Positions 1 through 45,480 of a stretch of 45,480 nucleotides of DNA are shown here, one piece after another (the first letter of the stretch is position 1; each line of letters opens with the position of its first letter). The notes below the pieces were generated by a model. The model saw only the letters and a list, made by a program, of their open reading frames with translations, did not search any database and was not told the origin of the DNA. The stretch spans positions 1 through 45,480 of the IMG/VR virus record IMGVR_UViG_3300022200_000090. The stretch is one strand, 5' to 3'. A program made the translations under genes and the position numbers. This stretch comes from a virus.

Positions 1-1016
1 ATAACATTTAATCTGTCTTGATCGCTTAACAAGAATTTAAGTTCTGCTTGATAGTTAGCATGCTCTGCATGATCTTGTAGCTGCACAATATTAACGTGGC
101 AATTAGCAAGCACACCTTTTTCTTGTAATTCAGTAGCAGCAATTCTGTGAATCACTGGTCCGATACTTACGTGAAGTGCCTGAAACTCAAACTCCTCTTT
201 GGGAATGGTTCCTGTTAGACCCCATCGTAGTGGAATCTTTGCCATTGGGCCTGTAAGCAGAGTTTTAAGTGCGTCTGCTTTTGCCTGATGTACTTCGTCT
301 ACAATAACACAAACAACATCTTCTAAAAACTCACCAATGGAAATAGGTGCTTGTTGATTGCGGGTTGCTTTTAACAGCGAGTTAAGTGATTGCCACGTAC
401 AAATAGTATGCGTCTTACCAAACTCTTTTCTATCACCGTAAAACACACCAACGTCTAATTGCATGTTGATGTAATCCTTTTCGGTTTGCGTTACCAAACT
501 CTTGTTAGGTACAATAACAATCGATCGTCCGTATTGTTCAACACGCTGACTTAGAGCTGCTGTCATGATGGTTTTACCGGCACCTGTAGCAATCTCTTGT
601 AGCGACTGTGGATTCTCCAGAAAGTTATTGACCACTTCAATTTGGTAATCGCGCATTTCAATAGGACTACCTTCTGCAGGGTGGCCTTTGGGCCATGTGA
701 TGTGAGAATAACTGCCTTTCTCTACACGTTCAAATTCAAATACTGTGCGATATTCTCGTTGGTCATCAACAGCAACATCATAATTATATTCTGCCAAGAT
801 AGGCACAATATCTGGCAACAGATTGACATATGTACTACCACCAAGTTGAAAAAACGCGACCTTGCCATCCCAACGTCCTAAACGAACGGCTGGCAAATAT
901 CGTGCATGTGGGACAACATATTTAAATTTGTTCACGAGTTTCTGTCGTGCTGAAAGATCCAATCCTTCAATCTTAACGTTCACTTCATCTTTAATTATTA
1001 GTCGTGCTAGTTTCAT
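1..1016 (-). CDS. uvsW: UvsW-like recombination DNA/RNA helicase (partial, C-terminus outside window)
   Basis: Superfamily 2 helicase of the T4 UvsW type, which in T4 unwinds R-loops and branched recombination intermediates and helps switch replication modes. The first 338 residues are present; T4 UvsW is about 500. Visible motifs are the Q-motif region MRDYQ (residues 121-125), Walker A ATGAGKT (143-149), the DEVH box (240-243) and motif III TGT (268-270). The N-terminal 100 residues match the small substrate-binding domain of UvsW. The ATG at 1016 lies inside the end of the oxygenase gene (26-base overlap), so translation is probably coupled. The C-terminal helicase domain lies beyond position 1. 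Identity is seen directly from motif order; the role is known from T4. Confidence 0.93.
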   Translation of the reverse strand, partial: MKLARLIIKDEVNVKIEGLDLSARQKLVNKFKYVVPHARYLPAVRLGRWDGKVAFFQLGGSTYVNLLPDIVPILAEYNYDVAVDDQREYRTVFEFERVEKGSYSHITWPKGHPAEGSPIEMRDYQIEVVNNFLENPQSLQEIATGAGKTIMTAALSQRVEQYGRSIVIVPNKSLVTQTEKDYINMQLDVGVFYGDRKEFGKTHTICTWQSLNSLLKATRNQQAPISIGEFLEDVVCVIVDEVHQAKADALKTLLTGPMAKIPLRWGLTGTIPKEEFEFQALHVSIGPVIHRIAATELQEKGVLANCHVNIVQLQDHAEHANYQAELKFLLSDQDRLNV

Positions 1017-1710
1017 CAATATACTTGGTAAATGAGTTAACCAACATTGTATTATATTTGTCTGTTGTTGTCAAGTGATGTGCGATAATATGATATCTGG
1101 GATAATCAGAATCGTTTAAGACACAATGAGAATTTGCAATATTTAAGATGTAGGAATCGCCTTTGCTAAATGGAACTACACCATAATCCTCAAAAACAAA
1201 ATCACATTTTTCTGGTTGCGTTATGGAAATATTTACAGGATACAATCTACCAGGCGGCGCAACATCGCGATGCAAAAATATGTGACCGCCTGGTTCCAAT
1301 TTCATAACACGCAATCGTTGGAAGGTATTTCCAAACCAGTGATTGGAAAAGAAATCAACGGTGCGTGGCATATATTTTATTGCCTCGCTGGTCCAGGTAT
1401 ATGGTCTGTTATCATTGTAATATTGATCTTCACGAGTGGCATCATAAGATTTACCATGAATACAGAAACCTTTCCATCCCTGATGTTCAGCATAAGATTC
1501 GCGATGTTCCACAAAATACTGTTCAATATTTTTGATTTCATCATGAATTACATCTGTGGGGATTGTGATGTCAAGTTTCATATACGGAAACCCAGATTGG
1601 TTTATGATCCATTCTGATGTAACGTTTTCTTGACAAATACCGATAAAATCAAAGGTATTTGCTTTACACTTATTGACAACCATTCTGGTTAATTGATTTT
1701 TTGAATTCAT
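991..1710 (-). CDS. Aspartyl/asparaginyl beta-hydroxylase-like 2-oxoglutarate/Fe(II) oxygenase
   Basis: Protein of 239 aa with the double-stranded beta-helix signature of 2OG-dependent oxygenases: metal-binding HRD at residues 147-149 (H147, D149), a distal H195 and R205, which would bind the 2-oxoglutarate carboxylate. Spacing and flanking residues most resemble the Asp/Asn hydroxylase-like group rather than the AlkB or PhyH groups. Such enzymes hydroxylate protein side chains or small molecules; the substrate is unknown here. The start is preceded by GAGAAGA about 4 bases upstream and overlaps the previous gene by 41 bases. It sits directly before uvsW in the same transcription unit. Fold and cofactor class are well supported; the substrate is not. 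Confidence 0.72.
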   Translation of the reverse strand: MNSKNQLTRMVVNKCKANTFDFIGICQENVTSEWIINQSGFPYMKLDITIPTDVIHDEIKNIEQYFVEHRESYAEHQGWKGFCIHGKSYDATREDQYYNDNRPYTWTSEAIKYMPRTVDFFSNHWFGNTFQRLRVMKLEPGGHIFLHRDVAPPGRLYPVNISITQPEKCDFVFEDYGVVPFSKGDSYILNIANSHCVLNDSDYPRYHIIAHHLTTTDKYNTMLVNSFTKYIDETSTTNN

Positions 1711-2857
1711 TTAATTCTTCTCTGGTTGTGGTTAATAGTGTATACTTATACGTATCGACATTTGAACCCCACACATATCCTGACGGTTTGTTGTGTGCTA
1801 TCCATTTGACTAAATTGTCGTTATTAAACGATATATGTATTTTTGATTTTGCGTGTTTCCATATTGTTCCAAAATCTTCAATCTGATATTGTGCTAATAC
1901 TTCAGTAAATTTTGCATTAACAAAATTTACGAAATATTCCTGTTTCATTAATCGGATTGATTCTTCTTTGCTTCTGACACGCAACTCGCCCAGATTGTAA
2001 TGTCTGACGTTGTGTTTCTTGATGAAGTTAAAAACAAACAATCCCAGATTTTCTCCATCCCAGTAATTCCATAACTCTTGTGCATATGTGATTTGCATTT
2101 TGCTTATGTCAACCAAATTGATTGTCTGGATATTGTGTGCTATGGCCGAAAACATCCAGAATTGGCCACTGGCTGGTGTTGTTATGACCGATTCTTCTGA
2201 CACAGCCCAGGGCTCATTGTTGAATATCCAGAGTTGATTTTCAGCCAATTCCAGATAAGATCTATTAAATTCCATCCACTTTTGTAATTGTTCAGCATCG
2301 TAGATAAAATGTTTCAGTCCTCTTATCTTATTATTAAAGTTGACTGCCACGCCGGCTTTTTCAATAACAGATGAGATTATTTTTTCACCAAATCGTTTAC
2401 CTTGAATATATTTAGATCCAGCTTTTTCCTGAAGAACCAGCGGTGTGTAATCGTGATGAATATTATTTTGGCTTCGAACAACATTTTTGCCTTCAAAATC
2501 CGAAATATCAAAATCATTCTCCTGGACCAATGATAAATCCAGATAAAAACACTGATCATGCAGATAATAATATTCTTGCTCGTTTAATGGATCTGTTAAA
2601 TGACCAACCAATCCTTTATGTGGATAGGTTTTAATGCTTTTACAAAATTCTTTGAAATCATAAAAGACTGTTCCTGCCTTTATGAACAACCCGTAACTGT
2701 ATTGTTTTTCTACGGCTTCACAGTATCCGTCTGACCAAGATGAACAGATAATAATTTCTTGATGCGGGGTTAATTCACCATAGTATCCAAAGTTAATTGA
2801 AGCAAGTGTCTGATTTAGATAATTTCCGTCCAGTACAATAATAGCTATTCTTGACAC
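1670..2857 (-). CDS. Two-module unknown protein: glycosyltransferase-like N-terminus, Rossmann-like C-terminus
   Basis: Protein of 395 aa starting at GTG (2857). Residues 1-200 carry a pattern I associate with uncharacterised phage proteins of GT-A character: an initial beta strand (RIAIIVLDG), VGHL (84-87) followed by LHDQCF (99-104), then a lysine/tyrosine-rich segment ending in HFIYD. Residues 225-300 read like a methyltransferase-type Rossmann half (TPASGQFWMF then INLVDISKMQ), but no clear GxGxG loop is present. It overlaps both neighbours, by 13 and 41 bases, so it belongs to the uvsW transcription unit. A sugar-related role is inference from pattern similarity only, and I would not assign an enzyme activity. 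Confidence 0.5.
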   Translation of the reverse strand: MSRIAIIVLDGNYLNQTLASINFGYYGELTPHQEIIICSSWSDGYCEAVEKQYSYGLFIKAGTVFYDFKEFCKSIKTYPHKGLVGHLTDPLNEQEYYYLHDQCFYLDLSLVQENDFDISDFEGKNVVRSQNNIHHDYTPLVLQEKAGSKYIQGKRFGEKIISSVIEKAGVAVNFNNKIRGLKHFIYDAEQLQKWMEFNRSYLELAENQLWIFNNEPWAVSEESVITTPASGQFWMFSAIAHNIQTINLVDISKMQITYAQELWNYWDGENLGLFVFNFIKKHNVRHYNLGELRVRSKEESIRLMKQEYFVNFVNAKFTEVLAQYQIEDFGTIWKHAKSKIHISFNNDNLVKWIAHNKPSGYVWGSNVDTYKYTLLTTTREELNEFKKSINQNGCQ

Positions 2858-3672
2858 AGTATTAATCTCTTGGGTAAGATATTATTTTTATATCGTTCAA
2901 TTAAATTGTCTACATCAGGTATGTACCCAACTGGAATTACTTTAAACATTTCTTCAGGCGTCCAATCAGATAAATTCCAGAAGTCACACCAGTCCTGTTT
3001 GTATTTCTGGAACCATTCATTAAATTTATTCAGGTCTTTGCCTTGAAGGTAATCTTTATCAATAATACTAACAAAAAAGTTAGGTTTTAATATATTCCAA
3101 GGTTTGGCCAATTCGCACAGTCGAGTGATGTCAGACGGTTCATTATCCATAAAATACCTGTATGGAGTTTTCCCCAATTCTTGCCATGACATATATAAGG
3201 TTCCTTTCTTGATATTGAGTGTTGCATATTTTAAATATGATCGATCAAAATCTTTTTCCAATAAACCAGACTTTTCTCGATATTCAAATCCTATACGATT
3301 TGGTGGAACCAGTCCATTTATCAATTCTTCAAGTCGATGGATGGTTTCATGGAATTGCAGATAGTCAGGATCCCCATCATAGTTTTGTTCATATATTTTA
3401 TGAACAAAATTTAGATATTCTTGATCTATAATTTTAGGTTTATCAATATCAAGATTGAGTTTAGATGCGTATTCATATAGACGATCTACCACAAATTCAT
3501 TGTCTCGATATATTGCTCCGAACGGATTATCCCAGGCCTGAGTGGGCAAATCGACATTTTGTAAAAATCGCATTGATTTGATTACAAAATCTGACGGGGG
3601 GATATTATTTAAGACAACATCAATGGATGGTAAATCGTCCCATATAATTTTTAATTTAGTCTCTGTTGTCAT
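2845..3672 (-). CDS. Hypothetical phage protein, aromatic- and acid-rich
   Basis: Protein of 275 aa that I do not recognise. It is rich in D, E, W and Y and has no signal peptide, transmembrane segment or cysteine motif. The central part (residues 95-165) contains an H-x-x-x-H pair (FHETIH) but no supporting metal-site context. The C-terminus has WNLSDWTPEEMFKVIPVGY, a compact helical pattern. The start overlaps the preceding gene by 17 bases and the end overlaps the next by 13, so it is translated as part of a tightly packed operon with the genes on either side. It is a real gene by length, lack of stops and packing; its function is unknown. Confidence 0.62.
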   Translation of the reverse strand: MTTETKLKIIWDDLPSIDVVLNNIPPSDFVIKSMRFLQNVDLPTQAWDNPFGAIYRDNEFVVDRLYEYASKLNLDIDKPKIIDQEYLNFVHKIYEQNYDGDPDYLQFHETIHRLEELINGLVPPNRIGFEYREKSGLLEKDFDRSYLKYATLNIKKGTLYMSWQELGKTPYRYFMDNEPSDITRLCELAKPWNILKPNFFVSIIDKDYLQGKDLNKFNEWFQKYKQDWCDFWNLSDWTPEEMFKVIPVGYIPDVDNLIERYKNNILPKRLILCQE

Positions 3673-4780
3673 TATCGTCTACTACCGTAATAACTTTCTT
3701 GGCAATGTGTGCTAGTGCTTCGTAATTAAATGCTGTTCCTGGCATATACACTACACAGTCAACTCCATGGTCTAATGTATAATTATCGCCATCTTTGCTA
3801 AAGACATGATAATCGCCAATGCCGCCCGCTGTGTTTCTGAAATCTGCTAAACTTACAAACTTTTCAGGAACGAGTGTTTGTTGTTCTAGTCTAAAATTTT
3901 CAGCATAATCAGCGTACTGCTTATGTACAACAAAAATGTCGTTATCTGTTTCTCTAAGCCACTGTTTAACCAATTTGATATCGCTCATATTAATACGCAC
4001 TTCGCGTTGACAAGCAATTCGTCCAATATGATATCCATATTTCTGTGCCACATAACTTTGTAGCGCATCACTTAATGTAACTTCTAATCCAACTAAATCT
4101 CTAATTGTGTTAAGAGTAATCTCATTAGGTGGCAAGGCACGCAACAGTCCAGGACTTAGATTGCTCACCATATAGCCATCTCCATGTAATTCGGCATATG
4201 GACACCAATCAAATTCATCTCCAGGGATGCTATCTACAATATCCTGAACTGATTTGTCAACAGAAAACTCATGCTCCTTGGCATAAAAATACAAGTCACG
4301 TATTAGTGTTGGGTACGCCGTACCACGCCATACTCGTTCGTCTCTATCCCAGTGAATATACTCATGGTGTGCCGAGGATAACATTAATCCGTAGTCATGA
4401 CCGGCATCTTGAATTACTGTACGCAAGTCAGCAACTGCGTCCTTGTTAAATGGAAAACGAAGTTTAATAACATCGCCTTCAATATCGTCTTCAATCCACA
4501 ACAACGGGGCGTAATTGGGGTCAAACTCTACAGGGCCTTGGCGCCACTTCTTGGCTAGGATATCTTCATCTGTGAGTGTTTTTTGGCTCTCATTATAGAT
4601 CTGTTTACGATATTTATGAACGATCTTTTCCCATAGATCGTTTTGCTTAACAGTGAGCGGGCGATTGTCATTGATGAAACGAGCGACATTTTCCATGAAG
4701 TTAATATCATAGCGACTAAAGCGTAAATTCTCACGCATCCATAGATGTGCTGTTTCTCTATCTATAACTTTTCGTATCAT
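3656..4780 (-). CDS. Hypothetical 374-aa protein with possible HARP-like segment
   Basis: First gene after the terminator at 4809, with its own candidate promoter ending six bases before the ATG and no Shine-Dalgarno. The N-terminal 50 residues (FSRYDINFMENVARF, LTVKQ) resemble the short helical zone that precedes many phage helicase/primase-like proteins. Residues 150-185 (HWDRDERVWRG then LIRDLYFYAKEHEFSVD) recall the beta-alpha substrate-recognition fold of HARP/UvsW-type N-domains. No Walker A or DExH motif is present, so if helicase-derived it has no motor. Placement at the head of the uvsW operon makes a recombination accessory role plausible. That is inference; it could equally be an unrelated nucleic-acid-binding protein. 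Confidence 0.55.
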   Translation of the reverse strand: MIRKVIDRETAHLWMRENLRFSRYDINFMENVARFINDNRPLTVKQNDLWEKIVHKYRKQIYNESQKTLTDEDILAKKWRQGPVEFDPNYAPLLWIEDDIEGDVIKLRFPFNKDAVADLRTVIQDAGHDYGLMLSSAHHEYIHWDRDERVWRGTAYPTLIRDLYFYAKEHEFSVDKSVQDIVDSIPGDEFDWCPYAELHGDGYMVSNLSPGLLRALPPNEITLNTIRDLVGLEVTLSDALQSYVAQKYGYHIGRIACQREVRINMSDIKLVKQWLRETDNDIFVVHKQYADYAENFRLEQQTLVPEKFVSLADFRNTAGGIGDYHVFSKDGDNYTLDHGVDCVVYMPGTAFNYEALAHIAKKVITVVDDNDNRD

Positions 4781-4786
4781 AACGAT

Positions 4787-4815
4787 ATTATAACATAAAA
4801 ATAAAAAAGGCGCAA
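4787..4815 (-). promoter_or_regulatory. Candidate sigma70 promoter giving a leaderless mRNA
   Basis: A perfect TATAAT (-10) lies at 4787-4792 with TTGCGC (4/6 match to -35) at 4810-4815, spacer 17. Six bases separate the -10 from the ATG at 4780, so the expected start site is the A of the start codon. The -35 lies inside the upstream terminator stem, so termination and re-initiation share sequence. Confidence 0.5.
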
Positions 4816-4834
4816 GAGTATTTCATCTTGCGCC
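4809..4834 (-). terminator. Rho-independent terminator after the 4881-5441 gene
   Basis: Perfect 9-bp stem GGCGCAAGA/TCTTGCGCC with an 8-base loop. On the minus strand it is followed by TTTTTTATTTTT. It ends the transcript that carries the B12-type radical SAM gene and the 4881 gene. Confidence 0.88.
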
Positions 4835-4840
4835 AACAAA

Positions 4841-4884
4841 CTAGAGAACTTTAGGAGTTCAACATAGCATATTGTGTTCTCTAG
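4841..4884. repeat. Inverted repeat CTAGAGAAC...GTTCTCTAG at the stop codon
   Basis: Perfect 9-bp arms at 4841-4849 and 4876-4884 with a 26-base loop. The upper arm includes the stop codon of the 4881 gene. It stands just before the terminator hairpin in transcription order, so the 3' end carries two stacked stem-loops. Confidence 0.6.
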
Positions 4885-5441
4885 TCAAAAACTTCCTTTT
4901 TTAATATCTCAAAACTATTGTGGTTTATGGGTTCATCTGCAATAATGTCGCTATTATTTTCTTTTGAAATATTTTCCTCCAATTTTAATAATTTTTCATA
5001 ATAATCGGATCTATATTCTTTCTTGAACTGAAAATAATATTTCCCATTAAACCCAAAATACAATGTCTTTAATCTGTCATCAATAGTTAGGTTGTTTTCT
5101 TCGGCGTACTTGTAAAATCCTTGTGAATACACCGGATAAAATGGATTCAGATACAGCATTAATTGATCGAACTCAATATCGTTTATGATAATCTTTTCTA
5201 ATTCAATCGCCAAATCTTCAACAATTGTGTTACCATCAAGTCTAGTATCCAAATCTGTTTTACCATAATGCTCAATTACCAAGATATTATTTTCTAATAA
5301 TTTTTCATTATCGATGTCTAATTCTACAACAGAATGCACATTATTGTCAACAGGTTCATATTTGTTATTGTTTAAAAAAATGTTATATAAAGGTGCCTTG
5401 TTGTTAGCTTTGAATAATTTTAAAAATATTTGTATCTTCAT
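4881..5441 (-). CDS. Hypothetical protein with carbohydrate-binding-like beta domain
   Basis: Protein of 186 aa, lysine- and asparagine-rich. Residues 45-100 show alternating beta strands with the pattern IEHYGKTDLDTRLDG then IVEDLAIELEKIIINDIEF. I associate this H-x-G-K...D-T...D-G...D pattern with small beta-sandwich domains recurring in phage proteins, sometimes called carbohydrate-binding or adhesin-like. The remainder (LYLNPFYPVYSQGFYKYAEENN) is aromatic. The start codon lies 37 bases inside the end of the radical SAM gene without a strong Shine-Dalgarno, so it is probably read by coupling. The pair ends at the terminator at 4809. Function is unknown; a partner of the radical SAM enzyme is only a neighbourhood inference. 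Confidence 0.6.
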   Translation of the reverse strand: MKIQIFLKLFKANNKAPLYNIFLNNNKYEPVDNNVHSVVELDIDNEKLLENNILVIEHYGKTDLDTRLDGNTIVEDLAIELEKIIINDIEFDQLMLYLNPFYPVYSQGFYKYAEENNLTIDDRLKTLYFGFNGKYYFQFKKEYRSDYYEKLLKLEENISKENNSDIIADEPINHNSFEILKKEVFD

Positions 5442-6945
5442 TTTGTGTTTTTAATCCACCAAGCTCTCTATCAAACTGAAAGTTGTCAGATAGCTCATAC
5501 GATTCTAGATTTTGATATTCTCTCCATTTCATTAATATCAAATTTGCCTGATAGTTTGAATTGTAGAAGTTGTATCCTAACTTTTTAATTTTTTCTTCTA
5601 GTATAATTCTTCTTCTGATTCTTTCTTTAAACGTAAGTGTTGGATTCTTTTTATATACCCAACTACTAACATGACCAGAGTTAGTTATGCCCAGATCATC
5701 CTTGTGATCATATAATGGGGTACCTGGAAATATCAAGAGCGTGGTCCCTAATTTAACTTCTTCAATCACGCTCTGATACTTCTGGTATCGTTCGAACATG
5801 TCTAATGTTTCTTGAAAATCTTGTTCAGTTTCAGTTGGGTAGCCTACAATCATGAGCATTCTGATTTTTATACCACATCTGTGAAATTGTTCCATTGAAT
5901 AATCCAGATCTTCCTGACTAAATCCTTTCTTCATGTGATCTCTAACACTAGATGAACCGCTCTCAATTCCTACCCATAGTGTTCCAATACCAGAGTCCTT
6001 CATTTGATCAAATACTACTGGAGGCATGTGTTTTTCGCCTCGTATAATAAAATGTCCATCATAGGTAAACTTTTTATTTTCTGGTAAATTTTTTCTAAAG
6101 TCAGACAATCTCGCAACCATGTCAGCAAATGCCCGGCGGCTACCATTCATCAGGCTATCAGTAAACACAAAGTTTTTTACCTGGTATTTTTCAATACCCT
6201 GAACAATTTCATTAGCAATACTTTCACCTGAACGATATGTAAACTTATTCCATTGGCTGTTAACATCACAAAATGTACATTTTCGAACACAACCTCTGGA
6301 ACCAGTTATAGGCAGCATGATTTTGCCATAAAAGTTTTCATAGGAAGGAAGATCATAATCACTATAATCAGGATAAGGAAGTGATTCAATATCTAAAACT
6401 TGTATGGGATTGCTGTTATTGATACCAGGATATGAGGTATTCCCGTTCAGTAATTCTATCAGACTTATTTCACCTTCTCCAGTAATGTAATAATCGATTA
6501 TTTTTTGATCTATTAGGTGCTGAAAAAACTCCGGGCCCGCTGTGGTAGTTACTCCACCACCACCAACAACAATCTTAATGTCTGGGGCAAGAGCTTTGAT
6601 CCTCAAACTTAGAAGTTTAGCAGGTCGATAACTGTCAGTGCTGAATACACTGAACCCAACCCACGATGGAGACAGATCTACAATTTTTTTAGCCCAAGTT
6701 TCAAAAAAACGATCGAGTTCCTTAAACAACCGATGGTTATGAAAATTATAATTTTCACAATATCCATCAATCTGAGACAGGGTATCTGGATCAGCTGAGT
6801 ACGCTTTTTCCAATTCAAGATTTAGATCTATCAAAGAATTGCTGAAACCGGCAGCGTTTAGGCATCCCTTAATAGCTGCTGGCCCAGCGGGAGTAAATCC
6901 AAACTCTGTGTTTATTCTAGGCAATACTACTATAACAACATCCAT
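5404..6945 (-). CDS. B12-binding-domain radical SAM protein
   Basis: Protein of 513 aa with the standard class-B-like architecture. Residues 1-160 form a Rossmann-like cobalamin-binding-type domain (GPAAIKGCLN, KIVVGGGGVTTTAGPEFF, YYITGEGE). It is followed by a radical SAM barrel with the 4Fe-4S motif CVRKCTFC (C219, C223, C226) and downstream SAM-site strands (GTLWVGIESGS, IRMLMIVGYPTET). The classical DxHxxG cobalamin ligand motif is absent, so B12 may bind base-off/His-off or not at all. Homologues catalyse methylation, ring rearrangement or similar radical steps; the substrate cannot be inferred. There is no Shine-Dalgarno, but a TAAATA box lies exactly five bases before ATG. The gene is followed by the 4881 gene and a terminator. 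Confidence 0.88.
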   Translation of the reverse strand: MDVVIVVLPRINTEFGFTPAGPAAIKGCLNAAGFSNSLIDLNLELEKAYSADPDTLSQIDGYCENYNFHNHRLFKELDRFFETWAKKIVDLSPSWVGFSVFSTDSYRPAKLLSLRIKALAPDIKIVVGGGGVTTTAGPEFFQHLIDQKIIDYYITGEGEISLIELLNGNTSYPGINNSNPIQVLDIESLPYPDYSDYDLPSYENFYGKIMLPITGSRGCVRKCTFCDVNSQWNKFTYRSGESIANEIVQGIEKYQVKNFVFTDSLMNGSRRAFADMVARLSDFRKNLPENKKFTYDGHFIIRGEKHMPPVVFDQMKDSGIGTLWVGIESGSSSVRDHMKKGFSQEDLDYSMEQFHRCGIKIRMLMIVGYPTETEQDFQETLDMFERYQKYQSVIEEVKLGTTLLIFPGTPLYDHKDDLGITNSGHVSSWVYKKNPTLTFKERIRRRIILEEKIKKLGYNFYNSNYQANLILMKWREYQNLESYELSDNFQFDRELGGLKTQNEDTNIFKIIQS

Positions 6946-6950
6946 AGTAG

Positions 6951-6958
6951 TATTTAAT
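6951..6958 (-). promoter_or_regulatory. T4-late-like promoter box (ATTAAATA) at leaderless spacing
   Basis: TAAATA at 6951-6956 is separated from the ATG at 6945 by five bases (CTACT). In T4 late promoters the TATAAATA box ends at about -6, so the first transcribed base would be the A of ATG. Confidence 0.5.
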
Positions 6959-6969
6959 TCAGTATGATA

Positions 6970-7980
6970 TCAAACACTAGTTTTCATACAAGTTACTGCT
7001 GCCATGTCTTTCCAACGTTCTGGGCTCACTTTGATCAAGTCAGCTAACTTTAATGCCATACGCAAGCTCATTTCGCGAAGTGAGTCTTTATTCTGTTCCA
7101 TAAATTCAATCACCTGCTCACCTTCGTTGCCTTGAAAATAATATGCTTCAAACAGATCGCCCTTACGGTGAATTTGTTTGATACGCAACAGTTTATCGCG
7201 CATGGAATCCAGAGTTAGGTCAATATAATGACAGCGACTCTGAAGTGCTTCCAAGTGATCCTGCAGCTTCTTGCTACGCACATGGTCAAACTTCAGGTTA
7301 GTAATAAAAATTACTGCGCCGTGGAAATCAAAGCGGTCTGGGATACCCTCACGGCGCAGTAGCGAGCTATCCGCATTCCAGTGGATAGTGCGCTTCTTCC
7401 CAGAATCAAGGGCCGCCTTAAGCAAATTCAGTGACAGATCATCAAGCAGGATACTGTCGCAATCATCAAACACAAGCACATTTCCAGAATCAGCATGACT
7501 GTAGAGTGTGGCATACAAGCCAATTGGAGTCATGGCACCTTTGACAACTTCATATTTAATTTTACTGCTTGATAGACGATCGAACATTGATGATTTTTCA
7601 AGTTGGCGTTGGACACCATACGATTTACCTACACCCGGTGGGCCAACCACAATCATGGCACGAACATCACTATTGATTGCTGCTCGCGTCATTTCTTCTA
7701 AAATTTCGAATCGAGTTTCGATACGATCCATGACTTGTTCGTCAGTTTCAGCATCAACCTGGACGGGTGCTGGAGAATCGATCAATTGAATGTTTGTTTC
7801 ATCAACTTTTACACGAAGTGTATCACGACTTACGTTCATTGTTTCGTTAGGACGAACAACAATGTAGGATCCTTTTTTGCCGTGTTGCAAAGGCTTTACC
7901 ATTTCTAAATTTTGATTGTGCATGACTTGTACAGATCCGTTGTCTGCACGATACGAACCATGTGAAATCAGAACATTCAT
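6970..7980 (-). CDS. AAA+ ATPase of phage type
   Basis: Protein of 336 aa. Walker A GPPGVGKS at residues 113-120, Walker B with FDDCD at 171-175, sensor-1 asparagine in FITN (225-228) and a downstream arginine-rich helical domain (RMALKLADLI near the end) identify a single AAA+ module. The first 85 residues form a beta-rich N-domain. Similar stand-alone AAA+ proteins occur widely in T4-like and other tailed phages, without a settled role; they could act as protein-remodelling or DNA-associated ATPases. A good ribosome site (AAAGGAG) lies 7 bases before ATG, and a strong sigma70-type promoter lies upstream. Early or middle expression from host polymerase is therefore likely. Confidence 0.87.
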   Translation of the reverse strand: MNVLISHGSYRADNGSVQVMHNQNLEMVKPLQHGKKGSYIVVRPNETMNVSRDTLRVKVDETNIQLIDSPAPVQVDAETDEQVMDRIETRFEILEEMTRAAINSDVRAMIVVGPPGVGKSYGVQRQLEKSSMFDRLSSSKIKYEVVKGAMTPIGLYATLYSHADSGNVLVFDDCDSILLDDLSLNLLKAALDSGKKRTIHWNADSSLLRREGIPDRFDFHGAVIFITNLKFDHVRSKKLQDHLEALQSRCHYIDLTLDSMRDKLLRIKQIHRKGDLFEAYYFQGNEGEQVIEFMEQNKDSLREMSLRMALKLADLIKVSPERWKDMAAVTCMKTSV

Positions 7981-8016
7981 TTTTGAACTCCTTTATGCTG
8001 TGTTGAATAGATCGTT

Positions 8017-8045
8017 ATTTTACTGGCTGAAACAAAAAATGTCAA
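8017..8045 (-). promoter_or_regulatory. Sigma70-type promoter of the AAA+ ATPase gene
   Basis: Perfect -35 TTGACA at 8040-8045, 17-base spacer, -10 TAAAAT at 8017-8022 (5/6). Start site near 8010, giving a leader of about 30 bases with AAAGGAG before the ATG. Confidence 0.8.
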
Positions 8046-8110
8046 TTACTGATTTTGTTGTTTTTCTACAACAACATTTAATGACTATCAATCCATTAAT
8101 TATACTCAAA

Positions 8111-8138
8111 AAAATAGGGTCTGTCAAGACCCTATTTT
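8111..8138 (-). terminator. Rho-independent terminator after the 8159-8731 gene
   Basis: Perfect 12-bp stem with core ATAGGGTCT/AGACCCTAT and a 4-base loop, followed on the minus strand by a T run. The intergenic stretch 7981-8158 otherwise holds only the ATPase promoter and a weak AT-rich hairpin at 8055-8074. Confidence 0.9.
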
Positions 8139-8158
8139 ACTTCGGAAGTTAATGTTTA

Positions 8159-8731
8159 TTAACTGCCTGAAATTGCTGCACGAATTGTGTCAATAGTAAC
8201 ATTAGACGAATCAAGATCCGGATCGATATAGTATTCGCATGTCAGTGTAGATCCATCACCAATCAAATAGTGCCATTCGCCAAGTTGACTTCCGTCAATT
8301 ACTTCACGGGTCGGCACATCACCATCGACTGGAGAAATAGAAACATTACGTTTTCCATCTGATTCTGCGGTATTGATATTAAGATCTGCGTAAGAATCTG
8401 CTGGTGCAGTTACCAGAACCACGTCATCTACATTTATTGGGGTTGGCAGGCTTGATTCATTTGTTTCATACCCAACATAATTACCTTCCAACATACCAAA
8501 ATATGCTTCACCATTTGAAACTGATACACTAATAGGAATCCATCCAGTTACGCTAGTGTCTATATCAAATGTAAACATTTCATAAAGGTCATCAGTTTTT
8601 TCTGTTCCTGTTGGGGTGTTAGTGGTAACTGTACCATTGTGTACTTCGTTACCATTGACAGATACCGCAAGACTGACATCACCAGATGCAGCATATGCTT
8701 TACCTAAAAATTTTACTGTTCTTGTAGCCAT
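8159..8731 (-). CDS. Small beta-rich phage protein, probable virion-associated or decoration-like
   Basis: Protein of 190 aa. I start it at 8731 (MATRTVKF) because GGAGAG lies 7 bases upstream; an in-frame ATG five codons earlier lacks a ribosome site. The sequence is threonine/serine/valine-rich, acidic, without cysteine, and alternates strands and turns (VSLAVSVNGNEVHNGTVTTN near residues 20-40; VSISPVDGDVPTREVI later), typical of Ig-like or beta-sandwich phage proteins. Similar short proteins with a repeated G-x-V-x-V-x-x-N-G-x-x-V-x-x-G-x-V pattern occur in aquatic T4-like phages. It stands alone between a late-like promoter box and a strong terminator, implying independent and possibly abundant expression. 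The virion role is inference. Confidence 0.65.
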   Translation of the reverse strand: MATRTVKFLGKAYAASGDVSLAVSVNGNEVHNGTVTTNTPTGTEKTDDLYEMFTFDIDTSVTGWIPISVSVSNGEAYFGMLEGNYVGYETNESSLPTPINVDDVVLVTAPADSYADLNINTAESDGKRNVSISPVDGDVPTREVIDGSQLGEWHYLIGDGSTLTCEYYIDPDLDSSNVTIDTIRAAISGS

Positions 8732-8756
8732 TGTAATACTCTCCAATATAAAATAC

Positions 8757-9458
8757 TTACCAATATTTATCGATAAATGTGTCGTTTAGTTCGTGCAGCT
8801 TGGGTTTCCCGTGAAAAACTGCAATACTGGTGTCTGCGGGGACATTTGTGCCTGTTCCTGGCGTATGATGCTTACGGGTTTCAATATTATATCCACCGTC
8901 AACCAATTCCCAACGCCAACTTTTAACACGGGTTTCATCAAAAAACTTTTTCTGTTCTTGTGGAATTTGTCGATCAATGAAATTTTGATCTCCGTGCAGT
9001 CGATTCATGTAAGTTTCAGGACTAATTTTGAACTCGCTCCAAACATAATTGAATTTGTCAGTATTAAAATACATAACGCTAGAATTTAATTCTCTGCGCC
9101 TTGGATTAAACAAATAACGAAAATCCCGTATACCCCAAAAGTATTTTGTATCTAAATCTAATATCCAACTTAAATCACCTGTTATTGCAACATCTAAATC
9201 AAAATAAATGAGTTGTCCATTGAATTGTTTGCGATCAAATAATTGAGTTTTATACCACCAACCTTTTCGACAATTATACTTACGCATGTCTTGTAAAACA
9301 TGCTTTATATATGGAGCAGGAACCGGTCTTTCTTCTTCTGTATAAACGTGTAGTGTAATTGCACGTTTACCAAATCCTCTCTGTAATCCGCGATATAACT
9401 TATGCACATATTCAAAGTCGTATGCATCGCCATGTATCACGCACGCACAATCGATCAC
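8757..9458 (-). CDS. GT-A-fold glycosyltransferase with DLD motif
   Basis: Protein of 233 aa starting at GTG (9458), overlapping the preceding stop as GTGA. It shows an N-terminal nucleotide-binding strand set, the divalent-metal motif DLD within YFDLDVAITGDL (near residues 87-98), the acceptor-side LNSSVMYFN, HGDQNFID, and a late HGKPKL histidine strand. This is the ordered signature of GT8/GT32-like retaining transferases, which move a sugar from a nucleotide sugar to a glycan. It begins the minus-strand flank of the glycan locus together with the capsule-type gene at 9455. Donor and acceptor cannot be told. An AT-rich late-like box for the next gene lies in its last codons. Confidence 0.82.
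   Translation of the reverse strand: MIDCACVIHGDAYDFEYVHKLYRGLQRGFGKRAITLHVYTEEERPVPAPYIKHVLQDMRKYNCRKGWWYKTQLFDRKQFNGQLIYFDLDVAITGDLSWILDLDTKYFWGIRDFRYLFNPRRRELNSSVMYFNTDKFNYVWSEFKISPETYMNRLHGDQNFIDRQIPQEQKKFFDETRVKSWRWELVDGGYNIETRKHHTPGTGTNVPADTSIAVFHGKPKLHELNDTFIDKYW
8764..8771 (-). promoter_or_regulatory. Late-like promoter box GATAAATA for the 8159-8731 gene
   Basis: GATAAATA lies inside the last codons of the glycosyltransferase gene, 32 bases before the ATG at 8731. The expected start leaves a short leader containing GGAGAG. Confidence 0.45.
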
Positions 9459-10303
9459 AATACACCTTCTAAACGCTTATACCATAGTCCGGCACGAATT
9501 TCATCAACAGTGTATTCTGTATGTGCAATTTCAATAAACCATTGCTCTCTGTTGACTTTATACGGCATTGCTAAGTCTCTTAATTCCATCGACACAGGAT
9601 ATGCTAAACTCGTTTCATTTACAATTATGGGACAGCCCGCAATAGCACCCTGTATTCCTGGACCACTATTGTAATTTATCAATGCATACCAATTGTGGCA
9701 CAAATCAAAACTATCGTATGTTCCAGTGACTTTTTTAGGCATTTCAACTACAACATCATGAGGTAGTTTATCCATGTTAACTTGACAACGAGGATGCGGG
9801 CGTATTATTACTGGACGATCGGTATATTCTCTAAGGTTGTAAAAAGTTTTTACTACCCAGTTTTCAATATCAATACCTTTGACTTGTTCTGAACTTCTGT
9901 GTTGCATTGCAATACAAACTTTTCCGTTATTATTGGTTTGCGCCGGTGCTAGTGTTAGTCCAAGTTGAGCAGGTCTATCTGGGTCTAAATTTTCTGTATG
10001 CCCGTAATACCCAAGTGCATTAATATTATTGACAGCTACTTTCCAGGTATTGCCGCGGCTCAAAGCGCCTACATCAATTACAATAACAGGTTTATCATGA
10101 TGTTTGTAATGTTCATAAACACGCTGGTTGCTCGTTAATCTTCCAGACCACAATACGCTCCATATTACGGCATAATCGCAATCCATCCCATTTTCAATGG
10201 GTAGCAGTCCTACTTGTTTGCAACTTTTTAAAAAAGCATCTATTACTTCTTTTCCATTAAGTGCAATAGATCGTGGAAAGTATCCTATAGTTTTTTGAGC
10301 CAT
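9455..10303 (-). CDS. Capsule/LPS-type transferase paralogue 1 (RxHP type)
   Basis: Protein of 282 aa, one of six paralogues in this locus. The shared core is YTDRPVIIRPHPR (near residues 157-169), then WYALINYNSGPGIQGAIAGCP (near 205-225) and a C-terminal W-x-x-x-I-A-H-x-x-Y-x-x-x-E-I-x-x-G-x-W tail. The RxHP plus NS...G-x-P pattern is what one sees in CDP-glycerol/capsule-type GT-B proteins, where it lies in the nucleotide-sugar-binding half. Its ATG faces the start of the opposite-strand glycosyltransferase only 10 bases away, so its promoter must lie inside that gene. No Shine-Dalgarno is visible. Enzyme class is a family-level inference; the sugar is unknown. Confidence 0.72.
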   Translation of the reverse strand: MAQKTIGYFPRSIALNGKEVIDAFLKSCKQVGLLPIENGMDCDYAVIWSVLWSGRLTSNQRVYEHYKHHDKPVIVIDVGALSRGNTWKVAVNNINALGYYGHTENLDPDRPAQLGLTLAPAQTNNNGKVCIAMQHRSSEQVKGIDIENWVVKTFYNLREYTDRPVIIRPHPRCQVNMDKLPHDVVVEMPKKVTGTYDSFDLCHNWYALINYNSGPGIQGAIAGCPIIVNETSLAYPVSMELRDLAMPYKVNREQWFIEIAHTEYTVDEIRAGLWYKRLEGVL

Positions 10304-10308
10304 AAATA
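10301..10308 (+). promoter_or_regulatory. Late-like promoter box CATAAATA at leaderless spacing
   Basis: CATAAATA overlaps the start codon of the minus-strand gene (10303) and ends five bases (TTTCA) before the plus-strand ATG at 10314. No Shine-Dalgarno is present. This is the same geometry as the boxes at 6951, 32782 and 38304. Confidence 0.5.
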
Positions 10309-10313
10309 TTTCA

Positions 10314-11135
10314 ATGACAAGTTATACAATAGTTACAACATTTCATCAAGCAGGTTATGATTTATACGGTAAACGTATGATCAATTCGTTTTTAAAGAAT
10401 TGGCCTGCCACAGTAAAGTTATACGTCTACGCAGAAAACTGCTCAGTTACAGAGTCTGCGCCAAATCTAAATGTATTTAACTTAGAAGACGCTTCACCAG
10501 AATTAGTTGCGTTTAAGCGTAAATGGCGTGCTGTTCCTAAAGCAAATGGCGATGTATCTGATGATCCTGTACGCTCTTTGCGTAAGGATGCCGGTAAAGG
10601 ATTCAAATGGGACGCCATTCGTTTTGCGCACAAAGTATATTCGATATTTCACGCAGCAAAACATACTGATTCTGATTACTTGATCTGGATGGATGCAGAC
10701 ATGGTGTGTCATAGTCCTATTGCCCAGGAAGACATTGATCGTTTAATCAACGGCGATAGTGATTTGTATTACTTGGGCCGTCGTGGAAAGTTTTCAGAGT
10801 GTGGCTTATATGCTATTAATTTACGTTCTGGACGATCGCAAGACTTTCTAAAGTTATTTCAACAATATTACGACGATGCAGAAAATGGTATTTTTACATT
10901 AGCAGAATGGCACGATAGTTTTGTGTTTGATGCTGTTCGTAAACAGTTGCCACTTACGCAAAAAGACTGGAGTGAAGGGATTGTTAAGGGCGAAGGGCAC
11001 CCACTTATTAATAGTGAATGGGGTGCATACCTGGATCATTTAAAAGGGAAACGCAAACATCTGGGGCGCAGCAAACCCAAAGATTTGTTAATAAAACGAT
11101 CAGAAGCATATTGGAATGAAACAATTAACCATTGA
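10314..11135 (+). CDS. GT-A-like glycosyltransferase with DAD motif
   Basis: Protein of 273 aa and first gene of the opposite-strand block. The N-terminus (TIVTTFHQAGYDLYGKRMI) and the metal-binding DAD in YLIWMDADMV (near residues 122-131) define a GT-A transferase domain. The C-terminal part has CGLYAINLRSG and WHDSFVFDAV, typical acceptor-side strands. It is clearly paralogous to the gene at 12501, which closes the same block. It overlaps the following methyltransferase gene by 20 bases. The end (KRKHLGRSKPKDLLIKR) is very basic, perhaps for membrane-surface or polymer contact. Activity class is well supported; substrate unknown. Confidence 0.82.
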   Translation: MTSYTIVTTFHQAGYDLYGKRMINSFLKNWPATVKLYVYAENCSVTESAPNLNVFNLEDASPELVAFKRKWRAVPKANGDVSDDPVRSLRKDAGKGFKWDAIRFAHKVYSIFHAAKHTDSDYLIWMDADMVCHSPIAQEDIDRLINGDSDLYYLGRRGKFSECGLYAINLRSGRSQDFLKLFQQYYDDAENGIFTLAEWHDSFVFDAVRKQLPLTQKDWSEGIVKGEGHPLINSEWGAYLDHLKGKRKHLGRSKPKDLLIKRSEAYWNETINH

Positions 11136-11796
11136 AGACGTAATTAATGCCGCAGGCGGAATAGACAAGGTCCATGAAATTTATAAAAATTATGGAAACC
11201 GTTATTTTGAAGATGTATATCTTCACAAACCTATTATTCAAAAACTCAGAGCAGCACATCACTTAGGACTGCATCATGATGGCCCAAGGAAAAAAATACT
11301 AGACATTGGCACCGGTGCAGGTTGGTGGCCGTTTATTTGCGGATTGTATGGTCACAATTGTGTGGGCACAGATTTCGCTAATCGCCCAGAATATGATGCT
11401 GGATATCAACTTTTGGGCATCAGTGTGCCAGAGCATATGGTATATGCTATGCAACCCGTTAACTTTCCAGGAACATATGATATTATTACTTCATTTAGGG
11501 CATTTTTCCCACAACGCCCGCAATCCTGGAGCAAAGAAGAATGGAAATTCTTCTTTGCAGATATCCAACAGTATCTGAACTCAGACGGATTTTTATTTTT
11601 AGGCACCAACTCTGGTAGCAAATTAGACAAAAGATTCAAATCATTGCCTGCAGAGGAAAAATCACACTGGGGTCACAAAGAGCTAGACAAATGGTTCGCA
11701 GATTACATATTTGCTGAAAATACTGAAGAAAGATCTCATCATGGATTCACTCTGACGATTCCTAAAGATAAAATTAACAACCTTCTGAACACATAA
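11116..11796 (+). CDS. SAM-dependent methyltransferase, class I
   Basis: Protein of 226 aa with motif I ILDIGTGAGWWPFI (near residues 57-70), the acidic ribose-binding position after strand 2 (GTDFAN) and motif IV-like YDIITSFRAFF. The residues after motif I (WWPF) and the later FLFLGTNSGS match methyltransferases frequently found with glycosyltransferases in phage surface-polysaccharide cassettes. It is embedded in a four-gene operon, transferase-methyltransferase-methyltransferase-transferase, with overlapping or abutting ends, which argues for methylation of a sugar made by the flanking enzymes. O-methylation is likely by context; the exact position is unknown. Confidence 0.85.
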   Translation: MKQLTIEDVINAAGGIDKVHEIYKNYGNRYFEDVYLHKPIIQKLRAAHHLGLHHDGPRKKILDIGTGAGWWPFICGLYGHNCVGTDFANRPEYDAGYQLLGISVPEHMVYAMQPVNFPGTYDIITSFRAFFPQRPQSWSKEEWKFFFADIQQYLNSDGFLFLGTNSGSKLDKRFKSLPAEEKSHWGHKELDKWFADYIFAENTEERSHHGFTLTIPKDKINNLLNT

Positions 11797-11797
11797 C

Positions 11798-12508
11798 ATG
11801 TACGAAAAAAGAATTTTTAGCCAACACGGCGAAGATGGAATTATAGAATACCTGGCAAATCATCAAAAAGAATGCCAGAAACGGTTTTTAGAAATTGGTT
11901 ACGGCGATGGTAGACAGAATAACAGCCTAAACTTATCTCGTAACCATGGATGGTCTGGCGTGGGTGTTGATATGAGAGACCAATCCGTTGAACCACCAGG
12001 TGGTGTAACCGTAATACAAGAAATGATTGATTTAAAATCTGTGGATGAGCTCTTGGCAATTTCAGGCAAGAACGTTGATTTTTACAGTATTGATATTGAC
12101 AGTATTGATTATTGGTTAACCGTTGCACTCATGGACGCTGGTTTAAATCCTGCATTTGTGTGCGTTGAAATCATGAATGGGGCTGGTGATGAGGTTTCTG
12201 TTGCACCGCCATTGCGTCCAGGATTTAAATATAACAAATTCCATATATGTGGTGCATCGATACGTGCTTGGCAAAACTTTTGGACGCATCGAGGATACAA
12301 ATTCTTAACCATGGACAAAAGCGGAATTAATGCATTCTTTTACCATCCAGAAAAATTTGAATGTATGACCGATTATCCAGTTATTGAATATGTGCCATCC
12401 AAAAAGAACAAAGGCTACGACGACTGGTTAAGTATTTTTAATCATCGCGCCAACATCGAAGAGTGTATAGTAACTGGCAAAGAAACAATCAAGGACATCA
12501 ATGTTTAA
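11798..12508 (+). CDS. FkbM-like methyltransferase
   Basis: Protein of 236 aa beginning one base after the previous stop. The opening YEKRIFSQHGEDGIIEYL, motif I FLEIGYGDGRQNNS (near residues 30-43), GVGVDMRDQ and VDFYSIDIDSIDYWL resemble the FkbM-related group that methylates sugar or polyketide hydroxyls. Unlike the class I enzyme before it, motif I has G-Y-G-D-G and an asparagine pair, and the later EIMNGAGDE loop is distinctive. It overlaps the next gene by 8 bases. Two methyltransferases of different subfamilies side by side suggest two distinct methylations on one glycan, which is inference. Confidence 0.72.
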   Translation: MYEKRIFSQHGEDGIIEYLANHQKECQKRFLEIGYGDGRQNNSLNLSRNHGWSGVGVDMRDQSVEPPGGVTVIQEMIDLKSVDELLAISGKNVDFYSIDIDSIDYWLTVALMDAGLNPAFVCVEIMNGAGDEVSVAPPLRPGFKYNKFHICGASIRAWQNFWTHRGYKFLTMDKSGINAFFYHPEKFECMTDYPVIEYVPSKKNKGYDDWLSIFNHRANIEECIVTGKETIKDINV

Positions 12509-13202
12509 CGTAATTACCGGTCTATCGCAAGACTACTACAATACCATTGGACAGAAAATGATTGAGTCTTGGCTAGATTATTGGCCACAAGACATGCAAT
12601 TAACCGTGTATACTGAAGATCAGCTGAAGTTGGATCATCCCAGAATCAAAACAGTTAACCTAGATACCATGGATTCTGATTACCATCAATTTCAACAACA
12701 TAAAATGAAATTGGCAACCAGAGCAAAAAAATTTGCTAAAAAAGCATGGCCGATTATGAAAAATCTTGAATCTGACACTGGGTATCTTATCTGGGTAGAT
12801 GCCGATGTAATTACCATAGGCAATATTCAACACGACTGGTTACTAGATTTGATTGGCAAAAATCAGTTTAGCGCACACATAGGTGTTATGCAAGGTGAAT
12901 ATTATTCTGTAGAAACTGGATTTTTTATTATCAATCGTTCTAACTCATATAAGCAAGCATTCTTAGATGAGTATCAGAGAATATATCAAGAACGTGATTT
13001 TACTAATCAGCACAAACCTTTTGATGGTGATGTATTTGGCAGAGTTATCCGAACACTACGCAGCGATCCAGAGTTTAAATATCGTGAACTCAATCCAGAA
13101 TATGCAACAGCACGCAGTCCATTCAATGGCATTTTTAATGGATATATGACCCATTACAAAGCCAAACGCAAAAACGTTTTTTCAGAAGATCAATGGCTTT
13201 AA
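12501..13202 (+). CDS. GT-A-like glycosyltransferase, paralogue of the 10314 gene
   Basis: Protein of 233 aa with the metal motif DAD in YLIWVDADVITIGNI (near residues 94-108), the upstream pattern VITGLSQDYYNTIGQKMIESW parallel to the 10314 protein, and acceptor strands YYSVETGFFIINRSNSY. A Shine-Dalgarno AAGGA lies 6 bases upstream inside the preceding gene. The end overlaps the convergent minus-strand gene by 21 bases, so the junction has room for no terminator. The two paralogous transferases bracket two methyltransferases, as if the block arose by duplication plus capture. Donor and acceptor are unknown. Confidence 0.82.
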   Translation: MFNVITGLSQDYYNTIGQKMIESWLDYWPQDMQLTVYTEDQLKLDHPRIKTVNLDTMDSDYHQFQQHKMKLATRAKKFAKKAWPIMKNLESDTGYLIWVDADVITIGNIQHDWLLDLIGKNQFSAHIGVMQGEYYSVETGFFIINRSNSYKQAFLDEYQRIYQERDFTNQHKPFDGDVFGRVIRTLRSDPEFKYRELNPEYATARSPFNGIFNGYMTHYKAKRKNVFSEDQWL

Positions 13203-14102
13203 GTGCGCCCAGGCTTCGCCGCGGATTTGCTCATCACTAGTCCATTGTGTATATGCAATATCGTACTTCCATTGTGTAGTATCAATATCATATTTCAGGT
13301 GTTCTATCTGCGACAAATCATGATGCGTTACTGGCCAAACCATAGATCCATTGTTAAGTGCAAATGTAGGTATCCCATTGCAAACACTTTCAACACCACT
13401 CAGGCTGTTGTACGTAATCACACAGTATGCCTGTTTAAGATCTGCCTCTAATCCTTCACCGCCTTGTGATCCACCCGATGTTAGGTTATCGCTCAATCTA
13501 ATATTTTTTCCTTGAATACCCTGTGCTCCTTTGATTCCGCCATTGAGATTGCGTGGATGTGGCCGTATGATGATTTCTCTATCAGTGTATTTTCTAATCT
13601 CATTAACCGTGTGTTGCATCCATTCAGTAAATGATTTAAAACCTTGATTGTAGATTTCCACAATACTAGAATCACCTTCTTTTTGACCCATCAAGATAAT
13701 TTTATCTCCAGGGCTGCGCCAATCTTTTATTCGCAAGCCTGTAGTTCGCTCAAACTTTTGCCATCTATCAGGTGGTGAATTCTGGTTACCAAACACACCA
13801 TCTGTCCATTTGTAACTGTACCAACCTAATCGTTGGTATGTGCCTGCATACTTTCTAAAGTTTGGACTTTCTTGCACCAAAAACGGTTTGCCAGAATTTA
13901 AGATATATTCATATGGCCCATTGCGATTTACTGTTGCAAATTTGGGTTTTAATAAATTTGTCTGTAAAAAAGCATCAGCTTCTTGTGCAACAGGATCGTC
14001 CACAGAATCTGCCAGTGCATAATCATCGCCGTGACTGCGAATACCTCTGGTTATGTGTTTTACTGCTTTAACACTTCCACGAATGCCCACCACGTTAATC
14101 AT
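13182..14102 (-). CDS. Capsule/LPS-type transferase paralogue 2 (RxHP type)
   Basis: Protein of 306 aa with the full family core: IKDWRSPGDKIILMGQKEGD (near residues 123-142), YTDREIIIRPHPRNL (near 171-185), AYCVITYNSLSGVESVCNGIP (near 227-247) and the tail YTQWTSDEQIRGEAW. This is the most complete copy in the window together with the ones at 14773 and 18079. The start overlaps the next-upstream methyltransferase gene as ATGA, indicating coupled translation. Family resemblance is to capsule or LPS GT-B transferases; since six copies coexist, each probably adds a different residue or linkage. That functional split is inference. Confidence 0.75.
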   Translation of the reverse strand: MINVVGIRGSVKAVKHITRGIRSHGDDYALADSVDDPVAQEADAFLQTNLLKPKFATVNRNGPYEYILNSGKPFLVQESPNFRKYAGTYQRLGWYSYKWTDGVFGNQNSPPDRWQKFERTTGLRIKDWRSPGDKIILMGQKEGDSSIVEIYNQGFKSFTEWMQHTVNEIRKYTDREIIIRPHPRNLNGGIKGAQGIQGKNIRLSDNLTSGGSQGGEGLEADLKQAYCVITYNSLSGVESVCNGIPTFALNNGSMVWPVTHHDLSQIEHLKYDIDTTQWKYDIAYTQWTSDEQIRGEAWAHLKPLIF

Positions 14103-14776
14103 TCAACGATCCTTATACAACATTGATAAGAACCACTGATTGAGACAACTTCAAATGATCTGTCATATTTTTCAATCCATTCACACAGAGCTTTCCATTC
14201 ACCTTCACGCCAGAGTGGATAAACTTTGTTTTTATCTGGTTTGTTGAAATAACACATCTCATCAAAAACAATAATAGTATTTTTTACGATATAATCGTTT
14301 AATTTGTCTAACACATATATGGTAGATGAGTATAAGTCAGCATCTAAATGCAAAAATTTTACTTGCTGCATTGTGTTATTTTGTTCTAACCAAGGTTCCA
14401 AACTTTTATCAAAAAATCCCACAATCAGTTCAACATTAGAGTTAACTTCGGGAAGACTATTTCTAGAAAAATGTCCTTTTTTATGTTTAATATTATCAGG
14501 ATCTGCTTTTTCTGAATCGGTCATGATCCAATCTTCGGGTAACCCTTCAAAAAATACATCGAATCCGTATACAGGTTGGTTTGGCATTTGATCTGCAATG
14601 AAATTAGTAGTCGATGCAGTATTAACCCCAAATTCCATAATTTCGCCAGGGATCGAGCATTGGTCTAGCGCATATGTTAGGTGCTGCATTCTTGCAACTC
14701 CGCCGCGTTCGCCAGCACCAATTAATGTTGCATTTAAAAAATGCGAAATATCTATGTTATTTTTATCTACAATCAT
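14099..14776 (-). CDS. TylF/macrocin-type O-methyltransferase
   Basis: Protein of 225 aa if it starts at 14776, where ATG overlaps the preceding TGA as ATGA; an in-frame ATG at 14803 would add nine residues. The motif IMEFGVNTASTTNFIA, then PVYGFDVFFEGLPEDW, HLDADLYSSTI and VFDEMCYF are hallmarks of the TylF/MycF family, metal-dependent enzymes that methylate deoxysugar hydroxyls (tylosin, mycinamicin) and surface glycans. The two aspartates in HLDAD and VFDE would bind the metal. Being sandwiched by two capsule-type transferase paralogues strengthens a sugar-O-methylation role. It is one of the best functional calls in the locus. Confidence 0.86.
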   Translation of the reverse strand: MIVDKNNIDISHFLNATLIGAGERGGVARMQHLTYALDQCSIPGEIMEFGVNTASTTNFIADQMPNQPVYGFDVFFEGLPEDWIMTDSEKADPDNIKHKKGHFSRNSLPEVNSNVELIVGFFDKSLEPWLEQNNTMQQVKFLHLDADLYSSTIYVLDKLNDYIVKNTIIVFDEMCYFNKPDKNKVYPLWREGEWKALCEWIEKYDRSFEVVSISGSYQCCIRIVE

Positions 14777-15687
14777 GTTATATAGTTTCTCATGTGTGAC
14801 CACGCACTACCATTACTTAGCTCTTTAAAATTCCAATGGCTCATACAAATACGCTCAATCCATTGCTGTCTTTCAAAAAATTGGGGTGCTTCTATAGCCT
14901 TTATTTTAGTATTTGCAACCGGGTGTGCCTGACTACGTTTTCCACCATCAACCGGATCAGTAACAAAAACCGGAATACCTTCAATAGCAGCAGCGACACC
15001 TGGGCTAGAATTATATGTTACCACACACCAGGCACGTTCAAAATCATCTAGTATGCTAGGCTGATTGCTGATTTCCCAGTTGCCCTGATTTTGTTGCAGG
15101 TATTCATTAGCACGTTTATCACCTGGATGTGCTCTGACTAGAATCGGGCGATCAGTATGTTGCTTGATACTCTGAACTGTGTTGTGTAACCAATCCACGA
15201 CAGCAAACCCATCCATGCTCCAGCCACCATTTCTTTGTGTGCATATCAATATATGCTTGCCAGGATGCCTCCAATCCTTTAGACTTATATTGTAATCACG
15301 TCTAATCTGCAACCAACGCTGTGGATCCGGATTATCCCAAAAATATTTTCCTGTGGTAGGAAATATTCCATCCATGCTATATCGATGGTATGCAGGAGTT
15401 TTGATACCAGTATAATTAAACAGGTTGCTATCTATGATAATGGTGTGACGATTATGTGTATTTTGTGAAACCTGTCTACGTAAACCTAGATGTTTTGTAT
15501 CAGGACTATTTGCATGAACCCATCCTTGTATGACACCAACATCTGCCTGTAATAAATCTCTTGAATTGTGTACAACACCGATGTCTCCAGCCGCATTTAC
15601 ACCGTCCGCAAATCTAATGAGCATTTCTGCTTTTTCAGGATTCTTACGTGCGTTGGGTATCCCACCCAAATAGCTCACGACTTTCAT
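14773..15687 (-). CDS. Capsule/LPS-type transferase paralogue 3 (RxHP type)
   Basis: Protein of 304 aa. I start it at 15687 (MKVVSYLGG), where ATG overlaps the TGA of the pyruvyl-transferase gene as ATGA; an ATG eight codons earlier is possible. Family core: LKDWRHPGKHILICTQRNGG, HTDRPILVRAHPGDK, AWCVVTYNSSPGVAAAIEGIP and the tail MSHWNFKELSNGSAWSHM. The H-P pair of the nucleotide-binding motif is intact. The glycine/serine-rich NSSPGVAAA loop resembles that of paralogue 1, so these two may be closest in donor choice. Position between a sugar methyltransferase and a pyruvyl transferase suits a role in building a modified polysaccharide. Confidence 0.75.
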   Translation of the reverse strand: MKVVSYLGGIPNARKNPEKAEMLIRFADGVNAAGDIGVVHNSRDLLQADVGVIQGWVHANSPDTKHLGLRRQVSQNTHNRHTIIIDSNLFNYTGIKTPAYHRYSMDGIFPTTGKYFWDNPDPQRWLQIRRDYNISLKDWRHPGKHILICTQRNGGWSMDGFAVVDWLHNTVQSIKQHTDRPILVRAHPGDKRANEYLQQNQGNWEISNQPSILDDFERAWCVVTYNSSPGVAAAIEGIPVFVTDPVDGGKRSQAHPVANTKIKAIEAPQFFERQQWIERICMSHWNFKELSNGSAWSHMRNYIT

Positions 15688-16610
15688 GTTCTTTGTTTGA
15701 TGATTTCCCAAAATTTTTCAGTGGCATTACAACACTCATCTAGTGCATTGTCGTATTGTTCAACGTCATCAATTATGTCTTGCCAGTCTGTACTGCTATT
15801 AATAAATGTTGGCTTGTGCTTCATGTAATTAAATTTACTACTCCAGGCATCTACTACAATAACTTTTTTGTTTAAAAGTGTCCCCCAGTATGCTCCGTGA
15901 TAACTGTTGGTTATGATAGTGTTCGCACTGCCTAATAATTCAATAGTTTGCTCAATGTTGCTCCCTGAGTTAATAAATCTAGGCACGGATTCTGCACCAA
16001 AAGTCTTTATGAGTTGTTTCTTGTGCTCAAACCAAATCACATCATTACGCACAGTATATGTTTTTCTTAATGCCGGGTGCATGCAACTTGCACATGGTGC
16101 CCATTGGTATCCAGTGTTATGATCTCTGACTCCCACTAGATCGTAATCAATTAGGTAATCCGGATATTCTAGATTCTGTGGTTTGATTTTTAGCGCCTTA
16201 GCATCAGAGTTGTTATGTCCTGCACCCCAAATAACTTTATATTCAGGTCCGTTGGGTATATTTGAGTAAGTGTCTTTAATTAATCTCTCAAACTCTTTAG
16301 TAAATTCTTTATGCATTTCGTCCAGAGATTGATCTGTCAGTTTCCAGCGCATTCGGAATAAACGTTTAAGTCGTACTCTATCAGGATGATCTGTTAAATC
16401 TTCCATGGCTTGGTTAAAATTTGGATTGTCAATTAATCCCCCACCGCCAACAATCAGATTTGTATTCACAGGAAATCCTTTTTTGTTTAAATCGTCAATG
16501 TCAACTACGTCATATTCGTCATCATTCAAAAAATACTGTAATGGGTTAGCTGCCCAATCACCCACGTTGTTTTTGTCTGCACGATGTACTACTGTAAATT
16601 TTTTAGCCAT
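15684..16610 (-). CDS. Polysaccharide pyruvyl transferase family protein
   Basis: Protein of 308 aa with the two diagnostic regions of the pyruvyl transferase fold (CsaB/WcaK family): N-terminal NLIVGGGGLID (near residues 51-61) and C-terminal IITNSYHGAYWGTLLNKKVIVVD (near 228-250), where the S-Y-H-G motif follows a strand and helix. Such enzymes add a pyruvate ketal from phosphoenolpyruvate to a sugar, giving an acidic epitope. The start at 16610 has AGAAGAA 8 bases upstream and overlaps the previous gene by 8 bases. Together with the sulfotransferase at 19610 it implies negatively charged decorations. Family assignment is firm; the acceptor is unknown. Confidence 0.85.
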   Translation of the reverse strand: MAKKFTVVHRADKNNVGDWAANPLQYFLNDDEYDVVDIDDLNKKGFPVNTNLIVGGGGLIDNPNFNQAMEDLTDHPDRVRLKRLFRMRWKLTDQSLDEMHKEFTKEFERLIKDTYSNIPNGPEYKVIWGAGHNNSDAKALKIKPQNLEYPDYLIDYDLVGVRDHNTGYQWAPCASCMHPALRKTYTVRNDVIWFEHKKQLIKTFGAESVPRFINSGSNIEQTIELLGSANTIITNSYHGAYWGTLLNKKVIVVDAWSSKFNYMKHKPTFINSSTDWQDIIDDVEQYDNALDECCNATEKFWEIIKQRT

Positions 16611-17376
16611 ACCATTCTTCTAGTTTTTGTTTAGCACTACCATCAGTTAATTCATTGATATGAAATTGTCCATATGCTAAATGGCATGCCCATGCATACC
16701 GTTTATCGTTTGATGGATAGTAAGGGTCTTCAATTTTACTCAGATCCTGTAGCCCGACGGGCTGAGCTGCATTAGGTGCTAATGTAAACACAGGAACACC
16801 AAAAAACACACTTTCTGTTGCTGCTACGCTATTAAATGTAACTAGCGCATGTACGTCATTACTTAGCGATTGTTCAAGCGTGTCTGTTAATCTTGCTATT
16901 CGTTGTTTGGCACGCTCTCTAACAACAACGGGCCTATCAGTGTATTTTTTAATTGTGTTGACTGTTTGATCAATCCACTGCTGCTGATTTACACCATAAA
17001 ACTTGCAAGGTTTTTCATCTGGTGCTGCAACAATTATTTTACTTCCGGTTTTCCAGGGATGTATTGCTTTATTAAACTTTTGAAACCTGTCTCCAGGTCG
17101 CTCAATGATATCTGTATGTTGTAGATTATTTTTAACAATTCTGTGCCAGTACTTCCAGGTACCTTCATTACCAAAGTATCCAGTATCCATATAATAAAAC
17201 GTGCGGTTATCTTGCCAACATCGTTTTATTATTTTGTGCTTTAGTATCCCACGTAGTACAATGGCATCGTTACTCTGGGCGTAATCAAACGTTTCGGTAT
17301 CGGTTGGTACTGACTTGCAACCGCGTGCAAAATCATTAATGTATCTGTCTTGGCCATTTTTACTTAAAAATATCAT
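16603..17376 (-). CDS. Capsule-type transferase paralogue 4, short form with lost RxHP
   Basis: Protein of 257 aa. It keeps the family order (IHPWKTGSKIIVAAPDEKP, YTDRPVVVRERAKQR, ALVTFNSVAATESVFFGVP, then LQDLSKIEDPYYPSNDKRY and a YGQFHINEL tail). The R-x-H-P pair, however, is replaced by RERA, and about 50 N-terminal residues are missing relative to the long copies. The paralogue at 20226 shares APDE, the DLS/DIS-KIE-x-PYYP segment and the replaced H-P, so the two form a subfamily. Altered nucleotide-binding residues mean a changed donor or a non-catalytic partner role. The gene overlaps the next by 8 and the previous by 17 bases. Confidence 0.7.
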   Translation of the reverse strand: MIFLSKNGQDRYINDFARGCKSVPTDTETFDYAQSNDAIVLRGILKHKIIKRCWQDNRTFYYMDTGYFGNEGTWKYWHRIVKNNLQHTDIIERPGDRFQKFNKAIHPWKTGSKIIVAAPDEKPCKFYGVNQQQWIDQTVNTIKKYTDRPVVVRERAKQRIARLTDTLEQSLSNDVHALVTFNSVAATESVFFGVPVFTLAPNAAQPVGLQDLSKIEDPYYPSNDKRYAWACHLAYGQFHINELTDGSAKQKLEEWYG

Positions 17377-18049
17377 GTTGCTCGCAGTATTCAGTTAAAA
17401 TACGTTCGCGGTGCCATTCGCTACCCATAGGGGTATTAGCAAATTCGTGAAAACTTGGCGTACCTAATGTATAATGTAACAATTTAGCATCAGGGTTCAC
17501 ACCATACTCATCCGGTAACCAGTTCCACTCTGCAGGTAGTTCGCCAATACGTTCATCTTTAATCCAGCTAAAGCGATGCAAGTGTGCGCCAGTTGCCTTT
17601 TGAATGTAATCTGGCTTTAACACTCTGTTAGGATGACTGTTACAATTCCAAAGTATAACGCTTGACCAGTTCTTGCGTGGATAATTTTCGTTTTTACTGC
17701 CAAGATACTTTGTGGTCATCTTGGTTTCATAATCATGTTTGACTACCATCACGTCTTTATCCATCTCACGCAGCTCCCACAGTTTAACAATATCATCGCG
17801 CACAATCATATCGCCATCCATAAAAATAGCCCATCCAAGATAATCCATTAAGTGTGGGACAAGAAATCTACTGTAGATAAAATGGTTACTTCCATCTGTG
17901 TGCGTTTCCTTATAATCATCAAACAAGTTCAATGCTAATGGAATAATCGATACTGGTTTGCTTGCATGTCTGATAATCGAATTAGCACACGTGTGATATG
18001 CTATAGCTTCTCTTGGATCATATCCTATAAAAATTGGAATTGGTTTCAT
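17360..18049 (-). CDS. GT8-like glycosyltransferase
   Basis: Protein of 229 aa opening with IPIFIGYDPREAIAYHTC, a signature common in phage and cyanobacterial GT8-like transferases. It is followed by SRFLVPHLMDYLGWAIFMDG and the metal motif DGD in FMDGDMIV (near residues 76-83), with a late strand LLHYTLGTPSF. A clear Shine-Dalgarno AAGGA stands 6 bases before the ATG. It starts a translational unit after a 29-base gap from the paralogue at 18079, the loosest junction in the locus. Transfer of a sugar from a nucleotide donor is well supported; the product is not. Confidence 0.85.
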   Translation of the reverse strand: MKPIPIFIGYDPREAIAYHTCANSIIRHASKPVSIIPLALNLFDDYKETHTDGSNHFIYSRFLVPHLMDYLGWAIFMDGDMIVRDDIVKLWELREMDKDVMVVKHDYETKMTTKYLGSKNENYPRKNWSSVILWNCNSHPNRVLKPDYIQKATGAHLHRFSWIKDERIGELPAEWNWLPDEYGVNPDAKLLHYTLGTPSFHEFANTPMGSEWHRERILTEYCEQHDIFK

Positions 18050-18078
18050 TTATATCCTTTTAGAGTCAATGTAATTAA

Positions 18079-19011
18079 TTATCTTGGCATACATTCTTTG
18101 AGCAAATTCCAAACATATCCGCTGGAAAACTCATCTCCCTTCCATTGCTGAAATGCAATACGGTTACACCATTCTGATCGATCAAATTCCAAACTATCTT
18201 CAATCTGCAATATTGAATCACCGCTAACTGGAGCAGCAACCGCACTTGAATCCAATGTTATGGTTGGAGTACCATATAACACACTTTCAACTGAACTGGT
18301 ACTGTTGTACGTAATCATACACCAGGCACGATTTAAGTCGTCATATAAATCAGGCATTGTGGAAAACTCAATGTCTGAATGTTCTCGTTGTATGAAACGT
18401 TCACTTCTATGATCCAGTGGATGCGACCTAACAATAATTGGCCGATCTGTGTGCTGTTTGATATTGTCAATTACGCCTGACATATATTCTTTGTAATCGA
18501 TATCATTATACGTCAGTCTGTTTAATGCTGAATCTGCTGCTACCTGAAGATTAATTAAAATAGCGTCGCCTCTGCGTTTCCAGTCGTGCAATCTTATGTT
18601 ATATTTGCTCGATAATTGATCCCATCTTCTATAACTAGAATCGTATGGAAATACGCCATCATCCATAAAAAAACTATTCCATGATAGTTTAATCCACATA
18701 TCTTCAAACGGGACGCTACCTCCAAAACCGCCATGCCTATTAGAATTAGATAATAACTGTCGTATAACAGGTGCCTCTCGTATTAATATAGGTTTGTTTA
18801 AACGCTGGCTTATTTCTTCAACGGCTTCGTAGATATAATTTGTTGGGCGTACCTTCTTTTTAATTCCGTTCTGTACAAAAAAGTCAAATTCTGATTTCTC
18901 AACATTTTCAAAATCGATTGATTCAATACGATCATCTGTAGTGGTAGATATAATATTGTTAAACTGTTTAAGTTTTTTCCATTTTGGTTGTTTAACTATT
19001 ATACCAATCAT
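18079..19011 (-). CDS. Capsule/LPS-type transferase paralogue 5 (RxHP type)
   Basis: Protein of 310 aa. I begin it at 19011 (MIGIIVKQ), where ATG overlaps the upstream TGA as ATGA and GGAA precedes it; an ATG four codons earlier is less likely. Core: LHDWKRRGDAILINLQVAAD, HTDRPIIVRSHPLDH, AWCMITYNSTSSVESVLYGTP and LQIEDSLEFDRSEWCNRIAF before a YVWNLL tail. A glycine-rich stretch NRHGGFGGSVPFEDMW in the middle is unique to this copy. It follows a methyltransferase and the sulfotransferase in the same run of coupled genes. Confidence 0.75.
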   Translation of the reverse strand: MIGIIVKQPKWKKLKQFNNIISTTTDDRIESIDFENVEKSEFDFFVQNGIKKKVRPTNYIYEAVEEISQRLNKPILIREAPVIRQLLSNSNRHGGFGGSVPFEDMWIKLSWNSFFMDDGVFPYDSSYRRWDQLSSKYNIRLHDWKRRGDAILINLQVAADSALNRLTYNDIDYKEYMSGVIDNIKQHTDRPIIVRSHPLDHRSERFIQREHSDIEFSTMPDLYDDLNRAWCMITYNSTSSVESVLYGTPTITLDSSAVAAPVSGDSILQIEDSLEFDRSEWCNRIAFQQWKGDEFSSGYVWNLLKECMPR

Positions 19012-19613
19012 TCCCAGTTCCATTCAGTAATTTGTCCATCGAATGGCTCTGTTACAAATTCTGGTAGCCAAGGCTTCAAACGTTTTATATCACCTGAATC
19101 ATATTTTAGCTTAGGTAAATCAAAATCGTCAGCCTGCGCTATAACTGTGATGTTATAATTATACGTCTTAATATGTGCATTCTTACAGTTAAATCCTGCT
19201 AATACTAAGTTATATAATAAAATACCTGCATTCCAAAGAGTTACATGACCGCCGACAATATTATGTTTCAATGGCGGAACAGTAATACACGTATATCCAC
19301 CTATACGAGTTTCAGATCTGACTTTTTTAAGAAACTGGTTTACATTTAACTGATGTTCAAGCACGTGACTAGCCCAGGTTAAATCTTGTGGCACAAACGT
19401 TAGATCATTATAAAATCCTTTGGCGTCCATCGGATAGAATTCATCATTGATATCTGTTGACGTTACAATCTTGCCTGCTTCCAAGAATTGTTTTGAGTGA
19501 AAACCGTCACCAGCCCCAATATCTAATACAGTATGAAAATCTAAATTGTTAATACAAAATTCAAGACCGTCTTGTGCCCGTGATTTCTTTCCTTTTGATT
19601 TCTTAGTTTTCAT
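19008..19613 (-). CDS. SAM-dependent methyltransferase, class I
   Basis: Protein of 201 aa with motif I VLDIGAGDGFHSKQFL (near residues 29-44), ribose-binding STDIND and a post-motif IV segment LTWASHVLEHQLNVNQFLKK containing the HVLEH pattern of sugar and quinone methyltransferases. The start is very basic (MKTKKSKGKKSRAQDG). It begins four bases inside the sulfotransferase stop (ATGA) and ends in ATGA overlap with the transferase at 18079, so three enzymes are translationally linked. Methylation of a carbohydrate is the contextual inference; a ubiquinone-like or peptide acceptor cannot be excluded by sequence alone. Confidence 0.83.
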   Translation of the reverse strand: MKTKKSKGKKSRAQDGLEFCINNLDFHTVLDIGAGDGFHSKQFLEAGKIVTSTDINDEFYPMDAKGFYNDLTFVPQDLTWASHVLEHQLNVNQFLKKVRSETRIGGYTCITVPPLKHNIVGGHVTLWNAGILLYNLVLAGFNCKNAHIKTYNYNITVIAQADDFDLPKLKYDSGDIKRLKPWLPEFVTEPFDGQITEWNWE

Positions 19614-20236
19614 CTTTTACTGTTTTCCCATAAATCAAAATCAGTGGCATAATACTGTTCAATCTTAGATATTGTTTGTTGGTTAATCGCTGGCGTCGTG
19701 ATATTGTCAGTAGTATTAAATCTATACAATTGAAGAGTCAAATTTAATGTTTGGTTTACTTTATTTAATCCTTGTTCAAAATTCTCAGTTGTAAATAATA
19801 TACAGTTTTTAAAATCATCGATGTGCTTAACAAACCAACTCTGTGAGCGTAAATGAACATTTCGATCTTCTTCTGACATATCGTTGATCAAATCAACAAA
19901 ATAATCTAGATTTTTAATGCCATTGCTAGCAATGCCATTGACCACAATGTTTTGTTTCTTACCTTGTGTGATATCTTTGAATGTTGATATCAATCGTTTA
20001 ACTGGATCTCTAAAATGTATCACTGTAGGTAACTTGTTTTGTGCTGGAGAAATATATGTTAAATATTTTTTATATTTTTTATACCAATCAATGTCCCAAT
20101 TGATGTCTGATTCACTAATGATTTTTTGTTCCAGCCAGACGCTAGTTTTGAAACTACTTGAACCATTTTTTGGAATGCCAATATAATCAAAATTCAAATC
20201 TGTGTATCTTATAATACAGTGTTCTTTAGTTTTCAT
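19610..20236 (-). CDS. Sulfotransferase-family protein
   Basis: Protein of 208 aa with the two PAPS-binding motifs of carbohydrate sulfotransferases: a 5'-phosphosulfate loop in YIGIPKNGSSSFKTSV (near residues 16-31) and a 3'-phosphate motif in FRDPVKRLISTF (near 75-86). In the Golgi-type family the residue after the loop is commonly S or T, as here. The N-terminal part lacks a transmembrane segment, so the enzyme is soluble. An AAAGGAG ribosome site is 5 bases from the ATG. Sulfation would need PAPS from the host. With the pyruvyl transferase it supports an acidic glycan product. Confidence 0.8.
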   Translation of the reverse strand: MKTKEHCIIRYTDLNFDYIGIPKNGSSSFKTSVWLEQKIISESDINWDIDWYKKYKKYLTYISPAQNKLPTVIHFRDPVKRLISTFKDITQGKKQNIVVNGIASNGIKNLDYFVDLINDMSEEDRNVHLRSQSWFVKHIDDFKNCILFTTENFEQGLNKVNQTLNLTLQLYRFNTTDNITTPAINQQTISKIEQYYATDFDLWENSKR

Positions 20237-20999
20237 AACGCTCCTTTAAGATATCGCGCATGAATCCGTTTTCAATTTCGTTTACAGTAAATTGTCCGTA
20301 ACTTAGACTTTTGATCCATTCCCAACGATTATCTGGATAGTATGGCTCTTCAATCTGGCTAATGTCTTGAAGTGCCATTAAATCGCAACAACTTGGTGCC
20401 AAGTTAAACACCGGAACGCCTTCGCATATGCTTTCGATACAGGCTAAACTCTGATGTGTAATTATGGCCCAGGCATCATGTAAGTAAGGTGTTAACGGAT
20501 CGTCGCCGCGGTCTTTGCGTGTTTCTTTGAAACGATAAAATATTTTTCTGTCTGTATATTTGCGCAACTCGTGCTTTAGCCAAAATACCCATTCATATTC
20601 ATTTTTAAATTCGGTGTAATACTGAACTGGAAATTCATCTGGGGCGACTATAAGAATATAATCACCAGTCTTGCGCCAATCTTTGAGTTCTACATGATAT
20701 GACCGTATGCGTTTGTCGTCGCAATCAAATATTTGTGACTCTTGGAGATTGTTTAAACTGAATCTGAATGTACTGGCTGCTTTAGTATTAAAGAAATACC
20801 CTTTATCGTAATGTAAATATTGTCCATGTTCGAATACCTGATGTTGATATTCATTGTATTTCCACGGACCAACGGTGAGATATGTTGATTTTAAATCAAC
20901 TGTTGCAGTTTCTTCAACAGGAATACTCTTGCTTATATGCGGGATCAGTTTGGCAAGAACATTATGCGGACGTTCAAAATATTTTAATTTCTCAAACAT
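20226..20999 (-). CDS. Capsule-type transferase paralogue 6, short form with lost RxHP
   Basis: Protein of 257 aa, closest to paralogue 4. Core: LKDWRKTGDYILIVAPDEFP, KYTDRKIFYRFKETRK, AWAIITHQSLACIESICEGVP, then LQDISQIEEPYYPDNRWEW and YGQFTVNEIENG. The RxHP of the long copies reads YRFK here, and the usual Y-N-S is H-Q-S, so two conserved positions differ. I place the start at the ATG at 20999; a TTG one codon earlier is also in frame. No Shine-Dalgarno is evident. Its stop overlaps the sulfotransferase start region by 11 bases. Confidence 0.7.
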   Translation of the reverse strand: MFEKLKYFERPHNVLAKLIPHISKSIPVEETATVDLKSTYLTVGPWKYNEYQHQVFEHGQYLHYDKGYFFNTKAASTFRFSLNNLQESQIFDCDDKRIRSYHVELKDWRKTGDYILIVAPDEFPVQYYTEFKNEYEWVFWLKHELRKYTDRKIFYRFKETRKDRGDDPLTPYLHDAWAIITHQSLACIESICEGVPVFNLAPSCCDLMALQDISQIEEPYYPDNRWEWIKSLSYGQFTVNEIENGFMRDILKERYEN

Positions 21000-21017
21000 C
21001 AATAAAACAATGTCTTT

Positions 21018-21773
21018 TTAGTCTTCGCCGAGCCAGCGAAGACTACGATCTAACCATTCGAGTACAAGGTCTTGCTGTCTAAGATACCCATATGAATTAA
21101 TACTGTTAACAGCACTTTCCGGAAGTAGACCAGTCTCGGCCAAATCGTACCAGCGTGTAGTTTTTGGATCCATTGGATTAATATCTGATTTATATACAAT
21201 AGCGCGAACCCATGGATCGCCTATATCTTTTTTCATAAACGCACAATCAAATCCAGATACTGATAGCATATGCATCAAGCTAACTGGAGTATAATGAAAG
21301 TATTCATAATCATATTGCCTAGCTGTAAACCTATTGAACACTAATTCAGTAGTTGATGGCACAGTCAAACAGAGCATTGCACCATCTGTCATTATATCAT
21401 ACCATGTTCTAAGTGTTTCTAATGGATTGACCGAATACTGAAACGCATTATTGCACCAAATAACATCAAAACCTTTCTGTTCTTTGTTAAGAGAATATGT
21501 TTCAAAATCTCTGCGTTCATATACAATATTCTTGTATTGTTTTGCTATTGGCAAATTGGATTTTAAATCAACGCCAGTGCATTTAATATTTAATGGAATT
21601 TTGTTATCATCGTCATCTAAAATGTAAGCGTTTGCCCACCATTCTAAATCAAGACCACTGCCGCACCCCATATCAACAAGGGTATCGATACTCTCCATAA
21701 AACTGCTGTACTGCCACAGCAAATCTAATGTTTCAAGTGCATGTTCGTGAGCTTCTTGATCGTTTTTAAACAC
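21018..21773 (-). CDS. SAM-dependent methyltransferase (GTG start)
   Basis: Protein of 251 aa. Motif I is LVDMGCGSGLDLEWW (near residues 36-50), followed by CTGVDLKSN and a post-motif WCNNAFQYSVNPLETL, ordinary class I SAM-binding signatures. The start is GTG at 21773 inside the end of uvsY, with a perfect GGAGG six bases upstream, also within uvsY. Translation is therefore tied to the recombination mediator, and the gene marks the boundary between the recombination genes and the glycan locus. The acceptor might be a small molecule or a sugar; context favours the glycan locus. Confidence 0.82.
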   Translation of the reverse strand: MFKNDQEAHEHALETLDLLWQYSSFMESIDTLVDMGCGSGLDLEWWANAYILDDDDNKIPLNIKCTGVDLKSNLPIAKQYKNIVYERRDFETYSLNKEQKGFDVIWCNNAFQYSVNPLETLRTWYDIMTDGAMLCLTVPSTTELVFNRFTARQYDYEYFHYTPVSLMHMLSVSGFDCAFMKKDIGDPWVRAIVYKSDINPMDPKTTRWYDLAETGLLPESAVNSINSYGYLRQQDLVLEWLDRSLRWLGED

Positions 21774-22218
21774 TCACATCCTCCATCCCTGCTGTGCGTA
21801 ACTTAACAATATGTCCCATTTGCCATTGTTTTGAATCAAGACCCTTCATGATACCTAACCAGCGATTGCGCATCAATGCTACCTCGTTAATAAGCATTTC
21901 CATATCAATTACTTCGCTTTCGCCATCTACATACTTTTCAGCATCTCGACTAGTTAACGCACGAGCATAACCTTCCAAATATTTTTGAAAGTGTTTGCGT
22001 CTAATCTTGCGCAATTCAAGGTTAAGATAGTTTAGTACCGCTTCAATCTCTTGTAACTGATTAAACCGTTGTTCAGTAACACCCGGCAATAATTTAATAT
22101 TTTGCTCTACATTACCGCCGATGCGAACTTCTCGTTTGGCTTCCTGTAGTTCATCGTTATAATAATCAATGAATGCAGGAAGTTGAGAAAGATCTTGTGT
22201 TACTTTATTGTACCACAT
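21766..22218 (-). CDS. uvsY: UvsY recombination mediator
   Basis: Protein of 150 aa, close to T4 UvsY (137). The conserved C-terminal helices are readable: LNYLNLELRKIRRKHFQKYL (near residues 66-85), then ALTSRDAEKYVDGESEVI and INEVALMRNRWLGIMKGLDS. In T4, UvsY forms hexamers that load UvsX onto gp32-coated single-stranded DNA. Here it is next to uvsX (one small gene between), rather than beside uvsW as in T4. No Shine-Dalgarno is obvious and the ATG follows the previous stop by two bases, so coupling is likely. Confidence 0.92.
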   Translation of the reverse strand: MWYNKVTQDLSQLPAFIDYYNDELQEAKREVRIGGNVEQNIKLLPGVTEQRFNQLQEIEAVLNYLNLELRKIRRKHFQKYLEGYARALTSRDAEKYVDGESEVIDMEMLINEVALMRNRWLGIMKGLDSKQWQMGHIVKLRTAGMEDVSV

Positions 22219-22220
22219 GA

Positions 22221-22478
22221 TTAATAGTCGTCGTTGTCGTCATAAAATCCATAATCATCATCGTCATCCAGATCATTTGAAATGAATGATTCATGATTAT
22301 CAGAATACTCTGCAAGACTTTTGATAATATAATTATCGTGTGCAACGTCTGCCATTTCGCTGGCATTCATACCGTTTTCAATTAAAACTGCAACAAAATC
22401 ATCTGCTGCCTGTTGGAATCCTCCACTAATATGTGGACGCAATGCTTCCCAAATTTCCATAACTATATCAGGACTCAT
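22221..22478 (-). CDS. Small acidic protein between uvsX and uvsY
   Basis: Protein of 85 aa starting at 22478 (MSPDIVMEIW), where GAAGAAGA precedes the ATG within the end of uvsX (11-base overlap); a longer frame starting at 22520 has no ribosome site. Residues 1-60 look helical (VMEIWEALRPHI, AADDFVAVLIENG). The last 25 are extremely acidic: about half are aspartate, ending DDNDDY. Such tails can mimic DNA or tether ssDNA-binding partners. Its place between the recombinase and its mediator suggests a recombination accessory. I do not recognise a family. Confidence 0.68.
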   Translation of the reverse strand: MSPDIVMEIWEALRPHISGGFQQAADDFVAVLIENGMNASEMADVAHDNYIIKSLAEYSDNHESFISNDLDDDDDYGFYDDNDDY

Positions 22479-23610
22479 ATTCTTCTTCTGCTCCAAGACT
22501 TTCAATTTCTTCAGACTCATGGTTATGATCTGCTAAATTAGCTGCTGCATCCATTTCAAGAGCAACATCGTGGTTACTTATCTGTTCTTCAGAAAAAGCA
22601 AAATCCTTCATCAGGCGATCCAGAACACCATCATCATTATTTTCCCAGGCCTTACGGAAAGCAAGCACTTCTTCACCAGTAGAACGCTCCACAAAACGCA
22701 AACGGTTACCTGACTTGGTCAGCAATCCTTTCTTTTCTGCTAAATCAACTAGTCCTGAATATGGGTTCATTCCTGTTTCATATGGGATCTTGACTTGTAC
22801 GGCTTCAAACGGTTTAGCGTAGCGTGTCTTCATTACCTTACATGCAGCACGGATGCCTTGTACATCAGAAGTCTTATTACCATCCTCATCTTCTTTGAGC
22901 TTCAGTTTACGCATCGCTACCACAATCGAACTCGCATAGATAAAGCCCTGACCACCCGAAATCTTATCGTCTGGATCAAACATGTCTTGTGATGCATATG
23001 TGTGATTAGTTGCTACAAGTCCGACATTATAACTACCGAACATGTTGACACAGTTGCGCACAAGTGCTGTTAATGCTTTGGGTTTGCGACCCAGGTCACC
23101 TTTGAGGTCGCCTTTATCGAACTGATCAATATCTGTTGGTGTCAACAACATGCCCAGAGAATCAATTACAAATAGTACTTTAGGTCTCTCATCTTCTGGC
23201 ATTGTCTTATAATCTTTCATGAACATTGATACAGTTTTGGCTACATCATCGATCATGCTCATGCTCAGTTTCATTAATTTTTCTTCAGATGTATCAACAC
23301 CCAGAGCGTGCAACCATTGTTCGTCAAGTGCATTTTCTGAATCAATCAGTACAACAAAAATTCCTTGATCTTGCGCATGTTTGACAATATTACCAGAAAC
23401 AAAATATGATTTACCTGCACCGGATTCACCAGCAAACACAGTAACTTTCCCCATGGGGACGCCTTTATTAAAATCTCCTGAAATTAGATAATTAAGTGCA
23501 TAATTGCCTGTTGAAATCCAATCAGTCGGGTCATTGAACCCAATGCTAAGTCCGTCAATTGACTTTGTAATGTCTTTACGGAATTTGCTCACGTCAAATG
23601 GTTTAGCCAT
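22468..23610 (-). CDS. uvsX: UvsX RecA-family recombinase
   Basis: Protein of 380 aa, similar in length to T4 UvsX (391). Walker A is GESGAGKS (residues 61-68); Walker B is in KVLFVIDSLGML (near 143-154). Strand-exchange regions include the glycine-rich DNA-binding loop DPDDKISGGQGFIYASS (near 212-228) and the MKTRYAKPFEAVQV strand. In T4, UvsX forms filaments on ssDNA for recombination-dependent replication. It has a perfect sigma70 promoter and a ribosome site AAGGTG, consistent with early or middle expression. The C-terminus is acidic (EEIESLGAEEEYES), as in other UvsX proteins. Confidence 0.96.
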   Translation of the reverse strand: MAKPFDVSKFRKDITKSIDGLSIGFNDPTDWISTGNYALNYLISGDFNKGVPMGKVTVFAGESGAGKSYFVSGNIVKHAQDQGIFVVLIDSENALDEQWLHALGVDTSEEKLMKLSMSMIDDVAKTVSMFMKDYKTMPEDERPKVLFVIDSLGMLLTPTDIDQFDKGDLKGDLGRKPKALTALVRNCVNMFGSYNVGLVATNHTYASQDMFDPDDKISGGQGFIYASSIVVAMRKLKLKEDEDGNKTSDVQGIRAACKVMKTRYAKPFEAVQVKIPYETGMNPYSGLVDLAEKKGLLTKSGNRLRFVERSTGEEVLAFRKAWENNDDGVLDRLMKDFAFSEEQISNHDVALEMDAAANLADHNHESEEIESLGAEEEYES

Positions 23611-23633
23611 AATTTTTCACCTTTTAAAATAGT

Positions 23634-23662
23634 ATTATATAAATTTAATTGCAAATTGTCAA
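23634..23662 (-). promoter_or_regulatory. Perfect sigma70 promoter of uvsX
   Basis: TTGACA at 23657-23662, exactly 17 bases, TATAAT at 23634-23639. Every consensus base matches. The -35 overlaps the stop codon of the upstream methyltransferase gene. Confidence 0.9.
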
Positions 23663-24513
23663 TATTTCTGGTAATCCCAGAAACCGTTTTTATAGTTAGG
23701 ATAACATGTTTTGTTTTCATTCCAGAATACTTTAATCATTGCATTTGCATTTTTGATATAAAGACGAGGCGGCTCTGGCCAATCATACAAAGCACTTACA
23801 GATGGACATGGAATACCATTAAAATATATGTCATTATCAAATACTATTGTTGCTTGATTAACATTTCTCAAATCAACCATGAATTCCACTGGTTCTGAAG
23901 AATTATCAATTGTGACTGAGAATATTCTGTTATGAATACCATATGGTTTTATGAAATCAAATTTGTTTAACTGTTCTATTAAACCAGCCGATAGATCGTT
24001 TCTGTTATCATTGATTATTTTACTCGGATTATAATCATAAAACACACTATCGTGTATTCCTTCATAAATGTATGCAGATACTGACCAAGAATCTGGGATT
24101 GACTTAACAGAATTACCAAATAATGTTTTTGAATGTGTCAAAAACTGCCTCATCTTTAAATTATTTTGAAATTCATCGCCAATTCGCTCACATAATAAGA
24201 TGTCAACGTCTCTTGGAACATCATTCTCAGATAAACTTAAAAAATCAGTAGTCCATACTTGAAATTTGTTCTCAAAACCTAGATTTTTTAAAATTTCCTG
24301 GGTCATTTTAACTCTGGATGATCGAATATCAATACCATAGTAATATGCGGCGCCAGCTTCTAGTGCCAATGATGCAAGAATACCGATTCCGCAACCAATT
24401 TCAAAAACCACTTTGTCTTTGACTGTTTTTAAAAAAATCTCTTTATACCAATTGTTTCGTGGTATATCATTGAGAAATGTTAATGCCGTTTTGATTTCTG
24501 GGTGTCTAAACAT
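23659..24513 (-). CDS. PRMT-like SAM-dependent methyltransferase
   Basis: Protein of 284 aa. Residues 36-62 carry motif I in FEIGCGIGILASLALEAGA, followed by YGIDIRSS. The D-I-L-L-C-E-R-I-G-D-E-F segment (near 104-116) corresponds to the S/C-E-x-M-G double-E loop region of protein arginine methyltransferases. The second half is a beta-rich domain (FSVTIDNSSEPVEFMVD), again PRMT-like. It may modify a protein rather than a sugar. It starts by TAATG overlap with the unknown gene at 24513, and its end lies over the uvsX promoter. PRMT-type proteins in phages are uncommon; the assignment is by motif arrangement only. Confidence 0.68.
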   Translation of the reverse strand: MFRHPEIKTALTFLNDIPRNNWYKEIFLKTVKDKVVFEIGCGIGILASLALEAGAAYYYGIDIRSSRVKMTQEILKNLGFENKFQVWTTDFLSLSENDVPRDVDILLCERIGDEFQNNLKMRQFLTHSKTLFGNSVKSIPDSWSVSAYIYEGIHDSVFYDYNPSKIINDNRNDLSAGLIEQLNKFDFIKPYGIHNRIFSVTIDNSSEPVEFMVDLRNVNQATIVFDNDIYFNGIPCPSVSALYDWPEPPRLYIKNANAMIKVFWNENKTCYPNYKNGFWDYQKY

Positions 24514-25448
24514 TATATTAGGTTCTCAAGGTAATCACCACTAAAGTATCGATCGTAATTATATTCAATAGTCTCTTGTTCTACCAAATATAAGTCTGTC
24601 CAATCATGGACCGACAAATTAGAAAATTTTAAGATCATTTCAATCAATCGTATTAAACGGTGTATCGGATTAGTTATTTCATCAAATGAATAGTCAAATA
24701 TTTTATCATATTTCTTAAATCCATAAAATGTTTCCAGATTTTTGTGCCAGGTTGGCTGTGCATAGAACACAAAAAGTCCTCTGGTAACGATGCTTAACAA
24801 AAACTTTTCTGAATAAAATGGATAATAACTTACCGGAATTGTCTCTGATGAGACATTTACAAATGATCTAGTTACAATGTTTTCCAATACCTGTAGATTA
24901 TTTGTATGACTGAACTGTTGATAATTTAAACTAATAATTTTATTGTTAAAATCACTGGCTGAATCCACAAAAAATTTATCGTAGACAGAATTTCCGGCCA
25001 GTAGTTCAACATCACCAATAATCTGGTCCCACGAAAATTGAAAATTTTTAGTACAGGTATTTTTGTTAAACAGTCCTGTTTTGTTTAAAATTGACAGTAG
25101 AAGACGGCGCCCAACATTGTGTGCGCCATTAAAACTACACAAAAAATTATCAAATTTAATTTCAGGATGAATATGGTAATTTCGATAAAATTCCATGCCA
25201 CTCCAGAATGAATATTTAAACTCTAAATTTTTGTAATTCTGTCTTAATACCGTATCAATGGGAAAATCAAGATACACTAATCCTGTTACGTCATGTGCCC
25301 TTGCATATTCGTCAACACGATCTAAAATTTTATTTTTGCCATATGCATAAAATCCACCAATGTGGTCCTCTAATCGCAGAGGAAAAACATATTCACGTGC
25401 AGTCAAATATTGTTCAACTAATTGATCGTTCACTGTTTCTTTAAACAA
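24513..25448 (-). CDS. Unknown conserved phage protein with EK...GFxxx...D-E...R signature
   Basis: Protein of 311 aa. The middle contains FDNFLCSFNGAHNVGRRLLL (near residues 101-120), and the last third carries PFYSEKFLLSIV then FYGFKKYDKIFDYSFDEI and a terminal R-L-I-R-L-I-E. I have seen this S/T-E-K...G-F-K-x-(F/Y)-D...(Y/F)-D-E-I...R order in uncharacterised viral and algal proteins annotated as exostosin- or fucosyltransferase-like. The evidence is a pattern only, and no metal motif is visible. It heads a two-gene unit with the PRMT-like gene after the gene 32 terminator. Confidence 0.5.
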   Translation of the reverse strand: MFKETVNDQLVEQYLTAREYVFPLRLEDHIGGFYAYGKNKILDRVDEYARAHDVTGLVYLDFPIDTVLRQNYKNLEFKYSFWSGMEFYRNYHIHPEIKFDNFLCSFNGAHNVGRRLLLSILNKTGLFNKNTCTKNFQFSWDQIIGDVELLAGNSVYDKFFVDSASDFNNKIISLNYQQFSHTNNLQVLENIVTRSFVNVSSETIPVSYYPFYSEKFLLSIVTRGLFVFYAQPTWHKNLETFYGFKKYDKIFDYSFDEITNPIHRLIRLIEMILKFSNLSVHDWTDLYLVEQETIEYNYDRYFSGDYLENLI

Positions 25449-25520
25449 TAAAGCAAGTTGCCAATAGCAATAAATTCTAAAATAATTAACAATTCTATCA
25501 TAACAATCTCCAAATTTAAA

Positions 25521-25549
25521 AACTCACACCCGGCTTTCGGGTGTGAGTT
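25521..25549 (-). terminator. Rho-independent terminator after gene 32
   Basis: Perfect 12-bp stem AACTCACACCCG/CGGGTGTGAGTT with loop GCTTT, followed on the minus strand by TTTTTAAATTT. It separates gene 32 from the 24513 gene. Confidence 0.93.
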
Positions 25550-25561
25550 AGTTACCTTAAC

Positions 25562-26539
25562 TTAGGATGATTGTCGTGCTCGGATCATAGCCAAAATATC
25601 TTTTGACTTGTCTGCACTTGCACCTGCTGGTGCTTGTTCTACTTTAGGTTCTACACTTGGTGCAACTTCAAACGGCGGTGCCGTCTCTGCTACCGGTGCT
25701 GCTGGTGCAGTTGGTGTTGCTGATGTCGTTGATTGTGATGCTTCTGAATTACCAAAATTCATACCTGCTGGCTTAAAGTAAGATCCCCATTTATCAGGAT
25801 CATATGCCTTGCCATCAACTGATGCTTCGAACATTTCAGTCATAACCTTTAGTTCAATATCATTTGGTTTATTTGGCAAGAACGATTTCAGATCATACAA
25901 TCCATATTGCTCAATTGCTGCCAGTTCATCAGCGTTTAGTGCTGTTTCTTTACGAGCCCAAGTGCTAGTACTGTAATCTGCATATCCGCCCTTGGTAGTT
26001 TTGGTAATACGGAAATCAAGTCCGTTGTTGTAATCAGTTGGCAGATCATCAAAATCTGATGACAGCAGTGATGCTTTAACTGTGCCAAAAATCTGTGGTG
26101 AAATAATGAACCGACGGATTGGATTTTCTGGTGTGTTATCATCTTCAAGAGGATTGTTATGTACAAAACCCTGGAACAAATAACTACGCTTCTTCCAATA
26201 ACGACCAGCCATTTCTTTAAGACTTGGATCTTTATACCAAGGACGTACTTCTGCTAAAATCGGACACGATTCATTCCACATTTCTACGCAGGGTACTGTC
26301 ACAACAACCTGCTTACTGTCTCCGCCTACAACGCCGTTAAATGGTAGACGAATAGTTTGACGTTCAATCCAAAAGAATGGGTTTGAAGTGTCACCATCAG
26401 GAAGGAAGCGAACAGTTGCGGTTTCGCCTTCGCCGATGTTCCAGTGTGGGTAAATAGCGTTATCGCCTTGGAATGTAGAGCCAGTGCTCTTGTTTTCTTG
26501 TGCTGCTAGACGAGCACGAATATCTGCTAAAGATGCCAT
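25562..26539 (-). CDS. 32: Gene 32-type single-stranded DNA-binding protein
   Basis: Protein of 325 aa; T4 gp32 is 301. The order fits gp32: a short basic N-terminus (ADIRARLAAQ), an OB-type core with HWNIGEGETATVRFLPDG, FFWIERQTIRLPF and RFIISPQIFGTV, then a flexible tail. It would coat ssDNA and bind UvsX, UvsY and polymerase. Two oddities appear. Only two cysteines exist (C84, C92), against the H-C-C-C zinc site of T4. The C-terminal segment (after about residue 262) is a P/A/T/S-rich linker ending in ILAMIRARQSS, not an acidic tail. The ribosome site AAGGAG is strong and the leader contains repeats. Confidence 0.88.
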   Translation of the reverse strand: MASLADIRARLAAQENKSTGSTFQGDNAIYPHWNIGEGETATVRFLPDGDTSNPFFWIERQTIRLPFNGVVGGDSKQVVVTVPCVEMWNESCPILAEVRPWYKDPSLKEMAGRYWKKRSYLFQGFVHNNPLEDDNTPENPIRRFIISPQIFGTVKASLLSSDFDDLPTDYNNGLDFRITKTTKGGYADYSTSTWARKETALNADELAAIEQYGLYDLKSFLPNKPNDIELKVMTEMFEASVDGKAYDPDKWGSYFKPAGMNFGNSEASQSTTSATPTAPAAPVAETAPPFEVAPSVEPKVEQAPAGASADKSKDILAMIRARQSS

Positions 26540-26550
26540 AGTATATTTCT

Positions 26551-26600
26551 CCTTATGCCTTATGCCTATGTTTTTTTACCTTATGCCTAAGTGTATGCCT
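26551..26600 (-). repeat. Four AGGCATA repeats in the gene 32 leader
   Basis: AGGCATA occurs at 26554-26560, 26561-26567, 26582-26588 and 26594-26600 (minus-strand reading). Three copies extend to AGGCATAAGG. The copy nearest the start overlaps AAGGAG (26549-26554) by four bases, so a protein bound to the repeats would block ribosomes. Candidate autoregulatory operator. Confidence 0.8.
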
Positions 26601-26649
26601 AGAATGTTTTTTCTAAAACAAACAAAACTATTGCTACACTTACCATGTA

Positions 26650-26679
26650 AGTATAACACAAAAGTATTTAGTACGTCAA
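26650..26679 (-). promoter_or_regulatory. Sigma70-type promoter of gene 32
   Basis: -35 TTGACG (5/6) at 26674-26679, spacer 18, -10 TATACT (5/6) at 26650-26655. The expected start near 26643 gives a leader of about 100 bases that carries all four repeats. Confidence 0.78.
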
Positions 26680-26703
26680 CTAGAAAATGGCAAATTATCT
26701 ATA

Positions 26704-27558
26704 TTATTTTTTATTTGGCAATTTATCCCAGATAAATTCAATATCAATATTGCGAGACATCCACCACTCTTTTGTCATTTGCTTATCAGATAAGAAACAC
26801 GTTGTGAAAATACCTTTATTTGAACCGCTGGGTTGCGGAGGACAATAAAAAGATATTGGAGTTTGATTTAATATTTTTTCTTTGAACTGTTCAATGAGTT
26901 CCCATTCACTAACACTAAAGCGTGTGTCAAATTGAATATTCTTATGAATTTCTAAAAAATCATTACAGTGCAATTTACTAACATAACTCCTCAATTCATT
27001 AAGAGTCCATTTATCAATGTCTCTAAACGGAACACCACTAGTAGCAACACATAATTCAGATGTCATCCTTATTGGCATCTCAACGTTTAGTGGTTGATAA
27101 GGGATCTTTAATATATATTCCAGGTATTTGGCTTGTTGACTACTAACATCACCCGGACCAGGTTCTTGAACTGTTAAAGGTTCTCCAATCCATTTTGTAA
27201 CATAACATGGGGTAAATTTATTATCAGGCAACTGTTCAAGAAACTCCACATCACCGTCAGTAATAAAGAACTCATCAAAATCTACAACTGTGTCAATATA
27301 TAATTTGATCATTTGTTGTCGTAACCATCCGTCACCTTTAAACATTGTTAATAAATTTAATGTTTGGTTAGTTGGAATTACTTCTACACCGTAAAAAACT
27401 TTACAATCGTCAATATATCCATTCCATGTAAGATTGCTGATATTATCTGCTATAACAGTTATGTTAGACTGTGGTGAGATCTTTTTTATTGATTCAATTG
27501 CAAGTTTAGACAATAAAAAATGACCAGGGTATGTAAGTAGTACTATGTTATTTCTCAT
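26704..27558 (-). CDS. GT-A-like glycosyltransferase with DGD motif (DUF6492-like)
   Basis: Protein of 284 aa; I start it at 27558 (MRNNIVLLTYPGH) rather than an in-frame TTG three codons earlier. The pattern GDGWLRQQMIKLYI followed by EFFITDGDVEFL (near residues 73-104) combines the QQ-x-x-K-L helix and metal-binding D-x-D of the DUF6492 group of GT-A-like proteins. The later FYCPPQPSGSNKGIF loop is proline-rich. It lies between gene 32 and the 1172-aa gene, far from the main glycan locus, just after a terminator, and has no clear ribosome site. It may be controlled separately. Confidence 0.68.
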   Translation of the reverse strand: MRNNIVLLTYPGHFLLSKLAIESIKKISPQSNITVIADNISNLTWNGYIDDCKVFYGVEVIPTNQTLNLLTMFKGDGWLRQQMIKLYIDTVVDFDEFFITDGDVEFLEQLPDNKFTPCYVTKWIGEPLTVQEPGPGDVSSQQAKYLEYILKIPYQPLNVEMPIRMTSELCVATSGVPFRDIDKWTLNELRSYVSKLHCNDFLEIHKNIQFDTRFSVSEWELIEQFKEKILNQTPISFYCPPQPSGSNKGIFTTCFLSDKQMTKEWWMSRNIDIEFIWDKLPNKK

Positions 27559-27589
27559 GTTAGACAATTTGGTAAATCAGGAAGATAAA

Positions 27590-27610
27590 AACGGGCCAGT
27601 TAGGCCCGTT
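27590..27610 (-). terminator. Rho-independent terminator after the 1172-aa gene
   Basis: Perfect 8-bp stem AACGGGCC/GGCCCGTT with loop AGTTA, followed on the minus strand by TTTTTATC. It closes the late run that begins at gene 17. Confidence 0.9.
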
Positions 27611-27635
27611 CTATTTTAGCGTATATTGTTTGAGC

Positions 27636-30600
27636 TTAATTGCCCATGCCTGCTAATCGTTTAATGTCTGCTAGTGCAGCATCAATTGTAGCACTTAATT
27701 CCATGCCTTTGTCAGCAATCTTATCGCCTAAGTTCTTTTCTTTAGGCTCTTCAATCGGTGCAACTACAGCAATATCAGTTGTGCTAATTTCTTCTGGTTC
27801 AATTAAATCAACCGGTTTGTTATCTAACTGACTAGTAGCAGTGATGCCGTGTCCTAATTCCATATCTAAATCGTTTTCAAGTTCTGTTAAACTTTCATAA
27901 ATTCCTTTACCAAACACGTCTGTTGCTCCTTCGCTTTCTTTTGCCATCTTAGTAGCAGTTGCGTACATTACTTCTTCTCCGCGCTTACCATAACGCTTTT
28001 TGAAGTCTTCTTTTGATTTCTTCATGCCCTTAACATACTTTTCGCGTTTCTTTTCTTCGCCTTTTGTTAATGAGCGTTCGTCAAGTTCTTTATCGCCTTT
28101 CTTTTCGGCATCTTGTGCGGCTTTTTTCATTGGCTCTTTTTTGTTACCATCTTTATCTAAATCTAGATAATCTGGCTTACCTGCTTCACTAACTTTGCTT
28201 TCGCCTTTTAGCCCAAGATCCATTACGTCCATGCCCATCTTTCTGGTAGTTGGAACTTTGCTCTTGCTACCGTGCTTCGCTACGTATTGATCCCACGCTT
28301 CGTCACTACCTGGAGCAAATTCACGCTCTTGGTGTGCTAATGCTGCGGTTTGATCTGAAGCAGGACTAGTGCCATACTTAGCACTTACACGATCTAAATC
28401 ATCAATATCCATCTGATCGCTCCAGCCTTGTCCTATATTAACTGCACCCTTAGATCCAGTCTTGCTCAATGGTGTTGCTTTAATAGAAGTAGCTAATCCA
28501 GCATTTTTTCTTAGACTAGCAATTTCTTTTTCTGTTTCAGCACGGTTTCTTTCATAGTCTGCTGTAGAACCTGCGTCGCGTCCTAAGATACGAGCAATTT
28601 CCATATCTTTATAGAACGTGTCTTCTTTATCTTGTGCTGCTTTTTTAATAGCATCTGCTTTTGCTCTTGCTTTTGCTAGTTTTTCTGGAGTAACGCCTTG
28701 ATCTAAACCATACTTCTTAAGCATCATTGATCTGCGTAGATCATTACCTGCCTTATATGAACCACTAGTTAACCAGTTTTCAATTTCATCCCATTCATTA
28801 TCAGCGTCTGTATCAAACCTGGTCATGTTGTCTCTGGCCCAGTAATCAGGATCCATGTTTGGATCTCTCCAGTTTGATAAATTACCCGACGGACCAACTA
28901 AAATACCTTTAGGTCCTACACGCGAATAACCCGGAGGTAATTGTTCGTCGCCCGGTGCTTCTTCTAACTTTTCGTCTTTTGTACCTTCGTGCCCTGGGAC
29001 AATTTGTGATGGATCGGTGTTTTTACCTTGACCTAATTCGTCATCTTGTTGTCCAAACTTACCAGCATCTACTTCTTCTACTTTATAACGTTTACCGTCA
29101 ACTTCAAATTCTGCTTTTCCTGATGCTTTTGCTTTTTCTAATGCACCGCTAAACGCATTGCCCTCTTGCGTCTTTGTTGCGCCTGGAGCAATTGTTGGTT
29201 GTGGTTTAGTTGGCTTACGATCAAAACCATAGTTAGGATCATCACGTGGATCATCACGCTCTGGATCGTATGGTTCTGTATCTGATGGTGCAAACCAATC
29301 AACACCTTCTTTGCCTAGATCGCTTGCATTTAATTCATCTAAAATATTATTGTTTAACTTACTAGCACGTTCTTGTTCGGTCATTTCGATAATACCCATT
29401 TTGCGTGCTTCGTCATTTAAGCGATTAATACGGTCCTGAATTAATTGCTGTGTTTTTTCGTCCTGAAATTCAGGATTTATCATCATATCATATAATGCCT
29501 TGCTCTTTTCTAAATAATCTTCTCGATCCAATAATGGGGTATCGCTGTAACCTTCTTCAACTTGTTGTTGTGGCTCTTGGAACGCAGAAAAATCTTCATA
29601 TACTTTTTCTTGCATGCCGGCTAGTTTGCGCCATGCATTCATTTCTAGCATATGATCACGTTCTGCCTTGCGTTGTTCTTCACCAGTATCAATATCTAGT
29701 TGTTCATTAACATCGTTGTTTAATTCTTGTTCTTGATATGCTTTTAGTTCTTCAATATTATTAAATGGGCCGGCTACTACCTTACCATTTAATAGTGCAA
29801 AGAAACCTTGTGCTGTTTTAATAGCACTCATACCATATTTGTTCATTCCACGTGCACCAACATCAGCAGCCTCGTCAAATTCTAATTCATCATTACCGCC
29901 AAGTATACGATCAGCTAAATCTTCTAAACCTGGATGAGAATCAGTATACATTTCAAGCCAATGTTCAATAACTGGACGAGCATCTGCTTCTGGATCATCT
30001 TCTGCTAATGCTGCTAAACTATCAAATAATTCATCGTCACCAATTACATCATAAAGAATCTCAGTGGCGTTCGATGCGTCTGTTCCAACTGGAAGTGGTT
30101 TTGCTAAAATATCTTTTAGTTCTTTAATTTTAGCTTCGTCGTCTGGAATAGCCCAGGTGCCTTCGGTTACGTTCTCTGCCCAATTGGCAAATTGATCAAA
30201 TTCTTTCATAGTCGATTCCTTGGTGTCGGTTGGTTGAATGTTTTGTGCGATATATGGAAGTGCTTCTTCGATCTGTGCAGGTACAGATTTTGTAATAAAT
30301 GACCCACGCAATGCTTCAACAATAGCACTATCTTGTTCTAATGTGGCAGGATTCCAAGATTCTTTATATGCATTATATCCTCGCTTGCCTGCTAGACTTT
30401 TTAATCTGTTACGCACAGTTTGATAGCGATCACGGCCTGCTGCAACAACTTCATATTGTTCCGCATCATCATTCTCAGTAATTGACTTTGTTGTTCTTAC
30501 AAATTTACTTAAAATATTTGCCTCACGTACCATTTCTGTGATGTGTTGTCCGAACACATCATATGGTGTTCCGCCTTCAGCCACGTGTCTGGCCATGGCA

Positions 30601-31154
30601 CGTCCGCCCACTAGTGTAGTAAACGGTAATTTAAAACGTTCGCCTTCGGCATTTTCAACAAATAATTTATCAATAGCTCTCCACCGCTGATCGCCTTCTT
30701 CAATTGCTTTACTGTGTACAATCTTTAGTCGTGTTGTTCCTGGCTTATTATTATAGCTAGTGTGTTTGGATCCATTCCAACCCTCAAACAACCCTTCATT
30801 GATAGCAGCCATGCCTTGCATGCTATACTTTAATTTGTTTAAATTTTTTGGTGTAAACGTTAATAAACTACGTGTGGCAAATGTTTTTAATTGATTTAAA
30901 AAATCATACCAAATATTTTTATCAGCAGGATCCATAGTTTTACCAATATTATCGCCAAAATAAACTTCAAAGTTACTCTCATCATCGAGCAATATAATTA
31001 CAGTCCCGTAATTATTACGATTTGCTTCAAATTCAAATCTGAACATAACGGCATCAGACGGCGATATAACCGATTTACCCTTTTTATCCAGGGTTTTAAC
31101 ATTGAAGTCTTTGCTGATTAATAAATTAAAAAGATCAATTGCTGTGCTATCCAT
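27636..31154 (-). CDS. Giant 1172-aa phage protein, probable head-associated or internal virion protein
   Basis: One uninterrupted protein of 1172 aa. Its first 300 residues are mixed alpha-beta (IVILLDDESNFEVYFGDNIG; WRAIDKLFVENAEGERFKLP). The centre is acidic and helical with repeated MLEMNAW- and EEGY-type segments. The end carries an EF-hand-like KPDYLDLDKDGNKKEPMKKA followed by the basic cluster RSLTKGEEKKREKYVKGMKK and RGEEVMYATATKMAKE. I have seen these last motifs in many aquatic phage late proteins. A late promoter box and AGAAG ribosome site precede it, and gene 17 is directly upstream. Size, low cysteine and LxE/IxE-rich sequence suit an internal head protein. Function is unproven. 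Confidence 0.72.
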   Translation of the reverse strand: MDSTAIDLFNLLISKDFNVKTLDKKGKSVISPSDAVMFRFEFEANRNNYGTVIILLDDESNFEVYFGDNIGKTMDPADKNIWYDFLNQLKTFATRSLLTFTPKNLNKLKYSMQGMAAINEGLFEGWNGSKHTSYNNKPGTTRLKIVHSKAIEEGDQRWRAIDKLFVENAEGERFKLPFTTLVGGRAMARHVAEGGTPYDVFGQHITEMVREANILSKFVRTTKSITENDDAEQYEVVAAGRDRYQTVRNRLKSLAGKRGYNAYKESWNPATLEQDSAIVEALRGSFITKSVPAQIEEALPYIAQNIQPTDTKESTMKEFDQFANWAENVTEGTWAIPDDEAKIKELKDILAKPLPVGTDASNATEILYDVIGDDELFDSLAALAEDDPEADARPVIEHWLEMYTDSHPGLEDLADRILGGNDELEFDEAADVGARGMNKYGMSAIKTAQGFFALLNGKVVAGPFNNIEELKAYQEQELNNDVNEQLDIDTGEEQRKAERDHMLEMNAWRKLAGMQEKVYEDFSAFQEPQQQVEEGYSDTPLLDREDYLEKSKALYDMMINPEFQDEKTQQLIQDRINRLNDEARKMGIIEMTEQERASKLNNNILDELNASDLGKEGVDWFAPSDTEPYDPERDDPRDDPNYGFDRKPTKPQPTIAPGATKTQEGNAFSGALEKAKASGKAEFEVDGKRYKVEEVDAGKFGQQDDELGQGKNTDPSQIVPGHEGTKDEKLEEAPGDEQLPPGYSRVGPKGILVGPSGNLSNWRDPNMDPDYWARDNMTRFDTDADNEWDEIENWLTSGSYKAGNDLRRSMMLKKYGLDQGVTPEKLAKARAKADAIKKAAQDKEDTFYKDMEIARILGRDAGSTADYERNRAETEKEIASLRKNAGLATSIKATPLSKTGSKGAVNIGQGWSDQMDIDDLDRVSAKYGTSPASDQTAALAHQEREFAPGSDEAWDQYVAKHGSKSKVPTTRKMGMDVMDLGLKGESKVSEAGKPDYLDLDKDGNKKEPMKKAAQDAEKKGDKELDERSLTKGEEKKREKYVKGMKKSKEDFKKRYGKRGEEVMYATATKMAKESEGATDVFGKGIYESLTELENDLDMELGHGITATSQLDNKPVDLIEPEEISTTDIAVVAPIEEPKEKNLGDKIADKGMELSATIDAALADIKRLAGMGN

Positions 31155-31177
31155 AATTCTTCTGCTTTAATACAGTG

Positions 31178-31185
31178 TATTTATG
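31178..31185 (-). promoter_or_regulatory. Late-like promoter box CATAAATA for the 1172-aa gene
   Basis: CATAAATA lies between the gene 17 stop and the 1172-aa start, 23 bases before ATG. It leaves a short leader with AGAAG. Confidence 0.6.
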
Positions 31186-31186
31186 T

Positions 31187-32755
31187 TCAGAACAGTATAA
31201 ACGGCATTGGTTCTATAACTTCGTCGCCAAAGTCGGCAATTTGTGTGTTGAGTTCTGCATGGTAATTTTGTAGTACTTGCATCATACGTACCGCTAGTAC
31301 CGTTGCCATTACTAGATCATCGGTCTCGCCAATTTTAGCAGCATAGCTTGTTCCGTGTGCTACGAATGTTTTAAATTCTGATATAAGACTTTTGCTATTA
31401 ACAGTCATCTTTTTTGTTTCGACTAAGTTTTTGAGTTTAGCACAAGCAGAAATCTTAGATTTGTTGGTAGTGTTAAATCCTTTTCGTATACGCACACCAG
31501 AAGACCTAGACACTTTAGGTTCACTTAACATCATGCCCGGAAAATTGTCTTCACCAAATTCTGCTAAACTAATCAGCGCCGCTTCACCAATAGTGTTGTT
31601 TTCTATAGAATAATAAATGGAAGTACCATCTTGTGTTTTATCATAGATTGCTTTCACAATATCGTTAAGAATGCGTATCTGTGTTGGAATAGGTGTTTTG
31701 TTATGCTTCCACTCAGCAATTTGTGTTGTGCTATTCGCTTCGAATACCTGTATTGCTGCCGGATCCCCACCTGTGCCTAGACTAGGATCAAGTGCCACAA
31801 CGTATAACCGCCCAGGTTGTGGTTCTTTATACCATCTGACCTGCCCTGTTTTGTATACGGGTTCAACTCCTTCCATATCAACAAGTGTAGTAGCGTTAAT
31901 AAGAGTCTCGTCGTTGATAATGAATTCGCAATCCATTTCACGGCGGAAACGTTCTTCGCCAATGCGCCCACGTTCTTCTTCTGCCCACTTATCATCTCTA
32001 TCTGGATGATCTCTCCAGTAAGATCTATAGGCACGGAATCCGTTAATTCCTAGCTCTGTTTCGTTGCCAAACTCATCTTCTGTTTTGTTAGCTTGTTTCC
32101 AAATTAACGCGAACTGATCTTCGTCTGAGTTTGGTGTAGAGGTAATAATTGCCTTACCACCTGTTGATAGTGTGGGCGAAATGGAAGTCCAGAATTCTTT
32201 AGCAATACTAGGTCGAACAAACGCAAATTCGTCACAATATAATAGTGTAATACTCATACCACGCCCAGTGTTATCAGTAGTTGCTTGTGCCACGATACGT
32301 GATCCATTGTCAAATTCAATTGATCCTTTGTTATAGGATGTTACACCAGCACGTATGTGATCTGGGCATAATTCATATGCATAACGGATACGTTGCATAA
32401 TTTCCTGGGCGCCTGCGTATTTGTGTGCAGCAATCAATATCGTTGAATCTGGTTTAAACATACCATACCACAACAGATATCCTGCAGCACTGGTTGACTT
32501 ACCAGTTTGCCTGGGCATCAGACTAATACTAAATCGATAGTTATGATAGGTTTCAATCAATTGTTTTTGATATCCAAATGGATGATAAACCATTTTTCCT
32601 TTAGTAGGGTGTTGGATATAGAAAAAGTTATCCATGAAATACACAGGACCAAGAACTGGATCAGCACATTTTACAAACTCCTGTAATTGATCAGAAGTGT
32701 AGTTCATTTTAGCGTGTGCTTTTTTGGTCAATACTCCTTCAAGACTTTTTGACAT
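31187..32755 (-). CDS. 17: Terminase large subunit (DNA packaging ATPase/nuclease)
   Basis: Protein of 522 aa (T4 gp17: 610). N-terminal ATPase: Walker A-like MPRQTGKST (residues 80-88), Walker B LLYCDE (171-176) and coupling motif TSTPNS (205-210). C-terminal RNase H-type nuclease: ALDPSLGTGGDPAA, then IENNTIGEAALISL and the late acidic GETDDLVMA; these hold the three carboxylates. It pumps and cuts DNA concatemers at the portal. Relative to T4 it lacks part of the N-terminal region. The start has AAGGTAG. Gene 16 is not adjacent as in T4 but about 5 kb away. Confidence 0.97.
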   Translation of the reverse strand: MSKSLEGVLTKKAHAKMNYTSDQLQEFVKCADPVLGPVYFMDNFFYIQHPTKGKMVYHPFGYQKQLIETYHNYRFSISLMPRQTGKSTSAAGYLLWYGMFKPDSTILIAAHKYAGAQEIMQRIRYAYELCPDHIRAGVTSYNKGSIEFDNGSRIVAQATTDNTGRGMSITLLYCDEFAFVRPSIAKEFWTSISPTLSTGGKAIITSTPNSDEDQFALIWKQANKTEDEFGNETELGINGFRAYRSYWRDHPDRDDKWAEEERGRIGEERFRREMDCEFIINDETLINATTLVDMEGVEPVYKTGQVRWYKEPQPGRLYVVALDPSLGTGGDPAAIQVFEANSTTQIAEWKHNKTPIPTQIRILNDIVKAIYDKTQDGTSIYYSIENNTIGEAALISLAEFGEDNFPGMMLSEPKVSRSSGVRIRKGFNTTNKSKISACAKLKNLVETKKMTVNSKSLISEFKTFVAHGTSYAAKIGETDDLVMATVLAVRMMQVLQNYHAELNTQIADFGDEVIEPMPFILF

Positions 32756-32774
32756 ATTTTACTACCTTAATCGT

Positions 32775-32790
32775 GTATTTACGTAAATAC
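32775..32790. promoter_or_regulatory. Palindrome of two divergent late-like promoter boxes
   Basis: GTATTTACGTAAATAC is a perfect 16-base palindrome. Read on each strand it gives CGTAAATA: at 32776-32783 for gene 17 (minus) and at 32782-32789 for the HNH gene (plus). The gene 17 side has a leader with a ribosome site; the HNH side has five bases to its ATG. Confidence 0.6.
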
Positions 32791-32794
32791 CACG

Positions 32795-33337
32795 ATGGCT
32801 CATACATTAGTTTTAGGTCCGGATTACCAACCATTAAGTTATATTCCACTCAGTGCCGTGCATTGGCAACAAGCAATTAAACTATTGTTTCTTGACAAAG
32901 TGCATGTTCTAGAATGGTATGATGACTGGAACGTTCACAGTCAAAAGACTATCATGCGTGTGCCAAGTGTAATTGCATTAAAATCTGGATATACCAAACG
33001 CAAAACAAAAACGTTTAGCCGAACAAACTTATATATTCGCGACATGTTTCAATGTCAGTATTGTGGAGACACGTTTGCTCCAGCGCAATTAACAATTGAT
33101 CACGTTGTTCCCAAAAGCATGGGCGGTAAAACAGAATGGGATAACTGTGTCAGTGCTTGCAAACCGTGTAATTGGGCAAAGAGCGATCGACTGATTAAGC
33201 CTAAACGTTCTCCATTTACACCAGACTACTATCAATTGGCAAATTCAATACGCAAAACACAAATACGTATCAATCACCCTTCGTGGGCACAGTATTTAAA
33301 TCTAGAACAAGAACCCGTTGTAATTAATCAACGATAA
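32795..33337 (+). CDS. HNH endonuclease of the cellular CxxC-HNH-CxxC type
   Basis: Protein of 180 aa. The zinc/HNH domain is complete: CxxC (C87, C90), catalytic D102-H103, N117 and CxxC (C122, C125). The opening VLGPDYQPLSYIPL and VHWQQAIKLLFLDKVHVLEWYD is the N-terminal pattern of stand-alone HNH proteins in bacteria and phages, not of intron-homing LAGLIDADG types. It sits divergently beside gene 17, a frequent position for phage HNH nucleases that assist packaging. No Shine-Dalgarno is present, but a TAAATA box lies exactly five bases before ATG. Active-site residues are intact. Confidence 0.93.
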   Translation: MAHTLVLGPDYQPLSYIPLSAVHWQQAIKLLFLDKVHVLEWYDDWNVHSQKTIMRVPSVIALKSGYTKRKTKTFSRTNLYIRDMFQCQYCGDTFAPAQLTIDHVVPKSMGGKTEWDNCVSACKPCNWAKSDRLIKPKRSPFTPDYYQLANSIRKTQIRINHPSWAQYLNLEQEPVVINQR

Positions 33338-33339
33338 AA

Positions 33340-33359
33340 AAGCCCGCTTTCACGGGCTT
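33340..33359 (-). terminator. Rho-independent terminator of the twitch radical SAM transcript
   Basis: Perfect 7-bp stem AAGCCCG/CGGGCTT with loop CTTTCA. On the minus strand it is followed by TTTTTTATCG; on the plus strand only a weak tail is present, so it mainly ends the minus-strand transcript. Confidence 0.85.
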
Positions 33360-33369
33360 CTCACTTTAA

Positions 33370-33432
33370 AAGCAATGGTAGCGAGAGTTGCTTCTGGGTA
33401 GCTAGCACCAGACGCCTGTGGATTTTGCCACA
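33370..33432 (-). ncRNA. Candidate structured 3' UTR or small RNA (three stem-loops)
   Basis: Between the radical SAM stop (33441) and the terminator lie three small stems: TGTGG/CCACA (33417-33421, 33428-33432), TCTGG/CCAGA (33393-33397, 33408-33412) and AAGCAA/TTGCTT (33370-33375, 33388-33393). With the terminator this gives four consecutive hairpins in 93 bases. No tRNA-like acceptor pairing is present. It may be a processed 3' RNA, or fortuitous. Confidence 0.3.
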
Positions 33433-33440
33433 AGCCGTGC

Positions 33441-34580
33441 CTATAATGGTCCTAAGGCACAAGCCAGTTCAGGCCACAATTGGAGAAAATAGCCTGCTTT
33501 ATCAGTATGATATAGTGTTTCTATATCATGTATGTGCTGTGCGAGCTTCAACGCTTCGTCTTGTTCTTCAGCACTGTTAAAATTATTTAGTGCTGATATA
33601 AAGAAATCACGTTCACCAACGGTTAAATCTGTTCTGTCTAGTAATTTTTCTATTTCGTTAATTGCCAGTTGTTTGACTTGCTTGTTATGCTTGAGCGGAT
33701 CCAGATATGATGGCTGATATAAACTTTGCCATTGTATTTCTAATTGTTGGCTGCGTGCCCAATCAGTGAATTCATTCAAACATGTTGCATTATACAAGTT
33801 ATAAACCGCATGAATACCACCCCAATGTCCTTGATTAAACAATGATCTTAGTTTCTGTATATTGTGTTCCAATTGATCCCACTTGCCACCATACCTAACA
33901 TATTCATAGCGTTCATTTATGTTATCAAAACTTAAACTCCATCCCACATGCGATCGATTTTCTAATTTTTTAAAAACTTTATTCTTAGACAGATCCATAC
34001 TAAGATTAGTGATAACTGTAACAGTGATATCATCTGGAATAATATCTAATAGACGTTCATTTTCAGGTAACAACAACGGCTCTCCGCCAACTAGAGCTAC
34101 TTCTCGCATCCAATTTTGATACTGTTCTAAATAATTATGTACTTGTTGATAATAAGGACGAACTTGTGATTTAAATGGAATTCCTTTTAACGTTGCCCAT
34201 TTTGAACTGCATTTGTCTCCACAATAATTACAACTTTGATTGCAAGTGATGTTCCAACGTACATCAACCAATACAGGTCTATGATAATCTAATTCGGCTG
34301 AAGTTGGATCAAAATCCTCACTAACCGAATTGTGCCAATCTCGTTCACTGCGCCCGTATCGTTCTGCTTGAATACAATTATAACAATATTCTTCGTGCAT
34401 ACGACCTTGTTTAAGTGTGGCTCGAATTTCTTGTAACTTTTTTCCGTGAAGAATTTCGTTAATGCCCTGCGTGTTAAGATTTCCCAATATATTAGGATCA
34501 CCTGCACAGCAAGTTTTTACATTTCCGAAAGGATTGATGTGCAACCCATGCCACGGAGCGGCACAGTAAGTTTTATTCAT
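33441..34580 (-). CDS. Twitch/half-SPASM radical SAM protein
   Basis: Protein of 379 aa. The radical SAM motif CNQSCNYC gives C113, C117, C120, followed by a partial barrel with VALVGGEPLLLPEN (the GGEP SAM contact) and VTVITNLSMDLSKN. Ahead of it, residues 1-75 hold C6, C24, C25, C66 and C69 with the PWHGLHINPFGNVKTCC pattern typical of an auxiliary half-cluster domain, unusually placed at the N-terminus. This architecture is seen in phage 'twitch' radical SAM proteins of unknown product. No Shine-Dalgarno exists; TAAGTA lies five bases before ATG. It may modify a peptide or sugar, perhaps a virion component. Confidence 0.83.
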   Translation of the reverse strand: MNKTYCAAPWHGLHINPFGNVKTCCAGDPNILGNLNTQGINEILHGKKLQEIRATLKQGRMHEEYCYNCIQAERYGRSERDWHNSVSEDFDPTSAELDYHRPVLVDVRWNITCNQSCNYCGDKCSSKWATLKGIPFKSQVRPYYQQVHNYLEQYQNWMREVALVGGEPLLLPENERLLDIIPDDITVTVITNLSMDLSKNKVFKKLENRSHVGWSLSFDNINERYEYVRYGGKWDQLEHNIQKLRSLFNQGHWGGIHAVYNLYNATCLNEFTDWARSQQLEIQWQSLYQPSYLDPLKHNKQVKQLAINEIEKLLDRTDLTVGERDFFISALNNFNSAEEQDEALKLAQHIHDIETLYHTDKAGYFLQLWPELACALGPL

Positions 34581-34585
34581 ATGAA

Positions 34586-34593
34586 TACTTATT
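34586..34593 (-). promoter_or_regulatory. Late-like box AATAAGTA at leaderless spacing
   Basis: TAAGTA is followed by TTCAT (five bases) and the ATG at 34580. It matches the TAAATA-N5-ATG geometry with one substitution, and overlaps the stop codon region of the upstream gene. Confidence 0.4.
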
Positions 34594-35566
34594 TGGAACG
34601 GCGTTGAGCGCCATTATATCCTTTAAATGGCTTAAATGGAGATATTTTATTTACGGCCGACGGTTCGTCACTGCCTGGTGGAACATGCATTTTCATTGGA
34701 ACACCCATAAAGGCAAATGCACGTTTAGCCATTTCATATTCTTCTGGTGTGTAAGTAACCATCATTGGTGCATTATTAATCCAACTATATGCATCTATAT
34801 CGGCAAAATCTTCGTTTGATTGTTCAGTTGACAATCGGCCCATGAGCATTGAAGCACGATACATGTCATAATACTTGTCTGCTGTATAAACAGATCCTGG
34901 GTTTGCTTCCCAGTAATTTAATGGCATTCTTCCTATTCTTGCTTCGCTTAGTACTTCTTTAAAATGTTGTCTTGTTTCACTAACAATAGAAGCTACTGTT
35001 TTGGTTGTTTGGTATTTTAAATGCCAATTTCCATTTTCAAATGTTAGTTGGCTTTCGCTAACTTCTTTAATACCAGGAAAAGCAGCTAATTTTAAATCCT
35101 TTGGAATAGTAATAATGTGCTGTTTGCTTTTTGGCGCCCATTGATAGTCTAACTCAGGAATTGCTTTAGCATATAATGCAATCTGATTTGATGTAACACC
35201 AGTTCCTTCTTTTTCTAAAATTTGATTTAAAATATGGTCCTGAATAATGAGGACAATATCATTATCGGTTTGGTGCTTATCCATTATTTTTGGATTGTGC
35301 GAGTATTTTAGCACGTTAAGTAACGCACGACCCCATTTGCTGTAACGTCCAATGCGGTCAAAATCTACTACCGTTTTGCCTCTTGCTTCATTAGCAATGG
35401 CGTGTTTTAACACCTCGTTTGTAGCGGCATCCATTACAATAGTAATACTATCTGCTACATTGGTAATCTTGCTTTCAATTACATACTCATCGTTGACACT
35501 AATAACCACGCTATCTCCAATGCGTGGTTTTTGTGAATTCAAAATGTAATCAGCAAGTTTTTTCAT
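34589..35566 (-). CDS. Conserved phage protein, probable head-associated
   Basis: Protein of 325 aa translated by TAATG coupling, with AAGGTG upstream. Residues 1-70 look like a small beta barrel (GDSVVISVNDEYVIESKITN). The centre is helical, and the C-terminus contains PMMVTYTPEEYEMAKRAFAF then VPPGSDEPSAVNKISPFKPF. I recall this last P-F-K end with a short alpha-beta unit from other T4-like late proteins, where it also appears as a C-terminal module. It has an internal LSE-A site and is part of a late run between gene 16 and gene 17. Virion role is inferred from that position. Confidence 0.6.
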   Translation of the reverse strand: MKKLADYILNSQKPRIGDSVVISVNDEYVIESKITNVADSITIVMDAATNEVLKHAIANEARGKTVVDFDRIGRYSKWGRALLNVLKYSHNPKIMDKHQTDNDIVLIIQDHILNQILEKEGTGVTSNQIALYAKAIPELDYQWAPKSKQHIITIPKDLKLAAFPGIKEVSESQLTFENGNWHLKYQTTKTVASIVSETRQHFKEVLSEARIGRMPLNYWEANPGSVYTADKYYDMYRASMLMGRLSTEQSNEDFADIDAYSWINNAPMMVTYTPEEYEMAKRAFAFMGVPMKMHVPPGSDEPSAVNKISPFKPFKGYNGAQRRSK

Positions 35567-36018
35567 TAATCACCTTTATCCATTACTTTACGATCTGTTA
35601 AAGAACCAAACGGATTTTCGTATACACTCATTACAGTGGCACGGTTATCTTGTTTTGCTCTTAAACTACTTGCAAATGCTTCTGCTTTCTCAACTACTTC
35701 TTCATCGCTATCAGCATACATCATCATGCCAACAGTTACCCAATAACGCTTGCCTTCGCCATCTGCTTCATCCAAACTTTCATCAAGTTTGGCTACTGCT
35801 TTCTTTAATGCAGGTGAGTAATCCCCTGAACGAATATCATCTAACCATTCGTCATAAGTCATACTGTAATCGTTTTCTTTATATACACGTACAAGATATG
35901 CCTGAGCTTCTCGTTTACTACTATACCCTTCAACAACTTTACTATATGGATTTTCAGTTAACATATAATCTCTAGAAAGAATGTCTTGATATCGTTTGAG
36001 AATTTCCGCTTCAGTCAT
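35566..36018 (-). CDS. Conserved small phage protein with C-terminal alpha-beta unit
   Basis: Protein of 150 aa, started at 36018 (MTEAEILKRY) because AAGGAAG lies upstream and the ATG overlaps the previous stop as TAATG; an in-frame ATG nine codons earlier lies inside the previous gene. The N-terminal half is helical and acidic; residues 97-140 (RYWVTVGMMMYADSDEEVVEKA) form a beta-alpha unit like a ferredoxin-type fold. I do not recognise a named family. It is sandwiched between two proteins with head-protein features, so a structural or scaffold role is plausible. Confidence 0.6.
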   Translation of the reverse strand: MTEAEILKRYQDILSRDYMLTENPYSKVVEGYSSKREAQAYLVRVYKENDYSMTYDEWLDDIRSGDYSPALKKAVAKLDESLDEADGEGKRYWVTVGMMMYADSDEEVVEKAEAFASSLRAKQDNRATVMSVYENPFGSLTDRKVMDKGD

Positions 36019-37226
36019 TATTTTACTTCCTTGTATAAATTCCAAAGTCCACGCATTAGATTCTCTTCATTTACTGCCATTGGATTATCACCTGGATATT
36101 CCTTACGATACATTTTTTGTTGTTTGCCTAATCCGCCCGATAACTGATTAACCATATAATCAACACTCATGTTTTTTTTATCTGGTTCATTAGCATATTC
36201 TTCTTCAACTTGCTCTCCGCAAGGAGTTGTTGTGATGATTTTTGCTTCTTGCTCTTTGTATGGTAAACCAGCTGCTTTCAAAATGGCCACTAGCGCATGT
36301 GCATCTTCATCTGTTGCAGTAACATTGACTGTATCTGGCATATCTGTGCCAGCTGATGTGTTAACTGTTAAAGACTCATTAAGAGCTGTATTAAATCTTT
36401 CTTCAAATTCACTCATGTTATTTTCCTTAGATGTTTTGACGTTCAAAGCTGTATAATTAGCATACAGCGCATTGCGTGCTTGTCGCAACCCTTCTGGAGT
36501 GTTTTCAAAAGTTTGCACAACTTCACCATCTGCATTCTTTAAATGATGTCCTTTTGCATCACTAAAAACTGTTGCTGTATTTTCAGAAAGTTCTTTTTTA
36601 TTTTCTACACTTTCTTCCATTCTCCAGTATGCTGATCCTGGTGATAGATTAGATTGCACACTGATGAACATAGCAGTTAATGGTGTTTCACCTGGTATAT
36701 AATAATCTATATTGCCATCTGTTTTGTGAGCTGAGACTAACTTGCTATCGGTATAATCTTGTTCTGTGTACCATTCTTCTAAAGTCGGTGCCCATTCTTT
36801 GGCGACTCTTTGAATTTGACGTATAATTGCCCCGTGTGCTGAATCAGGATAGGTTGATAACCATTCATATTCAGCCTCCTGAATATAATTTATCAGTTGT
36901 TTCTTAATCTCAGTTTCTGTTTGGTTAATTACTGCACTTGTTGGACGTTTTTTAAACTGAAATTCTGGTGGTTCACTACCGCCGCGCACTTGCGAAGGAT
37001 GTTTTCCAGAATATTGAAATTTTTGTAAACATTCTTCATCGTCTGGATTACAATCATCTATTGATTTTGGTGATGATTTGTCTTTTGCAAATGCGTATTG
37101 TCCTCCACCGGCTCTGATTTGGGCTGCTTGACGTTCCAAATCCGCTAAATCATCATCATTATCATCAGATGCTTCAGTCAAACTAGATATATTATTTAAT
37201 TTCTTAATTATTGTATATAAGTTCAT
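36018..37226 (-). CDS. Probable internal head protein (402 aa)
   Basis: Protein of 402 aa started at 37226 (MNLYTIIKKL), with TTGGAAG 5 bases upstream and one base after the previous stop. An N-terminal segment NISSLTEASDDNDDD contains an L-T-E site that matches the (L/I)-x-E recognition of T4 prohead protease gp21. Toward the end is DTVNVTATDEDAHALVAILK (near residues 325-344), a short beta-alpha module that I recall from several aquatic phage proteins. The sequence is acidic, hydrophilic and low in cysteine. Internal or core-protein status is inference from these features and late-operon location. Confidence 0.55.
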   Translation of the reverse strand: MNLYTIIKKLNNISSLTEASDDNDDDLADLERQAAQIRAGGGQYAFAKDKSSPKSIDDCNPDDEECLQKFQYSGKHPSQVRGGSEPPEFQFKKRPTSAVINQTETEIKKQLINYIQEAEYEWLSTYPDSAHGAIIRQIQRVAKEWAPTLEEWYTEQDYTDSKLVSAHKTDGNIDYYIPGETPLTAMFISVQSNLSPGSAYWRMEESVENKKELSENTATVFSDAKGHHLKNADGEVVQTFENTPEGLRQARNALYANYTALNVKTSKENNMSEFEERFNTALNESLTVNTSAGTDMPDTVNVTATDEDAHALVAILKAAGLPYKEQEAKIITTTPCGEQVEEEYANEPDKKNMSVDYMVNQLSGGLGKQQKMYRKEYPGDNPMAVNEENLMRGLWNLYKEVK

Positions 37227-37227
37227 T

Positions 37228-37782
37228 TTAGCTTCCAACAGGACTCTTTGTGCCTTGCGGCAAATCGTTTGTGGTTGATGCTGCGGTAGTTTCGCCGCCG
37301 GCAATTTCATATTTACGAGTTTCCATATCCTTAACTACATCTTGGAAACTGTTGCCATATGCGTCTGCTGCGTCTTTTTGTTCTGTTGTTTGAGGAGGCA
37401 ACGCAGCGTCGTCTAACAATGCACCTTCATGTTCTTTAGCAGCAACTTCTGCATCCATGCTATCGTTAAATCTACGATCTAAAATTACAACACGATTTTC
37501 AGAAATACCTAATTTTTGCATTAATTCTGCTAATTGCCCTGTGCTTGCTGGATATTCAAAAACCACATCAAAAATATTCACAGACTCGTTTTCTAAGCCT
37601 GGAAAATCATATGGACATTTCGTCACTGGGGTGGTTTTCATGTCGCTCATGCTAACCATGTTAAACTTAGCAAAAAGTTTTTTTAGTGCATCGACATGTT
37701 CTTTAGGGCAATCGCCTGCGATTTTGATACGATATTCGTAATTCTTTTTAGATTCTGTTAAAAATTCTGTTAGCGAGCGCAT
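37228..37782 (-). CDS. Probable internal head protein with capsid-targeting-like N-terminus
   Basis: Protein of 184 aa. The start MRSLTEFLTES closely parallels the capsid-targeting sequence MKTYQEFIAE of T4 internal proteins, including a putative gp21 cleavage site after FLTE. The body contains YEYRIKIAGDCPKEHVDALK and VNIFDVVFEYPASTGQLAEL, an alpha-beta sequence widespread in aquatic phage late genes. It has its own late promoter box at 37806, and its ribosome site AGGAG is trapped in a 7-bp hairpin. That arrangement would permit translation mainly from late transcripts. Packaging into the head is inferred. Confidence 0.65.
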   Translation of the reverse strand: MRSLTEFLTESKKNYEYRIKIAGDCPKEHVDALKKLFAKFNMVSMSDMKTTPVTKCPYDFPGLENESVNIFDVVFEYPASTGQLAELMQKLGISENRVVILDRRFNDSMDAEVAAKEHEGALLDDAALPPQTTEQKDAADAYGNSFQDVVKDMETRKYEIAGGETTAASTTNDLPQGTKSPVGS

Positions 37783-37785
37783 TAT

Positions 37786-37803
37786 CTTAACTCCTGAGTT
37801 AAG
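37786..37803 (-). promoter_or_regulatory. Hairpin hiding the ribosome site of the 37228 gene
   Basis: In mRNA sense CUUAACU pairs with AGUUAAG around the loop CAGG. The AGGAG ribosome site (37791-37795) sits in the loop and 3' arm, 8 bases from the ATG at 37782. Confidence 0.65.
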
Positions 37804-37805
37804 TA

Positions 37806-37813
37806 TATTTATG
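37806..37813 (-). promoter_or_regulatory. Late-like promoter box CATAAATA before the hidden ribosome site
   Basis: The box lies between gene 16 and the 37228 gene. By T4 spacing the transcript would start near 37800, losing three bases of the 7-bp hairpin arm and freeing the ribosome site. Confidence 0.6.
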
Positions 37814-37815
37814 CG

Positions 37816-38298
37816 TCATTGTTTTTTATTTGAATTCAACAGTTTTTCAAGAAGCTCATTGCGATCCAACACGTGTCCAGATGCTGTCTCGCTGTCAGCG
37901 TCGCCTCTGTCAGCATCAAGTTTTGCCTTCTTTAATTGTAGATCAATCATTTTAAGTTTCTTATTCATCTTAGCAGTTTTAGCGGTAATAGCGTGTCCAA
38001 GCAATGAGCTTGCTACTGAAAAAATTTCTGAGCTAAATCGTGCTTCAACATTCATACCTAAATCAACTAAATCTTGATATGTTTTCATTGCTGTTTCAGC
38101 AAGTTGATCCATTTCTTTGTCAGATGCTTCAAGATTTTTAACAGCAGGCAAAGCAGCATCAATTTTTTCTAGATTGCTATACCCTTCGTATGTTTGCGGA
38201 ACACCAAATGATTCTTCGGGTTCTTCTATGATACTATGTTCATCTGAATCATTAGTTGAGGGAGGTAGATCAAAAAGTTCTTCGAGCTTGCGTGTCAT
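37816..38298 (-). CDS. 16: Terminase small subunit-like protein (gp16)
   Basis: Protein of 160 aa, like T4 gp16 (164). The central helices YQDLVDLGMNVEARFSSEIF (near residues 72-91), VASSLLGHAITAKTAKMNKK and LKMIDLQLKKAKLDADRGD match the conserved hydrophobic-then-basic coiled region of gp16 proteins in T4-like marine phages. It would form a ring regulating the large terminase. The first 40 residues are acidic and disordered. TAAATA lies five bases before ATG with no Shine-Dalgarno; the box overlaps the gene 4 stop. Gene 17 is 5 kb away, so the usual 16-17 pair is split. Confidence 0.78.
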   Translation of the reverse strand: MTRKLEELFDLPPSTNDSDEHSIIEEPEESFGVPQTYEGYSNLEKIDAALPAVKNLEASDKEMDQLAETAMKTYQDLVDLGMNVEARFSSEIFSVASSLLGHAITAKTAKMNKKLKMIDLQLKKAKLDADRGDADSETASGHVLDRNELLEKLLNSNKKQ

Positions 38299-38303
38299 GA
38301 CAA

Positions 38304-38311
38304 TATTTAGC
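38304..38311 (-). promoter_or_regulatory. Late-like box GCTAAATA at leaderless spacing before gene 16
   Basis: TAAATA (38304-38309) is followed by TTGTC (five bases) and the ATG at 38298. The T-A-A of the box also forms the gene 4 stop codon. Confidence 0.4.
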
Positions 38312-38735
38312 GGTGGAAGATTTGGTCTTCAGTAATCACACGGAAGATTAATCCCTGGCGTTTACACCAATGTTGCGCTGCTTCCCATTTGGCGTGATTT
38401 ACTGCAACAACAGCACGCTGATTGGCATTTTGTTTTTCAGTCAACATTGATTGGCCTTTTGGTTTAATTTCGATCAGTTCAGCCACCTGTTTGTTGTTTT
38501 TTGTTCGATACAAAACAAAAAAATCTGGAACATACTGTGTAGCTTTTCCGGTTAGTGGATTGCGATAAGGAATACTAATGGCTTCGCTTGCCCACTGTAA
38601 AATGTGTTCATTATTGTCACAAAAATGCATAAATGAAAGTTCCCAACTGCTGCGATAGCGTGGTTTGCCTTTGCCCACATATTTGTTGGCATTGCGAACT
38701 TCATAAATTCCTTGTGAAAATTTAGGTTTAGCCAT
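38307..38735 (-). CDS. 4: Head completion protein gp4 (TnsA/nuclease-like fold)
   Basis: Protein of 142 aa. YRSSWELSFMHFCDNNEHIL (near residues 27-46) and the acidic/basic pattern YVPDFFVLY then IEIKPKGQS (near 68-94) contain the E...D...E-x-K arrangement of TnsA/restriction-like nucleases. They match T4 gp4, which joins heads to tails and trims DNA ends. The final part KWEAAQHWCKRQGLIFRVIT also parallels gp4. The start follows the preceding stop by one base without a clear ribosome site. Identity is strong from several aligned blocks. Confidence 0.88.
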   Translation of the reverse strand: MAKPKFSQGIYEVRNANKYVGKGKPRYRSSWELSFMHFCDNNEHILQWASEAISIPYRNPLTGKATQYVPDFFVLYRTKNNKQVAELIEIKPKGQSMLTEKQNANQRAVVAVNHAKWEAAQHWCKRQGLIFRVITEDQIFHR

Positions 38736-38736
38736 T

Positions 38737-39090
38737 TTAGATCGCTACATTCCTCGCAGCATAATAATTTGGTGTAATAACATGCCCAACCCCCAAAAGT
38801 GTTGAGTTAGACCGTGTGCTATTCAAATAATATGCCATGCTCATTGTCAATTGCATTTCATTTTGACCTTTGAGATTTTCTAGATATGTTTGCACAGAAA
38901 CACCAGTATCTTTGGCAATCTGAAAAATGCTGGCTGCAAACTGTTCAGCGAGAGCAGGATCGGTCATCATTTTTTTAAAAAATGAAACCGTAAGATCATA
39001 TTCAGAAGTACTTACAACAAGTTCCACATTATAAAACTTGTCGTATATTTTTGTTGTGTCGGTCGAGCGTTGAATATTTACCGTTGACAT
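38737..39090 (-). CDS. Conserved small structural protein of T4-like aquatic phages
   Basis: Protein of 117 aa started at 39090 (MSTVNIQRS) with GGGAAGA upstream and TAATG overlap with the previous gene. Helical centre EYDLTVSFFKKMMTDPALAE and FQIAKDTGVSVQTYLENLKG are followed by MAYYLNSTRSNSTLLGVG and NYYAARNVAI. I recall the Y-Y-L-N-S-x-R-S...G...RNV end from late genes of aquatic T4-like phages where it is reported as a virion protein of unknown place. It lies between tail-tube-like and head-completion genes. Confidence 0.68.
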   Translation of the reverse strand: MSTVNIQRSTDTTKIYDKFYNVELVVSTSEYDLTVSFFKKMMTDPALAEQFAASIFQIAKDTGVSVQTYLENLKGQNEMQLTMSMAYYLNSTRSNSTLLGVGHVITPNYYAARNVAI

Positions 39091-40439
39091 TATTCTTCCC
39101 AATAATAATTAATAGAACTACCATTACTTAATACATCGACCGGTTGTGTACTTGATTTTAATGTTGTATCAGTTGCTGGTAAATTTGGATTTACCCACGG
39201 TTTAGCTATTGGGTTAGTTCCTGTTAATGTTCCACTAGTAGTTACAAATGTTGATCCTGTATTAGGATTGGTCCAGTTTGTTGCACTCGTAAATCCACTG
39301 TTGCTTACAGTAGTTGAGGATCCTAATGGGGAATTGTTGGTTGCAACTTCGGCTTTTGGAAAAACAAAATTACTAACTGCATTTTGCACACTTTGGTTAT
39401 TGAGTGCTGTTACTGCTGCAAGTCCCACTTGCGCCATGCCTTCCTCGGCAAACATACTGCCTAAATCAGAGTCTTTGTATGTGTTCCAGGCAGTGCCTGC
39501 TGTCAATGCAGCACCTAAAATATTACCATTTTGCAGATCACTGATAATATCAGCACCTGCATCAATTAACCCACCTTGACCAAATATTGTATCTGTTGTG
39601 CCTGGTTTTGAAAGTTTGCTTGGGTCGGTATCATACATCGCGCCTTCACCAAAGCCACGTACAGCGCCGCCTTTGATTTGACCACGCTGATATTTAACTG
39701 TTTCATATTTAACTGTCATCTGATTAACCATCGTCCCACCACTGTTTGCATAATCAAACTGATCATGTGCCCAGTCTGTAATTGTTGGATTAATCAATGT
39801 ATACTGTACAAAGTTTCCTCTGTTTAAGCCATAGATTTTAATGTCTTTAAAGAAGTTTGGTTTATAATCACTTGGGCCGGTGCCTTGATACCCCCATTCG
39901 TTGACATTTCGTAAGTTATCGTAAATATCTCTGCGATTATAATCAAACTGACCGTTACTTAATCCAGTACTTGTATCAGTACCAACACCATCATAACTGT
40001 GTTTTGCATCTGAGAAATAGTAGGTATAATAATTATACCACATACTTCGAACTAGATCACTACCGTCATCATGAAACGTAATATTTAATGGTGCATAGTT
40101 AATTTTAGTCTGCACGTGTCGTTTGCGATTGTACTGGTTTAGCTCGGCAGTATCAACACTGAACCGCGGCAAGTCGGCGGTTTTGACCATCATACCAATA
40201 GTGGCTCTATCAGTAGCCGAGGTTCCTAGTGCTTGAGCTAAACCAGGAATCACATCACTGTTTATTGTAAAATAAACATGGAATAGGTATTTGGTTTGCG
40301 GCGCAAGTGCATAACCGTCCGATAAGAACGTTTTACTTGCGTGTTTATAATCTTTTAAGTAGTCGCTGCCAAAAAGTCCTTGTACAAAACTAGTGCCAGT
40401 ACCACTTAGTAAATTACTAAGCGTGCTACCAAATCCCAT
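39090..40439 (-). CDS. Tail-tube-superfamily structural protein (gp19/gp54-like)
   Basis: Protein of 449 aa. Residues 45-170 carry a gp19-type beta fold: KYLFHVYFTINSD, VKTADLPRFSVDTAELNQYN, then HVQTKINYAPLNITFHDDGS and a following aromatic YNYYTYYFS. The remainder is longer, glycine-, asparagine- and threonine-rich, with a hydrophobic GAALTAGTAW segment. T4 gp48 and gp54, which cap the baseplate and start the tube, have this gp19-like core; the protein could be either or a related structural component. It starts 6 bases after gene 19, so both use the promoter at 41098. I hold back from naming the gene. Confidence 0.62.
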   Translation of the reverse strand: MGFGSTLSNLLSGTGTSFVQGLFGSDYLKDYKHASKTFLSDGYALAPQTKYLFHVYFTINSDVIPGLAQALGTSATDRATIGMMVKTADLPRFSVDTAELNQYNRKRHVQTKINYAPLNITFHDDGSDLVRSMWYNYYTYYFSDAKHSYDGVGTDTSTGLSNGQFDYNRRDIYDNLRNVNEWGYQGTGPSDYKPNFFKDIKIYGLNRGNFVQYTLINPTITDWAHDQFDYANSGGTMVNQMTVKYETVKYQRGQIKGGAVRGFGEGAMYDTDPSKLSKPGTTDTIFGQGGLIDAGADIISDLQNGNILGAALTAGTAWNTYKDSDLGSMFAEEGMAQVGLAAVTALNNQSVQNAVSNFVFPKAEVATNNSPLGSSTTVSNSGFTSATNWTNPNTGSTFVTTSGTLTGTNPIAKPWVNPNLPATDTTLKSSTQPVDVLSNGSSINYYWEE

Positions 40440-40445
40440 TGTTTA

Positions 40446-41063
40446 TTAACCAGTAACTACTGAACCTAGAGTACGTCCTACGTTTGTACCTAATCCACTT
40501 TCTAGCGGAGTTTGTAGTGCGTTATCAAAGCGAATGTTTAAACCCATTGTAACTGGAGCACTATCACTATACGCTAACTCGTTATAGTTAACGCTAGTTA
40601 AGTAGCAACCATATAGTTCCCAAGTTTCTAGTACGTTTGCTTCGTTAGCACCGTTGCCACCATCTAGGATTTCGCAACGTGTAATAAATTTATAGTCAAT
40701 ACCAGAAGCAGCTGAACTCATTTCCATAAAATCAAACTGCTTCTGTAACTGTTCGCCAACTAGTTTGGCAACGTTGCCAGCAGCATCGTCACGTAAGTTA
40801 ACTGTAGTATCATCCCACGTATGCTTACCAGCCATACGTACTTTTGAATTATAGATATCAATTGTAATATCATCAAAACTTACGCTTGGACGAGCAAAAT
40901 CAATTACTTGTTTTGTTAATTCTGTACGTGGTGTTGACACACCAAAGTTTTCAAAAATAATGCGAAAGCGATATTTTAGCTTTGGCATTAATAGACCTTG
41001 AGTCGAGCTTGACTGATCGCTCGCTAAAGGTACTGTCATTCTAGTTAATGATGAAACCGCCAT
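40446..41063 (-). CDS. 19: Tail tube monomer gp19
   Basis: Protein of 205 aa (T4 gp19: 163). The gp19 pattern is clear: KLKYRFRIIFENFGV (near residues 28-42), VIDFARPSVSFDDITIDIYN, KVRMAGKHTWDDTTVNLRDD, and CEILDGGNGANEANVLETWELYG with strands before the end. Polymerised rings line the tail channel. It is followed directly by a larger protein sharing the fold. The late box and AGGAG ribosome site predict strong late expression. The C-terminal extension (LESGLGTNVGRTLGSVVTG) is longer than in T4. Confidence 0.93.
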   Translation of the reverse strand: MAVSSLTRMTVPLASDQSSSTQGLLMPKLKYRFRIIFENFGVSTPRTELTKQVIDFARPSVSFDDITIDIYNSKVRMAGKHTWDDTTVNLRDDAAGNVAKLVGEQLQKQFDFMEMSSAASGIDYKFITRCEILDGGNGANEANVLETWELYGCYLTSVNYNELAYSDSAPVTMGLNIRFDNALQTPLESGLGTNVGRTLGSVVTG

Positions 41064-41097
41064 ATAATGTTTCTCCTAATTAAGTTTTATATGTTAT

Positions 41098-41105
41098 TAT
41101 TTATC
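41098..41105 (-). promoter_or_regulatory. Late-like promoter box GATAAATA of gene 19
   Basis: The box lies 34 bases before the gene 19 ATG, with AGGAG in the leader, and directly after the gene 18 terminator. Confidence 0.7.
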
Positions 41106-41123
41106 CAGAACCTGGAGGCAAAA

Positions 41124-41147
41124 AAAGGGGTCAATTAAGACCCCTTT
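41124..41147 (-). terminator. Rho-independent terminator of gene 18
   Basis: Perfect 9-bp stem AAAGGGGTC/GACCCCTTT with loop AATTAA, followed on the minus strand by TTTTTTGCC. It makes the tail sheath a single-gene transcript. Confidence 0.92.
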
Positions 41148-41173
41148 AAAATTATTATAATAGTGTTATTCTA

Positions 41174-44100
41174 TTATAAACCAGCTGCGATTGAACCGGT
41201 GTTCTTAATACGTACTGGAATGTAAACGTATTCAACTGCCTTAACTGGTTCAATCGCAATGTCAACATATAGTTCATTACGATCAATACGTGCTGCTGTG
41301 TTGTTTGATTCATCACATACAACTAGGTAATCGTAAATACCACGTTTTGCGATTAGATCATTCATTAAACCTTCAATTTGGTTTTTGATTTCATCACGTG
41401 TTAGCTTGTCGTTTGGTTCAAAGATGAATCCTTTAGCAATTGATTCAACTTGATCACGTACAAATGCTACTAAACGTGCAACGTTAATACGATCTAATGC
41501 GGTACCACTTAATGTAGTCTTGTTACCATAGTTAACTAGACCTGTACCTGGAATAAAGGTTAATGGGTTAACATTGTTTTCATATAATGTGTCACGTACT
41601 GCTGAACGATTAGCAATTTGTACAAATGCACCGGTTTGTGCGTTCACATAACCTAATGAGCTAACATTGTCAATTGTACCACGACGTGTACCGGCCGGTG
41701 CTAACCATGGATAACCAATTTCGTCATTACGCACTAAAGTACGAATCATCATATGCGACGCTGGAACAACCACTGTGTTACCACTTAGATCGTTAGTTTG
41801 TCCTGATGGGTAGAAAACACCTAAATAGCTGTCAGCTACTGATAAACCATCACCAGTGCTTAGACCATTACCTGAGTTATTAGTAGCCCAATCAATTAAA
41901 CTTGCGCCTGAGTCATCTAAACGTAATGGAGTATCGCCTACAACAAAACCAGTATTATTACGATCGTTGTTTAACGATACTAAATTTGGAATTAATTCTG
42001 GGTAACCCGGAGCAGCAATAATGTTAAACACACGCTGTTCTTCGCGAATCTCTGTGTTAGCATCTACACCGCTTTGCATTGCACGAGTAACAATACGACG
42101 CTGTGCTTGACGACCTGCGTACATTGAACCATCATTCTTATTACCTGAAGCAGATACCCAAGAGTTCTTTTCTGTTGGTAGAGTTTCGCCTGGATAATCC
42201 GTAGCATTGAAATGATTTAATACAAACTGTTTAACATTGTATCCTGAACGACGTGTGTTAAACAGCAATGTACCTGCTGGATAGTTAGCAGCTTCCGGAG
42301 CATCAAGATCTAAGTAGTTACTAGATAGTAAGCTAGCAATAGTTGGAATGCTATCTGTAATAGGATCAATTGTTCCTGCTGTGCCCCAACGAGCATCGCC
42401 AAAAACAACACCATTTTCAGTTGTGCTATCTGTGTTATCAATTGATACCCATTGATCAACACCATCAACAGCTTCCCAACGTTTGATCATTGGATAGTTT
42501 TCTAAGTCTGATGTATCGATCCATAAGTCACCATAAACAAGTGCCGTATCATCTGATTGTGTAGTAGGTGCGCTAGCAGAAACTTGCGGACCTGCAGGAT
42601 CAGTTGTTGTTAAATCAAAACCACGAACATCATTAGAAACATTTGAATAGCCTTTCCAGTTGCTACCATCATGAATCATAATATCAACTTCATTAATAGT
42701 ACTATAATACCAGTAAGTTCCATCTGCTGGATCTTGACCAGGTGCAGTACTATTAGCCGAGTATGATGTGCCATCTGGATCTTCCATTGGAATCCAGTTA
42801 CTTAAAATAATTCCTTCTGCTGCACCATCAACTAAACGAGAGGTTACACCATCAACAGTTGTTGCAAAACCTGCATCTGCTACCGGAGTACCAGAAGTAT
42901 CAACTAGGTGAATAACTCCGCCTTGAGTATGAGTAATACGAATAGCGCCTGTTGTTAATACTTCAGCCGAAGTATTTGCTACGCCTGCTGCTAGGAACGC
43001 TGCTACAAAATCTGCCGCTGTGGTACCACCTAATGTAGCAGTTACCGGAGTTGTCATTGTAGATGAACCTTTAACACTTGCACTAATAGTAAATGTCTCA
43101 GTTGAAGTAAATGTTGGGCTAGTTGTATTACCAACGATTGCAGTAGAACCGCTTGCTTGACGTTGGAATAACTTTAATGTTGCAGTATTATTTTCGCTAA
43201 TGTCGTAACGTGCATAAGTTGCACCAACTGCTAATGCACTTCCGCCGTTGCTTGGATCTAAGTTATAGTTAGCTGTTTCATCATTAGCATAAACAGGGCA
43301 ACTTTGTGATACAAAACTACCAATAGTACTATTGTATTTCTTAACACTTAGGCTAGTACCTAGGTTAACGTTAGTTGTTTTAACCCATACACTTCCTGTT
43401 GGACGTGGTACAGAATCTGTGCTTCTCCAACGTGGAATTGAAGTGTGAGCTGATTGTTGTAATAGCGGTGCATAATAAGTACCTGCTGTGATACCTAAAT
43501 CAGCTAACGGAGTGCCTGAACCATTTGCAATAGTAACACTAATGTCTTCAGAACTTAAATCATCACCTGCACCTGATTCTACATGGATTGCTAACTTGTT
43601 GCTCACTGCTGAAGCAGTAACACCTGTGATTGCAGCGCCGTTAATATCGTCAACAGTAGTTGCAAGTGTTGTTCCAGTTAGACTAATTGTGGTACCATTA
43701 ATAACAACACTATTGCCGTTGGTAACAGTTGGCGATGTTATTGTACCTAAAATTGTATTTAGACTTGCTTTCCAGTCATCTGATCCAATTAGCACCCAAT
43801 TGTTGCTTGAATTCTTGTAGTAAACTGGATTGTTTACATTTGTAGCAACAACAGCATAACTACCGATTGTTCCTAAACTGTCTTTAGGAATACCAGAGTC
43901 TAGATCGCTAGAGTTAATAATAACTAATGGTACTTTATTAACAAATGCGTTTGTTGTTGAACTCCATTCAAAAATACCCCAAGTCGTTTCAACTGTATCT
44001 AACCACCAAGTACCGTTGTCCGGATTACCTGTTGGGCGTGATAGACTAGCAGCTAGTTCAGCTAAGTCAACATCGACACGCTGAATGTAAGCGCGATTGC

Positions 44101-44410
44101 TAACACCTAATACTGAGTATGCAGCTAGTAGGCCATATTCATTTAATTCATAACCGTTAATTGGAGTACCAGCGGTTGTGTTATAGAAGAATGGATTACC
44201 AAATGTGTTTACAAGTTCTCTTTGACTTGTAATTAAATAAGTAGCGTTAGCGTTAGAAGCTAATGTGCCAGCAGCAACTCCTGTGCCTGCTGCGTTAACC
44301 TTATTCTGTGCTGTAGCGATTAGAATAAAAGGAACGCTATTTGTAGCAGACGAGCGGTATGCGCTTTCATCAATAATTGAAACTTCAACGCCTGGTGAAA
44401 CTAGTGCCAT
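41174..44410 (-). CDS. 18: Tail sheath gp18, enlarged with repeated domains
   Basis: Protein of 1078 aa, against 659 for T4 gp18. I start at 44410 (MALVSPGVEVSIIDES) because GAGGA precedes it; an earlier ATG is in frame but unsupported. The sheath N-terminus (SPGVEV, then ELVNTFGNPFF, ELNEYGLLAAYSVLG) and C-terminal half (RRIVTRAMQSGVD, FNIIAAPGYPELI, IAKGFIFEPNDKLTRDEIKN, VYIPVRI) are clear. Between residues 120 and 670 are large insertions with repeated beta units (see findings), likely exposed on the outside of the contractile sheath. Single-gene transcript with its own late box and terminator fits very high expression. Confidence 0.95.
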   Translation of the reverse strand: MALVSPGVEVSIIDESAYRSSATNSVPFILIATAQNKVNAAGTGVAAGTLASNANATYLITSQRELVNTFGNPFFYNTTAGTPINGYELNEYGLLAAYSVLGVSNRAYIQRVDVDLAELAASLSRPTGNPDNGTWWLDTVETTWGIFEWSSTTNAFVNKVPLVIINSSDLDSGIPKDSLGTIGSYAVVATNVNNPVYYKNSSNNWVLIGSDDWKASLNTILGTITSPTVTNGNSVVINGTTISLTGTTLATTVDDINGAAITGVTASAVSNKLAIHVESGAGDDLSSEDISVTIANGSGTPLADLGITAGTYYAPLLQQSAHTSIPRWRSTDSVPRPTGSVWVKTTNVNLGTSLSVKKYNSTIGSFVSQSCPVYANDETANYNLDPSNGGSALAVGATYARYDISENNTATLKLFQRQASGSTAIVGNTTSPTFTSTETFTISASVKGSSTMTTPVTATLGGTTAADFVAAFLAAGVANTSAEVLTTGAIRITHTQGGVIHLVDTSGTPVADAGFATTVDGVTSRLVDGAAEGIILSNWIPMEDPDGTSYSANSTAPGQDPADGTYWYYSTINEVDIMIHDGSNWKGYSNVSNDVRGFDLTTTDPAGPQVSASAPTTQSDDTALVYGDLWIDTSDLENYPMIKRWEAVDGVDQWVSIDNTDSTTENGVVFGDARWGTAGTIDPITDSIPTIASLLSSNYLDLDAPEAANYPAGTLLFNTRRSGYNVKQFVLNHFNATDYPGETLPTEKNSWVSASGNKNDGSMYAGRQAQRRIVTRAMQSGVDANTEIREEQRVFNIIAAPGYPELIPNLVSLNNDRNNTGFVVGDTPLRLDDSGASLIDWATNNSGNGLSTGDGLSVADSYLGVFYPSGQTNDLSGNTVVVPASHMMIRTLVRNDEIGYPWLAPAGTRRGTIDNVSSLGYVNAQTGAFVQIANRSAVRDTLYENNVNPLTFIPGTGLVNYGNKTTLSGTALDRINVARLVAFVRDQVESIAKGFIFEPNDKLTRDEIKNQIEGLMNDLIAKRGIYDYLVVCDESNNTAARIDRNELYVDIAIEPVKAVEYVYIPVRIKNTGSIAAGL

Positions 44411-44444
44411 ATTAATTGTCCTCACAATAAATTGTTGTTATATC

Positions 44445-44452
44445 TATTTATT
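44445..44452 (-). promoter_or_regulatory. Late-like promoter box AATAAATA of gene 18
   Basis: The box is 34 bases before the gene 18 ATG, leaving a leader with GAGGA. Confidence 0.65.
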
Positions 44453-44482
44453 AGTTTCACCTTAAATCAGCGGTTTATACAA

Positions 44483-44498
44483 CCTTTGCAAAGGCCTT
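44483..44498. repeat. Overlapping palindromes between divergent late boxes
   Basis: CCTTTGCAAAGG (44483-44494) is a perfect 12-base palindrome, and AAGGCCTT (44491-44498) overlaps it. They lie midway between the minus-strand gene 18 box and the plus-strand box at 44500. Possible regulator or enhancer site. Confidence 0.4.
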
Positions 44499-44499
44499 A

Positions 44500-44507
44500 T
44501 ATAAGTA
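44500..44507 (+). promoter_or_regulatory. Late-like box TATAAGTA at leaderless spacing
   Basis: TATAAGTA differs at one base from the T4 late consensus TATAAATA. Five bases (AATAT) separate it from the ATG at 44513. Confidence 0.5.
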
Positions 44508-44512
44508 AATAT

Positions 44513-44860
44513 ATGGAAAGACCGCTATGTTCAGTGTGCGAAAAGCAACCTTGTGCTGTAAATTACATTAAAAACGGTATAAAGCATTATCGTTCTCGAT
44601 GCAATCAATGCATTGGCGCAAACAGAAGAAAGAAACCGTTTGTTCCACGCTGGAAGAAAAAAGGGTACAAACAAAAAACTACATGTGATAGATGTGGATT
44701 TCGTGCAAAGTACCCATCACAGATAGTTGTGTTTCATATCAATGGCGATTTAAATGATGCTGCTATCACAAATCTACGTAGTATTTGTTTAAATTGTGTA
44801 GTTGAAATAGATAAGCAAGAGTTACCCTGGAAACAGGGCGATCTCATGCGAGATTTTTAA
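44513..44860 (+). CDS. HNH-like double zinc-finger protein with degenerate catalytic residues
   Basis: Protein of 115 aa started at 44513 (MERPLCSVC); the frame is open further upstream but no ribosome site supports a longer form. It has two zinc units: CSVC with a later CNQC, and CDRC with CLNC. Between the latter, the segment VVFHINGDLNDAAITNLRSI follows an HNH fold. The usual catalytic H-H (or D-H) is F-H, and the final C-x-x-C-H reads C-L-N-C-V, so nuclease activity is doubtful and DNA binding more likely. Similar small proteins recur in aquatic T4-like phages. Its end overlaps the convergent exonuclease gene by 17 bases. Confidence 0.72.
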   Translation: MERPLCSVCEKQPCAVNYIKNGIKHYRSRCNQCIGANRRKKPFVPRWKKKGYKQKTTCDRCGFRAKYPSQIVVFHINGDLNDAAITNLRSICLNCVVEIDKQELPWKQGDLMRDF

Positions 44861-45368
44861 CGCCTAGCTTTTTAAATGTGCGTTGTAGCAGTCCAATTTG
44901 TAGAATAACATCTTCAAAAGCGTGGTGGCTGTTACCTAACTTCTCACGATCTGGACTCATTTTATATACTGTACGGGCATCCATTACCTTATAATATTGC
45001 CAGGGAATTGGCATACCGTAACTTTTAAATGCGTGTTCGATAATAGTCATATCAAACGCAATACCGTTAGCCCAAATGCGCTCTGCGTGCCACATTAGCC
45101 CTTTAAGTTCTTCCAGTGCGTCTTTTAATGGCACACGATCTTCTTCACCAAACGCTTCTGCTTGTGCTAATTCGCCTTGTTGCGCCCACCATTGAATAGT
45201 TAAGTCTTCAATAACACGGTCAGGTTGGGACTCTGTGTCAATACGACGATACATTGCGTGTTTGTCGTAAATGGTGTCAGAAAAAGGGTCAAACGCACAC
45301 GCTGCAATATTTAGAATTACAGCAGCAGGGTCAGAGCCCAGAGTTTCTATGTCCAGCATTAAGTCCAT
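44844..45368 (-). CDS. DEDDh 3'-5' exonuclease (DexA/RNase T-like)
   Basis: Protein of 174 aa. Exo I is LMLDIETLG with D6 and E8; Exo II is ANGIAFDMTIIEHAF (near residues 103-117) with the third acidic residue; Exo III is LGNSHHAFEDVILQIGLL with H and D five residues apart (HAFED). These are the four metal-binding residues of DEDDh exonucleases. T4 DexA acts on single-stranded DNA 3' ends; this protein is smaller (DexA 227), so a related RNase T-like role is possible. No Shine-Dalgarno is visible; a perfect sigma70 promoter ends six bases before ATG. An alternative ATG three codons downstream exists. Confidence 0.85.
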   Translation of the reverse strand: MDLMLDIETLGSDPAAVILNIAACAFDPFSDTIYDKHAMYRRIDTESQPDRVIEDLTIQWWAQQGELAQAEAFGEEDRVPLKDALEELKGLMWHAERIWANGIAFDMTIIEHAFKSYGMPIPWQYYKVMDARTVYKMSPDREKLGNSHHAFEDVILQIGLLQRTFKKLGVKNLA

Positions 45369-45374
45369 AACAGT

Positions 45375-45403
45375 ATTATAGTAGAGTGTTGAGTAGTTGT
45401 CAA
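45375..45403 (-). promoter_or_regulatory. Perfect sigma70 promoter giving a leaderless exonuclease mRNA
   Basis: TTGACA at 45398-45403, exactly 17 bases, TATAAT at 45375-45380. Six bases then lead to the ATG at 45368, where transcription is expected to begin. The -35 overlaps a possible upstream stop codon. Confidence 0.8.
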
Positions 45404-45480
45404 CCTTTACGTGCTTTGTTTAAAGCACGTATTAGTCTGCTTGCTGTATTGATTTTTTTAGAACGCTCGCTTCTGCGGGC
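45400..45480 (-). CDS. C-terminal end of an upstream gene (partial)
   Basis: On the minus strand an open frame enters the window and ends in TGA at 45400-45402, encoding 26 residues that read as a basic amphipathic helix (NTASRLIRALNKARKG). A second frame ends earlier at TAA (45432-45434), just before the hairpin at 45408-45431, so the true reading frame is uncertain. Either way a gene ends here, immediately before the exonuclease promoter. Nothing can be said about its function. Confidence 0.4.
   Translation of the reverse strand, partial: ARRSERSKKINTASRLIRALNKARKG
45408..45431. repeat. Perfect 10-bp inverted repeat before the exonuclease promoter
   Basis: TACGTGCTTT and AAAGCACGTA flank the loop GTTT. 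There is no T run on the minus strand, so it is not a classical terminator. It may be a weak terminator, an RNA-stabilising hairpin or a protein-binding site next to the -35 element. Confidence 0.6.

Follow-up and report, generated by a model that had tools for sequence, protein, structure and literature searches.

A candidate promoter-removable translation lock in the late gene cluster of an uncultured T4-type giant phage

Features of the 37228 leader

The window analysed here, the whole 45,480-nucleotide stretch of IMG/VR virus record IMGVR_UViG_3300022200_000090, carries a virion gene cluster in which genes for the sheath, the tube, a second tube-like protein, a small ORF, a gp4-like protein and a phrog_16202 protein lie upstream of the gene that ends at position 37228 (the 37228 gene). 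Its product falls in phrog_14802, a head and packaging family of virion structural proteins, which does not in itself support the original prediction of an internal head protein. The PA5oct orthologue has been detected by mass spectrometry, according to its annotation. The N-terminus of the 37228 protein, MRSLTEFLTE|S, places LTE at residues 8-10, which we take to resemble the T4 prohead-protease site (L/I-x-E); a site of this kind would fit a head protein. A radical SAM-domain gene (33441-34580) is also found within the virion gene cluster. The features of the locus, in the order in which the minus strand is read, are the following.

37816..38298, minus strand: upstream ORF, phrog_16202, with stop TGA at 37818-37816
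37811..37817, minus strand: 5' strand of the outer helix, GACGCAT, made of the upstream ORF end and the box start (predicted fold)
37806..37813, minus strand: late promoter box of the T4 type, CATAAATA, with the ATG 23 nt further on (sequence)
37800, minus strand: predicted 5' end of the late transcript, 6 nt past the box (T4 rule)
37797..37803, minus strand: 5' arm of the inner stem, CTTAACT (sequence and fold)
37796-37793, minus strand: tetraloop CAGG (sequence)
37791..37795, minus strand: Shine-Dalgarno (SD) element AGGAG (sequence; accessibility computed)
37786..37792, minus strand: 3' arm of the inner stem, AGTTAAG (sequence and fold)
37775..37782, minus strand: 3' strand of the outer helix, ATGCG.TC, start codon included (37782-37778 and 37776-37775; predicted fold)
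37782-37780, minus strand: start codon ATG of the 37228 gene
37228..37782, minus strand: the putatively regulated gene, 184 aa, virion structural protein family phrog_14802

Near 37782 the minus strand reads ...AAACAA TGA CGCATAAATA TA CTTAACT CAGG AGTTAAG ATA ATG CGC TCG.... The inner hairpin (37803-37786) has a perfect 7-bp stem and forms an 18-nt inverted repeat. It had been described as a 7-bp hairpin locking AGGAG; the stem is present, but the SD is split, with AGG in the CAGG loop and only AG of its five bases in the stem. The late box that had been placed just upstream of the ribosome site is there, as CATAAATA at 37813-37806. In T4 the late box lies about one helical turn upstream of the transcription start (PMC2988020). 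The T4 spacing rule puts +1 at 37800, at which the CTT of the 5' arm would be lost and four pairs would remain, and the arithmetic of the original prediction, three 5'-arm bases stripped by initiation near 37800, holds under that rule. ATAAATA is rarer than chance in the window (7 observed against 21 expected), and five of the seven copies directly precede a gene start in the same orientation. No Rfam family matched the hairpin, and megablast against phage records gave no match. Between the divergent terminase and HNH genes of the window, a near-perfect palindrome (32755-32795) carries ACGTAAATAC on both strands and is possibly a pair of back-to-back late promoters.

Predicted folding of the read-through and late RNAs

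The minimum free energy of the read-through RNA in the window is -12.2 kcal/mol at 37 C, compared with -2.9 for an RNA starting at 37800, and in most close relatives the read-through structure reaches -13.3 kcal/mol. Opening costs were computed for the long and the short RNA over -18..+12 around the AUG. For the window, exposing the ribosome site costs 13.1 kcal/mol in the read-through RNA and 3.8 in the late RNA, a difference of 9.3, and SD accessibility comes out similarly for assumed starts from +4 to +8 after the box. In the predicted read-through fold the SD is partly paired and the AUG fully paired; the start codon is included because the outer helix GACGCAT/ATGCG.TC continues past the inner stem, and the box itself supplies part of the 5' strand through this predicted outer-helix pairing with the start codon. 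The claim that read-through transcripts would keep the hairpin thus stands in the predicted fold, but that fold is larger than had been described, the outer helix with the start codon having been missed.

The 18-nt inverted repeat also spans the start site and is conserved as DNA as well as RNA, as might be expected if the palindrome were a repressor operator over the late start site, comparable to the action of I-TevI on its own late promoter. Such a DNA-level signal is very improbable, given that a search of the window record returned only the known copy, that the SD lies inside the 18-nt element, which pairs in exact SD register, and that the outer helix runs on into the start codon.

A perfect stem of at least 7 bp spanning the SD has a probability of 0.0034 per random start region, or 0.0067 when the box, SD and ATG are held fixed. 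Among all starts in the window, that of the 37228 gene has the longest perfect stem, and no other start has one of at least 7 bp. When only the segment absent from the late RNA was shuffled, 5 of 1000 shuffles matched the observed opening cost (p ~0.005). Total opening cost ranks the 37228 gene 5th of 47 in the window and is therefore not extreme. One alternative is that the locus has an ordinary late leader with an incidental hairpin, in which the constraint comes from the promoter, the initially transcribed region, the SD and the first codons. We consider this possible though rather unlikely; against it, SD-spanning stems of at least 7 bp are expected about 0.16 times over the 47 genes. The sequence of the hairpin is by itself suggestive, and it is conservation that convinces.

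Conservation within the close clade

Relatives were drawn from viral contigs, and parsimony steps per site were counted on a ten-sequence tree. The spacer between box and SD (37805-37796) shows 0.10 steps per site, whereas the third codon positions of the upstream ORF show 2.31 and the 37228 gene, from codon 13 onward, shows 1.80. The block CATAAATATACTTAACTCAGGAGTTAAG is identical among close-clade phages whose 37228 proteins drop to as little as 66% identity; L273 has C-to-T at the first box base with the block otherwise the same. The tube-gene leader of the same contigs, unlike the 37228 leader, has a variable spacer between box and SD, which argues against an incidental hairpin, since an ordinary late leader in the same phages is not frozen from box to SD. 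In favour of an incidental hairpin, the synonymous sites of codons 1-12 of the 37228 gene are also constrained, past the paired stretch, so the constraint is not specific to pairing, and the sheath leader has a hairpin with the SD in its loop that the late RNA keeps.

The energetics are likewise retained. Opening costs in five close relatives are 10.4-15.5 kcal/mol for the read-through RNA and 3.6-3.9 for the late RNA, and the long-minus-short difference is 6.8-11.7 kcal/mol in six clade leaders, falling to 3.4 in the weakened relative L100. The hairpin is invariant in 7 of 8 distinct close-clade leaders and weakened in L280/L283, in which the inner stem goes from -5.2 to -2.1 kcal/mol while the gene, box, SD and outer helix are retained. 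Compensatory changes, which the original prediction proposed to look for among related phages, were seen at no pair, the arms being invariant, and this lack of covariation in the stem also favours an incidental hairpin. The changes in L280/L283 (CTTAAAT/AGTTTGAG) were considered as a compensatory re-registration, which the energy (-2.1) and the pair counts do not support; we regard them as a weakening.

Most close relatives terminate the upstream ORF at a TAA that lies within the box, 29 nt ahead of the ATG. A one-base insertion in the window shifts this stop 7 nt upstream, to the TGA at 37818-37816. This arrangement raises the alternative of translational coupling, in which a ribosome at the upstream stop would melt the hairpin and hand over the SD, the gene's own promoter then being a second, independent route. 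Under a ribosome-edge model, in which the terminating ribosome is taken to occupy some 9-13 nt beyond its stop, termination at the in-box TAA would bring the opening cost of 15.5 down to about 4, as in the late RNA, and in the window, with its stop 7 nt upstream, the cost would fall from 13.0 to 4.3-6.4; the model is crude, and the shifted stop in the window would weaken coupling. Stops that overlap the box are common in the gene family, but the overlap also occurs where no hairpin exists and so may reflect mere compact packing. We regard coupling as a tenable but less probable reading; were it correct, the lock could mean "only with a ribosome from upstream" instead of "off".

Directly past the 37228 gene (about 37230 down to 36600 on the minus strand), the nucleotide identity of close relatives falls to 30-55% and recovers about 650 bases on. 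This low-identity segment lies at the start of the next gene of the virion cluster and suggests a swapped or fast-evolving region.

The wider family and its late promoters

The 37228 gene is syntenic with the preceding phrog_16202 gene and the gp4-like gene before it in PA5oct, 121Q, RaK2, Vibrio 2.275, Erwinia Hallingskeid and Klebsiella Muenster, and the late-box motif precedes the 37228 homologue in all of these jumbo phages. A script located the box at the corresponding position in 84 of the 86 distinct homologous leaders; the remaining two also hold ATAAATA, the script having chosen another ATG. For phage CBB, a published study describes the ATAAATA that precedes structural genes as probably a late promoter (PMC5259590). 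A late sigma factor of the gp55 type was found in all five cultured relatives searched and in three of four large related contigs. Searches with phrog_234, phrog_12791 and a four-sequence profile did not find gp55 in the 212-kb closest relative, possibly a fragment, and searches with phrog_234 and phrog_12791 did not find it in the window, possibly a fragment as well; this weighs against the lock.

The late box is kept more widely than the stem. The 77 homologues outside the clade have long-minus-short differences of at most 4.4 kcal/mol, and distant relatives keep the gene and box with the stem absent. The original prediction named related phages with the gene but no stem as evidence that would refute it; such phages exist outside the close clade, with the box kept, and within the clade the stem is invariant in 7 of 8 distinct leaders. 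Since relatives keep the gene without the stem, the switch would belong to this clade and not to the gene. That the stem is clade-specific and that related leaders work without it are further points for an incidental hairpin; against them, the score of the 37228 leader is far outside those of the other homologues and near those of known T4 switches. In two homologous leaders (L102 and L123), the late box is itself part of a hairpin, ACTGTATAAATACAGT, that lies upstream of the SD.

Which RNA carries the lock

Two further features bear on the source of the read-through RNA.

41124..41147, minus strand: intrinsic terminator between the sheath and tube genes
41098..41105, minus strand: late box GATAAATA of the tail-tube gene (box at 41104), probable source of the read-through RNA

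A terminator-like hairpin occurs at the place of 41147-41124 in most close relatives, and no terminator-like site was found on the minus strand between the 41104 box and 37813. T4 genes of this class lie on early or middle transcripts (PMC2988022), and the original prediction extended their timing to the 37228 gene, with early transcripts locked and silent and late ones open. Strict timing of this kind is improbable here. The anatomy and energetics match those of the T4 cases, whose late genes sit on early and middle transcripts, and one perfect sigma-70 promoter lies upstream on the same strand (45403-45375). That promoter, however, lies at a distance of 7.6 kb, with the sheath gene and the strong terminator 41147-41124 in front of it; the intervening genes are all virion genes served by the late box at 41104, and the remaining sigma-70-like matches between are no commoner than in shuffles. 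Because the terminator separates the operon from the sigma-70 promoter and the nearest promoter inward of it is the late box at 41104, the locked read-through RNA is itself probably late. The class of mechanism proposed at the outset is probably right, as judged by promoter placement and a score near the T4 cases, but its early-silent, late-on timing is unsupported in view of the terminator and the 41104 box.

The sheath leader (44461-44394, minus strand) has GGTGAAACTA just before its late box, and codons 3-6 of the gene contain the exact reverse complement, TAGTTTCACC. The sheath read-through RNA would enclose the ribosome site (-19.3 vs -5.9 kcal/mol), and the pairing is present in L274, L183 and L279 and absent in L177, L179 and L277. 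An early-type promoter and a nuclease gene directly precede the sheath gene, and no terminator was found in between; the sheath gene is therefore a better fit to a T4-style timing switch than the 37228 gene.

Calibration on T4

The long-minus-short score was run without annotation on all motif-fitting late-box leaders of T4 (n=32). The top five were e, 49, I-TevII, segB and I-TevI, with scores from 14.1 to 11.3, followed by a next score of 7.8, and for these same five, control by a hairpin that the late promoter strips away has been reported (PMC3014915, PMC2988022). The scan did not recover soc, also a reported case, for which the motif picked TTAAATA with a score of 1.0. The score of the window (9.3) and those of its relatives (10.0-11.7) adjoin the T4 top five.

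The closest comparison is with the T4 lysozyme gene, e, in which the 5' strand of the stem that sequesters the SD is encoded by the late box or lies next to it and is missing from the late transcript (PMC3014915), as predicted for the 37228 leader. The scores place the two in the same class (14.1 for e compared with 9.3 for the window and 6.8-11.7 for close relatives). The cases differ in that gene e is carried on early read-through transcripts and experiments show its repression to be about 100-fold, whereas the lock on the 37228 gene is a computational prediction and its upstream RNA is most likely late. Gene e of the T4 relatives Aeh1, 44RR, 25 and 31 is without the structure (PMC3014915). 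The geometry of T4 49, I-TevI, I-TevII and segB and of Aeh1 mobE is also like that of the 37228 leader (PMC2988022), but these are nuclease genes in early or middle units and 37228 is a virion gene in a virion-gene cluster. The 37228 leader has, in prediction, a late box by the ribosome site, SD and AUG paired in the long RNA, and a transcription start inside the 5' strand; it differs from the T4 class in that the gene does not appear to sit on early or middle read-through transcripts, though leaky early read-through is possible.

Proposed mechanism

On balance we favour reading the 37228 leader as a promoter-removable translation lock situated in a late gene cluster, and as such it is probably a new variant of the T4-type lock, placed within the late operon of uncultured T4-type giant phages. 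Computation provides the elements of this lock, their energetics and their conservation in the clade. In the read-through RNA, the box, leader and start codon would fold into a two-part hairpin that hides the SD and AUG, and free 30S subunits would be unable to load. RNA from the gene's own late promoter (starting at ~37800) would lack the 5' strand and leave the ribosome site open. The output of the gene would then track its own promoter rather than the long tail and neck transcript, which is a more likely role than early/late timing; the lock would not time early against late, because the RNA arriving from upstream most likely originates at the tube promoter (41104) and is itself late. Some translation of the long RNA may occur when a ribosome ending the upstream ORF melts the lock. 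We infer the transcription start, the folding of the RNA in the cell, the effect on translation and the purpose of the arrangement from these predictions.

T4 is known to apply such logic to a small number of late genes that are caught on early transcripts. Should the logic also hold for virion genes of a late cluster, the choice between RNA from the gene's own promoter and RNA reading through from upstream could set the ratios of structural proteins.

Structured late leaders in other phages

In the shuffle test, leaders at p<=0.05 numbered 11 of 32 in T4, 13 of 48 in 121Q, 5 of 36 in PA5oct, and 6 of 26 in the window together with the 212-kb relative, where two genes are counted twice as orthologues; this enrichment is a lead only, because it is computational and the null destroys the box. 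The late leaders of 121Q and PA5oct show a comparable excess of structure that the late RNA would lose, but in genes other than 37228, whose orthologues in the two phages have low scores (2.5-2.6). The second-ranked leader of 121Q belongs to a virion gene, the gp13-like neck gene. No report of the 121Q and PA5oct late leaders as switches was found in the literature searched. More speculatively, promoter-removable locks on ribosome-binding sites may be a general layer in T4-type jumbo phages, by which virion genes inside late operons (37228, perhaps the sheath gene, and the 121Q gp13-like neck gene) would follow their own late promoter or an upstream ribosome and not the long polycistronic RNA; we hold this wider claim to be unlikely as it stands. 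The T4-validated scan provides a ranking of candidate leaders in cultured phages, 121Q among them.

Strong structure that the late RNA would lose also occurs in late leaders at 260936 and 35042 in 121Q, at 134990 in PA5oct, and, in the relative G001, at 7156 of L266 and 206 of L264. These include the 121Q neck gene, 548, with CACCTC/GAGGTG pairing across the box, and L264, with a ATACTTAAC/GTTAAGTAT pairing.
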